The position numbers and the translations under genes are program-made. Below the pieces are notes generated by a model that made no database searches, was not told where the DNA came from, and was given only the letters and a program-made list of their open reading frames with translations. A DNA stretch of 64,000 bases from Epinephelus fuscoguttatus (taxonomy: Eukaryota > Chordata > Actinopteri > Perciformes > Serranidae): assembly GCF_011397635.1 (NCBI RefSeq), contig NC_064756.1:34710996-34774995 (forward strand), given 5' to 3'. Each line of letters opens with the position of its first letter. Position 1 is the stretch's first letter. Shown one piece after another: positions 1-64,000 of the stretch.

Positions 1-274
1 CAATTTATTTCGAGCTGTAGTGCCCTCCTCCACCCTGTTCACCTCCAGCCATCATATCCAGAGTCCAGGACAAGCTCAAGCAAAGGCTCATTCCTCTACT
101 CATCCAGATCATCAGCACTTCTCCATCTTCCTCACATCTCATCTTCACCACCTTTACCACCACCACCATCTAGACCTCTTGGGAGTTCCCTATTCGACGA
201 TGGATTCATCATGCTCCCTAAATCATACCATCTCAATGGGGTCTAATCGCCAAAGATTTTCCACATTTTTCATT

Positions 275-832
275 TTTATGTTGTCAAAATACAAAAAATG
301 TCATAGTTTAGCATGTCGTCAAAATATCATAAAAAATGTCATAAAAAACATTGTAGTATAGTATGTCATCAAAATGTCATGAAAAACATCATAGTATAGT
401 ATGTAGTCAAAATATCATAAAAAATGTCATAGTATAGTATGTCGTTCAAAATACCATAAAAAAAAGTCATAGCGTAGTATGTCGTCAAAATGTCATAAAA
501 AAAACTTTGTAGTATAGTATGTCATCAAAATGTCATTAAAAACATCATAGTATAGTATGTCGTCAAAATATAAAAAATGTCATAGTATAGTATGTCGTTC
601 AAAATATCATAAAAAATGTCATAGTGTAGTATGTCGTCAAAATGTCATAAAATAAAGTCAAAATATAGTTTGTCATTCAAAATGTCATAAAAAAACATTG
701 TAGTATAGTATGTCATCAAAATGTCATTAAAAACGTCAAAATATAGTTTGTCATTCAAAATGTCATAAAAAACATTGTAGTATAGTATGTCATCAAAATG
801 TCATTAAAAGCGTCATAGTATAGTACTAATGC
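275..832. repeat. A/T-rich tandem array, unit about 37-38 bp
   Basis: About fifteen degenerate head-to-tail copies of a unit built from GTCATAGTATAGTATGTCGT followed by CAAAATATCATAAAAAAT. Units differ by single substitutions, short A-run slippage, and ATCA/GTCA variants. No reading frame is maintained, so the short ORFs inside it are meaningless. The same unit resumes at 1178-1305. Confidence 0.85.
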
Positions 833-1177
833 AGTGGCTGTAGTAAGCATATAGTTTGGTAAAGAGGCGTCAGTTGAAAGATGAAAGGCTACATGTGTCT
901 GTGATTGATATGGATACAGATTGAGGTGTATATGTTTAATCACTTGTTGTTTATGAAGTTGTTGTAATGTCTTGTGTTTGGCTTTTAGCAATGACACTGT
1001 AGGGAGTTGAACCCCATTTCACTAATGTGAAAGTACCACTACCAGTATCTTTTGCTTTTTCCTCCTCTGCTGGTGAGAAGAGAGAACGTCATGCCACACG
1101 AAATTCTGCGAGAGGGCGACAGGAGGGGACAGACAGACACACATACACAGAGAGAGAAACCGTGCTTTTATAGAGAC
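833..1177. other. Unrelated segment interrupting the tandem array
   Basis: This 345-base stretch has none of the 37-38 bp unit, but the unit resumes directly afterwards. I recognise no gene. It may be an insertion into the array or a non-repetitive spacer between two arrays. I saw no clear terminal inverted repeats. Confidence 0.45.
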
Positions 1178-1305
1178 ATGTCTTTCAAAATATCAGTAAA
1201 AACGTCATAGTATAGTATGTCGCCAAAATATCATTAAAAATGTCTTCGGATATTATGTCATCCAAATATCATAAAATAAAGTCACAGTGTAGTACGTCAT
1301 CATTC
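1178..1305. repeat. Continuation of the A/T-rich tandem array
   Basis: Three to four more degenerate copies of the unit seen at 275-832 (CATAGTATAGTATGTCGCC, CAAAATATCATTAAAAATG and similar). Confidence 0.75.
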
Positions 1306-1317
1306 ATTGTTAGTTTG

Positions 1318-1560
1318 AGCGAGCTCTCCCCCCCGGGTCTGGCTCCAGGAGGAGGCCCCGGTGTCCCCATACAGGGTGAGGTACTCTGCTCACGAAAGGT
1401 CCGTTTCATCAAGGTCTTTGAATCACTCTTACTCTGGTCCCTCCGCCGGGACCACTTTGCCTTGGGAGACCCTAGCAGGGCCTATTAGCCCCAGACAACA
1501 CAGCTCCCAGGTTCACAGGGACACTCAAACCCCTCCACCACATTAAGGTGGCGATTCTCG
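1318..1560. mobile_element. Interspersed-repeat fragment, probably retrotransposon-derived
   Basis: A GC-richer block between A/T-rich DNA. It contains phrases such as GGTCTGGCTCCAGGAGG, GGGAGACCCTAGCAGGG and ACCCCTCCACCACATTAAGG, which I associate with a high-copy teleost repeat. No intact reading frame. Family assignment is from memory only; a repeat-library comparison would settle it. Confidence 0.5.
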
Positions 1561-1567
1561 GAGGAGC

Positions 1568-1570
<3 letters not shown>

Positions 1571-1603
<33 letters not shown>
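1571..1603. repeat. (TG)n microsatellite
   Basis: About sixteen TG dinucleotides directly after the repeat fragment. The 1.1 kb that follows, up to the galectin promoter, is A/T-rich DNA in which I see no gene. Confidence 0.95.
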
Positions 1604-1605
<2 letters not shown>

Positions 1606-2520
1606 TGTGCACGAACGGCCTGCATGTTTACTTTGTGAAGAATTTGTTGGAATAACCTATTGCATGCATAAAGTATTTATATAAAGTTACTGTATGCTCG
1701 CATACCTGAGTGGTAGCCAAGGGTTACTTGTGTGTCTGTTTGCTTTGGGTTGGCAGGCGGGTGGAGATTTTATGAGTCATACATACCCTCCTACAATACT
1801 TTAAATCTCGGGGGAGTAAAAGAAAGAAATAAAATTATATCTGGTTTCTGAGTTAATGTGCTGAACAGAGATAATGTCTCTTGTACAGACCTCCACTTCG
1901 GGAAAGGCAAAGTTTTGTGTATTCTTATTCACTACTGAGAAGGAATATTATGACACTTTTAACTTTTACGTTGTAAAATGTCGATATTGTTCACCATGTA
2001 AGAGTTAGGAAGTGATCTGAAGCCATAATAATACTGGAGGGGAGTAACTTGTAAAATAAAGTACATTTTAGGCATTTGTACTTTACTTGAGTACTTCCAT
2101 TCCTTTTTTGTTCTTCAACTCCACTAATATTCAGAGGAATATTTTTACTCCACTATATTTATGTGGCAGTTGTAGGAAGCAGTCACAAAATATAGCTTTT
2201 CAGATGTGAGTTGTTAGATATTGAACTCCCCTGTAATATATATAATAGTTAAAAACAGCTACATGTTGACCAGTTTCAACAGTAAAATGCTTAATTATAC
2301 ATCAGTAATGATAATGCAATAGTATAGTGTAGCACTCATAGGGGCCATCTTCTGCACCTCAGTGACATTTTCAGTGCACGACCTTTACTTGTAATGGAGC
2401 ATTATATAATATAATAACAGTTTTGCTACTCATTCTTAACTGTCTGATTACTTCCTCTACCACTGTGTAGAAGGGAAACTCGTTGCTTCCATAGCCGCTT
2501 CAATGCTGCTATTCCTGCTG

Positions 2521-2521
<1 letters not shown>

Positions 2522-2572
<51 letters not shown>
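2522..2572. repeat. (CA)n microsatellite upstream of the galectin
   Basis: About 25 CA dinucleotides, 140 bases before the TATA-like box of the galectin gene. The reverse strand would read as Val-Cys repeats, which is not a real protein. Confidence 0.95.
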
Positions 2573-2574
<2 letters not shown>

Positions 2575-2711
2575 TGCACAGTCTGTCTTTTGTTACAATG
2601 TGCCACTCCTCTGCAGGGGTCAATGGTTAATGTGCATCTTGTGCCTCCAAAGTAAATATGGTGATGCAGGCCTGGGTTCGGTACCGTGCTCTGCCCCTCC
2701 TTCATCACTTG

Positions 2712-2718
2712 TATAAAA
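2712..2718 (+). promoter_or_regulatory. TATA-like box of the galectin gene
   Basis: TATAAAA lies 78 bases before the chosen ATG. A start of transcription about 25-30 bases downstream, near 2740-2746, would leave a 5-prime UTR of about 50 bases. Position and sequence are seen; function is inferred. Confidence 0.6.
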
Positions 2719-2795
2719 CCAGGCCTCCAGCAGAGATCAATTCCTGACGAGTCCTTCCTGATTCATTCTGCCTGTCCATCTCACCGACTGCTGCC

Positions 2796-5700
2796 ATGGC
2801 ATTTGTCGCTCCTCCTGGCTATCAGCCAGTCTACAGCCCTGTGAGTATCTGCACTGACTGCTGCTGAGAAATGCATTGCACTCAAGGTATAATGATTTTG
2901 AGTCAGCGGATTTACAAAATATATTACGCTGACAGTTCAGACAAAAGAGTCCAGTCCAGGCCTGTGTCTAGGATTTCCAAACTATATTTTGTTCTTCAGA
3001 GGACTTGATACAGAATTATGTTGCACTCCAAACAATATGATATATATATTGAAGATGCATGAAGCTGTCTCATTTACGATGTGCTTGTCTAGATTAATGA
3101 CACTATGAACATTGAAGATTTTGTAGGCTTATTTATTGATTATGATTGTGGTTAGTGATTGTTGATGCCACCGTGGATGTTCAAGGTTTAATAACCGTTG
3201 TGGGATTCAGTGAGTTTATTTGTTGAAAACTGCTATATGAGTAAAACATTTTGTTACTATGAGTTTCAGTATGATGTTGCCAATTCAATACATTTGGTCC
3301 AGCCCTAGTATCTACTGGTTTATTATAGTTAACTAAAACTATACTAGAAAACTAAAACTAGGTGTGATTTTTTTTAGTTAACTGAAATAAAAATTAAAAA
3401 TAGACTCTAATTAAAAAATACAGGTAACTCAAATTATATTGTGTACTCACGAAACTAAAATAATAAAAGAAAAATACAGAAAATGCCTTTAGTTTTAGTC
3501 TTTGTCTGTTTGTTAAAACTAGTAAAAAATAAATAAATAAATAAGCAAACTCAACATTTTTAAACAATAAAAACTTAAATGAGCAAACCCACCCTGGACC
3601 CTAACTGAAACTGAACTGAAAAGTAAAATTAAAAATGAAATCAAAATACAAATGATTGAAAAATACGAAACTACAATAACTCTGGCACATATTATAGGGA
3701 AGGTAAAACCAAAAAGCGTACAGTATAGTGACTGTACTTTCTTTCCACCACTACATTCAAGTAGTAAATGGTGAAATCAAACTAATACTTAATTCATTTT
3801 TATAGCGACTCTAAATAAGATCCTCCAGAGTCAAACTTTGTGACTTACAGATTTACTGTTTAAAATGGGACTGACTGTTGGACCCTGTGCGTGTTGTACA
3901 ATGTGGTTAAGTATTTTTGGGCACTGCACAGAATATTCCATATCTGGGGCCCATTTATGGAGGCCTGAGGGAGGGGATGTCCATCTACATCCAGGGCTCC
4001 GTTCCAGAGGACATTACCAGGTGAGTATTACTCTGTAGCATGGTACACTTTCAGTGTGAAATTCATCTTTTATATTTAAAATAATAGTTTCCCCCAAAAA
4101 AGTTTTATGTGCATGTTTTTTTTATTTTATTTTCATTTTTTAATCTCTAACCAAAACTTTTTGACATAATTTGGACACTGGGGGAACACCCTGTGTAATT
4201 TCACTCAGGGTGGAACTGGTTTCCTCTGCATTGTGAGATATCAAAGCAGGCTTGTGACACATGGCTCCACTTTTATCACCAAACCCTCCCCTTGTCAAAA
4301 TAGTAATATCTGAGGTACTCCTACAAGCCATTAACTGACAGAGTAAACACTGCACACACCTTACTCTATCTTAACATCGCTTTACAAGATCCTCATTATT
4401 TTTATGGTCTGCCCCACCTGCACTGTTTGCATTTCTATCTCTAAACAAACTTATCACTCAGGATTCAGTGACAAAATGTCTCAGTGTCACTGCTCCTTTT
4501 GACAGGTTCTTTATCAACCTGCTCTGCGGAGAGTCCGAGTCCAGCGACATTGCCCTCCACTTCAACCCTCGATTTGATGGCTGGGACAAGGTTGTCTTCA
4601 ACTCATGTCAGGATGGATCCTGGGGGTCTGAGGACAAGATTCGTGATATGCCTTTCAGTAAAGGCCAGGCCTTTGAAATGGTCATCATGATTTCTTCACA
4701 GGGTTACCAGGTAAGACCAACCAGAGGGCCACAAATGATTTCAAACCATTTTTTATGGATAACACTTTACTTGAATACATTCTTGGACCATATATATGGT
4801 GTAGCACTCTCTGCTTAACATTTGACATTACTCTGTTTCAGATCAAAGTCAATGGGAATGACTTCTACACCTTTGAACACCGTGTTCCTGTGGAGAGAGT
4901 TTGCGCAATGCAGATCGCAGGAGATGTTTCTGTTCAGACGATTAACATCATAGGGGTAAGACTTAAAATGGTTTTAAAATGTCTCCTGCTTCAAGCCTCA
5001 AAGCTGAAACCTCAATGTCCAATGAAAAACATGTCTTACAGCTCCTATTGCTAGGGTGGTGAAACGATAGTTGTTAAGAGGTTACTATAGGTCAGTGGTT
5101 CTCAAACTTTTTCTCAAACAGTAAACTGTTGGGGCGCTGGTGGCTTAGTGGTACAGCAGGCGCCCCATGTACAAGGCTGTTGCCGCAGCGGCCTGAGTTC
5201 GACTCCTGTTATTATTTATTTTCCCTACATTAATCATATTCAGTTATATTTCATGGCATTTTCCCCTGGTCATTCACGCCCTACCTGCAGTGGCTATGCT
5301 CCACATCTTGAGAACCACTGCTGCAAGTGAATATCTGGTCATTAAATGGCCCTGTATCAGTGGTGATAAGCAACATAGATTTGGGTTAGTAATGCCTACC
5401 ACACCTACTAGTTGGTTAAGAGGGTCATTATCATGCCATTCAAGTGAAACACCATGAAAGGACTGCTATGTGCAAGAAAGTTGATATATAGTGAGGGAAG
5501 GAGAGGTGATTGATGGGTCAAACACCAGACATACACCCATGACACTGGGCTTTGAGTCCCATGTGAAACAAGGTATTCATGCCTAACTATTATCTTTTTC
5601 TTAACCCAACCTGTTAAGTTTCACAGAGAGAGGACCTAATTACACCAAGCAGGCAGATTTAAGGAACAAATGGAGATTCATTAAAGTAAATCTAATAACA

Positions 5701-7742
5701 AAAGACAAAAACAGGCTGGCATCGAAACTGAGATTTGTCTGAGGTAAATTAAAGTACAAAGAAAAACACAAAAGCTCAACAGAGGACCAACCAGTAATGG
5801 ATTTAGGAACACAGGAAGAGAATCCGATAACGACAATAAACATTGTTTAAAGTGCTACCAAAAATAGCACCCGTACCAGTAGTGGTACTGGCAGTAGTGG
5901 TATTAGCAACAGTACGTCTGTGCTTGTGTGTGTGTGCCATTTTTTTCCTGGTAGGCATCACCTGATATGTTAAACAATGAGTGCTTTATACAACTCTGTC
6001 TGTACGTAATGTTTGTGTGTTCAGTTTTACACTTTTGTTTGGTCTTTTTAGGGTGGAATGGGAGGAGGAATGGGAGGAGGAATGGGAGGAGGCATGGGAG
6101 TAAGTATACCTAATTTGGGTGCAGAAAATAAATTCAACACAGCATTGTACAGGATCAACATGTTCACAACTTTTTAACAGGGAGGATATCCAGGAGGTTG
6201 CATGGGGGTATGCTATTTTTTTTTTTTTTTTTACCTTTGAAGGCAGTTTCCTTTAAATATTACTGAAAATGTAGTGAAATTAAATGAGAATATTTCTACT
6301 TGCCCTTGCTTCTTCTAACTGATACACAGGGAGGATATCCAGGTGGCATGGGAGGTGGCATGGGAGGAGGAATGGGAGTAAGCATACTTCCTTTTTTCAC
6401 TACAGGATGGTAGTAATTTCTTAAAGTGTGAAAATGAAATAACATACATCATGAAACATGGTTTAATGTGCCCACCACTGTCCAACAGGGAGGATATCCC
6501 GGAGGCAGCATGGGGGTAGACAAATACTTCTATTTCTGCTCTTCACCAGTGCTCACATTTCAAATTCATATATTTTGTTATATTATGTCAAAAATACAGC
6601 TAATTCACAATAAAAAAAACACAGAACAAAATGACGTGAAATTGTCCTTTTTAATTAAAATACGTGCTTCTTCACAGGGTGGATATCCAGGAGACATGGG
6701 AGGTGGTATCGGGGTATGAAACAATATCATGATTACTAATTTTGTTTTGCTTTTGTATTCTTTACGCATTGTGTTGATTTATAGTAAAATATGCCAAGCC
6801 AATTTGTCATGTGTAAGCTAAACAACAGTTTGTATCTAAACAATAGATTGTGTTCAGTGGACTGACTTTATTTTTTCTTCTGTCAGGGAGGATTTCCAGG
6901 ATCAAACCTGCCGGTGAGAATACTGCATAATTACACATTCATAAAGCCCTCTGTGTGATTTTTTTCTGACCACTGTTAATCCAATTTAAATCTTGTATCT
7001 GTTAATGTCATTATAGGGCATGGGTGGGCAGCCAGTCTACAACCCTGTAAGTAAAATTAGCAATTCAGCCTCATGCAGGCCGGTAGTGTTGGAGTAGAGT
7101 TCTGGACTTATTATCATGTAACCTGTCTTATTTTGTTTTTGCTGTGTGTTTTAAGCCTGTGCCTTACTCCAACATGATCCCAGGAGGGATGTACCCTAAG
7201 AGGACCATCATCATCAGAGGCATGGTACCCTATGGAGCAGACAGGTGTGTGTTTATTAGTGCACATACACTGAAATCACTGTAGTGTGAGTGCTAATAGA
7301 CACTTCTGGGTCTGTGTGTTGCAGAATGAGCATCAACTTCATGGTGAGCAGATCTCGGGATGTCGCCTTCCACATGAACCCCAGGGTGAGGGAGGGGATT
7401 GTGGTGAGGAACAGCATGATTGGAGGCGACTGGGGCCAGGAGGACAGAGAGCTCAGCATGAACCCCTTCATGGAGGGACAGTACTTCGATGTAGGTCTTT
7501 ATATTTGGTCCCATGTGGTCTACTTTTCTATTATTATTTTGACTCACTGTGGGTCAGCTGTGACTTAATTTTTCCTTTTCTTTTATGTTTCTCAGATGTC
7601 GATTCGCTGCGGGAACCAGAGGTTCAAGGTGTTTGTGAACGGGCAGCACTTGTTTGACTTCTTCCACCGCCTGCAGTCCTTCAATGAGATTGACTTGCTG
7701 GAGATAGAGGGCGACGTGCAGATCTCCTACATCCACTTCTGA
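2796..7742 (+). CDS. lgals4: Galectin-4-like tandem-repeat galectin (14 coding exons)
   Basis: Binds beta-galactoside glycans; galectins of this type leave the cell without a signal peptide and cross-link mucosal glycoproteins. Exons: 2796-2840, 3932-4020, 4506-4710, 4842-4955, 6052-6099, 6181-6207, 6330-6377, 6489-6515, 6678-6713, 6887-6913, 7017-7046, 7156-7244, 7325-7490, 7596-7742. All splice sites are GT-AG and join in frame to 365 aa. The N-terminus [15 protein letters not shown] closely resembles mammalian galectin-4 (MAYVPAPGYQP). CRD1 (about aa 16-151) keeps the sugar-binding set: HFNPRF, VVFN, then W and E in WGSED. A Gly/Met-rich linker covers aa 152-232. CRD2 (aa 233-365) keeps HMNPR, VVRN and WGQED, so both domains look competent. 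The start has a good context (GCCATGG) behind a TATA box. Galectin-9 also has two CRDs, but the N-terminus and CRD2 favour galectin-4. Confidence 0.92.
3325..3700. repeat. A/T-rich ACTAAAACT-type interspersed repeat in galectin intron 1
   Basis: Repeated short motifs (AACTAAAACTA, TTAGTTAACTGAAAT, GAAACTACAATAACTCTGG) resemble a common low-complexity fish repeat. A shorter stretch of similar composition occurs at 19490-19550 in an axl intron. No coding potential. Confidence 0.45.
5093..5320. mobile_element. Non-autonomous hAT-like element
   Basis: Bounded by 13-bp terminal inverted repeats: CAGTGGTTCTCAA at 5093-5105 and TTGAGAACCACTG at 5308-5320. CAG-start termini with this sequence are typical of hAT elements. 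No transposase. The flanking 8-mers CTATAGGT and CTGCAAGT match at only five of eight positions, so any target duplication has decayed. It lies in galectin intron 4, between the CRD1 exons and the linker exons. Confidence 0.7.
5131..5215 (+). mobile_element. tRNA-derived SINE head nested in the hAT-like element
   Basis: Contains an A-box-like TGGCTTAGTGGT and a B-box-like GAGTTCGACTCC at tRNA spacing, starting with GGGGCGCTGG. It resembles a tRNA gene but lacks a convincing cloverleaf, and similar sequence recurs at 36620-36765, so it is a SINE rather than a functional tRNA. Confidence 0.6.
6052..7046 (+). other. lgals4: Galectin linker: seven symmetric phase-0 mini-exons
   Basis: Seven exons of 48, 27, 48, 27, 36, 27 and 30 bp, each a whole number of codons and each starting and ending between codons. 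Products: a GGM/GGGM repeat of 16 aa, [15 protein letters not shown] plus GGGM repeats, [30 protein letters not shown] and [10 protein letters not shown]. Five of them begin GGYP or GGFP, which points to serial exon duplication. Any one can be skipped without a frameshift. Confidence 0.85.
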
Positions 7743-7789
7743 GACTACGCACCTCTTGTAGTTATTCTCTAATTGGGGCTACATTTCAC

Positions 7790-7795
7790 ATTAAA
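7790..7795 (+). terminator. ATTAAA poly(A) signal of the galectin gene
   Basis: ATTAAA starts 48 bases after the stop codon and is followed by a small hairpin (AAGCACA / TGTGCTT) and T-rich sequence. A short 3-prime UTR would result. The signal is seen; its use is inferred. From here to about 8820 I see only A/T-rich intergenic DNA. Confidence 0.5.
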
Positions 7796-8836
7796 AAAGC
7801 ACAAATGTAATGTGCTTTCTCATAAAAGCAATCAGTGATTTAGGGTTAAAAATATCCACTAACTGCAGAGCTTCAACATTAGCAACCTTTTTGACATTTT
7901 AAAGGAAAAGCATATTTTTGCTAGTTGCCCGTAGGGTCACGTCAACTATGTTACTCATGAGTTGGCCTATACTGGGTGACTAAGTTGACAGCAGACAATT
8001 TAACAATTTTAGCCCCTAATTTCAATGGTAGGCCCAGCATGGCTGACAACATGCTGTTGTCTTTAGCAGGTTAATATCAAATTTCAACATACATTTGAAT
8101 TAGAAACATAAAAGATCTGTGAACCATAAAATGTGCACAACATAGTTGACGGTCAATTAATACACTCCTACACAATGCACTGTTACTGACAAAATATTTA
8201 AAAATATGAAAGGACACACACCATTTTCAAGATGGCCGCCACTGAGAAAGATGACATCCTGTGATGCTGGTCACATGGATTTGGAACAAGCCATTTCTTA
8301 GTTGTTGGTTTTTGTTTTTTTTTTGTATTTGATTTAAATATGAAACTCAATATAAAAAGTTGTTTTTCTAAAGTGTTTAGAGCTTTTAAATAACAGATAA
8401 TGCTAACTAATAGTTTTTAATTATTTTGATGTCAAGACCCACTCAACTGAAAAAATGGAAATTGCAAAAACTGTTGATGTATGCAACAGTGTGCATAAAA
8501 TGTTTGATTTTATAATAGGCTTCCCTTAACTGGTAAGAAAATAGTTTTTAAAAATATTATCTTTAATAGACACGAAATGTACCCCCAGTTTTAGAATCAC
8601 TCAAAAAAGTTGTACATTTTCATTGATTGTGTGTGTCATGTCAGCTGTTATTTGATCTTTCAGAGTATATGTCCTTACCTCAGGTCCTTAAACTTCCAGC
8701 TGTGTATTGCAGATCTTGATTAAGACAAAGGTGACCTCATCATCGGCTGTATTGTTGAGTTAATAACTGTAAGTAACACGTATGATATAGATGAGATAAA
8801 CGTTGACTACAACAAAGCTCATTCATGATGAACATA

Positions 8837-11800
8837 TTTATTTCTTATACAAAATACTGTAGGTACTGTATAAAACTTTGTTTACAAATCATGACAGTGA
8901 CAATATAAAGGCAACTATAGTACAGTCTTCTCCCAATTCAACACACCAGGAGAATTACAATCCACACACACATTGATGCAAAAATACTGGCTCTCTGAAG
9001 GCACTGAAAGTAAAGTTTTAAGGCTGAACCGATTTTGTTCATTAAGGAGTAATGTGTTTTTGCTGGAATCTCCTTGGAGCATTACTTTAACTTTTTTACT
9101 AAATGAAAGGATTAATGAACGTGTTTACCAGATACAGGCCCAGGGGCCAAAAGTGTCAGGGCCCCTCCCCTGGCCTTCACCTGCAAAATGTTACTCAAAT
9201 GAACATGTGCTGACGCAGAGGAGACTCACAATGACCAAAAAGACACATAAAATGACTACACGGAGACAAAAGAAGGCCAAAAAGAACAACAAAAAGGCTA
9301 CAAAGAGATGCAAAACAGCTGCAAATAGACACAAAAAGACAATGACTATGAAAATGGTCAAAACAGCCACAAAGATACTCAAAGTAACTATCAAGAGATG
9401 CAAAGCAACTTCAAGAACACTCAAAATGACCACAAAGTAACAATTAACTACAAACAGACATAAAATTACCACAAAGCGGTACAAAACCACAGAGATTGTA
9501 ACGACTACAAAAACACACAAAACTACAACAAAAAGGGGCTAAACAACTGTAAAGCTCTATGTAGGAGAGGTGGTGAGGCCTTCTGCGTGTCTGTGCCCAG
9601 GAGCCCGTTGTCTCATAATCCGCCCATGCTAAAGACCTCAATGTTTCAAACACAATGGCTGGTGTAACACTGTGGGTATATCTGCTTTTAAACTGGTGAA
9701 ATCTTGATACAGACCAAATAAGACCAGTGCCTCAGTCTTAGCACCACTCTCTGTAGTTCACAAAGAATGTAGGACTATAACTCAATGACTATTCAGTACC
9801 AAAGGTATAACAAGAAAAGTATTTCATCTAAACAAGGAATTTCAGTAATGCTACAGGTATAAAATATCACTGTATACTGTTTCATATAGTACCTTTGATG
9901 TATACATCTGAGAAACACAGCGCCTCATTGAAACAATAGCTCTCCCAAAATGTGTGTTGGAATATGGTCCATTCCAATGACAAAAGTATAAACTAAAGCA
10001 AATATATATATATATAGTGTGGATATATATAAAAATAAGTGCATGCACAATGCAAAGTTGCAGCTGGTGAGCCTCACAGCACACTTGCTGCTGCTTTCTG
10101 TCTCCTCCTCCTCCTCCTTGACTCTGCTGGTACCAGAATTCTATTTACAGTGCTAAACCTCGAGAAACAAAAATATCGCAGAATAAAAGAGCGCCAGGAT
10201 GATGTCAGATGATGAGGTTAGTCATGTTTCCCAGTCTCCCAGTCTTTGCTCATTTATGGAAAGCACTCCGCTGAATGGAGTTAAAGAAGTATTTCACTGG
10301 TGGAATGATGGTCTTGGTCTATAAACCTGGGCTGTTTATGCAGTAAAAAGACGCAAAAAAGGGCTGTGGCATTTGCTTCTGTGAAAGAGGTAGAAAACCT
10401 ACAATTACCAGAATGCACTTTGCCTCATTGGACCAATAAACACTCCCAAAAGGTGAGTAATGCGAGCTTTTCCATTTTCCCACAGGAAACAGCTGGCTGG
10501 TAACAAACAGTCTCAAATTACAGATAAACAGTGCACTAAAACATGTTTCTGGAGACATTTAAGGTGAGAAATAGGAGATATTGTAACAGAATATTGATTC
10601 ATATTTTGTCAGCACTGCTCAGTTTTATCATTTGATCAGTTTGGAGTTTGAGAGAGGCCAGTCTCTCTCTCCCAATCTGCTTCTATACTCTCTGTGTCTG
10701 GGCATACAAAAATGCAGAAGTACAATCTGTAGTTCAAGCAACAGCCCTAGAACCACAAAAAATTGAGCTGAGAGATGAGCAAGGAGATCTGTGCACTGGT
10801 AAGATGAGAACATTTACCACAGTTCATTTATACATGCTACCCACATTGTTATGATACAAAGCTGGTTAAAAATGGGCACATTATCCCTTTAAATGCGTTC
10901 ACAGGCTTTGTTCTCTGCCTTTATGAATATGCAAGTTGTTACATGTGAACTAATTTCATGAGAGGCGTCTGCAGGAAGACTGTCCAGAAAGTCATTAACA
11001 CAAAAAAGGCGTAAAAGATATACAAATTATCAACAAACATACAATGATATAAAAACATTAGTGCAAAGTTGTAGAAATACAAAAATCAGCATTTTTTTTT
11101 TTAAAAAAAAGACAAAATGTGTAATAACACTGTGCTTGAGCCAAATGCAAAGGTGAGGAGCTTATCCCGCCATTTGCCTTGGGTAACTCCATTATGTCCG
11201 TACCAAGCCTCAGTCCATCCACCTGCCTCTGATTATCTGTACCCTCTTGATTTGACCAGTACCTCTGCCACTGCTGAGCAAACTCTCAGGTTCCTGAGTT
11301 GTGACAAAGATGTATGGACTAGTTGAAACAGGACTTACACATGTTGCCTTGTGTGGACGGTACATGGCTCATGGTGCTTCATGCACACCTAGCAGTATGA
11401 CCCCTGGAGAGGAAGCAGGGGTTGTTAGAGCGCTACATTAGGCTATCATACAAACTCCTGTGGGTTTTGATCAATAAGATGGAGGATCCTCATTCAAAAC
11501 AGCCTCACACAAAAGTCTCTAAAGCCTGAAGTGGAATTTATTTTCTCAGCAAATTTGGTCTCTTTATATTGTCTAAATGTATTACTTATCTTTAAAAATG
11601 ATATTCCATTTATATTCTGTTGCTGTCGGGTAAAAGTCTGAACTTTAGGTATGGTGAACTTGGTGAAAATGCAGCTTGAAGTTGAAAAATTATGGTGCTC
11701 AATGTTAAAAAAAAAAAAGCAGCCCAACAGCGACACTGCTGGGGATTTTAGCCCTAAACTCATCTTATTGTCCTTCATAAACTGTATCAAAGTAGCCAGT

Positions 11801-12471
11801 CATCTTCATCAGATGGCACCTTCAGTGACGGAGACACTGTTGCTGCTTCCTTTCTTCCCTACCAGTCCTTGACATTTTTTTGCTCAGTTACACAGCATGG
11901 ATTCAGATGGGTGAGGTTTCTCCATCAGAGGAACACTTTCCTCAGCTGGTGCGAGTCCTCCATCTTAGCCCTTACTCACAAGTTCGAGCTCCTGAGTTTG
12001 TTTGGTTGTAGATTCAGCCTGGCAGTGTCTGAGCTGGTTTCACAGAGATTTTCTAGCTTAATCGTGTGAAGGAGATCAATCTGTTGTATGTAGGTAGTTG
12101 TGCAGGTATGGTATTTTATTGCTATAGTGACTAGGAATTAATTTCTCTGATTGTGCTGCAGTGTACGTGTCCTTAAAACTTGTTCACCCATCATCTATCA
12201 TTGTGTTTCTCCTGCTACACTTATCAGACAATAACTTTTGCACTCATTTGGAAATGTGCTCATTTCAGAGGGTTGACAAAGGAGATAATCCTAGTCCTTC
12301 ACCTCCTTGGAATGTCTTCGGCTATGTGTGTAGTTGTGCAAAATATGAATGTAGGGGCACGTTTGGTTTCTTACAGTCAGTAGCAAGAGGCTGGATCTCG
12401 TTCATGGACCGGGGTTAAAAGGTAGCACGCTTTGGCAGTGACGAGTCTTGTAATTTTTAAGAGTGAAGCCA
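8837..12471 (-). other. axl: axl 3-prime UTR and flank, end not determined
   Basis: No other gene is visible here. Candidate AATAAA signals in the axl sense lie at 12115-12120, 11537-11542 and 8837-8842, so the UTR could be about 0.36, 0.94 or 3.6 kb. The interval contains a simple-sequence-rich element at 9130-9640. RNA data would be needed to pick an end. Confidence 0.35.
9130..9640. repeat. Interspersed element with an ACAAAAAGACAC-type degenerate tandem core
   Basis: Between 9225 and 9540 the plus strand consists of degenerate units of about 12-20 bases such as CAAAAAGACACATAAAATGA and CTACAAAGAGATG. The flanks (CAGGCCCAGGGGCCAAAAG on the left, GTGTCTGTGCCCAGGAGCCC on the right) look like ends of a larger repeat. 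The Lys/Thr-rich and Val/Leu-rich ORFs on the two strands are composition artefacts. Confidence 0.65.
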
Positions 12472-12931
12472 TCACTGCCAGGGCAGTTTCCTGGACCCTT
12501 CCCTGTCCTCCAGCAGCTCGACAGTTGGGGTGGGAGCCGGGGTGGGGTTGGGAGTGGAGTGGCAGGAGGGCTGTATAGGCAGCGTGGCTGTGGAGGACGA
12601 CACTGGCATGTCCAGGCTCTCCAAGGACTCAGAGAGGGCTCGGTTGGTCTCGTGTTGGGGACAGAGGACGTAGCGGTTGGGGTGGTGGACCTCCACTGTG
12701 GTCACAGAGTCTAGGCCCTTCAGGCAGAGAGGGGCTGGTCCCCCAATGGGGTCACGGCCACCAACGGCCCCTAGCTCCATGGAAGACTCGTCCATGTTGA
12801 CGTACAAGATCTCATCTGGGTCCTGGGTGTCTGGAAGATCCTCAAGGGCTTTTTCCAGCTCGCAGCGCAGGGACTCAAATGACGGGCGATCCTTCGGGCT
12901 CAGCAGCCAGCAGGAGAACATCAGGGCGTAG
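12472..12931 (-). CDS. axl: axl last exon: kinase C-lobe end and docking tail
   Basis: Encodes the last kinase helix ([13 protein letters not shown]) and the cytoplasmic tail. Tyr807 in ILYVNMDE corresponds to the multi-substrate docking tyrosine of mammalian AXL (human Tyr821), which binds PI3K p85, GRB2 and PLC-gamma. A second conserved tyrosine lies in RYVLCP. The last ~50 residues are Ser/Thr/Pro-rich and not obviously conserved; the stop follows KLPWQ. Confidence 0.93.
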
Positions 12932-15226
12932 CTGGAGAGGAAGAAGAAATGTTCATTGTATTTAATGTAGAATTCAAATGGAATATGATATGAAAAGTAT
13001 ATATAGTATGCGTAGTAGTATATAATAGTATATAAGTAAGTATTTAGTAGTAGGTCTCTTCTCCAAAACAAATGGAGATTGGTGATTTAAATCAGTAAAA
13101 ACACTGAATAAATTTCATGTTAATTTTTTTTTTTTCTAACACTGCTCATTGCGGAGAGGCTGCAAATTACAGTAGCTGACGTGAAAATGCAAATGACCCC
13201 ATCTAGAGTCAGTTTTTGGTTTGTCTGTTTCAGACAGAGGGTTAGCTTACCTAGAAAGCCTTTGTTCCCTCCCAAAATTTCCAGATAATAAATTAATATT
13301 TATTACTTTGCTGTTATAAACATGGTATATACATATCTTAAACCGGATGTTTCCATGAAATTCCTTTTACCTATTCTATCTCTACCACTATAGTCTTTTC
13401 ATGGTTCTACAACTAAATTGGTCAGAAGTGGCAGAAGTGTTATGTCTTGGAAAATTTTCCTATGATTAGCAGCAAATAATAAATTCCTTTTTCCTGGAAT
13501 TTCGTTGGATATTATCTGGAAATTGTGAAACTTAGAAAATGATGTTACTGTTAAACAAGTTAGACTGAAACTAATTTGAAACTTCATATCATTAAAATAT
13601 CAGTCTTACACTTATTACTAAGGAAGGGGCAAGTTTTTTAAATTGGGGAAATCTATCCTGGAACAAAATTGTTCTGTAAAATTGTGTTTATCTAGGAATC
13701 TTTAAGAAACATGGAAAAAATTCAAAGTATCATCTGAGCTCCTTGAAAAGCACATCTGTTTTTAGCCTCTAGCCTTGATTGCTTTATGGTAAAAAGGTAC
13801 ATCTAATCAGGAGGCGAAAGATTCCCAAAGTACTTCATCATCAGCTGAGTGTGTTTAGTGAGGCACTCACATGCTGTCCAGACAGTCCGGAGGCTGTTTG
13901 AGACGGTTCCCCTGTCTCAGGTAATCATAAATCTCACTGTTTTCCACCCCAGGGTATGGAGTCTGGCCCCGTGTGGCGATCTCCCACATGGTGACACCAA
14001 ATGACCACTGAGAGAGAAATAGAGAGAAGGAAAGGTGTAGGAAATGGTAAGGAGGGAGAGAGAGGGAAAGGGTTAAAGAGTTCTGAATTCCTTTAGGGTT
14101 TTACACACCTTGTCATGCACAACTCAAACATTAATCTGCACTGGTCAAACACTGGCTATGGGAATAACACAGCCATGTTTGTCTAGGCTTTACAGACATC
14201 CTTCTACGCACAGCTTACTAAAAAATGCACATCCTTTTTAACACTTTCACATGTGCATGGAAACCAGGGCCCCTCGTGCATACATACATACACACAGTCA
14301 TAATATCAGCTGTTACTGCTCATGTCTGTCCCAAATGTTAATATATATGTAAAGTATATTCTACTGAAAACTGAAAACTTTCAGTTCTCTCATCATGAGG
14401 ATATTACAGTAGTGCCATTTCTCAGTTTTGAAGCGTAAAAAAAAGGTCAAAAGTTAATCACTGAACTGATAATAGACTGGAATTCATCTGTTTTTGTAAC
14501 TTGTGAGGACATTGTCTCAACTTGCACTCATTTCCTGGAGGCCAGACTTTACCATAACAACTACATGCACAACTCTGGACTATCCCTTTACCATTATGGT
14601 ATCCTTAGAGCAATAGTCATCCAAAATCGACTTTTTCCTATACACTCACCTCATGTAGACATCAGTTTTGACAGTGGAACTAAAATAAACCATCTAACCT
14701 ACTGAAACTTCTTAAACTAGCCAAAGTAGAGTGCCACAGTAGAGTGCTTCCATTTCATCCTGTCACTCGCCTTGATGCTCCAAAATGCTGTCTTAATGTA
14801 ATGTAATTAGTCATATGATGAAATGATGATTGATTGGAAAACACTGAGCAAGTGAATTTCCTTTGGGATCAATAAAGTATTTATCTATCTATCTATCCAT
14901 GTAGCTGACATGGGGTAATGCATTAGGCTGCAGGGTGCTTTAAGAAGTTTCTGTAGAGTTTTTGATTCATTCTGCTGTGAAATTTATCACCACTTAAATG
15001 TACAGTGTGTAGGGTTTATAAGCATCTGTTGGCAGAAAATGGTATACAAAATCTGTAACTATTAGTCATTAGTTTATAATCACCTGGAAATAGAAACCAT
15101 TGTGTTTTATTACCTTAGAATGAGCTGTTTATATCTACAATAGCCCAGAACGGACAAACCAAAGACCCATTCTAGATAGGGCCATTCCCCAGATGGGAGA
15201 CGAGTCCCCACAAAGGAATTAATACA

Positions 15227-15280
<54 letters not shown>

Positions 15281-18200
15281 GACATAGTGGGTGAACTAAC
15301 CACATCACTCTTAGTGGTGTAGACACGATCAGCCAAGCTTTCAATAGCGATCCATTTGACGGGCATCTTTGAGATCCGCCCCTGCCTGTAGTAGTCTCCA
15401 TTGTAGATCTTCTTAGAGAGGCCAAAGTCAGCCACACATACATTCATGTTCTCATTCAGCCTGAGGAGGAGACACAAGAGTGTTATAATTCTGGAAAAAG
15501 GGCATTCAGGCAATGGTGGGAAGTACAAAAACAAGATAAAGTGCTGTAAAATTTTGAGATACTACTCCACTACATTTTTGTACTTGTTTATCCCACTACA
15601 TTTACTTGAAAGCTGTAGTTGCTAGTTATTTTCTACATACAAAATATATGATAGTATTATATAATAGGAAGCACAGTTTATTAAACGCAATACCCATGCT
15701 GGAATGGTATGCCTGTCCTGTATCATATTAGCCTTCTTGGACTTCCCCTCTCCCAGATGTTGTTTTGAGCACAGTCTCTTGGTCTACTTTTAGTTCTCTT
15801 TAAGTTCCTCTTGAAAGAACAAGTGATAACACATACAGGAACCAAGAAAGTAAAAAGTGGAAGCAGGAATTGTGCTTACATGCAGTTGCGAGCGGCGAGG
15901 TCTCTGTGGATGAAGTTCTTGCTGCTGAGGTACTCCATCCCTCGGGCAATATCGGTCATAAACTTTACCAACATTTGAGATGGGAGGTACTGCAGGACAG
16001 TGCAGATAGAAAAAGGTTTCAGTCACACACAGCTGACATTTCTTTTCTGCACAGTAGAGGGCACTAGAGTCTTTGAGGACCTATAATCTATCTGAACTTA
16101 ATGTTCCCTGCCCCACATACTAACAGCCTCCTCCTGTGGGAAGAATCGGGTTCAACACCATTATGTTTTTGAATGTTTGCCGAGCTCATGGATGTTTCAA
16201 CATTCTGTAAGAATCTTGTTTTGATTAGGCTTGTGTTTCTCAACTCGGCTCTTCGGGGACTTACTGCGTACAGCACTTCTCGATTCCAAAAAAACATCTC
16301 ATCCATTAATAAGTTAGCAGATAGCAACAACAGACGCATATCTGGTGTTTTCATGACTTCAGAGTATATGCACTGCCAAGAAGGTGTGGATAAGGACTTA
16401 CTGTAACAAACACTTTACGTCTACATTGACCTTTGGATTCCATTTTGCTGACAGACACTTATGTGAACTTCTAAACCCTGTACCCATTAAGCTGTTAAAT
16501 TGTGTGAGACTATGTGCGTGCGACTGCCTGTGTTTGCACGAGTGTATGTGTTGCTGACTCTGCTTTCATGGTTTTTTGTTTAAAATCAGACTAACCACAG
16601 GACAGTCTCCCAGCCTTGAGTATAGCAGATAGCTGTGCAGGTCGCCGTGTTTCATATAGGGCAGGATGACCACAGGGGAGGGGTAACCTTCACTCTCCAC
16701 AGTCTGCAGACACACACCTGGAAAAACACCTCAGCTTAGTATTATACACATAGACTACAAACATGTTCTCTACACATAGAAATTGCATAGAGATATTACT
16801 CATTATCTTAAAACAACTCTTGAATTTGCTAATTAAATAAGACAGTATTTTTTAAAGGGTCCGTTCGCACATATTTGTGGTTTCTTTTACCCAGGTTTTT
16901 AAATATTCATCTCAAACATTTAATCTTTCCAAAGACTAATGTCACTGATACTCTTAATAATTTTCTAAAAAAAAGTCTAATAAATCAGGACTATTACTTC
17001 GGTAGAAAGTAGTTCCATCAAAACCTATTTATAGTGAGCATTATGGGGAACCTGAGCAATCTTCAGACACTTGAACAAGAACTGAACAAGACTGTTTTTC
17101 TGATGATGTATTGCTGTTTAATCTTTTTTTAAATGCAATGTTTAATGTCAAAGGAATACTTTATCCACAAAATGACCATTTGTGAATTAATTATTCATGT
17201 TGTGTTACCTTGAATTTGTAAAGAAAACTTTGCTTTTCTCACATGACTCCAAGGGAAAACGGCAGACATGTTGATTTATTGATTGACTGGGTACAACAGT
17301 GAAAGTCCTGCAGTGTAATCCAAGTCTCATTTATCCAGCTGTATGCTCAGTACTTCACAAACACACCCATTTTATTTAAAAAAAAAAAAAACCTTAGTAT
17401 TAGAGTCTGGCTTTGAGGAGAGAATAGAAAAGTTTCACTTTTAGTTCAGTTTTAGGTACTAAAGTTTTTGCAAAAATGTATGTGTTTGGGAAGTACTGAG
17501 CATACAAGTGGATAACTGAGACTTGGATTATATGGCATGAGTTGGGAGAGTTTGTAAATGGATATTGTGATATAGTTTTGCTGTTGTTAAACGTGGTCCC
17601 CATCAATCAATAAATCAACATGTACGTCGTTTTCTGCAGAGGCATGCCAGAAAAACAAAGGTCTCTTTACAAAGTCAAAGTAACATGGTGTGACTAATTG
17701 ATATAATGGTCATTTTGTGGGTGCAGTATTCCTTTAAATGGATTCACCTGCACTGTGCTTATCTGAAAACCTGGGTAAAGAAACCCAAGAATACAGGGTA
17801 AGAGAGAAAACGTGTATTTTTGTAACATCAATTAGCTGATCTTTGATGTGGTGGGTGGGCAGTATGAACTCACCTAGAAGCCTCATGACATTGGGGTGGT
17901 CAAACTCTTTCATGCAGGCGGCCTCACGGAGAAAATCTTCCATCTCTGAGCGTGTACAGATGGCAACTGGGGAGGAGACAAGCGGAGGTGAGGCTGTGTG
18001 GTTTTGTTAAGCTCATGGCTGCCAGGTTGAGAGGTGGCCAGGGTTAGAAATAAACTTTTATTTCAGAAGTTGTTTTGGCTCCTGAATTTATTAAACTATG
18101 ATTTAAGACATGTTAGCAGTTTTTACCACTAAGTTTGTTTTAACTTCACCACCACAGTCTAAAACTGGCAGAAATCTCACATTAGAGGGTGGCACTGTTT

Positions 18201-21200
18201 TTTCCCAACTTTTAGTTGCTTGTAATCCCTCTTTTTCCCCTCAACTTCACTTCGTTTTTACACAATTGTTTTTATTTTGGCACTCCGGTCAACACGGGGT
18301 CAATTTTTTCTTCTGCCAATATTTTTCACAAGCTGCATCGTTGTCTGTTTTCCGATCAAAAACTGACATTTTTGCCCCCAACACTTGTTAATTTCTGACC
18401 CAGGGGGCTGTGCATCAGTTGGTCAGTGTCTCCAAGATGAAGGGATTCATTGTGGTGACTGCTGAGTACTTTTACAGTCTACTCACTCTTCATAGTCTTG
18501 ACAGCAACTTTGAGAACAGACTCCTCCTGAGTCAGCAGCCCTTCCATCACAGAGCCAAACTCCCCTGAAGAAAGAAATTAAAACACAATCAAACACCCAG
18601 TTTAGATGCAACAATATTAAATGTCATGTTAAACAGTGAGGAGTTGTTCGTCTACTGACTTCACAGAGTACAAGGCTATGAGGTTATCTCTTCGTACGCT
18701 GTTAGACTAGACCCAGGGTCAAAACATGTTAGTGTCAGACAGAAATGACTGGAGATAAGCGGAAAGCATGCATTAGTGCTGCTGCAAATAAATCCTAACT
18801 ATGAACTACAGTATGTACCAACCCTGTGTTTACAAATGACCTTTTCACCTTGTTGTTTGTCAGGCACTCCCTGTACTTACACCGTACATATCAACTCCAG
18901 GCTGTCCCAGAAATAGGACTGACACAAACAAAACAAAGCAGTACCTTCTCCCAGGGTCTTTCCCAGGGTGAGTTTATGTCTGTCCACCATCACGTCTTGG
19001 AGCTTCTGCTTCAGCTCGTCGCTGATGCCCAGGCTGTTCACTGAGGAGGGAAAAATAAGGAATTTTAATGGTGTTTGGGGCGTAAAGAATTTTAATGAAC
19101 AACACAGAAAAGAGTGGAATAACAGCCAGACTGTAAAACCTAAATGCACAACACCAAGCCAAAAACAAAGTGTTAATAAACACTGCCAGCTTGAACAACA
19201 ATGGAAATAAGACTATAACTGAACTAAAAACCACCCTGTCTACTTGTAAAACTCACTAGAAAAAAACATCTTAGCTTTATTCTTTTTGTTATGGCAGAAA
19301 ATGAGGTCACATAACATTATTTGATTTGTACTAAATAACTCAGTATCTATTGTTTCTAATGCACAACATTCAGGCGTACTTAAAACTTACTTTAAACATC
19401 AATGATCATATCTTACAAAAAGTCTTATCACTTTCAGAGTGTTAAAATTTGAGTCTACACTGCAAATAAATCTTCAAGTCAAAATGAAAAACTACACATA
19501 AATATAACTGGAACTAAAACTACCAAACCCCAAAACTTAAACTAAAACTTGAAGCGATGGTTCAGATCTTTTGAAGTGGGGCTGTATGAGGTACTTATAC
19601 ATAATCAATGTATTTCATACAGTAGATATCTGTTGGCAGTTTGGCCCCCTGTTTGGAGAAACAGACCTAAGTCTAACATGGAAGGAAGGCAGTGTACTGC
19701 TGTGGACAGGGGCAGCAAAGTCCTACCTAAAAACATAAATATTAGTTTATGTGTATGCTACATTTAGAGTATTTGCACTGCTTTACCAGACAGGGCTGAA
19801 ATGAGTGAGAAATACAGTCTCTTTAAAGCCAGACTCCGCTGAGAAGAACAGTGATTTACAGTAACATGAACATAGGAGCGGCTGGTCGACCGCTGTTATT
19901 TTGTTAGTGTTAATGTGTGACTTTGGCATTTAAAAGGGTTTGTTTGGATTCCCATGAGTCACACAATAACACAAACACACTTACTGATCGAGGCAGTGGT
20001 AGACCAGAAACTCCTGTGTTCAGCAAGACCAAATTACAGTTTTTGTCAGAGGAGTCTGCTGGCTTTGACGGGATTGTAAATGGGGGACTGAAGGTATTAA
20101 TTGCTTCTTCGTCGGAAATGTCTGTCTGATGGAGAGGTAAAGGGGTGAAAATACTTGCAATATGGCGTGCACTTAAACTGTTAAATGTTTTTAAGTGGGA
20201 CATTTCAATTGGCTAAAATATGTTTTGCTGCCGCCCCCATCCACAGCAGTACATTGCTTAGCTTCCTTGTCAATACTCCTGCTGCTTCTCCAAAGTGAGA
20301 GTGTGCAGACCACCGTTTAACATATGTAATACACTGATTATGTATCCCATACAACACCACTAAAAAAATACAAACTATCCCTTTAAGTGCAGCTGAAAAT
20401 AGAGTCAAAAACAAACAAAAATTTAAAAAATAATCCCAAACTATAATAGGTCCACTGTCTGACTATCTGACATGGAGCCTCTCTGGGCTCTCAGATGATT
20501 GACCATGTGATTCTGCAGGGGAGCAGGTTGGGGACTTGAGGTCAGAGGATTTACGCTGGTTTAAATATTCCTGACTCCCTTCAACCAGCTGGCTGTCATG
20601 GAGCTGTATGGTGACGAGCAGACTGCGCTGCAGACATCAGCTCTGTTTTCACATCTGGGCCAGAATATGACAAGTCAACGACATGTATCAGAGGACCCTC
20701 TCCAGCTGCTGCTACACCGTCAATCTGCCACGCGACAAACAACTATGTGCTCAGTCCTCAGGCATGTTCCAACACATGCTGGCGTGACCAGCTATTAGCC
20801 AATGCATGCAATAACCGAAGCCCCAGGGTTTCGACTTTGTCCTGACAAGTGGTCACAATTACTGGTCAACATCAGCAGCCTAAATTCCACCCAAATCCCT
20901 CCAATCTGACCCCTTCCTTTATTCCCACTGAGCTTTCCCTCATTCACTCAGAGTACACATTATCTGCACATCTCTTTTTTTGGCTAGTCTCATTTTACTC
21001 TCTGAATAAGTTTTTTTTTCTACAGTTTTGCCTTTCCCCTGGCCCCTTTGTGGCGGCAGCAAGCTGAGACTTGTGTATGAGGTCTGTACAAATATTACAC
21101 CTGGGACAATGTCACGGCTTGAATGTGACCCAGCTGTGTGAAATCTGAGTCTGCATGCTGTGTTTACAGGTAACTATCTCTGTCTGTAATCATGAGGCCT

Positions 21201-24200
21201 CACAAGGACTTTATATTTCACTAGTATGTGGTCGTAGCGCCACTTGGACAAGACTTGAAACTCTCACTTTACTCCCCAAAGGTGAAATGACCTCCACTCA
21301 GAGCAGTGAAGTAACTTCTCGTCTGTTGTTACAGGCTGCTTAAGTTTGAAATCTCATTCATAGGAGGGGTACGTCAAGTCACTCTCTCCCTGATGTAAAT
21401 GTATCCCCATAGTGTGCTGTTATCTTGATTTCACCTCCCCGCTCCCTCCTCTTTCCTCTGCTCTGCTCTGACAGTAAAATGCAGTTGAGTTAAATTTAAT
21501 TCTGCCGTCAGTTAACTGACTATACAGGGCACAACTTCACACATGGCTTTACTGTACATCTAATTGATATGATTATAAAAAAGATAAAACTTTATAGAGC
21601 ACAAGGGACACAGTGTTGTTGTGAAGTGTGTCAGCTGACTGAACACTCCAGGGCTGTTTTCACAGCTGTGGGGAATGAATTAACTCTTCGCATTCCTGCC
21701 TTTGATCAACCAAACAAATCGAGGACGTGATTCTTGTCTTGAAAAGTGGAGAAGAGAACTGTCATTGTATGTCATTACAACCAAAGATCTCCTTCCACTG
21801 AAATACTGGATCCGAGCCCAGGGCATGAAAGAAAATACTACCTTTTTTGTACTGCTATCTATCCTGGGGACAGAGGCACGTTTGGGCATGCAGTGAGATT
21901 CATCTCATACTGCTGTAGGGACAATCCGGTGCAAATATAAAGTGTCATCTTCCTGAGCAACATGCCGGGGCAGAGAGGGGAAACTCACATGTTGCTTCTG
22001 TAGTCCTGCGACTGTAGGTGCGGCGAGCGCGGTACCTGACCACAAGCTCTCCGCTCTCCATCATGGGTTCAAACGCCTCTCTGTGAATGCACACACACAT
22101 CATGCAAATCAGGACAAAACACAATGAGAGGTCTCTCCAGCAGTTTTGTAAACACAGCTGAGAACATGGCATTGCTCCATAATTCATAAGAACGACTGCT
22201 GGTCTTGCTCAACAGATGTCTCCTACTCCGTCCAAATGTTTCAGAATGCATGCATTAGTAAAGCAACTGGGTCAAGGAGCAGAAAAACACTGAAGATCTT
22301 TTGGTTTGGCACAAATATCGAGAACCTCCCTTCCACCCACGAGGAGCGCCAACAGCCTACGCACCCAAAGCGCGTCTCCTTGTGCCGCAGCTTGGCCACG
22401 TAAACAGCCATGAGCACAGCAATGGACACAGCACCGGCGATGGCCATCACCACATACCACCAGTGCCAGGAAAAGGCTGGGGGCGATGACGGACCTATGG
22501 GAAGGGCAGGGATGTAGACAGAGACACAGGAGGATTAAGTCATGTGGGTTTTTTAAGGTGAAGGGAAAGTTTTGTTTTTTAATCAACTGAACTCAACTGA
22601 AGGCAAAGGACAAAAATGTAAAGCTGTGTAATTATTTATGAATGTAGTTGCACTTGTCAGCCTATATATGGGGTGTCACAGTGGCAGTGTACAATATTAA
22701 ATGGTCAATTTCCTTTTACTAGATATGGAAATGCTTGTACTGTAGGTGTCTGACAGGATCTCCTCACATTATTGTCTTACAGGGGTTGTCAAGAAAGTTC
22801 ATTCATTCTCATTATTCCCCTGTAAGAAAACAATGTTTGGTAACCTTTTATTTAGGATGGTCTGAAGGGACGCTCTGCTGTAAATGTTTATGTCATCAGT
22901 TGACCACAGCCACAAAGCTTTTTCTGCTAACATTACAGTCTGTCACAAAACATATTTTATAAACTCTTTATAAATGTTTTGTTTTTCAAATCTGGAGGCT
23001 TTAACAGTGCTGGAGAGGCAGCCACAGCAGGTGAGAGGAGAGCCAGGGCCTGCAGAGCATGTTGGAGGCTCAAAGTCCATGGGTGGACGTACACTGCAGG
23101 ACAGCCGGCAGCGGTCACTCAGCTGTGGGCAGGGGCCCGCAAGACCTCCCTCTCTCTGGTTCTCTAACATGCTTTGAGGCCCTGGCTCTCCTCTCACCTG
23201 CTCTGACTGCTTCTCCAGCCCCTGTAAAACCTCCAGCATGCTCCGCTGGCCCAGGCTTGACTCTCAGCCACCTGGCTCTACCCCACAGCCCCTGAGCAGC
23301 CTCCAGCGAGCCCCACTAACCCAGGCTGTGCTCTGCTTCTCTGCCAGACAACCAGGGGGAGAGGGGTTGGGTTCATGCCCACAGCCCAGGGCCCTCTGTC
23401 AGCTTTCCTCCGGACCATCCACTCAAGCATCAACCTTATTTTACAGTCTGCTAATTACCTGATATATTTACTCAGAAATTCTATGATAACAAAATATAGG
23501 TATATTATTATTATTAGTACCAAAAGAACTGGCGAGTAAGTACAAAGTAATTACTTAGTAAGTACATTTAGTTTACCGATCAGGAAACTAGATGAAAAAA
23601 TAAGATGAAGAAAGTGCCCAAATGAACTGTAAGTAAGTGCTAAGTTATTATCAAGTAGTTATATACTACGTAATGGGAAACACCGCAGTATGTACATAAA
23701 AAGACCACAAAAATTGCAACCTTAACACTGGTAGGTTCTCATGTACTTTACTAAATGATAACTTGGTATTTACTACCAAGTTCTATGGGTACTTTCTTAA
23801 TGTCCATTTTTCCCATCTAATTTCCTTACACCTTTCAATGTACTTGCTAGGTAGTAACTTCATACATAGTATCTTTTTATTATGGGTAATAGTCTAATAC
23901 CTAGATTTTATTGCTATCTAGTTTTCTAGTAGGTTTCCGGGTTACATTTCTGATCTCCAGTCCACTTCTCGACCACTCCGATCCTCAATTCTCTGCATTT
24001 TATCCACCTCCCACTCCAACTGCAAAAGGTAATAGTGCATTTGCTGTTCTAGCCCCAACCCTCTGGAACAATGTCAAATCCCATTCTCAAAAGATTTGCT
24101 GAATCTTTGGAGTGTTTTAAGCCGCTACTGAAAACCCACCTTTAAAGGCAAGCCTTTCTATAGATGTGTTCTGTTAGATTTAGTTTTGTCTGTCCCTCAC

Positions 24201-24262
24201 TGTGCTGTGTTTTATATTGTAATACTACTTTTGCCTGATTTATCCATTAATTTATACATATC

Positions 24263-24321
<59 letters not shown>

Positions 24322-27300
24322 CACTTTTTAACTGTGTTTTAAAAAGTGCTGTATAAAGATGCTTTACATTCTTACTAAGTAATAACTTTGTACTTACTAG
24401 CCACTTCTTTTCTTTTAACTATACTCAGAGTAAATACCAGGTAATTAGTGGACTGTAGAATAGAAGATTACCCAATGTTTGCTTATTACATACATATGCC
24501 ACAGTACTGCAAGGAAAAACATATTTGAACTGGTCAAATTGACTTAGTCCTGCTCTCCATATTTGTTGAGCTAAATCTAAATTTCTCCTCTTACTAAAAA
24601 TGTGCTCCTTTTTTATACCAACTTATCCTGAGTTCTTGCTGTCCCATCTCTCCCACTGAAATGTTCTCCCAGCTACCCCCCAACCTACTGCTATTCACTC
24701 ACAACCACCACCCACTTTTTTTTTAACTTGTCCTCTAATTCACACTCCTCCTCCCCCCCGACTTTGCTTGCCTCTTTTTATCTGCCATTCTTGTTGTTTG
24801 AATTGTCTGTCTGGCTCTATTAGACTTAGCAAACAGAGATGCTACACTGTTCCTGCCTGTTATAAATATTTATGATGCGTCTCCCATTCAACCCACCACC
24901 CCTCTTCCCCTTTCCCGTCTCTCTCTGAGATCCTCTCTTCTCTTTTTTCTCTTCCTTCCCTTTTCTCTGAGATACACAGGAAGGAACTTTGGGGCTCACG
25001 GAGAAACCCAGTGACAGAGAATAAGAAAGAGAAGTCCTGTGGTGGAAAAAACACACCATGGCCTCACTTTACTGTCACTATGTCATTACGTGCCACTATG
25101 AGAGGTCACAGCAGAGCGTGTTGGTTGGTTTGCATTTGCAAAGCCGGTCATTACTCACCTCTAAATTCCTCCATTTCTGTGGGAATAAAAAACACAAAAC
25201 AGCAAAGTCAGTATTTTGACTTTCAGGAGAAAAACAACATTGTTCAGTGAAACTGAAAATAATGTTTATCCTTGCAGAATTTATATGAAACAACATCTGA
25301 CATCTTCTAGTAAAAACTGTTCAATGTCATTATAAAATGCTGCAGACGTTCTGAGTTAAAGTTGATTACAAAATGACCCACATATAATATTAAATAATCC
25401 ATTTAAAGTAGATGTGTATGTTATTTTTGCATATTTTCATTAGCAGTTTTGACGCTTGTTGTCACTCACCAGGAGTAATAAGTGTCAGGGTCTGTGTGGG
25501 AGTCCAGGGTCCTTGCCCGGCTCCTGTATAAGCACACACTCGAAAGGACACATTGGACAGGGGGAGAGACAGATTGATCGACAGCTCGGTGTCCAAACCA
25601 GTGTCCACAACAAACTGTCAACAAAAGCAGAGAGGGAGTTGGTGAGTATGAAGCAGACTTAATATTCTCTTTTTATCTAAATTTGATGAACAGCATCAGA
25701 AACCATCACAGGTTTGTGCTGTGTGTGTCCCAGACTGACCTGCTGTGTGGCTGGCGTGCTGTACTCCACCATGTAGCCCTGCAGTTCTCCATTCAGCTTC
25801 CCTGGAGGCCCCTCCCACGTCATCAGCACCTCAGTCCCGTTCAACACCGCACTCACGTTAACAGGTGGGTTTTCTGGCACTGGAACACAAAAGCACAACT
25901 TTGAGCCATTTTCATTTCTCACACATCTGCAGGGATTTTTACCCGTAAACTTGATGCAAGATTGGGTAAGTGTTTGACACAGGGTGTGGCAGAGTGCTTG
26001 TCAAAAGATTTTGGGTATAAATGAGGAGTCGGCATTGCTGTGACTGTGGCCCGGTGGCCAGGGGCCAGTGAGTTTGTGGGTTAGCCAGGCGTGTGTTGTT
26101 TTGACAGCCTGGAGCCTCTAGGGTGTGGATAACTACAACAGCTGGAAGGAGAAGATGTCAGAGAATGTGGAGAATTCTGCTTTATTAGGACAAAAAAGGC
26201 GAGCTAAGGGCACCACAGACGAGGGGCGATTAGCTGAGTTCAGAAGCCACGGTTGGACAAACTCATGCTGAGGCCTGTGTCTCCCTCCTGCATGCTGTCC
26301 CTCCTCTTCTGTCCATCTTTATTTCTGCTTCATTCTCTCACCTGCCCTTTTCTCTTCTGGCTCTCTGGACCAGTGAGTGAAAAGAGGCTGCTGGCAGCAG
26401 AAAAACCCAGTGGACAGAAAAGCTAGCTGAATAAAATGCTAGAAATAGTGTGAGGAATTTGTGTGTGTGTGTGAGTGTGAGTGTGATTGATGCTCTGTGT
26501 AGCACAGAAATCCAAGAACCTTTTCGCGAGGAGACGACAGTGCTTATTTCCTTTGTTGCCGCTTGAGCTAAGGCTCTCTTTGTGTTTGCTTCTCACTCGC
26601 TCTGCTGGCTTACAAAGTCACACAAACTAGCTGGACAACCACACACACCCACACACACACACACACCAAGTCAGTGTGAGTTTGGGAAACATGGCCCAGC
26701 CTATGGATGATGTTATCAGGAAGCGTTTGGCGGATGATTGTTTCCACATGCGGTCCCCGTTCTGCCTGCCAGCGGCAACAAAAACAACCTCCAAGTCAAG
26801 CTCATTCCAGCAGTTCGTCTCCACCTATGATCCGTCATCTGTCTCTCTCTCTCTGCCTCCTTCTCCACCTCTCTGTTGCCTACCCACTCCCTTACTCCCT
26901 TTCTCCTCCCCTCTTCGTCTCTTTCTCGCTCCCTGTCTTCCATCCAACATGATTCCATCTCCCTCTTTCCAAGTTTTCTTCTCCCTCACTGCCCACTCTG
27001 TGGTAATGCCTCTTTTTGTCATGCTATGAGTTCAAGAGAACAGAGATGTTGACGTAAAACTTTGTGGAGGAGGGGGAAAAAACAGTTGAAAAAGCTCCAG
27101 TTAAGACATTTAGGGAGTTTCTAAAGGAAAACTAAAACACTAGATTTGTGCTGGTGCCGTTTTCTGAAGTGCAGAAACTACAGAGAAAAAATGCCTCATG
27201 TTGTTCTTTTGTGTTCCACATGAAAGCAGCCCAGGCTTGGCAAGAGGCTGAGAAACATACACTTTTGAGCCACAATTAGTTCACAACAGAGGAGGTTAAC

Positions 27301-30300
27301 ATCTGCATCCATGGCAGACTACTGTTTCACATCCTGTTTCATGTTGCTGTTGAAGAAGCAGTGTCAGATAACCATGCTTGGAAGCATTTAAACATTGTTC
27401 GGAGTCAGGGCTGTTACTCTGTTTCCTTTTACGCTTCATGTCGTCCTCTCAGTCTCCGCGTGGGTCAACACGTGGATGGAAAAGGGTCACCCTGAAGCCA
27501 AAAAACTGACTCATAACCCTGGGATCTGGAGTCTGTTCTCCATAAATGAAAACAAACTCAGCACTACACAGGAAACATGTTTCCCAGATCAGCCAGAGCA
27601 TGAATGTTAGTGTCGTCAAATAAGTCACAACTTTTATGGACATCTACCTTGTTTTAGTTTTTATGGGAGAACAGATTGTTGTCTGTCTTGAAGTCCTTTA
27701 ATGATTGGAGTAGCATATTGCTGGCAGTGGTATTAAACTGGATTAAATGTGACACGTGTCGTGACTCACTTCCATCAGGACGGTAAGTTTGGGTGTCCCG
27801 TAACTCTGGATTAATTCTGCCGTCACTTTAGGGGTACAGACAGATGTGTAGAGGGAATCAGGAGTGTCTTGGCTGTATTTTCAGTGTAACAAAGTATGTA
27901 AATAGTGCACCAAAACATTTGTCAAGTGTTGCCACACCCACTCATAGTCCATTCATTTTGTTAGTTTTTTTTTTTTTTTGAAAGAAGCATTTCCATAATT
28001 ATTTTAGGTGAAAGAAAAACGTTTTTACAGAATGGATATGTAAAACATAATCTCATTGCAGCTTTAGGATTAGCGGGTGACATGGGTCGTCTCGCTTCCT
28101 CTCCTAACGATCAGCCCCCTCCTTTCTCTCCTTCTCTTCTCTCATCCTCGGGGGAAAATGGTGGGCTTTGGGAAAATAGCAAAATAAGTGTTTTCTCAAA
28201 GTGCCCCCTTCCCCTCGTTCCCCTGTTCTTCTATCCATTCCTTGCCTTCTCCCGCCATCAAGCCCCCCCTTTTTTTGTTTTTCCCACAGTGCCTAGCTGT
28301 GTGCTCTGCAAAGGGAAATCACAGGTCATCTGGGGCCAAAAAAATGGGGGAAATGAGAGATGAAGATGTGAAGTTGAAAGACTGTATTCGAAAAAAAACT
28401 TTGTTTGCTTGTTTAATGCAGGAAATAGATTCTCAGTGCTGTTTGTAGGATTTGAGGTTGACTATTGCCAGTGGTGTGGTGTGCAGAATACTAAAAAATA
28501 TATACTTAAGTAAAAGTACAATTACTCTCATTTAAAATGAATCATGGTCAAAAGACAGGCGATGCTTCTTTTTCTTTAAGGCAGCTGGCAAAATGGCAGC
28601 TAGAGGTGCTCCTCCCTACACCCAATCCCTACATTTAGAGCAGGATAGTTGTAATAAAGACATAAATAGCAAATACAGTGAAGCAAAAAATAGATTAATG
28701 GTTCAAAAAAAGAGCATGAAAAGTAAATGTTCCTTAAAAAAAATACTTTTTTACTCACATATGTTACTTGCAACTCCTTAAAACCCAACCCTGACTATTA
28801 CAACAAAATGGGAGCAAGTCAGGACTGTCTACTTGAGGGAAATGGAGGATGGATATGAGAACAAAAAGGAACTGGCAGGAGAAGAGTCTGTAATGAAGTG
28901 AATAACTCAAGAATTAAGGAGGAGACAGAGGAGCAGCAAATGGGGCTGTCTGTGCCAGGATGACACATGTAAAGAGATAGTAAAGCACATATCTGCACAA
29001 TTTCTTAATGAGAAACAAATGGAGCAGAGTAAAACGCAAGTAAGAAAGACTTCAGGCTCAACAGTAGAGCCTTATGGGAGTTTTGTCACAGTCTCAAGCA
29101 CTGAAACTGAAGAGAGATGTGGAAAATATGGCTGAGCTGTGAGCAGTCTACCTCTCCCCTTCATTCTGTCACTCCCTTTGACCCTCAGCGCCTCCTGAAC
29201 TATCTTTGACCACCAGCTGAATCTAATCTTCTGTTTTTTTTTCATCCTCTGACTCATTAGAACAAGTGCAGAGAACTGAGAGATGAAACAACACTGTCCA
29301 AAGGGAAATTACATAATTTGGCAAAAAAGAGGATTTTTCCACTGAAACAAAACTAAGATTTCTATAACTTGTTGAAAGAGGAACTGAAACTTGAAAATCC
29401 TGTCTGTAGCCAGCGTATCTCAAAACCACTTCTTGTCCTTCTCCTTTACAGTAGCATTTCAAGGAGTGCTACTTCTCCATTTTCCTACTTATGAGAAATG
29501 CTACGTTTAAGTGTTTTCAGATTATGAGCAGCTTCCATTATGGAAAGCCCCCATCATCCCTCCTGTGGCATATCTCTCCTCTTAGTGTACGCTGTTTCCA
29601 CTCCTATTCATCCAGGGATAGAGACAGCATGAGCTGGCATGGAAAATCCCACCTCAGTTTAAACTCAAACACACAGCAGCCGAGCATTACAGTTTGGACG
29701 GAGCGCTGCGATCCTAACTGAAGCCTTTCAGGAGAATTTAACGTCCACCCTCCTCCCCCCCCCCCTCCCCCAGACTCCGTCTCCACCTACTCTGTCCCTT
29801 CAATACCAGTAAGCCTTCTACCTCTAGAGTTTACATTTGAGAGCCCATAGAGGTACAGCGACTCGTGTCTGGTATTCTTCATAAACACAGACTAAGTTAA
29901 AGGGGCACAGGAAGGAATATTATGACTAACAGTGCACTGTAACCTGATTCTCTGACTCCTTATACATACAATATGTTCTCGATAAGTCATGACTCACTTG
30001 GAGTCAAGCTGAAAAGCAGTCGACAGAATTGAACTTGCAGTAAATCACCTAAAGCAAGCTCAGATAAATCTGTTTGGGGGGTAAAATGCCTTGAAAGTGT
30101 CCATGATAATTAATAGTATCTCTTTAGGCATTTTGTTGTCTTTCATTAAGCTGTCACATACTCATGAATGTGACTGTTACACCCAAGGGCCTCTGTAAGC
30201 GACTTTTTTAAGCCTATGGCAGCTTGAATTCGAGACAAGATAGAAAACAATGAAACAGAGTCATAACAGATCATTAAAGCCACAGTCAAACATTAAAGTA

Positions 30301-33300
30301 CTTATAGCCATTAACCACTGCCTAAGCAAAACATTAAAGACTTAATATCAGATCTTGGCTTTAGACTTAAAGGAATACTTCACTTGCAAAATGACCATCT
30401 GTATATTGATTAATCACCATGTGTTATACTGAATTACTGAAAAAAACTTTGTTTTCTTGCATGCCTCCATAGTAAATGGAGAATCCAGAAAAAGAAAACA
30501 TTCTTGATGAATTGAAGTAAACAGGGACCACATTTAACAGTAAAAATATACCAAAACCTCCACACACACACAACTTGTGCTGTATAATCCAAGTCTTACT
30601 TATCTAGTCGTGTGTTCAGTACTTCTCAAACACACTAAAACACAACAGATGTGTTTGTGAAATAAAATGACACATGGAATACACTGCACAATTTGTGTGA
30701 GTGTTTGTATATGGATGTTTTGATGTAGTTTTGCTGTTGTTAAGCGTGGACTCCATTTACTTCAATTCTTGAAGAATGTTTTCCTTTTTTGGATTCTCTG
30801 TTCACTGTGTAGGCCTCAAAGAAAACCAAAGTTTTCTTCACAAATTCAACGTACCACAGTGAGTAAGTGATATACAAACGGTCATTTTGTGGGTGAAGTT
30901 TCCCTTAAAGTTAAATGAGTACTACAATTTTGACCAAATAAAATCCTGAAACAATAAAAAAAAATCAATACTAGAGCAAGTTTAATATTTGTTTATATTA
31001 TCAATATAAATTTATTCATTAGGCCTATAAGGAGACCTGTCTTAGATGTATAAAAAAAACACTAACGTATCATTATATTCGCTGCTGAAGAGTTGCAATT
31101 TGTCTGCGAAGACTTGAGACTTGACTTGCTTGTTGCTAAATACCACTCTGTAAATAAAGTTAAATTCTTATGATACATCCTGGGTGTTTACATGCAAATG
31201 TGGAAGGCAAACATATTACTTCATAGTTCAGTAAAATAATCCTTGGTACACCAAAACACCCTTAAAAGTGGCTTAGTTGTGCCTGCTAACTGCAGTGTAT
31301 CTGTCTCGTACTGGTTGAGGTACACAGCAGGAGTGAGAGGAGACTTGGACTCAATCAGTAGCCAGATAACACAGCCTTGACCTCAACTCACTTCAGAGTA
31401 GGTGACCCCTCACAAGCACACACCCTGGGTGAAAACAAACATGTCGTCTATTGGAGGCCTCACCTCCTTCTTTGGTGCGTAGCTCCACCCAGTGCGACCA
31501 GTCAGATGGGCCCTGGCTGCTGTGACAGGCCACCCTGACAGCATAGAGGCTGTGGGGCTCCAGGTCCCCAATGAGGTGCGTGGCTGGTGGGATGTTCACA
31601 TTCTGATTGTGGATCATCTTATCTGGTCCTGCTTTGAAGGACTCTCCCGCATGTTTGGCCTGAAACATTCAGATGACAAACTTAGATTTGTGACATGTTG
31701 AACACATTGACATTAAAAACATACTTCTAAGGAGTTCGGCAGCCTTTACCTGCATTGACGCTGCATTTCAGATTGTGAGGCCAAATTTGGATGGTAATCT
31801 ACTTTACTGCATTATGGCACAAACAGGAAGAGGACTCTGTTCTTTTAGTGCCAACCAATTTAAAGGAGCAGTGTGTAGAATTTAGTGGCATCTAGTGGTG
31901 ACGACTGCAGCTTGCCACTGAAACTTCGCCCCTATGCCAAGCGTGAACTCTGAGTTCAGTGTTCATTGCTCAGGAGCCGAATTACCCACAATGACCCAAT
32001 GATTTAAAGCAGATCTGAATAAAGCAGATTGACGTTTAAGACAGAGTTTCTCTGATGCTGTGCAGCACATTGCTGAGGATCTGCTCACTACAAAGGACAA
32101 TGCGAAAAACCTGAAATCTAGAGCCAATGTTTGGTTTGTCCATTCTGGGTTACTGTATTAATATAGATAGACATCTCTGTGGACAAGGACCCGCTCCCTA
32201 TGTAGATATAAATGGGTCATTCTAAGGCAACAAAAACACGACAAGTCTTATTTTCAGGTGATTATTATACATCATTATACAACATACAACATACTCATAA
32301 TATAATATTCCACCTCTTCCAGTATATCTCTGGAAATCCTACACACTGGGCCTTCAAAGCCAAAGTTTTTTGACAATGGCATATAGTGGAAGAACTGAAG
32401 AATTGATGGGGGCAAGCGCTTTTAACATCTTCATAATCTTAAGTAAAGCCAAAGAAAAAAAACTTATATTAAAACACACAGAGTTATAATTTTTGAGTTA
32501 GAAAGGAAGTGCATTCATATGAGAAGTGTGATCATAATTACCACTCTGAATGCCACCTCCTTGAGGTAATTGTTATTTATGATCAGCATCTCAGTTATTG
32601 ATAAAACAGTTATACACAAAACTGTTAAATCAATGTTGAAAATAGATGGCTAAAATTTCTTGTGAATGTTGGAGAGTGTTTCTTTTAAGTAAATATGTTG
32701 ATTGGAATCGGTCTGCAGGGTTTAATCATTGTTGTAGTTTTTAAATGTTAGTTTACATTGTGGAGGAACTTCCTGTCTCTGCAATCAGAAATATTTTCTT
32801 CAGCTGTTTTTCTAGCATTGCTCCCTTTATGAACAGTCAGTGGTATGAGCTATTGTGGAATAAAAGACAGCAGGGTGGAGTCTGTGCATAATGACAGTGG
32901 GGGATGGTCATTACAGTAAGTGTTAACTGCCAAAAATGGTGTAAAATCTGCTTCATTGCTGTTTTGAACTGACCCAGGCCCAGTAAGGTGCACTGAAAGC
33001 AGAACCTATCAACTAAAAATCACAGGCAGAAACCTGCTGCCTCTGCAAACTCTCTGTGGTAAACACATTTAAAGAGGAACACAAGGCAGGAAAAATCCTT
33101 CATTGCAGCAATAATAAAACCACATTAAAGGACCATTATTCTGGTGAGTTTGCTCATTATCAAGCAGCTCCTGCAGACTGCTGGCTGCACTTCACAGGGC
33201 AGGCTTTACAGTAAGAGCTGAAAACATACAAATAATGGACCAAGTCTGCAGCCACACAAAAAGATAAGGTGTGTGTATGGCAGGTTGACAATGACTTCAA

Positions 33301-33413
33301 AAACAATATTCAGAGGTCACATAAGAAGCTGGGTGGGAAATTATAACTCATGATGTGAGTCAGGGTGGTGTGATCTCAAGGAATACTATGTTGTATGAAT
33401 GAGGACTGTATGC

Positions 33414-33483
<70 letters not shown>

Positions 33484-36400
33484 TGCGAGTCATTCCTGAC
33501 TCTGTGAATCACTGTCCAGCCCATAAACAAGTGCAATTTATCTAATTGTACAGCTCAGCTCTGAGTCATTTCGGCCTGCATTCCCCTTGTATGGCTCAGA
33601 CCCACAATACCTGCTGTCACTGCCTTTTCTGTTGTCTTTAACTGCCTTTCTTTTTTTTAACGTCTTCTTTGTGGATCACAGTAACATCTTTCTGCTCTCT
33701 ACTCTGTTGCTTTTTTCATGTTTCTCTACGCCACACAATGAACCGTTAAATTCAGATTTTTGCCCCATTCTGCCAAAGCCGGCCCCTCGCCTTGTTCCCC
33801 TGTGAGGGTGATGGGGTTGACAGGAGGGGAGGGAGGGAGGGCAAGAACAGCAAGAGGTATGAGGGGCAGCTTTATTAGAACCAGACGTTTAGGGGTGGTG
33901 CTGTACTGCTCCCTTCTCCAGGAGAAAATGTTCCTCCTCTCAGCTACGAGCTGTAATGGCCACAGAGCAGCATAGTGGCAGAGAGACACTGACACAGACA
34001 GAGAGAGAGGGAGTGGTGCTACATGCGATTAGTCCAGGAGGCCACTTTCCCAGAGTGAAACCTGATCCACTGGTACAGGAATAAAGCAGGGAGGGGCAGA
34101 GGATGAGTTAAGAAAAGAAAAGAAAAGAAAAGAAAAGAAAAGAAAAGAAAAGAAAAGAAAAGAAAAGAGAAGAAAAGAAAAGAAAAGAAAAGCAAGCTCT
34201 CTTTTCTTTAAAATGCAGAAGGTAAGGTTCTGGTCTGCAGAGGCTCACAAATAGAGGGAGACTGATGTATTTGTTTAACTTGCAGCTCAAACAGTCAGCA
34301 GTCACTAGTTTTCGCAGCTAGCTGTGGTATTCTCTTAGATTTACCTGAACAGAGCAACGGATTATCGGGTAGTCGCCTCCGAAACCAGGCTGCCATGATA
34401 AACGGAGGCTGGTCGGAGTGATCTCCACAGCTGTCAGATTCCGAGGCTGAGATGGGAGAACTAAAGACAGATACATAATAAACAAAGATATAACAAAGGA
34501 TAATGCAATCAGCAATTTTACACAGGAATAAAGACTGGTGATAAAAATGTTTGTGCTTCCACGGTGTGACACCTACCAGTGATGGTACCAGATCCGGAGG
34601 TGGCCACGCCTTTGCGGTTATGGGCTTCACAAGAAAAAGTGCTGGTCCTGTTCAAACCTGGACGAAAAAATTAAACAACATGCACATGTGAAGCAGGAAC
34701 ATTGGGTTGCTTTTAAAACCAAAAACCCTTGCTCAGCGTGCTGAGTTCTGCATAATGTTGATGTGTGAAAAGGTGTGAAAGTTCAAACTGAAGTGAGAAT
34801 AATGTGTGGGTAATAGTTTCCATAAGGTAACGTGATCTCTGTGTCAACAGTGTTTTGATTAGTTTTGAGGTTAGTGTGTGCTGGTTGATGTTGAAGTAAA
34901 GTTTTCAGAGATTAGCCTGATCTCGCAATAAACACATCAAACTAATCATGGTCTTTTAAAGGTAAAAATTTGCCTTGTGACATTTCAGCAACCCCTCTAT
35001 CCAACTCCTTCTCGTCTTGTTAAGATTGGTATCAGTGTGTCTGACTTATCACACTCAATTTTAAAGCTTTAAAGTTGTAATCCAAACCTGCATTATGAAA
35101 AAGAAATGATATTTATATCTGACATTTGACATACATCTTTTCACTGATTTTAATTTTTTTTAAATCCAGCTTGATGCTTTTCTTGATACTTGAAACAGGT
35201 TGAGAAGCAAACACAGCAACATATTAGAACGGTACCGAGAGTATTAGTCATCACTGGAGGAACCTGTGGCAAAGGGAAAGTAGTAACAGTGCCCACAAAA
35301 GAAGAATGAAATCACAAAAGCTATGTAGACCTAGCATAATGATTTTGCTTGACATGTTGTGACTGATAAGAGCCAATCAGAAAGCAAATGTGGGAGTCTG
35401 CCTCATTATTTTCAAAAGCCTCCACTTTTGCTAATCCAGACTTGAATGCAACTTCGAAGTTTTCAAACTAAAATGTGGTCAGAAGAGTTTTTAAAAGTCT
35501 CTGTTTTGTAGGTTACAAAATGAAGCAACAGTTATAAGTTTTAAAACAAAAACATAGTGCAACGACTGCACGGTTGTAGTTCCTAATGCCTGCAGCTTGA
35601 CATTTTTTGCTGTTTAGTTCTGAGAACAAAGAGAGCAGCCGTGTTGAGGTCCAGGTGTAAAAGGCTGAGCTGCTGCCTTCAAGAGGCTGGGGCTCCTCTG
35701 AAGGGGGCAAAACACTGACACACACACACTGACATGCAACAGAGAATGACTCCTCTCACAAAGTGACTCACAGCATGCTCACACACTCGACTCATTCCAC
35801 AACACAACACAGTCTTACACTCACACACGCATACTGAAACATGTGACATTCAAGTTTTACCACTGTTATCTAACACCCCGACATTGTCAATCAGCCACAA
35901 ACTCGCACAGAATCACGCAGTGTGTCGCTCTGCGCTGACGGCACCATGCCTCCATTGTGTTGTGGGCCGGAAAAAGAACAGGGGGTACAATCCTCGTTGG
36001 GAGAAGCGAGGGATTGTGAGAGAGGAAAAGGAGGGAGGGAGGGAGGGGTAAGGGATGAGCACTGGCTGTGTGGGAGAATGAACTGCTCATCAGGCCATCT
36101 CGAAATTGCACCACTCGCCCTTCTGTCTCTTTCCTTCCCCATCAGCAAACCGCAACACAACATCCCCTGACCAGCTGAACATGTCATAATCGGTCACCAG
36201 GAAGAACTCCTGAGCTCACAAGCATCACAGTGTTGACCAACAGAGTTACTTTCAGCTGGGAATGACGAAGTATAGTCCTGGTGCTTCCTTTCCTTGGCTG
36301 ACATGTGCAGTGCAGTCAGGAAGTATTAGCACTTAGACATCATGTGCTTTTCATAATTTTGTTTATGAACTTTAACATTCTGGATTTAAGGCTTCAACTA

Positions 36401-39400
36401 ATACTATTTTTTATAATGGATTACTCTCATGATTTTAACAAACATTAAGACTGTAAAATGATACAAAATGGAAATTTAACGAAATTTATGGAACTTTTTG
36501 TCCATCTGCCACTGTGGCTCCCGAAAAAGTCCAGTCTGCTCCGACTGGTCAGCGTTTCCGGTCTTTACATTTACCATGAAAAATAACCAATAAAAGCTTC
36601 TGTTTCAATTTTTTGTTTTGTTTTGTTTTTCCAAAATGATTTGACAAAGGACAGTGTAGAAGCAGGGGAGAAGTGGTAGGACATGCAACAAAGGTCCCAC
36701 AGCCAGAATCGAACCCAGGACGTTGTAGCTACATGGCATACACAGTAACCACTCAGCTCCCAATAAAAGCCTCTAAACATAACACAACCCAACACAACCT
36801 ATTTCAGCAGGAATATGATCTGAAATCGAGGCAACCAAGATTACATGTTTCCCTGATGTTAGCATGCAGCTACATGTAGCATTGTAGGCTATGTAGTTTG
36901 GAGTAGACGAACATATAAATAAATCCTGAACATTGTGACATCATACTGTTGGCGCAGTAGAAATAACACTGGAAACAGAGTATTCAGAACAGTCTGAAGC
37001 CTGAGGATTAAATCTACATACATTTACCTCATGATCTGAAATTCTGGCCACATTTAAAATTAACCGCTGACATTATTACACTATAAGACACAAAATACAG
37101 AAAAGCATAATAGGCCCCCTTTAAACATTTTAGCATACTTTGACTTGAAACAATAAATTTAGGTTAAAAGGCTGACTTTCATCTTATGAGAATTTGAGGG
37201 TTTACTCATACATATACACTTATATATGTATATGTAGTTGGTGAACAGTACTGGACTTGTAGCTCTTTTCATACATAGTTTTAAGTCAGTACAGTGGGGC
37301 AGTGATTCCAAACACACAACCAAAATAACTTATTTAAGCCCAAAACAACTGAATGTTCCTGACTGGCTGAGTCAGTCTCCTGACCTAAACGCAGTCAATA
37401 CAGTATGTGTTTCAGTTCTCTAAGTGAGTCACCGGGAAGGATACCAAGTTTCTGCTGATGTCTGTTGGTCGTTCAGACAGTTATTGGATACACAGGACTT
37501 TAAATCAAATATTATACTCTACATAAGGACTTCATTTAAGTTGTGTTAGTTTGCTTTGGTTGCTTTTTGCCCTACAAGCTTTGGTTCCTAGAGTATCCAT
37601 CAGATGTGGATGGAAACTTGAAGATGTGCTGCCCTTGTTTTCTTAACGGTTGGAACGTACTTCATGCCATTTCTCTTTATGGGCCTATTGTAAGATTATT
37701 TGTGTTTGGACCTGTGGTCTGCCAGAGCAGCTGCCCATTCCAGAGATGTGAGTGTAGGTTACCGGCAAACGGGCCCTGGTCAGCACCAGCCAGCCTGCTA
37801 CGATGAGTCAAACCAGATCCTTAAACCGCCCGCTGCTGCCCGCTTCTCCCTCCCTCCGTCCGTCTGACTCAGCCCGCTCTTCCTGTCCTCCTACTACTGG
37901 ACTTAACACAGGCCAGCTATCTGGCAGGCAGCTGTGGTTTGCATTCAAGCAGCAACAGAACCATCTTCCTTTCTCTCCTTTCTTTTATCTCCCTCCGTCC
38001 TCTGCCCATCTATTTGTCTTCCCCCAATCGTCCCTCTTGCGCCTGCTGCTCTGCTTTTACCCATCAACTGCACCGCCACAAGGCACGACCTCAATGGATC
38101 CACTGGCACTGTGCCAGCCAGCCTGCTCTCCCTGGGGAGGGTGGTTATTTGGTGGTTTTGTTAAAGCCATGGAGGGGGGATTTGGAAGCCTTTGAAAGTA
38201 CAGATGATAGCTGCTGTGTAGCTTTCGAAGCAGTACATTATAATCAGTCTAAATAGATTAAATTAAAACCAGTAGTTTTGAAAAAGGTCTTGTTTTTGGT
38301 AATTTAAAAACTTTGCTACTTGGGGCCGCAGGCTGCCGACAGTGACTTCTTACTTGACTTTTGTAGTGCTGAAATGAGCAGTCGATGAATCAAAAATTAA
38401 GATTACTGATTGATTGTTTAACGCTTTATCATTTCAAAAACATTTTGTGGTTTCAGTTCTTCAATAGTGATGATTTGCTGTTTGTATTTTTTTGACTAGA
38501 CAATCAACAATTGTAGTCCCAGACTGTTTTATCGATTGCTGAACTTTGAGCTGTGTCAGTGCCCTTGAGGATGATTGAGGCTGCATGTTTTAATGAGTCT
38601 GACTAAGCTGTGTACATGTGGCCTTGTCTAACAGAGGGTGAAAGATGATACCTGTGAGGTTAAGCGTGGAGGGTGACAGGGCCACCGGGTCTGTCAGGGA
38701 GTTGAGAGGAGCACCGTCCTGTAGCCAGATGACCCTGACTGGCTCTGGAGGTCCGTGGGCCACACAGCTCAGACTCAGAGATACATTGGCCACTACAGAC
38801 ATGTGCTGGGGCTCCACAGAGAAATGAGGAAGGCCTGAGAAAAGAATGAGCTGAATCAGGGCCTTGACTCTTTTAACAATCCAAATAAAACTGCAGCACA
38901 CAGAGAAAAAAAGCTTATTGTTGTGAGATGAACTCACCCTCCAGTTGAATGCTCCCCTCATCAGACATAGTCTGGTGGCTTTCTGACAGAACGGCACATC
39001 GGTAGGAGCCCATGTCAGGAAGCTGGACCTTCTCAATACTGTTGTGTGCATAAAGGATATGATTTGACAGGCTTCATTAAACTGGGTGATAGAGGCAGAA
39101 ATATGCACAGATCCTAATTAGTTTTCTTGCAGTTTTTTCCATCCAATCACACTGGGATTCAATACATTAAGATACAGAGGCTGGTGGGATTTTGTTTGGG
39201 TTATATCATTTCTTTAAGACTTAATTTATTTCCACTGTGGCTGGAAGTAGCGTAGTGAGGTAATCCAGCAACAATACTGGTTAAGCTAGATGGGAGGATA
39301 AGGTGGAGGAACAGGAAACAAACACAACAAACACACAGCACACACACATGACTGACATTTTTTGGCCAGGTGTGGCTCCCTCACAGTAGATGAACCTTTA

Positions 39401-42400
39401 TCTTCACATCTGACATGACAAAAGCAGCCAGCATGTGAAGCAGAGAAAACTGATGCCTACCTGAGCGTGCTCATGATCGTCCAACTGTTGCTGCCAGTGT
39501 GGACTTGGAACTGGTTGGTGTCTGCGTACTGAAGTGGCACACCGTCTCTCAGCCAGAGCACATCAGGGGGGTCCTCTTCCTCACCCCCTGTGCCTTTCAG
39601 GGTGCAGTGCAATGTAACAGGTTTGCCCAGTGAAGAGATGATGGTAGTGGGACTACGTTCAAACTCCAAATCTTTGATTAAGAGAGAGAAGAAGCAGGAT
39701 TAGGGGGTTGTTTTTCTATCATTACAACAAACTGTGCATACAGTAACAGTATACATTTACAACATGGTAAAATTATCATATATCACATCTTCTGCCTTAT
39801 ATTAAGTGGTTTAAAGTAATATTTCACTGGTAAAATCACCATTTGTATATCAATAACTCACCCTCCTGACTTTGGATTTGTGAAGAAAAGTTTTTCTTGC
39901 ATGCTTCATTTTCACTAAAATGTTACAGGATAAAAACCACTTACGCCTACCAGTAGTGTGCCCTGAGTTTAAACACACAAGCATGGCCAAGGCATGCTAC
40001 TCTGTTTTGACCCTCATGGTCAGTACACACATGAGACTGTGTGTGCTGATGTTTTTAAATAGTAACGGATTAGTGAAAATGCATGTGTTTATCCTGAGCA
40101 TATGACTGGATAAATGAGACTTGAATTATACTGCAGGAGTTTGTAAATGGAGGTTTTGATTTTGCTGTTATCAAACACAGCCCCCATTTAGCTCAATTCA
40201 GGAATAATGTTCGCCTTTTCTGGATTGTTGTTGACTTTGAATTACTCAACTGATCCTCTCACCTCTAAAAACTTAATTTGGCTGTGTGCTCATTCTGATA
40301 AATTTTCCTTTATCCTGGACAGGTTTGACTTTGCCATCACTTAAATGATAACGACAGGTGAGCCAGGAGTTTATCCACCACCACACTGACTCCAGTTATC
40401 TCGTGTCCCTCACTAACAGAGGAGCCGACCTGAGGAGGACAGAGCTGATACTGGAACAAAGGCTCCTTGTTGGTGGACGGCTGCTCCTGCTGCTCTGACA
40501 GTGTCAGAGAACAGAGAGCTCAACACAAACACTTAACATATTCAGGGCTTCTCTCAGACAGCAGAGACAGGCCTGCAGGTTGTCTGCCACTATGTCTGTG
40601 AATCTGTTCAACATCCTAAAAATGACGCAGAGAGGATCATCCTAAATATGACAAGTATGAACTGGTCCTGCTTATCCTTACTTTAAAGACATTCAACAGA
40701 AATGGTTCCCGCTAATGTCGAGGGCAAGGCATGCATGCAGTGTCAGAGATAAGAGAATGGCCTTGCATTGAAACATAAATTTGGCGAAGACACATACATA
40801 TGATGGGCAAGGATCTCTCCTGCAGGAATTTTTCTTCTACAGCATCAAATAAAAATGCTAAGCATCCATAGAGTGAGCAGAGGCCTCTCCACTCCTTATC
40901 TTTATAAAATAGAGAAAAGATAAAATAATATGTGCGAACTTGGCATGTGTTCTTGAATTTCAGGACAAGAATAAATCACACTTGTTTCACTGAGTGATGC
41001 CTATGAAGATTTTCTCAAGCTTGTCAACCCGCCCTCCTAGTCTGTTTCATGGCCAACCTTCAACCTCTGACCCTTTACTGTGACCCCACAGGACTCCACT
41101 GCAACCCATCTCACGCTGATACACACATAAACACACATAATTCAGCCACTGACAACAGACATGAAATGTAAATAGCACACTTTGGCAGCACTTGTGTTAC
41201 TCATATGTGGAGCATGGCCTTGATTCTGTAGTTGTGCATGTAGAGTTTGTTCTGGGAGTGTGCAATAAATGAAGAGGCCCGCTGAGTCTCTGCCTCACTG
41301 CCTCTGTGCTCTTTGGCGTTAAAAGTCATTCCTCCCTTTATTTTTAAGCTTGGCTGAGCTCTTTCAAGAATCTGCGTGGCCCTGACTTTGTTTTTTTTCT
41401 CGGTGCCATATTGAACAAAAACAGCCCTATACGTTCTTTCTCTGTCTCTGTGTGCTGCATTCATTTAATAATAAGCTTGTAAACCTTTTATGAGAATGCA
41501 GAGGTGGACAGAGAGAGCAGGCCGTAGTTCACCGTGTGTAAGTGTGTGTGTGTGTGTGGCCTGTCTCCAGTGATTCATTTGTGCTTAACTACTCCATCTC
41601 CTCCCTTTTGTCCCCCAAATTCCCTCGAGGTCCCACACTTTTTTTCATGATCTCCCTCTTTCCAGCCCGTCTCTACTCCTACTCTCAGTCCATAGTAGAA
41701 AATGCTCAGATGTTAAATGTCAGTGAACATGCACATACCAAAAATACCCAACACAGTTCGAGCATTTATCCTCCTCTCACTCCCTCCTTTATCTTTCTGG
41801 CTTTTTAACGCTACGTATAATTCAGCCCCTCCATTCACTGCCGCGCCTTTGCCCTTTTCTCATTCAGCCTCCTTTTCATGCCATTCTTTGGATTCATCGC
41901 TACACATTTTGCCACCTCCCCTCCCAACTCTTTCCCCTCCACTCTTGCCCCCGTACCCCATCCATCATTTGAATGCTTGCGTCTGAGTCAGACTGGCTCT
42001 GACTCACAAACCAACTCCTCCTCATTCCCCTCACTCCTGGGCCACAGCCATCTCTACATCCAAATAGGAACTGAGACATCGGGAAAAACTCTCTTTGAAA
42101 CCATCAGTCTGAGCTTGTAAATCACAACAGAATGTAGTATTCTTTGTCCCTCCCGTTAATACATCTGCTGAGGGCAGAGGCACAACTCCCAGAGAGACAG
42201 AGGGACCATAATGGTCAAAACACATGAGCTGACAGGTGGAGGCCCCTGTAGGGACTACATGTTTTCACCAATGGGTTGTCGTAGCTGATGGATTCTAAAA
42301 TGTTAAAAGTGATCTTGATTATTAGAACAGATAAAGACTTGTGGATGATGGTTGGCAGAGTTTCCACACTTGTAAAATGACCTGACATGTAGACAGAAGG

Positions 42401-43932
42401 ATTTAAAGGGATAGCTCAGAGGCTTGTATGAGGTACTTATCCATATTCAGTGTATTACATACAGTAGATGTCTGTTGGCATGCCCCAGTTTGGAGAAGCA
42501 GAAATGAGTACCAACACAGAGGCTAAGCAATGCACTGCTGCGGATGGGGGCAGCAGCAAAATGCATTTTAGCCACATAAAAAAGTCAGTATCAGTTGAAG
42601 TGTGCGCTATATTAGAAAATTTTTTACTGCTGTACCTTAACGTAAGGCAGCGGTTTCTGACAGGGAAATGAAGATGTTATATTACTCTCTTCAAAGCCAG
42701 ACTTCACTGAGAAAAACAGTGATTCAACATCGTTAAACACAGGAGCTGCTAGTCTACCGCTGCCTCGATCAGTTAGTTTGTTTGTGTGACTTTGGCATTT
42801 TGAAGTGTAAGTTCAGAGTCACTTAAGTTACACAATAAACAAATTAACTGATTGAGGCAGCAGTAGACCAGCAGCTACCATGTTTGACAAGCCAAATCTA
42901 CTGTTTTTGTCATGGAGTCTGGTGGCTTTGACTAGAGCAGGGATGGGGAACTGAAGTTGTTACAGGCTGCCTGACAAAATGGTAAAGCAGTGAAAATATT
43001 CTTGATATAGCGTACACTTAAACTCCTTTAGATTTTTTGGGAGGGACTTTTTTAGGTGGCTAAAATACATTTCATTGCTGACCCCTCCACAGCAGTACAT
43101 TGCTTAGCTTCCATTTTGGTATTCCGTCTGCTTCTCCAAACTGGGGGCGTGCCGACAGACATAGGAACACTGACTATGGATTAGTACCCCATACAACCAC
43201 ACTTAAAAAAATCAGAACTAGTCTAGTTTCTATAAAGCAAAAATGCAGACTTCTCTCTCTGTTGCTCTGCTACATGCTTATGAAGTGTTATGATTCTCTC
43301 TCTTCCCAGCTGGATTTATTTTAAGCTCTTGCCCTCTCCATGCCTGGAATACATCTCTCAAAATTCCACAGTTTTCCGGAAATGCCACAAGTGGTGGGAA
43401 TCTTGGTCTGGATACCTGGTTTGTTCCCAGCAAGAGTAAAAAAACATGCAGAAGTATTCATGCTGCACCTGATCTCAAAAATGTGATCCCTGTGGACTCC
43501 AACTGTCAGACAAGGAAAACACTTTTTCCCTGCTGTCACTGAATCAACATCAGCAGGTAACAAGTCACTCTAAGCCTGAACTGAGCCAGTAAAACGAATC
43601 GTTTACTCATTTTCTTTGATCGCCTTGTTCTTAAAGGCCTTGTGAGTGTACTGAATTCCTTCATGTTGGCCAGATGTTGATCTTGCAGCTGTGGTTGCAC
43701 TCGCCACCCCAAAGCAAATTTATTTAATGAGTTAGGAGCAGAAGGCTGACTGGGCTAATTGCTCATTACGATGTTTATGCTCGCATCCAAGTTGACAAAT
43801 AACAGACAGATTGGATAAAAGGCTGCAGCTCGGTGCCAATTTTCGCTTACCTGTGAGTGATCCGGCGGATACTGGCCTCCAAGCAGAAAAAATGACGGTG
43901 AGGATCAAAAACAACCATTTAGACCCGCTCAT
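12472..43932 (-). CDS. axl: AXL receptor tyrosine kinase (TAM family), 20 coding exons
   Basis: Cell-surface receptor for GAS6/PROS1 bound to phosphatidylserine, acting in clearance of dead cells, innate-immune damping and survival signalling. Exons in transcript order: 43932-43851, 39671-39461, 39038-38938, 38834-38652, 34657-34577, 34460-34345, 31659-31464, 25879-25740, 25614-25470, 25176-25159, 22494-22365, 22080-21989, 19040-18945, 18564-18487, 17966-17874, 16717-16596, 15989-15880, 15460-15301, 14007-13871, 12931-12472. All introns are GT-AG and lengths sum to 2751 bp, 916 aa (human AXL is 894). Order: signal peptide, Ig1, Ig2, FN3-1, FN3-2, TM about aa 437-458, kinase about 520-800. Gly loop LGEGEFGSV, Lys553, HRD 656-658, DFG 676-678, and TAM signature KWIAIES are intact. 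AXL rather than TYRO3/MERTK is shown by HPNVMRL, the tail ILYVNMDE and RYVLCP. Confidence 0.95.
13871..18564 (-). CDS. axl: axl kinase-core exons 14-19
   Basis: Six exons (18564-18487, 17966-17874, 16717-16596, 15989-15880, 15460-15301, 14007-13871) encode the end of the glycine loop, the VAVKTMK lysine, the alpha-C segment [18 protein letters not shown], the hinge [16 protein letters not shown], the catalytic loop [11 protein letters not shown], the paired-tyrosine activation loop [15 protein letters not shown], and [20 protein letters not shown]. Every catalytic residue expected of an active tyrosine kinase is present. Confidence 0.94.
14850..14900. mobile_element. LINE 3-prime tail remnant with (TATC)n
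   Basis: TTTCCTTTGGGATCAATAAAG followed by TATTTATCTATCTATC is the usual 3-prime end of a fish non-LTR retrotransposon: AATAAAG plus a short tetranucleotide tail. The body is not recognisable. It lies in an axl intron. Confidence 0.5.
15000..15181. mobile_element. Fragment of a CAGTGTGTAGG-terminated MITE-like repeat
   Basis: Starts TACAGTGTGTAGGGTTTATAA and runs to CCCATTCTAGATAGGGCC. It shares the terminus and internal phrases (GGACAAACCAAAGACCCATT in inverted form) with the fuller copy at 31861-32354. Located in an axl intron. Confidence 0.55.
15229..15278. repeat. (CA)n microsatellite beside an axl splice donor
   Basis: About 25 CA dinucleotides on the plus strand. The axl pre-mRNA therefore carries a (UG)n tract starting about 22 nucleotides downstream of the exon 18 donor GTTAGT (15300-15295). 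UG repeats are known binding sites for TDP-43 and CELF proteins. Confidence 0.95.
17150..17737. mobile_element. Palindromic MITE-like element, family B copy 1
   Basis: Left end AAAGGAATACTTTATCCACAAA and right end TTTTGTGGGTGCAGTATTCC are inverted repeats, with more inverted similarity inside (AATCCAAGTCTCATTTATCC against ATAACTGAGACTTGGATTA). No transposase. In an axl intron. Confidence 0.75.
18945..22494 (-). CDS. axl: axl exons 11-13: transmembrane, juxtamembrane and start of kinase
   Basis: Exon 22494-22365 encodes the segment around [14 protein letters not shown] (membrane anchor) and the stop-transfer [10 protein letters not shown]. Exon 22080-21989 encodes [15 protein letters not shown] and [10 protein letters not shown]-like juxtamembrane sequence typical of AXL. 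Exon 19040-18945 starts the kinase ([14 protein letters not shown]). Phases join cleanly. Confidence 0.93.
19551..20386. mobile_element. Long palindromic element, family A copy 1
   Basis: About 836 bp with arms of roughly 400 bp in inverted orientation. The left arm has CTGTATGAGGTACTTATACA and GGAGAAACAG; the right arm has the inverse (GTATCCCATACA, CTGCTTCTCC). The right end is CTATCCC followed by TTAA. Same structure at 42402-43220 and 45170-45973. No transposase. In an axl intron. Confidence 0.8.
22993..23237. repeat. GC-rich inverted repeat, arms about 70 bp
   Basis: The left arm 22993-23063 (CTGGAGGC...GGTGAGAGGAGAGCCAGGGC...AGCATGTT) is nearly the reverse complement of the right arm 23166-23237 (AACATGCT...GCCCTGGCTCTCCTCTCACC...CCTCCAG), with a ~100-base loop. 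GC content is well above the surrounding intron. It could form a long hairpin in axl pre-mRNA. No ORF convinces. Confidence 0.8.
23940..24370 (+). mobile_element. L2-type LINE 3-prime fragment
   Basis: A conceptual translation around 23980-24110 gives [10 protein letters not shown] followed by a frame-disrupted FESF/LKTHL-like stretch, matching the C-terminal tail of fish L2/CR1-clade reverse-transcriptase proteins (F-x-V-A-P-x-L-W-N then F-K-x-x-L-K-T). The stretch ends in (TG)n at 24269-24319 and GTGCTGTATAAAGATGC. Truncated and dead; opposite to axl transcription. Confidence 0.65.
24269..24319. repeat. (TG)n microsatellite
   Basis: About 25 TG dinucleotides inside the 3-prime region of the LINE fragment. 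The following 0.8 kb to the axl micro-exon is unremarkable intron with a pyrimidine-rich run near 24900-24970. Confidence 0.95.
25159..25176 (-). CDS. axl: axl 18-nt micro-exon (extracellular juxtamembrane)
   Basis: Six codons' worth of sequence (E-M-E-E-F-R with split glycine/glutamate codons, phase 1 at both ends) between FN3-2 and the TM exon. Flanked by an acceptor (TTCCCACAG) and a GTGAGT donor. It sits where human AXL exon 10 (27 nt, alternatively spliced) lies. Including or skipping it keeps the frame, so it is a candidate cassette exon. Confidence 0.8.
25470..34460 (-). CDS. axl: axl exons 6-9: two fibronectin type III domains
   Basis: FN3-1 is encoded by 34460-34345 ([34 protein letters not shown]) and 31659-31464 (ending [13 protein letters not shown]). 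FN3-2 is encoded by 25879-25740 ([35 protein letters not shown]) and 25614-25470 ([15 protein letters not shown]). For exon 6 an acceptor at TTTAG (34461-34462) rather than the closer CAG keeps the frame and gives the family motif TITVLP. Confidence 0.93.
30367..30907. mobile_element. Palindromic MITE-like element, family B copy 2
   Basis: TTAAAGGAATACTTCACTTG at the left and GGGTGAAGTTTCCCTTAA at the right are inverted; the interior mirrors as well (GGAGAATCCAGAAAAAG against TTTTTTGGATTCTC). About 540 bp, no coding capacity, in an axl intron. Confidence 0.8.
31861..32354. mobile_element. MITE-like repeat with CAGTGTGTAG termini
   Basis: The left end AAAGGAGCAGTGTGTAGAAT and the right end ATCCTACACACTGGGCCTT are inverted. 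The internal phrase GTGGCATCTAGTGGTGACG is one I associate with a widespread teleost repeat. In an axl intron; related fragments at 15000-15181 and near 55840-55950. Confidence 0.75.
33419..33483. repeat. Compound (GT)n(GA)n microsatellite
   Basis: About 24 GT units (33419-33467) followed by about 8 GA units. In an axl intron. Confidence 0.95.
34110..34192. repeat. (AAAAG)n pentanucleotide repeat
   Basis: About sixteen copies of AAAAG with a single GAGAAG interruption. In the axl pre-mRNA it is a (CUUUU)n polypyrimidine tract about 150 nt downstream of the exon 6 donor (exon end 34345). Confidence 0.95.
34577..39671 (-). CDS. axl: axl exons 2-5: two immunoglobulin-like domains
   Basis: Ig1: 39671-39461 (LEFERSP, cysteine in [18 protein letters not shown]) and 39038-38938 ([12 protein letters not shown]). 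Ig2: 38834-38652 ([26 protein letters not shown]) and 34657-34577 ([17 protein letters not shown]). The cysteine pairs and the D-x-G-x-Y-x-C motif are present. GAS6 binds mainly through the Ig domains of AXL. Confidence 0.93.
36620..36765 (-). mobile_element. tRNA-derived SINE
   Basis: On the minus strand it reads GGGAGCTGAGTGGTTACTG (A box), then GTCCTGGGTTCGATTCTGG (B box), then CTGTGGGACCTTTGTTGCAT. The B box and downstream phrase match the SINE head at 5131-5215, suggesting one family in both orientations. In an axl intron. Confidence 0.65.
37285..37405 (+). pseudogene. Tc1/mariner-like transposase fragment
   Basis: The translation contains [12 protein letters not shown] and [13 protein letters not shown], matching the block of Tc1 transposases around the second catalytic aspartate (D-x-K-H-T) and the downstream SPDLNP-I-E motif. 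The final catalytic Glu region is lost and neither end nor terminal repeats are visible. A short dead fragment in an axl intron. Confidence 0.55.
39811..40245. mobile_element. Palindromic MITE-like element, family B copy 3 (truncated)
   Basis: TTAAAGTAATATTTCACTGG then AAATCACCATTTGTATATC at the left match family B; the right side retains CAGCCCCCATTTAGCTCAAT and TTCGCCTTTTCTGGATT, but the terminal repeat is missing. Located in axl intron 1. Confidence 0.65.
42402..43220. mobile_element. Long palindromic element, family A copy 2
   Basis: Left end TTAAAGGGATAGCTCAG; right arm has AGCAGTACATTGCTTAGC and TCTGCTTCTCCAAACTGG, the inverse of the left-arm TTTGGAGAAGCAG and GCTAAGCAATGCACTGCTG. The extreme right end is degraded. 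In axl intron 1. Confidence 0.8.
43851..43932 (-). CDS. axl: axl exon 1: start codon and signal peptide
   Basis: [18 protein letters not shown] followed by RPVSAGSLT is a typical signal peptide (hydrophobic core then small residues). It ends at a GTAAGC donor in phase 1 and joins exon 2 to give [11 protein letters not shown]. The chosen ATG (43932) has A at -3. In-frame ATGs further upstream (reaching 44016) would bury the signal peptide, so I chose the one next to the hydrophobic core. Confidence 0.85.
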
Positions 43933-44133
43933 GGTTTTTGTTGGGAGGAGATCACCTCTGAAAATGTGCTTCATGAGAAGAGAAGTCATCTTGGAAACAT
44001 CACCGGACTCCATCACCGCATCTCAGCAGCGCAAAGATCCAAAGTTGTGCGCTGGAAAAAGTTTTGTTGTGACTCCGGCAGATGCTGAAAATGTGATTAT
44101 CCACAGATGAGAGCAAAGCGAAAAGAATCCCGT

Positions 44134-44145
44134 AGTTTCAGTTCC
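44134..44145. promoter_or_regulatory. ISRE-like site upstream of axl
   Basis: AGTTTCAGTTCC matches the interferon-stimulated response element AGTTTCNNTTTC at all but one fixed position, about 200 bases upstream of the axl start codon. Whether it lies in promoter or 5-prime UTR is unknown. Confidence 0.35.
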
Positions 44146-44490
44146 CGTTTTAAGGAGACAGAGGGTAAAAAAAAAATCTCTGCGGTGCTCTTGCTTTTCT
44201 CCTGACGCTGTTTTGATTGATCCCAATACTGTCCACTAGACTTTGAGTTACCCAAAAAGCGCACAGCAAAATGCGCTCCGAACTTTTCGGCCGCTGATTA
44301 ACTCGTCCAACGCCGAGTCTATTTCTGGCAACCGAGGGAGTATTTTTAAACCAGTGTTTCCTGCAGTCTGTCGTCCAAAGCCTCTCCTGCCCACCGGTTC
44401 CCTCAGACTCCCTCAGACATTCCCCTGGCTCTCTCTTTTCCCTCTCCCCCTTCAAACAGGATTCAAATTCCTCGACTCAACTTCTTTCCA

Positions 44491-44519
44491 CCCTCCTCCT
44501 CCTCCTCCTCCTCCTCCTG
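44491..44519. repeat. (CTC)n polypyrimidine tract upstream of axl
   Basis: About nine CTC/CCT triplets. On the axl sense strand it is a (GGA)n polypurine mirror tract about 560 bases upstream of the start codon. Confidence 0.9.
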
Positions 44520-45169
44520 AGTCTCCCTCCTTTTCTCAGAGGATGTGAGAAACCCTGCGGCATGCTGATTGTCTCAACACAATCCCCCATTCGCTTTTTA
44601 ATTACACACGGATCCCCAGAAGTTGTAAATAGCCGCAGTAAATCAGCCGTTTCCCGCTGGAAACAAAGTCTATGTGTCAGTCTGTGGCAAAGACAGACCT
44701 GCGCACTGCCCATGTGTGGATCAACAACATAATAGATAACATTTAGTCCGGGCAGAGTATAAATGGGTCTGTTTACTTATGAATAAATGAGACACAGAGA
44801 GTTAAAAACCTGTCATCGAGAGAAGTAACTTGATTTGCCTTTCTGCCCCTCTTGTTATAACAAATTAATTATCACATCAGATACACTGATTTCAATAATT
44901 CCCTGTCCTATCTTTTTTTTTTTTTATAAAAAGAGGATAGCGTATCTATTAATTGTGCCCTGGGTTATTCTGCTTCTATATAATTGCTTTACATAACCAT
45001 AAGGGCCATAAACAGACTGCCATGATAACAATTTAGTTCCTTGGCCTGTATTGTTCTGGTTTAATAACTTCCAACCTCTTGGTGTGTTCCACTATTGGCC
45101 CATTAACTAAACATGACAAGTCACTTCACAACTGTTTAAAATGGTGCAACCTTTATTTAAACTGGAATA

Positions 45170-45973
45170 TTAAAGGGATGGTTCGGACTTACATAGTTCG
45201 GTATTAGATCAGATTAGAGTAGACGTCTGTTGGCACACACCCAGTTTGGAGAAGCAGGCAAGAGTCAGATATGGAAGCAATGTACTGCTATGGGCAGGGG
45301 CAGCAACAAAATTAATTTTAACCACCTGAAAAAAGTCTTACCAAAATATGATTTCATATTTAGAATATTTTTACTCCTTTACAGTACCGCCAGACAGCAA
45401 AGTAATGGAAAACTGAAGCCGTCTTCACAGCCAGACTCCATTAAGAAAAGCAGTGCTTTAACATTGCTGGACACAGGAGCTGCTGGTGTACTGCTGCCCC
45501 AATCAGTTACTCTGTTTGTGTTATTGTGTGACTTTAGCATTTAAAGACGTTAGTTTGGATTCACAAGAGTCACACAATAACACAAACTCACTAACTGATA
45601 GAGGCAGCAGTAGCCAAGCAGCTTCTGTGTTCTGAGAGCCAAAATTACTGTTTTTGTCAATGGAGTCTGGTGGCTTTGAAGGAAGCATGGATGGGGAACT
45701 GAAGACATTAATGGCTTTCTTGTCAGAATGGGCTTTCTGACAAAAAGGTGAAGCAGTGGAAATACTCCAAACATACCGTACACTTAAACTGTTTTTTGGG
45801 ACAGAACATTTTTTAGGTGGCAAAAATATGTTTTGTTGCTGACCCAGTCCAAAGCAGAACACTGTTGAGCAGTACTCCTGCCACTTCTCCAAACGTAGAG
45901 GGCCAACAGACATCTTCTGTATGTAATATACCCCATGCAACCCCACTTCAAAAAATGTGAACTATCCCTTTAA
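45170..45973. mobile_element. Long palindromic element, family A copy 3
   Basis: The best-preserved copy: the left end TTAAAGGGATGGTTCGGAC and the right end GTGAACTATCCCTTTAA are inverted and both abut TTAA. Arms of about 400 bp meet near 45548. Upstream of axl. TTAA at both ends suggests a piggyBac-type or Harbinger-type target site, not decidable by eye. Confidence 0.82.
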
Positions 45974-47080
45974 TGTTTTTTTTTTTACAATGACCGCCAG
46001 ACAAGAGGATAAAGGTCTGTTGATGGAGGCTTGGGACAGTTAAGCAGTAGTAATAATAATCAGACTTTTCTGTATTGCTATCCCACATAACCAGCATTAT
46101 GTCATCAGAATGTCTGGGAATTTGTTTGAACATACCTCTTCAGCCAAAACAGACCGAAGCATCATCAGCTGTAGTCTAAATAAATGCTGCTGTCCTTGAT
46201 CCCCATCAGAAGGAGGGAAATGCAGCGTTGCGGTGTTGTTGCAGACTGTAATGTCTGAGGTGATTGTATATGTTTGGACAGAGATGGTGCTGGCACTTGC
46301 TGCCTGAGAGAAGGCGCTGCAGGGTTCACATACCATTCATGAATAATTGATTTGCTGTGTCAATTCCTGTTTTTTTTCCCTTTCCCATGAAAATGATGGG
46401 AGGTGCTGGGACTCAGGTTGAAGACCTGGATCCCACTGGCCCTTTAAGAGTGGCTCTGTGGACAGTGTTGTGTTCCCAGGGTCTTTAATGGAGACAGAGA
46501 GGGACTGAGAAAGACCCCATTGTATATGCTCTCTTTTCAATAGAGCTTGAGCAATGGTGCTCTCACTGCTCCCAGATAGAAGCACAGAGAGAGAGGCAGG
46601 GAGGGAGGGAAGAGGGTCACCGAGGGGGTCCTGTACAAGAAAGAGGGGTGTTCTACTCAAAAACACAAAGTTTTGAGGCTGGAAGGAGTGGATGTTTGGG
46701 TTTTGGGGGGGATGGGCATCAGCTCTGCAGAACTCAGTATTTAAGTTTAGGCCACACCAAAATCCAGCAAACCTGATTCACCACCAACACCAAGACTTAA
46801 TCATGGACTTTTAGATGAAGCTAAAGTGGATTAACAACGTTGAAAGCACATGCTTACAGTTATAAAAACCAGCAAAACAAGTCATATGGACACCAGTTAT
46901 TATGTCCTCTTACAAAGGCAGACTGCAGTGCCAATATCCTTGTTAGTCTCCACTGCCTGCTGAACAAAACAACCTGTTGGTTTTGAAGGAGAGCCCCTAT
47001 TGGCTGCAAGACATGGGAAACACCTTCCTGCTGCTCTCCCAGCTCCAGGGTGACAGGGGATGCTAACAATGAGCTTACCT

Positions 47081-47113
<33 letters not shown>

Positions 47114-49090
47114 GCAGCCAGACACACTGCTACCCCCAACCTGTTGATACATCAAAAGCACTATAAATGTCACGTGATTGCCTGAAGTTTACAGGGACTC
47201 TTCTGCCCCCTGCTGCTGTCATATGCAAAGCCCTCATACTGCAAGTGAGACCAAATACTGCTTGACAGAAATGAGAGCAGTAACTCACAGATATATAGTA
47301 AATAAATACAAGGTGTGATGTTCAGTTATGTTATATTAGAAATAACTTGTGTAATTACTTCCAAAAATGTTTGTAGGCTGTGCTTTTGGCAAATAGTTAC
47401 ACACATTAAAGGGTTAATTTGGTACTTTTCAACCTGGACCCTATTTTCCCATGTTTTTGTGTTTAAGAGACTAATGGGAACAACAGTTTTTGAATTATTC
47501 AAGTACTGAGTGAGACTGCTGTGGTAAAACAGGCTGCAGTGTAACCACTTGGGGTATTTGTGTTCTGTCAATTTACATCCACAATTAGTACTTGTTTTTG
47601 CCATGGACAGGTTTAAATCATTATTTTAAGTGTCTGACAACATTACGGAAAGGATTCCTAAAGAGACAGACCTTTTTGTTAGAGAGTAAGATCCTTGATG
47701 TTTAACCAGAAACAGCCTCAAAAATAGTATCGTCAAACCCACCAGACTCCATTTAAATAAACAATAATTTTATCATTGTAAAACACACTTCAGTCAAAGT
47801 TGACAGAAACAAAATAAAATTTAAAAAAAGCCATTATTCCAACTATTCCAACAATCACCAATTACAGTTCGGTTGAAATAAACCCTCAATTCACCCAGTT
47901 AGATGTGGAAATAACTATGGGAAATAAGATAACTCTATACATGCTAAAATTACTTGTTATTTAAATGAAGTCTGGTGGGTTTGGCAATAGTGATTTCAGG
48001 GGTTTTACTGGTTCAACAAAAAGAATTTTACTCTTTAACAAAAATGTCTATCTCTGTGGGGATCCTATCCATAATGCTGTCAGACACTTATAATCTGAGC
48101 CTGTCAGTGGCAACAGCAAACTTTTTTTTTTTTTTTTTTTTTTTGATGGTGCACAAATGTCTTGAGTGGTTAATTTGCAACCTGCAGCAGTGAACACACC
48201 ACCAGCAACACACAGCAGAGCAGATGCCTGATGAGCTCAGCCTTTCTGAAGTCTGACACTTTTAGATTTTGAGCATCTGCTTTTCTTTATGCATGTATAG
48301 AGTTCATTAAAATCCACTTGATAGCACAGATGTGTCAGATGGAAAAATAACAGTCACTGTGAGGATGAGAACCTGCTTTCCCATCAACACTTGGCTTTTC
48401 ATAATGAGCTCTGTTTATGATCAACTTTAAACACAGCAGGTTATCACTGGGAATAAACTGACTCACTCACAACTGAAATAGGCTTCAAACAAATATTTGG
48501 CACATTGCGTGTGTCATGCTGTACATCTCAGATCATTTCTCCTTGATAACCTCTTCGTGAGAGATTTTATGCCTGTTTGGTCTTCTACAGACTCTGTGTA
48601 TGTTTTATGTTGTTTGTGAAGCCCTTCTTTCAATTGTTGTTAGCACGAAGCTATTATTCTTCAGCCCCCTACCTGTTTTTATTAAGTTGTCAGGTGTTTG
48701 TTTTTAGTTTGAATGCATACAGTGAAACTCCTCTTGACTCAGAATTTATCTGGATAAACATGCAGGGCTGGACATCAGCTAACAGTTAAAACTACACCCA
48801 CAGTCCCAGCTGAACATGAAAGTTTCATGTGTCCTGATTCTAGTGTAATGTAAGAATTTTTTAAAATTTAATTAAATCAATTGGGTCGGAATCATAGACA
48901 ATGAGATAAGCACACATGAGGTTAGGGGGGTTTCCCCTGTTTAATGAGTTTTGTCCCTTGAAACCACAAGTTTTCATTCAGATGTATATACACTGTGCAT
49001 GAAGAGATACGACTGATGGGGAAAAACGTAGCTTGAATTACTCCTTCTTGTACAGGGTTAATTATTAAATAAAAGTGTAGTTGCGTTCAA

Positions 49091-49121
<31 letters not shown>

Positions 49122-49165
49122 TACATATACATATATATATATACAGATTTTAATTCCGCTTCTTC
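45974..49165. other. Intergenic DNA without a recognised gene
   Basis: Holds a (CTT)n tract at 47081-47110 and a T run at 48121-48144. Minus-strand ORFs at 46097-46666 and 46860-47139 show no domain I recognise and no splice-supported partner. I see nothing else. Confidence 0.6.
49090..49144. repeat. (AT)n microsatellite
   Basis: A run of AT dinucleotides with ACAT interruptions, just before the palindromic element at 49166. Confidence 0.9.
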
Positions 49166-49858
49166 TTAAAGGGACGGTCCACCCCAAAATCAAAAACACA
49201 TATTTTTCCTTTTACCTGTAGTGCTATTTATCAGTCTAGATTGTTTTGGTGTGAGTTGCCAAGTGTTGGAGATATCGAGGTAGAGATGTCTGCCTTCTCT
49301 TGGATATATGGAACTATATGGCACTCGGCTTGTGGTGCTTAAAGCACCAAAAAACAAACTCAAAAGCAATGTCTCTTTCCAGAAATCATGACCTTTACTA
49401 AAGATAATCCAAGACCTTGTTGTCAGCAGTTTCATGTGGGAACTAACAATTTTTTTTTCTACCAAGCTACACCTGCGAACCATATCATGGTGCACTTCAT
49501 GGGAAGCGTGCATCTACTGTTAGCTCACTTAGCACCACTGAGCTAGCTAGCATTACAGCTCAGCTGAGAAGGACGCCATTAATGTTAACATCTCGCGCTG
49601 TCATGAACATAAGATTCACGTCTGGGAGTAGATGCACCCTTCTTTCGGCAAGATGATTTGGTTGCCAGTTGTAGTTACACAGAAAAAAAAAGTTACTACA
49701 TGAAATAGTTCCATTATATTGGAGAGAAGGCAGACATCTCTACGGTTGATATCTCCAACACTTAGTAACTTACACCAAAACAATCAAGATTGTTAAATAG
49801 CACTACAGGTAAGAGGGAAAATATGCATTTGTGATTTTGCTATGAACTGCACCTTTAA
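49166..49858. mobile_element. Palindromic MITE-like element, family D
   Basis: The left end TTAAAGGGACGGTCCACCCC is mirrored by AACTGCACCTTTAA at the right. Internally AGAGATGTCTGCCTTCTC is mirrored by GAGAAGGCAGACATCTCT, and TTGGAGATATCGAGG by the inverse near 49750. About 690 bp. A perfect small hairpin GGTGCTTAAAGCACC lies near 49334. No ORF of interest. Confidence 0.82.
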
Positions 49859-49899
49859 GCTTCTTTCCCTGAATGCCTCTGGCAGCAGTGGGAGGATCA

Positions 49900-50030
49900 C
49901 TGGCTTAGTACAGACCACCGCTCACCTAGAACTCCTAGATTTAAGCCCAGTGTTGGCACGTGTCAGGCTTGCTGAAGTCCTCTTGAGCAAGTCACTGAAT
50001 CCTATGTGTCATCTCTGGCTAAATCCTAGT
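49900..50030. mobile_element. Possible SINE/LINE fragment (CTTGAGCAAGTCACTGAAT motif)
   Basis: The phrase TCCTCTTGAGCAAGTCACTG resembles a recurrent teleost repeat motif (CCTTGAGCAAGACACTGAAC). Ends not defined. Confidence 0.4.
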
Positions 50031-50849
50031 TAGGGTATTTTCTCCAAGAGATAAATCAATTGTCTGTCTGTCTGTCTTTCTCTTTTAGGCTTCCACTATC
50101 TTACAGCCCATTAATCCATGAATGTACTGTACAAACTGTTTGATTGTGTGGTCTCTCCTCGATCCCTCTTGTTACATAATGGTATTCCAACTGTGATAAG
50201 CAAGCACATGCCGAGACAATGAGAAGCATTAAATCCTGCTCTGACTTATGACACTGAAAATCAGTTAATATCTTGGAGGCTGTTGCTTGGATGGGCGTCG
50301 TGCCCCAGGTCTGGCCCAGATTAAAATCTTGGTTGGGCCTATCCACAGCACAGCAGCAACAGGCTTCCAGCTGTGCAGGAATAATAATCCCTCTGTTTTA
50401 ATCTGGTTGAGCGGGAGGTGATCCAAGCCCTGACTCAGGAAGCTGTCCAAGGGCACAGAGATACACTCAGAAACAGGTCTGATGACAGTTTAATGATGAG
50501 CTATTATGAATCACCCATATGCTGTGTGCAAGACACAGGCTTAAATCTGTGCTCCTGAGAGACGAGCAGTATGGGAAACGTCCAACGTGACATCTGGTGA
50601 TGGCCGCCATGAGAATCATAGGATGTTTCTGGTGGGATTTATCCATCGCTGTTGTGATTATTTGGCCTCATGTGATGTTTATGTGTGCATAAGCAGGGAC
50701 GGTTCCAATTCCACTCACAACAGCACGGGTTTAAGGAAGGAAGGCCTAAATAGTGGGGATTAGTCTTCCTCTCTCTCCCTCTCTCTCTCTCTTTTACCCT
50801 ATTTTCCAACATCAAATGCTCTGTCTCTCATTTAGTCTCTGTTGCTGTG

Positions 50850-53800
50850 ATGACCACAGGCATGAGCACAGCAGGCGTTCATCGAGGCTTCCTCAGGAAA
50901 TATGGTAGGCCTGCTTTGATTCCTTTATCCGTGTGCAGTTCCGTGCCTTCATTAATGGGCGACAGACTTTATTTCTTTGTCTGATCCTGTTTGTGCTCAT
51001 TCTACTGTATTTACTTCAGCATTAAATGTAGGTTAATTGATGCCCTCCTCTCCAACAACTTAGCAAACAAACAATAATGATAATAATAAATAACGTATAA
51101 TTTAAAATGGTACTATGCAAATATTGTCTTCTTCCCTCCGATGGCATTTTTAATAATAATAAAAATGATAATAATACACTTTGTTTATATAGTGCTTTTT
51201 TAAAAAAAAAGTTACAAGGTGTTTTATAAATTTAAAAATGTTAGACAATAATAAAAAAGAAATTAAAAACAGTCTTAAGTCATACAACACGGCAGAAAGA
51301 CACTGATGAACACTTATGAACACGTTCAGGTGAACCTCATTGGCAAGACTAGAGGCTGTAACCCTCATTTTTCCCTTATGTTTGATGAATGTCAACAAAA
51401 TAAAAATAAGATTACAATTGGTATGGCTATGTCACCTATAGGAAGATCCGAAAATCTGGATATGCAGACTGTGAATGATCAGAATTGATGTCATTATTTG
51501 GTCTTCGTAGAGAGTTTTGATCTAAAATTGCCATAAATTACGGTGAAATACAAAAAAGCTGTCCTTCAAACCTAATTGAAAGCCAAAAATAAAACAAATG
51601 ATTATACTTTTGGAGGATCTCAGATCTTTTAGTTGACAAAATTACACCTTTACAGTATTTATTAGACAAATTTAGACTTACTGTATTGAGTGTGTTGGAC
51701 TTGTGATATTTTCTGCCCAAGGAGTGATACGTTTTTGGTGTTTATTCCTCTAAGAATAGCTGTAAACTTAACAATGAGCGAAGAGGATCAACACACCAAC
51801 TCTAAAGATGAGTGATATCAATCTGAAAGTCACTTTGTGTGATATAATCGCTCCCAGATGTGTTTTTACAGAATGACGAGATGTTGGTTTTGAAAGCCAA
51901 GTCAGGCTCAGGACTCAGCCAGTGTCTCATGTCTTTGTGCTAATGTTACATCTGTTTTATATCTCCACTGATTTCATTTGATAGTGGCGTCATCCGGACT
52001 GAGGCAGAAGATACTGTGTTGTCAGCAGTTCAGATTCATTTTGTAATGATCTTTCTCTCTTAACAGTGGACTCTATTAATACTATTAAACCTTCATGTTT
52101 TATGATGTCAAATCTATAAAGGTGTTAGTAAATCAGTAGATGTGTCTGATAACAGGCAGCCTATCTAAACTCATACCTCTCTTCCTCTCTCTCTCTCTCT
52201 CTCTCTCTCGCACAAAATCCACCTGTTCATCTTTAATCCTCTGTATGGAGAAATAGAGCAGATCTTCTTCGTCCATCAACATGTGCTCTCCATCTATTAT
52301 CAGTATTACACAATAGGCAGCTGTCTGGGACACTTACAATCTAACGGCATCGTGTGTCCTGTCCTGAATAAAAACAGTATGTTCCAAACACAGAGGCTGT
52401 TGTTTCTATGGGTTAAAGGTCCCTGTTAAGAGATACACATATTTTGCACCCTTAATATGAAATATGTTGACTAACGGTGCACTACTGTGTAGAGACGTGC
52501 CCTAAATGGCTGGTTTCAAGGACGAGGAGATTCAGGTATAATTATTTAAATGAAGCTTTCACACCTTCATGCTGCTCTGTGCACTGTTGTTTACTGCCTG
52601 TGGCTAGTTTAGAATTTAGGCCACACGCAATTGCATTCTGTTATAGTCAGGTTTAGAACAGCCTGTAATTTAAATGCTGTCCAGGTAAATGAAAGAACTA
52701 CAGTATGAAAATTGCATTTGTAAAGCAATGTTATGCTTAATGGACATTCACACATGATTTCTTGGCCGAGAATTTCCTCTTTTGCAGTGTGTGCAAGTAC
52801 TTTATTTGTGAAATGTATCCACTTTTGATTTTTGTTGACCGAAATGTGACTATTCAGCTCTGACGTCATTTATCAGGACAGCAGTTGGCGCTGTCGTTGT
52901 TGTATTGTGTGTTTTTGATTTGTGATATTATTCAATCACAATAGTTATCAATGATTTGGTCATTCATTCATTCATTCATCTTCTAACCGCTTCATCCTCT
53001 TGAGGGTCGCGGGGGGGCTGGAGCCTATCCCAGCTACATCGGGCGAGAGGCAGGGTACACCCTGGACAGGTCGCCAGACTATCGCAGGGCTGACACATAG
53101 AGACAAACAACCATTCACGCTCACATTCACACCTACAGACAATTTAGAGTCTCCAATTAACCTAGTCCCCAATCTGCATGTCTTTGGACTGTGGGAGGAA
53201 GCCAGAGTGCCCGGAGAGAACCCACGCTGACACGGGGAGAACATGCAAACTCCGCACAGAAGGGCTCCCACGCCCGGGATCGAACCGGCAACCCTCTTGC
53301 TGTGAGGCGAGAGTGCTAACCACCACACCACCGTGCCGCCCTGATTTGGTCATAATACTAAATAAAAAAAAAAACATCATTTAATAGAGTGCAGTCCAAA
53401 GCACAGCCTCAAAAAATTGAGTCAACACACAGACAACTAAAGGAGGACTCAAAAGTGAACTGAGCATTTCAAAATTTTAGGTTTTTCATGCTAAACAAAA
53501 ATGAATGATAGCAAATAGATACAACTGAAAAAATCAAACTCTTCACTGTGTTGACAGAGTGCAGGCACATGCAAAACTGCCCGGAGTTTTAAAGATGATT
53601 GATCGTTTTTAGCCAGGCTAGCAGCACGGCTTTATGGATGAGAAGTTGGTCTGTTATTGGACTTCAGACTGAAAAATCTCAACAACTATTGAATGGATTT
53701 CCATGACATTGGTTGTGGTTCCAGGAGGACAAATCCAAACAGTTTTAGTGATTCCCCAACTTTTCTTTATGAGTTCAGAATAAAAATGTTTCTGATTAAG

Positions 53801-54667
53801 CAGTGCCTTCAAGCTTGTTCAGGCCGTCAAGTCGAGCTACACAGATTCATACACATGGCTCATACCTCATCCTCCATTTGTCATCTCCCATTTGGCAATC
53901 TTTGTAAGCTGCAGAGCTTGCCCTCTGCCCTGTCAATGCCGCTGCTGCCCTACATCAGTATTACTGCTTGCTCTTTAAGCCCCAACTCCACAACAGCACC
54001 ACACATGGGGGGGTATTTAGGTCAGGGTCTAGATGTCAAACTTTAACTATGTTCTGCTGTTGCAATAGGCCTGATCATTTCAGACATGATTTGTTTGACT
54101 GACATAGTAATAATTATCAAATACCTGCAAACATTCCTATCAGCCTAAGCTATATTTTGTGTTTTGTGCTAATTAGGCACTGCTGCCAACATAGTAGTGG
54201 ACTATTAGTCCTACTTTTTTTAACTTCTTCTGTCCAGATTTTCACCATCTATTTTCATCTACAGTATCACCATAAATCATCCAGTATAACTGCACTATTT
54301 GACTTTAACAAAAGCAAAACCAAGGAGACTAACTCTACCCCATAAACATGCCCCTCTTGTTTCTTTTATTTGCTGCAGGGGGGTTTATGTTCAAACAGTG
54401 GAAGGAGAAGTATATCGTGCTGACCCTGGAGGGAAGTTTGTTGGTGTGCCGAGATGCAGAGTCCCCTCCAGACCAGGTGGTTGCACTACAAACCAACTGT
54501 GAGATGATTGTAGAGGGACGAGAAATCCTGGACCTGCCTAAGTTGCCTCCAGGGGGCAGGAGGGACTGCTGCTTCGCCCTCATCCTGCCACAAAACAAAT
54601 TCCTGCTGCTCCTCACTGACAATCCTGATGACTGCAAGTGGGTCTCTCTCTCTCTCTCCCTCTCTCA

Positions 54668-54736
<69 letters not shown>

Positions 54737-56426
54737 ACATGTCCTTTGGCCCATTCATTATCAGATGTTAACTGCAGATAGTGACAGACACACATGCTGG
54801 AATTTAGGTCTCCTTTGTCCCACTTACTATCAGTCATGTTTACTGCTGAAGGTTAACAGATCATACTGAACTTTTTCCGTTGTTGGCATAATAATCTACA
54901 TGCCTGGATCTCGTTCTATGAAATGACTTGTCATTTTACCTTTTACAGTCTGTGGCTGAATTTGATCAGGAAAGTGAGAGAGGTGAGTCAGCAGTTTTGG
55001 CTCGAGTCTGGTCCTGCTGTTGCTTCATTCAGCCTTGTCCTCATGTCTTCATCCCAAAACATCACCTCCCAATCCTAAAATTGTGTTCATACATAAGTTT
55101 CTAATAATATCTGTTGGCTGTTCTAATAACATGGTGTTGCTGTTACACAGTGTATCTCTGTGACATAATAACCCTGCATTTGTCTCATTTCCTAGGGTGT
55201 TATGTCACCCCTGACCATTCAGAGACAGTGCAGCATCACTCCCTGTATCACCGACAGAGACCCCCTGCCTGACTCCTCCAGTGATAAAGACCCTGGGTCC
55301 CCGAGGTTTTGTGAGGGCACGCCTCCTTTGTCTCGAGTCACTGAACGGGGAGGTTCATTCAGAGACAGAGGCCAAAACCAAGGTCAGCTGTCAGGTCAAC
55401 CAGATGTAGTAAATCACAATTTCATGGGGCTCTATGCAAAATTCAGAGCGATGATTTGACTCTACACTGTTCTCAACATGGAGGTGGCTGAGCCAGCAGC
55501 TAACAGTGCCAAACAATAGCAACAGTGCTGACAGAGCCAACAGTGTTAATAAGGGGGGAAACAGAGGATGGGCGCGGTGACACCAACCAGATTTGGCTGT
55601 AACTGTCGTATGAGCGCAGTGCAGTGTGATGGTGATAAGCTGGCCAGTGGGATACACATATGCACTGACACGCACGCATGGCCAGACTGCCTTACCACAA
55701 CAAACCACAGAGAAGCTCAGATTGCAACACACAGAGGTAGCTCGACTTCATTCTCTGCACATGATACTGTTACTCCACCATATTTTTTACATAGCAAATA
55801 GTGGTTTGATGCTATAATATTGCTCTGAATGTTGAAGAGAGCCCATTAAAGCTGCATTATGGATCATATACTAAAGAAAACATACTTTTTATATTATATT
55901 GCATTTCAGCCAATGTATCCTCCTAAATTCTACACACTGGTCCTTTAAAGGTTAAAGGCAGGGGAATGACAGAAATTAATTTAGTTTAAATAAAGAGCAA
56001 AAAGGTGAAAATCTTCAAAACTTATCTACATGCATATTGTTGATATTATTTTTTCGCATTACCTCTGCAGCCAGTGTACCACGACGGCCTTTTCGCAGTG
56101 TTTCTGTGGCCCCCCCTCATCGTGTGTCTGATTGTCTTCGCCATGGCAACAGCAGCGATGCACGGGCGGTGCGGGCAGTGTGCCTGCTGATGGGAGGGGC
56201 AGCGGCCTCTTCTGCCCTGGGCTACCTCAACTCCTGCTCCCCTTCTTCTCCCCTTGCCAGCAGAGCCCCAGAGATCGCTCATGGCGCAGGGGGCTTCTCT
56301 GAGCTCCCCGCAGGAGGCTCTTTCCATGCCTGCAGCCAGGACGTAGACTCCCCTCACTTCAACAGCTTCGACTTTGAAGGAGACTCCGACTTCGATGCAT
56401 TTGACTGTGGAGGATTTGCGTTTTAG
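50850..56426 (+). CDS. PH-domain protein of unknown identity (5 coding exons, 296 aa)
   Basis: Exons: 50850-50904, 54379-54637, 54949-54982, 55196-55382, 56071-56426; all GT-AG, joining in frame to 891 bp. The PH domain spans about aa 9-116: it opens GVHRGFLRKYG, continues across the first intron as GFMFKQWKEKYIVL, and ends with the diagnostic tryptophan helix LWLNLIRKVRE. PH domains usually bind phosphoinositides or proteins at membranes. After it come a Ser/Pro-rich linker, a small apolar patch (VCLLMGGAAASSALGYL) and an acidic aromatic C-terminus (FEGDSDFDAFDCGGFAF). No signal peptide or enzyme domain. The chosen start gives a complete PH beta-1 strand; a pyrimidine tract plus TTTAG just before it means a non-coding exon upstream is possible. 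Divergent from axl. I do not recognise the gene; the apolar patch loosely recalls evectins (PLEKHB), but similarity is weak. Confidence 0.8.
52963..53341. mobile_element. Non-LTR retrotransposon 3-prime tail with (CATT)n end
   Basis: Contains CAATTTAGAGTCTCCAATTA, CATGTCTTTGGACTGTGGGA and GGGAGAACATGCAAACTCCG, hallmark phrases of a very abundant teleost LINE tail (RTE/Expander-like in my recollection). The (CATT)n run sits at its left end, so the element lies in minus orientation. No coding remnant. Family name is from memory. Confidence 0.65.
53672..53765. mobile_element. Repeat fragment (CTCAACAACTATTGAATGG)
   Basis: ATCTCAACAACTATTGAATG and CATGACATTGGTTGTGGTTC resemble a common fish interspersed repeat; boundaries unclear. 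Confidence 0.4.
54669..54734. repeat. (CA)n microsatellite downstream of the PH-gene exon 2 donor
   Basis: About 33 CA units, preceded by a (TC)n tract (54644-54668). It lies 32 nt downstream of the exon 2 donor GTGGGT at 54638. Reading through the donor would code for a His-Thr repeat, which confirms the exon ends before it. Confidence 0.95.
55830..55950. mobile_element. Fragment of the CAGTGTGTAG-type MITE-like repeat
   Basis: Ends AAATTCTACACACTGGTCCTTT, the inverse of the terminus at 31861. In intron 4 of the PH-domain gene. Confidence 0.5.
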
Positions 56427-56759
56427 TTTTGACTAGAAAGACTGAGAGAGAAACTGTTTCAAAGACCCTTTTCTTCTCATTGAAATCCCTGTGTTGGTAT
56501 TCCTTTAAGATATAAGGGCATTGTAATTAATTAATCACTCATTTGTTATCTATGCGTCTAATTTATAAATTAATGAAGGTGTTCTTCCTGGCTTTACGCC
56601 CATGCTCCTCAGGTAAATCATTCATGATCTTGACTCCTCTGAACACTGTCTGTGTTGTATCAGTCTTTCCATGCCTCAGGACGGCTTGAGGTTAACTCAG
56701 TGAGCAGTGTGGAGGTTCCAGACAGCCACACTGACGTTTATGAGGACATTTTAGTCTTT

Positions 56760-57638
56760 TAAAGAAATACTTTACCCACAAAATGACTATTTGTATAACA
56801 GTTACTCACCCAGTGTTACCTTGAATTCATGAAGAAAACTTTGTTTCTTGCATGCCCTAAAGGTGAATGAAGAATCCAAAGACAGACATTTAACTGCAGC
56901 AAAACGATGTCAAAACACACAACTTGTGTAGTATAATCCAAGTCTCTTTTGTGCAGTTGTATTTGGTGCCATGCCAATATTCCGACGGCCCAAAATTCCA
57001 AAGCCCCATAATCCTGAAAAAAGTCGCATCCACAGTTCTGTTTCTCAGAAAATACACACTCTCTGCAGTTAGCATTTCTCAGTTGTCCGAGCCACCAATT
57101 GTGAGTGTTTTAACCGAACCTTTCGGCATTTCACAGTAACATTTGAGACACCGATCCCTGTCTTTTTTTACCAACCCTTTGCAGTTTCTCAGTGGTGTTT
57201 GAGCTACTGATCCCTTGTTTTTTTTTCCAAACCTTTGCAGTGTTTCCCAGTGGCATGTGAGCCACCGAACCAAGGTGTTTTTCATTAACCCTTCCCTGCT
57301 TTTACAGTGACTTGTGCCGCCACACGTGGGTGTTGTAAGCCAAAACATGATCATTTTCCAACCATAACCAAGTGTTTTTTGTGCTTAAACCTGACCACAC
57401 ATTCACCACAGTATTGTTGAAAAAATGTAAGGTAGCCATGGATTACAGAAACTTACAATGCAAACATTGCTTCTGGTGATTGAGTTGTCCAACTGCAGGG
57501 AGTGTTTATTTTCAGAGAAACAGGACTTGGGAGCAATGGGCATTTGTTTTTGGGATAACAGGCTGTAGGAGAAATGGCCAAACAGAATTTTGGGCCATCT
57601 GAACAATGGCCCTGCCATTTTGTGGGTGGAATATTCAG
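56760..57638. mobile_element. Palindromic MITE-like element, family B copy 4 (carrying nested insertions)
   Basis: The left end AAAGAAATACTTTACCCACAAA and right end CATTTTGTGGGTGGAATATT are inverted. The left interior (AAACTTTGTTTCTTGCATGCCC, TATAATCCAAGTCTC) matches family B. The centre is replaced by the element at 56965-57617. It starts about 330 bases after the PH-gene stop and may be in its 3-prime UTR. Confidence 0.72.
56965..57617. mobile_element. Element nested inside family B copy 4, with internal minisatellite
   Basis: The left terminus GGTGCCATGCCAATATTCCG-ACGGCCCAAAATTC is the approximate inverse of the right terminus (GAATTTTGGGCCATCTG, GGCCCTGCC). The interior 57080-57310 has four degenerate ~58-60 bp units (CTTTGCAGTGTTTCCCAGTG, TGTGAGCCACCGA). 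The unit matches, inverted, that at 60480-60880. Confidence 0.7.
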
Positions 57639-57841
57639 TTAGCAGTTGTGTTTCTCTACTGTTTGTCTCATCAGTGTTCATTTAATACTTTTTTTTTTAA
57701 GGTTTGACCTCTGTGAATATTTATCCGTATTCTTGGCACTTTGCTTGGTTCCTTTTGCCCTGCTTTTAGAAACCGCCCCCATTACCCACCATCTGCACAA
57801 ACCAGCATCTCACATGAAATGCAGTCCAAAGGCGAACTCTA

Positions 57842-57847
57842 AATAAA
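57842..57847 (+). terminator. Possible distal AATAAA poly(A) signal for the PH-domain gene
   Basis: AATAAA is the first canonical signal I find downstream of the PH stop, 1.4 kb away and beyond the nested repeats. A nearer non-canonical site is equally possible. From here to 58730 I see no gene. Confidence 0.2.
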
Positions 57848-58736
57848 TCCTGCTGTCACCATGACCGTGCGTCTTTCTCTCTACATCCATCTGCTGTTTG
57901 CTGGCTGGCATGGAGCCGCAGTGCAGACAGCAGGCCAAGGGTTGGAGAGGAGGGATGATGGAGCAGATTTGCACAAGAGGGGGATATGCAGAGCCTGAAC
58001 GGCCGTGTGTGCTTATGTGGGATTTTGTCGAACAGTAAAAAAATAATCTCATGGGTTTATAGCTCATGTGTTGGATTTGGAGTTATGTACAAGCTTGTGT
58101 GCGCTCTCAGTTTTTACACTCAAATGGGCTTCATGTGCGGTGATGAACATCCAGAAAAGCCTTCTTTTGTCACGTACAAGAAGGACTCGACTGACACAGT
58201 GATCATGATGCCATAAATAAAGAGAAATTGTTATTTTACACACAGATAACTATAAATCATCGACATCCTGGAGAATACTTCCTTTCAAAATATAAATATA
58301 ACTGCTTAGAAGTAGTTTTTGATAATCTTTAGTTTATCTTGCCACACATATCACTATGTTTATCATATCATGAATGTTGTGCAATACATCAAAGCCTTGT
58401 TGCTTAATATTGGTATGACTGCCAACCAGGCCAAACAGCCTCTGAAAGGAACAAGTTGTGTGGGCTGGTAATTATAGTTAAATATACAGTAGATACAAAT
58501 GTGTTTGACAACATGCACTACTAAGGCACAGGTTAAAGTAAATGGTGTTGGTGTTGCAGCTCTGTCTTTAAAGTTTAAGAGTTAAAATTGAGTTTTAAGA
58601 GCTTTTTTCCCATGTACCTACCAACTTTCTGTTAAATATGAACAACAAACACTTTAAACACAAAACTAGAGACTGGCAGAAAGTAATTCAGTATGAGAGA
58701 CCAACAAGGAGACGACGAGAATACAAAGTGCAGAGA

Positions 58737-59646
58737 ATGTTATGGGATTTTCAATTAACTGTGATGTTGGCAGTGCTGGTCTTAGCTTTGCTGTGGCTAT
58801 TTAGCATGAAAACCCACACACATATGAAATCTGTCAAAGTTCAGCAATTAATCAGTTTAATTCTTTTAGTTTGTATAATCGTGAATGTTGCAGTCTGATA
58901 AATCACGTCTTGGTCCAGCTCAGTGAAATTTAGAGGCCTGTGATGATACTGTAGCTGGGCTGGCAGTGGATCATTATTCAGTGAAGGAGCCCCTGGTGGA
59001 GCAGGCAGATAACTTCAGTGACAGAGTGCAAATACAGACTTAACTCAAATTTACCAAGAACAAACAAAGGGTGCGTTCAAATCTCTTATCAATGAAAACA
59101 GTGATTCCTTTCCAGTGTCTTGCATGTAGCTTTTTGAGTGTCAACCCAATTGGCAGAATAAAATGTTGGCCTTGTACTGTATGTCTCTGCAAACCATGGA
59201 TACATTATATTTGTACATTATCACGTGACGGATATGTTGAAACTTTACCTTTTTTTAAAATTTAAACAAGCTGTGGTTATCGTGCAGCTGTGTTTAGGCA
59301 GAAAAAGCACAATACCAGCTTTTGGTAGCTGCAAACAGAGCAATGTTTAGGTTTTTATTCATGTTCATTTGGGCTGGTGTTATAGTTTATGCTTTTGATC
59401 GCATTTGATTACTCTCTTCATATCTCATTTATTATAAAGCTGTGTTTTAAGATTTACAGAGTCTGTCTTCTATTTGCTGCTGCTCTGTTGGCCTGGCCAC
59501 TGTGTAAGTTAATAAAACATAATTTTTCTCCATATTGTTAGGTTTGGGGATCAGTAATGGACATTAAACACTGACAACGCTCACAGATTATGGGATGGAT
59601 GCAACAGGACAGGAGAGTGAATGTAGAAGATTTAACACAGTCAAAG
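58737..59646 (+). pseudogene. Decayed CYP2 duplicate: remnants of exons 1, 2 and 3
   Basis: Exon 1 remnant 58737-58830 reads MLWDFQLTVMLAVLVLALLW, then LFSMKT, matching the membrane anchor of the intact gene (ILAGLILALLWLFSVK) but losing the Pro-rich hinge. Exon 2 remnant 58919-59037 begins CTCAGTGAAATTTAGAGGCC, parallel to CTCAGTGAAACCTACGGCCC at 61830, with stop codons and frameshifts. Exon 3 remnant 59542-59646 begins GTTTGGGGATCAGTAATGGA, identical to the intact exon 3 start, but is 105 rather than 150 bp. Introns are retained, so this is a tandem duplicate, not a retrocopy. No exon 4 was found. Confidence 0.85.
59190..59320 (+). mobile_element. Fragment of the minisatellite-bearing element in pseudogene intron 2
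   Basis: TTATCACGTGACGGATATGTTGAAACTTTAC and AAGCTGTGGTTATCGTGCAG parallel TTTATGTGGCACATATCGAAACTTTAC and CCCTGTGGTTAACATGTGGC at 60385-60440. Same orientation, without the tandem-repeat part. Confidence 0.55.
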
Positions 59647-59809
59647 GTGTGTTTTCACATTTAACAACCTAAACGGGACCAAACAAAACAGTATCTTTGG
59701 CATTAAAAGTTTGACACACACAATAGATGCTAAGAGCAGCAGCCAGACAAAAAGAAGATCAGAATTTTGACCAAATCAGAATTTACAGATTAATTTACAG
59801 AATAAACAA

Positions 59810-60030
59810 GATGAATGATAGTGTGAAAGCTTTGTGGGACTGGTTGCCGCGTTTATCTCTCTCTCTTCAGCCACATCCTTTAATCCTCACCTCTTTCTAA
59901 TGACACGCAAAATAAACATAGAATATGTTACATAACTGTTTAATATGCTGACGCTCAACTCATAGGCTTCATTTACTAAGATACAACACACAGTATGTTA
60001 TGCTGAATTACACTTTTATTTGAGTGCAGC
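59810..60030 (+). pseudogene. Intron 3 homology of the CYP2 pseudogene
   Basis: Stretches such as GTGTGAAAGCTTTGTGGGACTG, TTATCTCTCTCTCTTCAGCC and ATGTTACATAACTGTTTAA parallel GTGTGGAAGCTTTGTTAGATTG, TATCTCTTGCTTCAGCTGCC and ATGTTACATAACCTGTTAA at 63330-63470, in intron 3 of the intact gene. The duplicated segment therefore reached at least this far. Confidence 0.75.
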
Positions 60031-60349
60031 GTGCATGGTAATTTAGGCTAATAAAAAAGATCATTTCAGTAATGAGTATTTGCACTTTGCCACTGTATGT
60101 TTGTGGCTGCTGTTATGATTTTGTGCTGTGTTTTTTATTGTCAATGGCAATGAGCCTCAGAGTTTATTGTTTTTAGACCACAGTGATTGTAACTACTACT
60201 GTGCAGATGCATATTGTATTTTTACTCTTCACATTACTTCAATCAATCTTTTGGTGAAAACAAAGATCAACAGGGGCCCATCTGCTAGTTTTTGTCCCCC
60301 CAGCATGTTATTCCAGTCATGACTACTGGCCTCCTGTTGACAGTACAGG

Positions 60350-60890
60350 TTCAACCCAAACCACAGACACATTACATTTGCATGTTTTTATGTGGCACAT
60401 ATCGAAACTTTACATTTCCACAACCCTGTGGTTAACATGTGGCTATGTTCAGCCACAGAAACCACTTGGTTATGAGTAGTAAAAGATAATGTTTTGGCTT
60501 AAAATACCCAGTTTTGGGGGCACAATCCTTGGCAGGAAATGCAGCAATGTTACAGGAGAAAACAAGCACTTTTCTTGGTACCATCCCAGCTGGAAAAACA
60601 GCAAGGGGTTGCTACAAAACACCCATGTTTGGGGGCTAAAAAGCAGCTGTAAAAAGAGGCATGGCTTGCTAAAAAAAACACTCACCTCTGGGGGCTATAA
60701 AGCTGCAGGAAAAACAGCAACATGTCCCTAAAAAACACTCATGTTTAGTGCCTAAAAAGCCATTGGAAACACATCAATGGTTCGCTAAAAAAAATAACCA
60801 CTTTTCATGGCCCTATCCCTGCTGGAAAAACAGTGACAGGTCACCAAAAATCATCCATTATTGGGGGCTGCAGCAATTACAGAACAACAA
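60350..60890 (+). mobile_element. Minisatellite-bearing element, second copy (opposite orientation)
   Basis: Units of about 58-65 bp between 60480 and 60880 share GCTAAAAAACACTCATGTTT, TGGGGGCTAAAAAGC and CTGGAAAAACAGC. The leader CCACTTGGTTATGAG-TAGTAAAAGATAATGTTTTGGC matches the reverse complement of 57300-57390. Not coding. Confidence 0.7.
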
Positions 60891-61434
60891 GTTTTGTTGT
60901 TTGTTGGTATGGAACAGTGGTCTGCAGCTTGGCAGCCATCTCGCCTTGGTGTCACACCATCCACCATCCCTTCCACCTCCTGATGACAAAATCAGCTCAT
61001 ATACTATGTCCCTTTAGAAATGTTGATATGATACATATGACATGTGCAAATATTAATGTATTCATAATTTGCAGAAGTGTACAATATCATTTTCTTCAGG
61101 CGACTGGGCTGCAGGTTTCTCATTTTTTAAACAGTTTCAGCATGATAACAATACTCCAAAGTTAATGATTTTCTGTTTTTTTTAAATGAACTTTGAAACA
61201 TTTAGTAAAAGAAGTGCTAAAAGTGCATGTTCATTCCTGTCAGTTGGAGAGAAGAAGTGAATTGCATGACAAATGAGATATTAGCTTTGACAGCCTCGCT
61301 TCACACTGGCTTTTAGTCAATAAAAACACTAATCAGGTGAAGGTGAACTGAGATAAACTGTTCAGTCACATGGTTCACCTGTGGCCTAATACAGTGCTCC
61401 TGCCAACAACCTGTTACACATAAACAGATTCAGA

Positions 61435-61440
61435 TATAAA
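61435..61440 (+). promoter_or_regulatory. TATA box of the CYP2 gene
   Basis: TATAAA lies 79 bases before the first ATG of the P450, which would place transcription start near 61465 and give a 5-prime UTR of about 50 bases. Inferred use. Confidence 0.5.
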
Positions 61441-61513
61441 CACCACTCACAGGCTAAAAGCAGGTAGAGATCTGTTGACCAGCGCAGAGTCAAGAAGACA
61501 AGGTGTAAAGAGC

Positions 61514-63919
<2,406 letters not shown>

Positions 63920-64000
63920 GTAAGGAGGTGGGAGGCTGATGGTCCTCCAAATACAGATCAGTGTTTATTTAAGTCTGGTTTTCATATGGCTTCCTTATAT

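Follow-up and report, generated by a model that had tools for sequence, protein, structure and literature searches.

A predicted galectin-4 gene in which seven phase-0 mini-exons encode a glycine-rich linker, with signs of exon copying

The gene at positions 2796-7742 of the window (the whole 64-kb stretch of DNA that was analysed) is, by sequence comparison, a galectin-4 gene, most likely from a ray-finned fish, as both of its galectin domains (CRDs) match galectin-4 best among the PDB chains listed. The two CRDs are joined by an unusual linker that is divided over seven very small exons. The reading that we consider likely is that this linker is a flexible spacer that has grown by exon copying and by slippage, and that its exons are for the most part constitutively included. 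The gene model was assembled manually and verified with a script: 14 coding exons on the plus strand give a protein of 365 residues, the joined coding sequence is open over 366 codons including the stop, and 13 of 13 introns are GT-AG. The exons, together with the two introns that bear on duplication, are as follows.

2796..2840, plus strand: exon 1, 45 bp, CRD1 leader, phase 0 out
3932..4020, plus strand: exon 2, 89 bp, CRD1
4506..4710, plus strand: exon 3, 205 bp, CRD1, the longer of the two middle exons
4842..4955, plus strand: exon 4, 114 bp, final CRD1 exon, phase 0 out
6052..6099, plus strand: E5, 48 bp linker exon with a 12-bp tandem repeat inside
6100..6180, plus strand: intron 5, 81 bp, resembling intron 7 at both ends in the anchored and global tests but not in the interior test
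6181..6207, plus strand: E6, 27 bp linker exon, GGYPGGCMG
6330..6377, plus strand: E7, 48 bp linker exon with a 12-bp tandem repeat inside, probable relative of E5 by copying
6378..6488, plus strand: intron 7, 111 bp, aligning with intron 5 and 30 bases longer
6489..6515, plus strand: E8, 27 bp linker exon, GGYPGGSMG, probable relative of E6 by copying
6678..6713, plus strand: E9, 36 bp linker exon
6887..6913, plus strand: E10, 27 bp linker exon, GGFPGSNLP
7017..7046, plus strand: E11, 30 bp, predicted CRD2 leader and counterpart of exon 1
7156..7244, plus strand: exon 12, 89 bp, CRD2, length and phases as in exon 2
7325..7490, plus strand: exon 13, 166 bp, CRD2, the shorter of the two middle exons
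7596..7742, plus strand: exon 14, 147 bp with the stop, final CRD2 exon

Each of the seven exons E5-E11 is preceded by AG, is followed by GT and is in phase 0 at both ends; the donor of exon 4 reads GGG/GTAAGA, and the introns that lie inside the linker (introns 5 to 10) measure 81, 122, 111, 162, 173 and 103 bp. The original prediction of a galectin linker built from seven symmetric phase-0 mini-exons of 27-48 bp, located exactly at 6052-7046, is borne out by the gene model and by the Pfam and PDB matches. Its claim that the exons are neutral with respect to frame also holds, as any subset of E5-E10 keeps the reading frame. Both strands were scanned for open stretches of 24-60 bp that contain at least 40% glycine and are bounded by AG and GT. 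The output was 14 rows, 10 on the plus and 4 on the minus strand: five of them are E5-E9, nine are spread over six other places, and the glycine cut leaves out E10 and E11. Because the scan gives other rows and misses E10 and E11, the seven-exon reading rests on the open frame, on the splice sites and the repeat, and on E11 being homologous to exon 1, rather than on the scan.

The protein contains two stretches that match Pfam Gal-bind_lectin (PF00337, E 2.6e-82 over the 365-residue protein), and thus two such domains in one chain with a linker between them, which is the architecture of a tandem-repeat galectin. Its assignment to galectin-4 used PDB chains as the only comparison set, limited to the best 60 of 179, and is based on scores rather than on a tree. 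Among these best 60, single-domain chains of galectin-4, which we take to be human, ranked first for both domains: CRD1 scored 200.8 bits against galectin-4 (5duu), as compared to 121.1 for galectin-7, 110.3 for galectin-9 (2yy1) and 91.0 for galectin-8 (4bme), and CRD2 scored 185.1 bits against galectin-4 (1x50), as compared to 109.5 for galectin-9 (3nv1) and 105.6 for galectin-8 (4gxl). The highest total score within the best 60 of 179 belongs to a two-domain galectin-9 chain (211.7 bits, about 105 per domain), and three two-CRD galectin-8 chains total about 187 bits each; these values of 187 to 212 bits are reached only when both domains are summed. In the same comparison (best 60 of 179), exon 1 aligns with MAYVPAPGYQPTYNP of the galectin-4 N-CRD in 5duu. 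According to the excerpt of PMC10343441, tandem-repeat galectins of gnathostomes have a long middle exon in CRD1 and a short one in CRD2, and the middle exons found here, 205 bp in CRD1 and 166 bp in CRD2, follow that rule. The gene therefore resembles galectin-4 (LGALS4) in having two CRDs, in the sequences of the N-CRD and C-CRD, in the leader residues present on both CRDs, and in the long CRD1 and short CRD2 middle exons. It differs in its seven-exon GGYPGG/GGGM linker of 81 residues, as the aligned galectin-4 chains share only the SNLP...NP end. The sugar-binding motif of galectins is, as we take it, H-NPR, VxN and WGxExR. CRD2 carries all of its elements (HMNPR, VVRN and WGQEDR), and CRD1 carries HFNPR, VVFN and, within 4506-4710, WGSEDK, in which lysine replaces the final arginine, presumably a sugar-contact residue. 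One scan each of viral contigs and of genome contigs confirmed no relatives of the gene, as expected of sets that contain no fish.

The last exon of the linker appears to have an origin distinct from that of its neighbors. Judged by alignment, E11 is the leader of CRD2 and homologous to exon 1, rather than a GGYPGG copy. Of its last 24 bases, 19 are identical to those that end exon 1, as compared to 15 of 24 at the next-best site on either strand of the window, and the protein alignment of the two halves begins with GYQPVYSP over GGQPVYNP. In the 1x50 alignment, galectin-4 NSLPTMEGPPTFNPPVPY is placed over the end of E10 and the E11 region. E10 itself is composite, as it starts like the repeat exons and ends in SNLP, which aligns with NSLP of galectin-4. 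Since E11 and the final SNLP of E10 align with known galectin-4, both would be ancient portions of the gene; the GGYPGG/GGGM stretch in front of SNLP is probably the lineage's own addition. The seven duplicated exons originally proposed are accordingly too many, and the expansion comes to five or six.

The linker is dominated by glycine, its 81 residues including 46 Gly, 11 Met, 8 Pro, 5 Tyr, 1 Phe and a single charged residue (7.4% aromatic, 1.2% acidic). GGYPG occurs in four of the seven exons (E6-E9) and GGFPG in E10, and neither is present in E5 or E11; the proposal that all seven encode GGYPGG/GGGM units thus fails for E11, which holds no GGYPGG copy. At one mismatch or fewer, CAGGGAGGATATCC is found at five sites in the window, all located at the acceptors of E6-E10, and at no site in 100 dinucleotide shuffles. 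When up to three mismatches are allowed, the same five sites are recovered and the shuffles yield a mean of 3.17, with at least five in 19 of 100, so that the number is not unusual; the signal resides in the near-exact copies and their positions, not in the number at three mismatches. The exon start GGAGGATATCC is exact in three exons (E6, E7 and E8) and one base off in two (E9 and E10), whereas E5 starts with GGTGGAATGGG and E11 with GGCATGGGTGG. A nearly unchanged start motif is therefore a property of five exons, and not of E5 and E11. Similarity of the acceptors, which had also been claimed, amounts to a CAG shared by E6-E10 and mostly nothing more, and E5 and E11 have TAG instead. Of the 30 bases upstream, 19 are shared by E6 and E8, and 17 by E5 and exon 12, which are not proposed as copies.

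The 12-bp repeats in E5 and E7 are an addition to the original prediction, from which they were absent. Tandem Repeats Finder reports 3.8 copies with 97% match in E5 and 3.2 copies with 92% match in E7. These repeats could provide a simpler way of changing linker length, in four-residue steps and with no need for splicing. Slippage within them might even be the main cause of length variation between individuals, with the number of exons fixed, and the copy number and uniformity of the two arrays are in keeping with this. However, the copies are few (3-4) and short, and they were seen in one haplotype only, so we regard this account as possible but somewhat unlikely.

Splicing could offer another route to length change, because any subset of E5-E10 stays in frame: with E11 kept, these subsets give 24 possible linker lengths ranging from 10 to 81 residues. 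This would suit a regulated linker in which E5-E10 are skipped in varied combinations, by tissue or state, to produce different reach, as in galectin-8. Galectin-9 is a further case of a regulated linker. The donor sites point in the same direction, as a simple count of matches to the nine positions of the U1 donor consensus gives 6, 5, 5, 4, 5, 6 and 7 for E5-E11 and 6, 8, 8, 6, 7 and 6 for exons 1-4, 12 and 13 (4-7 vs 6-8 of 9, Mann-Whitney p 0.038), with E8 being the weakest (GGG/GTAGAC, 4 of 9). The donor shortfall is, however, due in part to the glycine codons at exon ends, the acceptors are ordinary (10-15 pyrimidines of 17), and symmetric exons by themselves do not imply skipping. A lower donor match permits skipping but does not demonstrate it, and regulation of this kind is in our judgment unlikely. 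Intron 8 (6516-6677) has 162 bp, a multiple of three, and is open in frame throughout, so that retention would add 54 residues with no stop; these residues are not linker-like, and the open frame was put down to chance. Introns 5 and 7 are also multiples of three but contain stops.

The evidence that exons were copied comes from the exons themselves and from their flanking introns. E6 and E8 are identical at 24 of 27 positions and E6 and E7 at 26 of 27 aligned positions, although such resemblance alone is expected anyway from a glycine repeat. More informative are the synonymous codons, which were permuted within the linker: in the first five codons of E6-E10, 34 identical codons are shared as compared to 20.2 +- 4.4 expected (p 0.004). 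The same permutation revealed no synonymous excess at the last three codons of E5-E9 (p 0.80), and none in the pairs E5/E7 (p 0.56) and E6/E8 (p 0.14). GGAGGA is a kind of splicing enhancer, and this role could keep codons alike without recent copying, which counts against copying as the explanation of the excess.

In the introns, two repeat pairs extend from exon into intron, one at E6/E8 (6152-6227 with 6460-6535, 76 nt, 72%) and one at E5/E7 (6050-6116 with 6328-6394, 67 nt, 78%). Both fit a single event, in which the block E5-intron 5-E6 would have been copied to E7-intron 7-E8. Local alignment of the intron interiors placed 2 of 45 pairs below p 0.05 (introns 4-10 and 6-12), which is chance level, and gave p 0.27 for introns 5-7. 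The interior test trimmed the first 6 and last 20 bases of each intron, and the 20 on the acceptor side hold part of the E6/E8 similarity; because these bases are dropped, anchored tests were added. On the acceptor side, E6/E8 is the lowest of 28 pairs (p 0.0013; 14 of 20 bases, p 0.0026), and on the donor side E5/E7 ties with E7/E10 as the lowest of 28 (p 0.0093), with E7/E10 matching at 17 and E5/E7 at 15 positions when 30 bases are compared. Beyond the splice consensus, the pair of introns 5 and 7 has the highest score of 78 pairs (12, reached by 0 of 3000 shuffles, p 0.0003), and in global alignment it comes first of 45 (z 3.09, uncorrected p 0.004, identity at 48 of 68 aligned bases); these single-pair p values are not clean, as the similarity had been spotted by eye before testing. 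Their family-wise p over the 78 pairs is 0.17 (150 sets), and the runner-up, introns 4/13, scores 11.

Low p values also arise among pairs that are not proposed as copies, namely E5/E12 (p 0.011, 14 of 20 bases), E5/E10 and E6/E9 (both p 0.046) on the acceptor side, E6/E7 (p 0.025) on the donor side, and introns 7-10 (p 0.018), 8-13 (0.026) and 7-11 (0.037) in global alignment; these mark the noise level. Introns 7/10 come near introns 5/7 on the donor side, and a copy relation between E7 and E10 is possible. On these alignments, support for one two-exon duplication is fair, not strong, and there is none for other steps, which may lie too far back to be detected. Serial exon duplication, as it was first put forward, is thus upheld by the exon similarity, by the codon excess at the starts of E6-E10 and by one two-exon step, but not by the exon ends or by the codons of E5/E7 and E6/E8. 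Alignment of the exons with their flanking introns, suggested as the means of reconstructing it, places introns 5/7 first in two tests, but this is offset by the interior and family-wise values, and no other pair is clear.

Introns may instead have been gained, such that each repeat unit of an ancestral single GGYPGG/GGGM exon received an intron in an identical proto-splice context. The boundaries of E5 to E10 do separate glycine codons at a constant position within the repeat, and introns other than 5/7 lack clear mutual similarity. Gain of this sort nevertheless seems quite doubtful, as introns 5/7 are alike at both ends and sit beside exon pairs of equal length (48/27 and 48/27), and as the phase-0 introns that follow exon 1 and E11 show that a small phase-0 leader exon predates the CRD duplication. 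A further reading, in our view very unlikely, treats the linker as an expandable array of cassettes, with fast mini-exon gain and loss among fish and tissue-dependent inclusion producing a ladder of up to 24 lengths that tunes the cross-linking of mucus and microbial glycans.

In the preferred reading of a spacer grown by copying and slippage, the vertebrate ancestor would have possessed a shorter linker, of which the CRD2 leader exon E11 and the final SNLP of E10 were already part. The lineage would then have copied a small GGYPGGxMG exon, one time as the two-exon block E5+E6 to form E7+E8, and 12-bp slippage inside E5 and E7 would have added GGGM units. As all of these introns are phase 0 and the linker exons are multiples of three, the number of copies could rise or fall with the frame kept intact. 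The resulting linker would serve as a spacer, flexible and disordered and bearing a few Tyr/Phe stickers, that would determine how far the two sugar sites can reach and might permit weak self-association. Its exons would mostly all be included, so that its length would change in evolution and not by regulated splicing.

Other galectins provide partial parallels. As stated in the excerpt of PMC6182346, the galectin-8 linker has 33 or 75 residues depending on inclusion of a 126-bp exon, and the induction of IL1B and IL6 is unchanged by its length; this indifference, in one assay, counts against a functional role of length. The excerpt of PMC10895193 likewise describes a spliced galectin-8 linker, with specific partners for the short form. 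The gene described here is similar to the long and short galectin-8 isoforms in that in-frame exon content may alter linker length, but galectin-8 has one cassette exon, whereas here there is a row of repeated mini-exons for which a change in splicing is only possible. According to PMC12979664, the length of the disordered region varies most in fish among vertebrate galectins, and the disordered region of a zebrafish galectin is reported to drive agglutination. Its cuts for a phase-separating IDR galectin are an IDR of more than 75 residues, more than 8% aromatics and less than 3% acidic residues; judged by composition only, the linker falls outside this class, as its 81 residues and 1.2% acidic content pass but its 7.4% aromatic content lies under 8%. 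It shares with galectin-3 and the IDR-bearing fish galectins of that paper Gly/Pro-rich repeats with aromatics that are variable in length in fish. It differs from human galectin-3 and the zebrafish galectin, in which, by the same paper, the disordered tail sits on one CRD that is compared 1:1 with that of galectin-3, whereas in the present gene the repeat separates two CRDs.

No description of a mini-exon linker in galectin-4 was found among the titles and abstract openings of the literature matches listed. Annotated fish genomes very probably show the multi-exon glycine linker already, and it is a variant of galectin-4, a known gene, not a new kind of system. If the arrangement is true across fish, it would supply a natural series of linker lengths with which to learn how CRD spacing sets cross-linking and ligand choice, as well as a clean case of a disordered region that grows by exon copying, beyond slippage alone. 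The feature gains weight if exon copy number or inclusion varies.

Upstream of the galectin gene, a 38-bp tandem array occupies 333-825 (12.8 copies, 80% match), and three more copies of a like unit, AAAATGTCATAAAAAACGTCATAGTATAGTATGTCGTC, are present at 1186-1299. Table 1 in the excerpt of PMC10343441 gives bloc1s3, hnrnpl, ech1, actn4 and ryr1 as the synteny of galectin-4. Of six pieces of neighboring ORFs compared with Pfam, four matched a family (tyrosine kinase, fn3, Ig and PH). The following ORFs were observed in the window.

15172-15561, minus strand: tyrosine kinase piece (PF07714, 1.7e-14)
25677-26000, minus strand: fn3 piece (9.3e-05, under the curated cut-off)
38590-39117, minus strand: Ig piece (PF13927, 1.7e-07)
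54333-54869, plus strand: PH domain ORF (PF00169, 2.3e-06)
58599-58898 and 61424-61837, plus strand: two ORFs with similar hydrophobic starts

The ORF at 12472-13086 matched no Pfam family, and the ORF at 61424-61837, which had no Pfam match, presumably represents the N-terminus of a CYP2 cytochrome P450. The kinase, fn3 and Ig ORFs are presumably parts of one TAM receptor gene such as axl, as suggested by the string KWIAIES.
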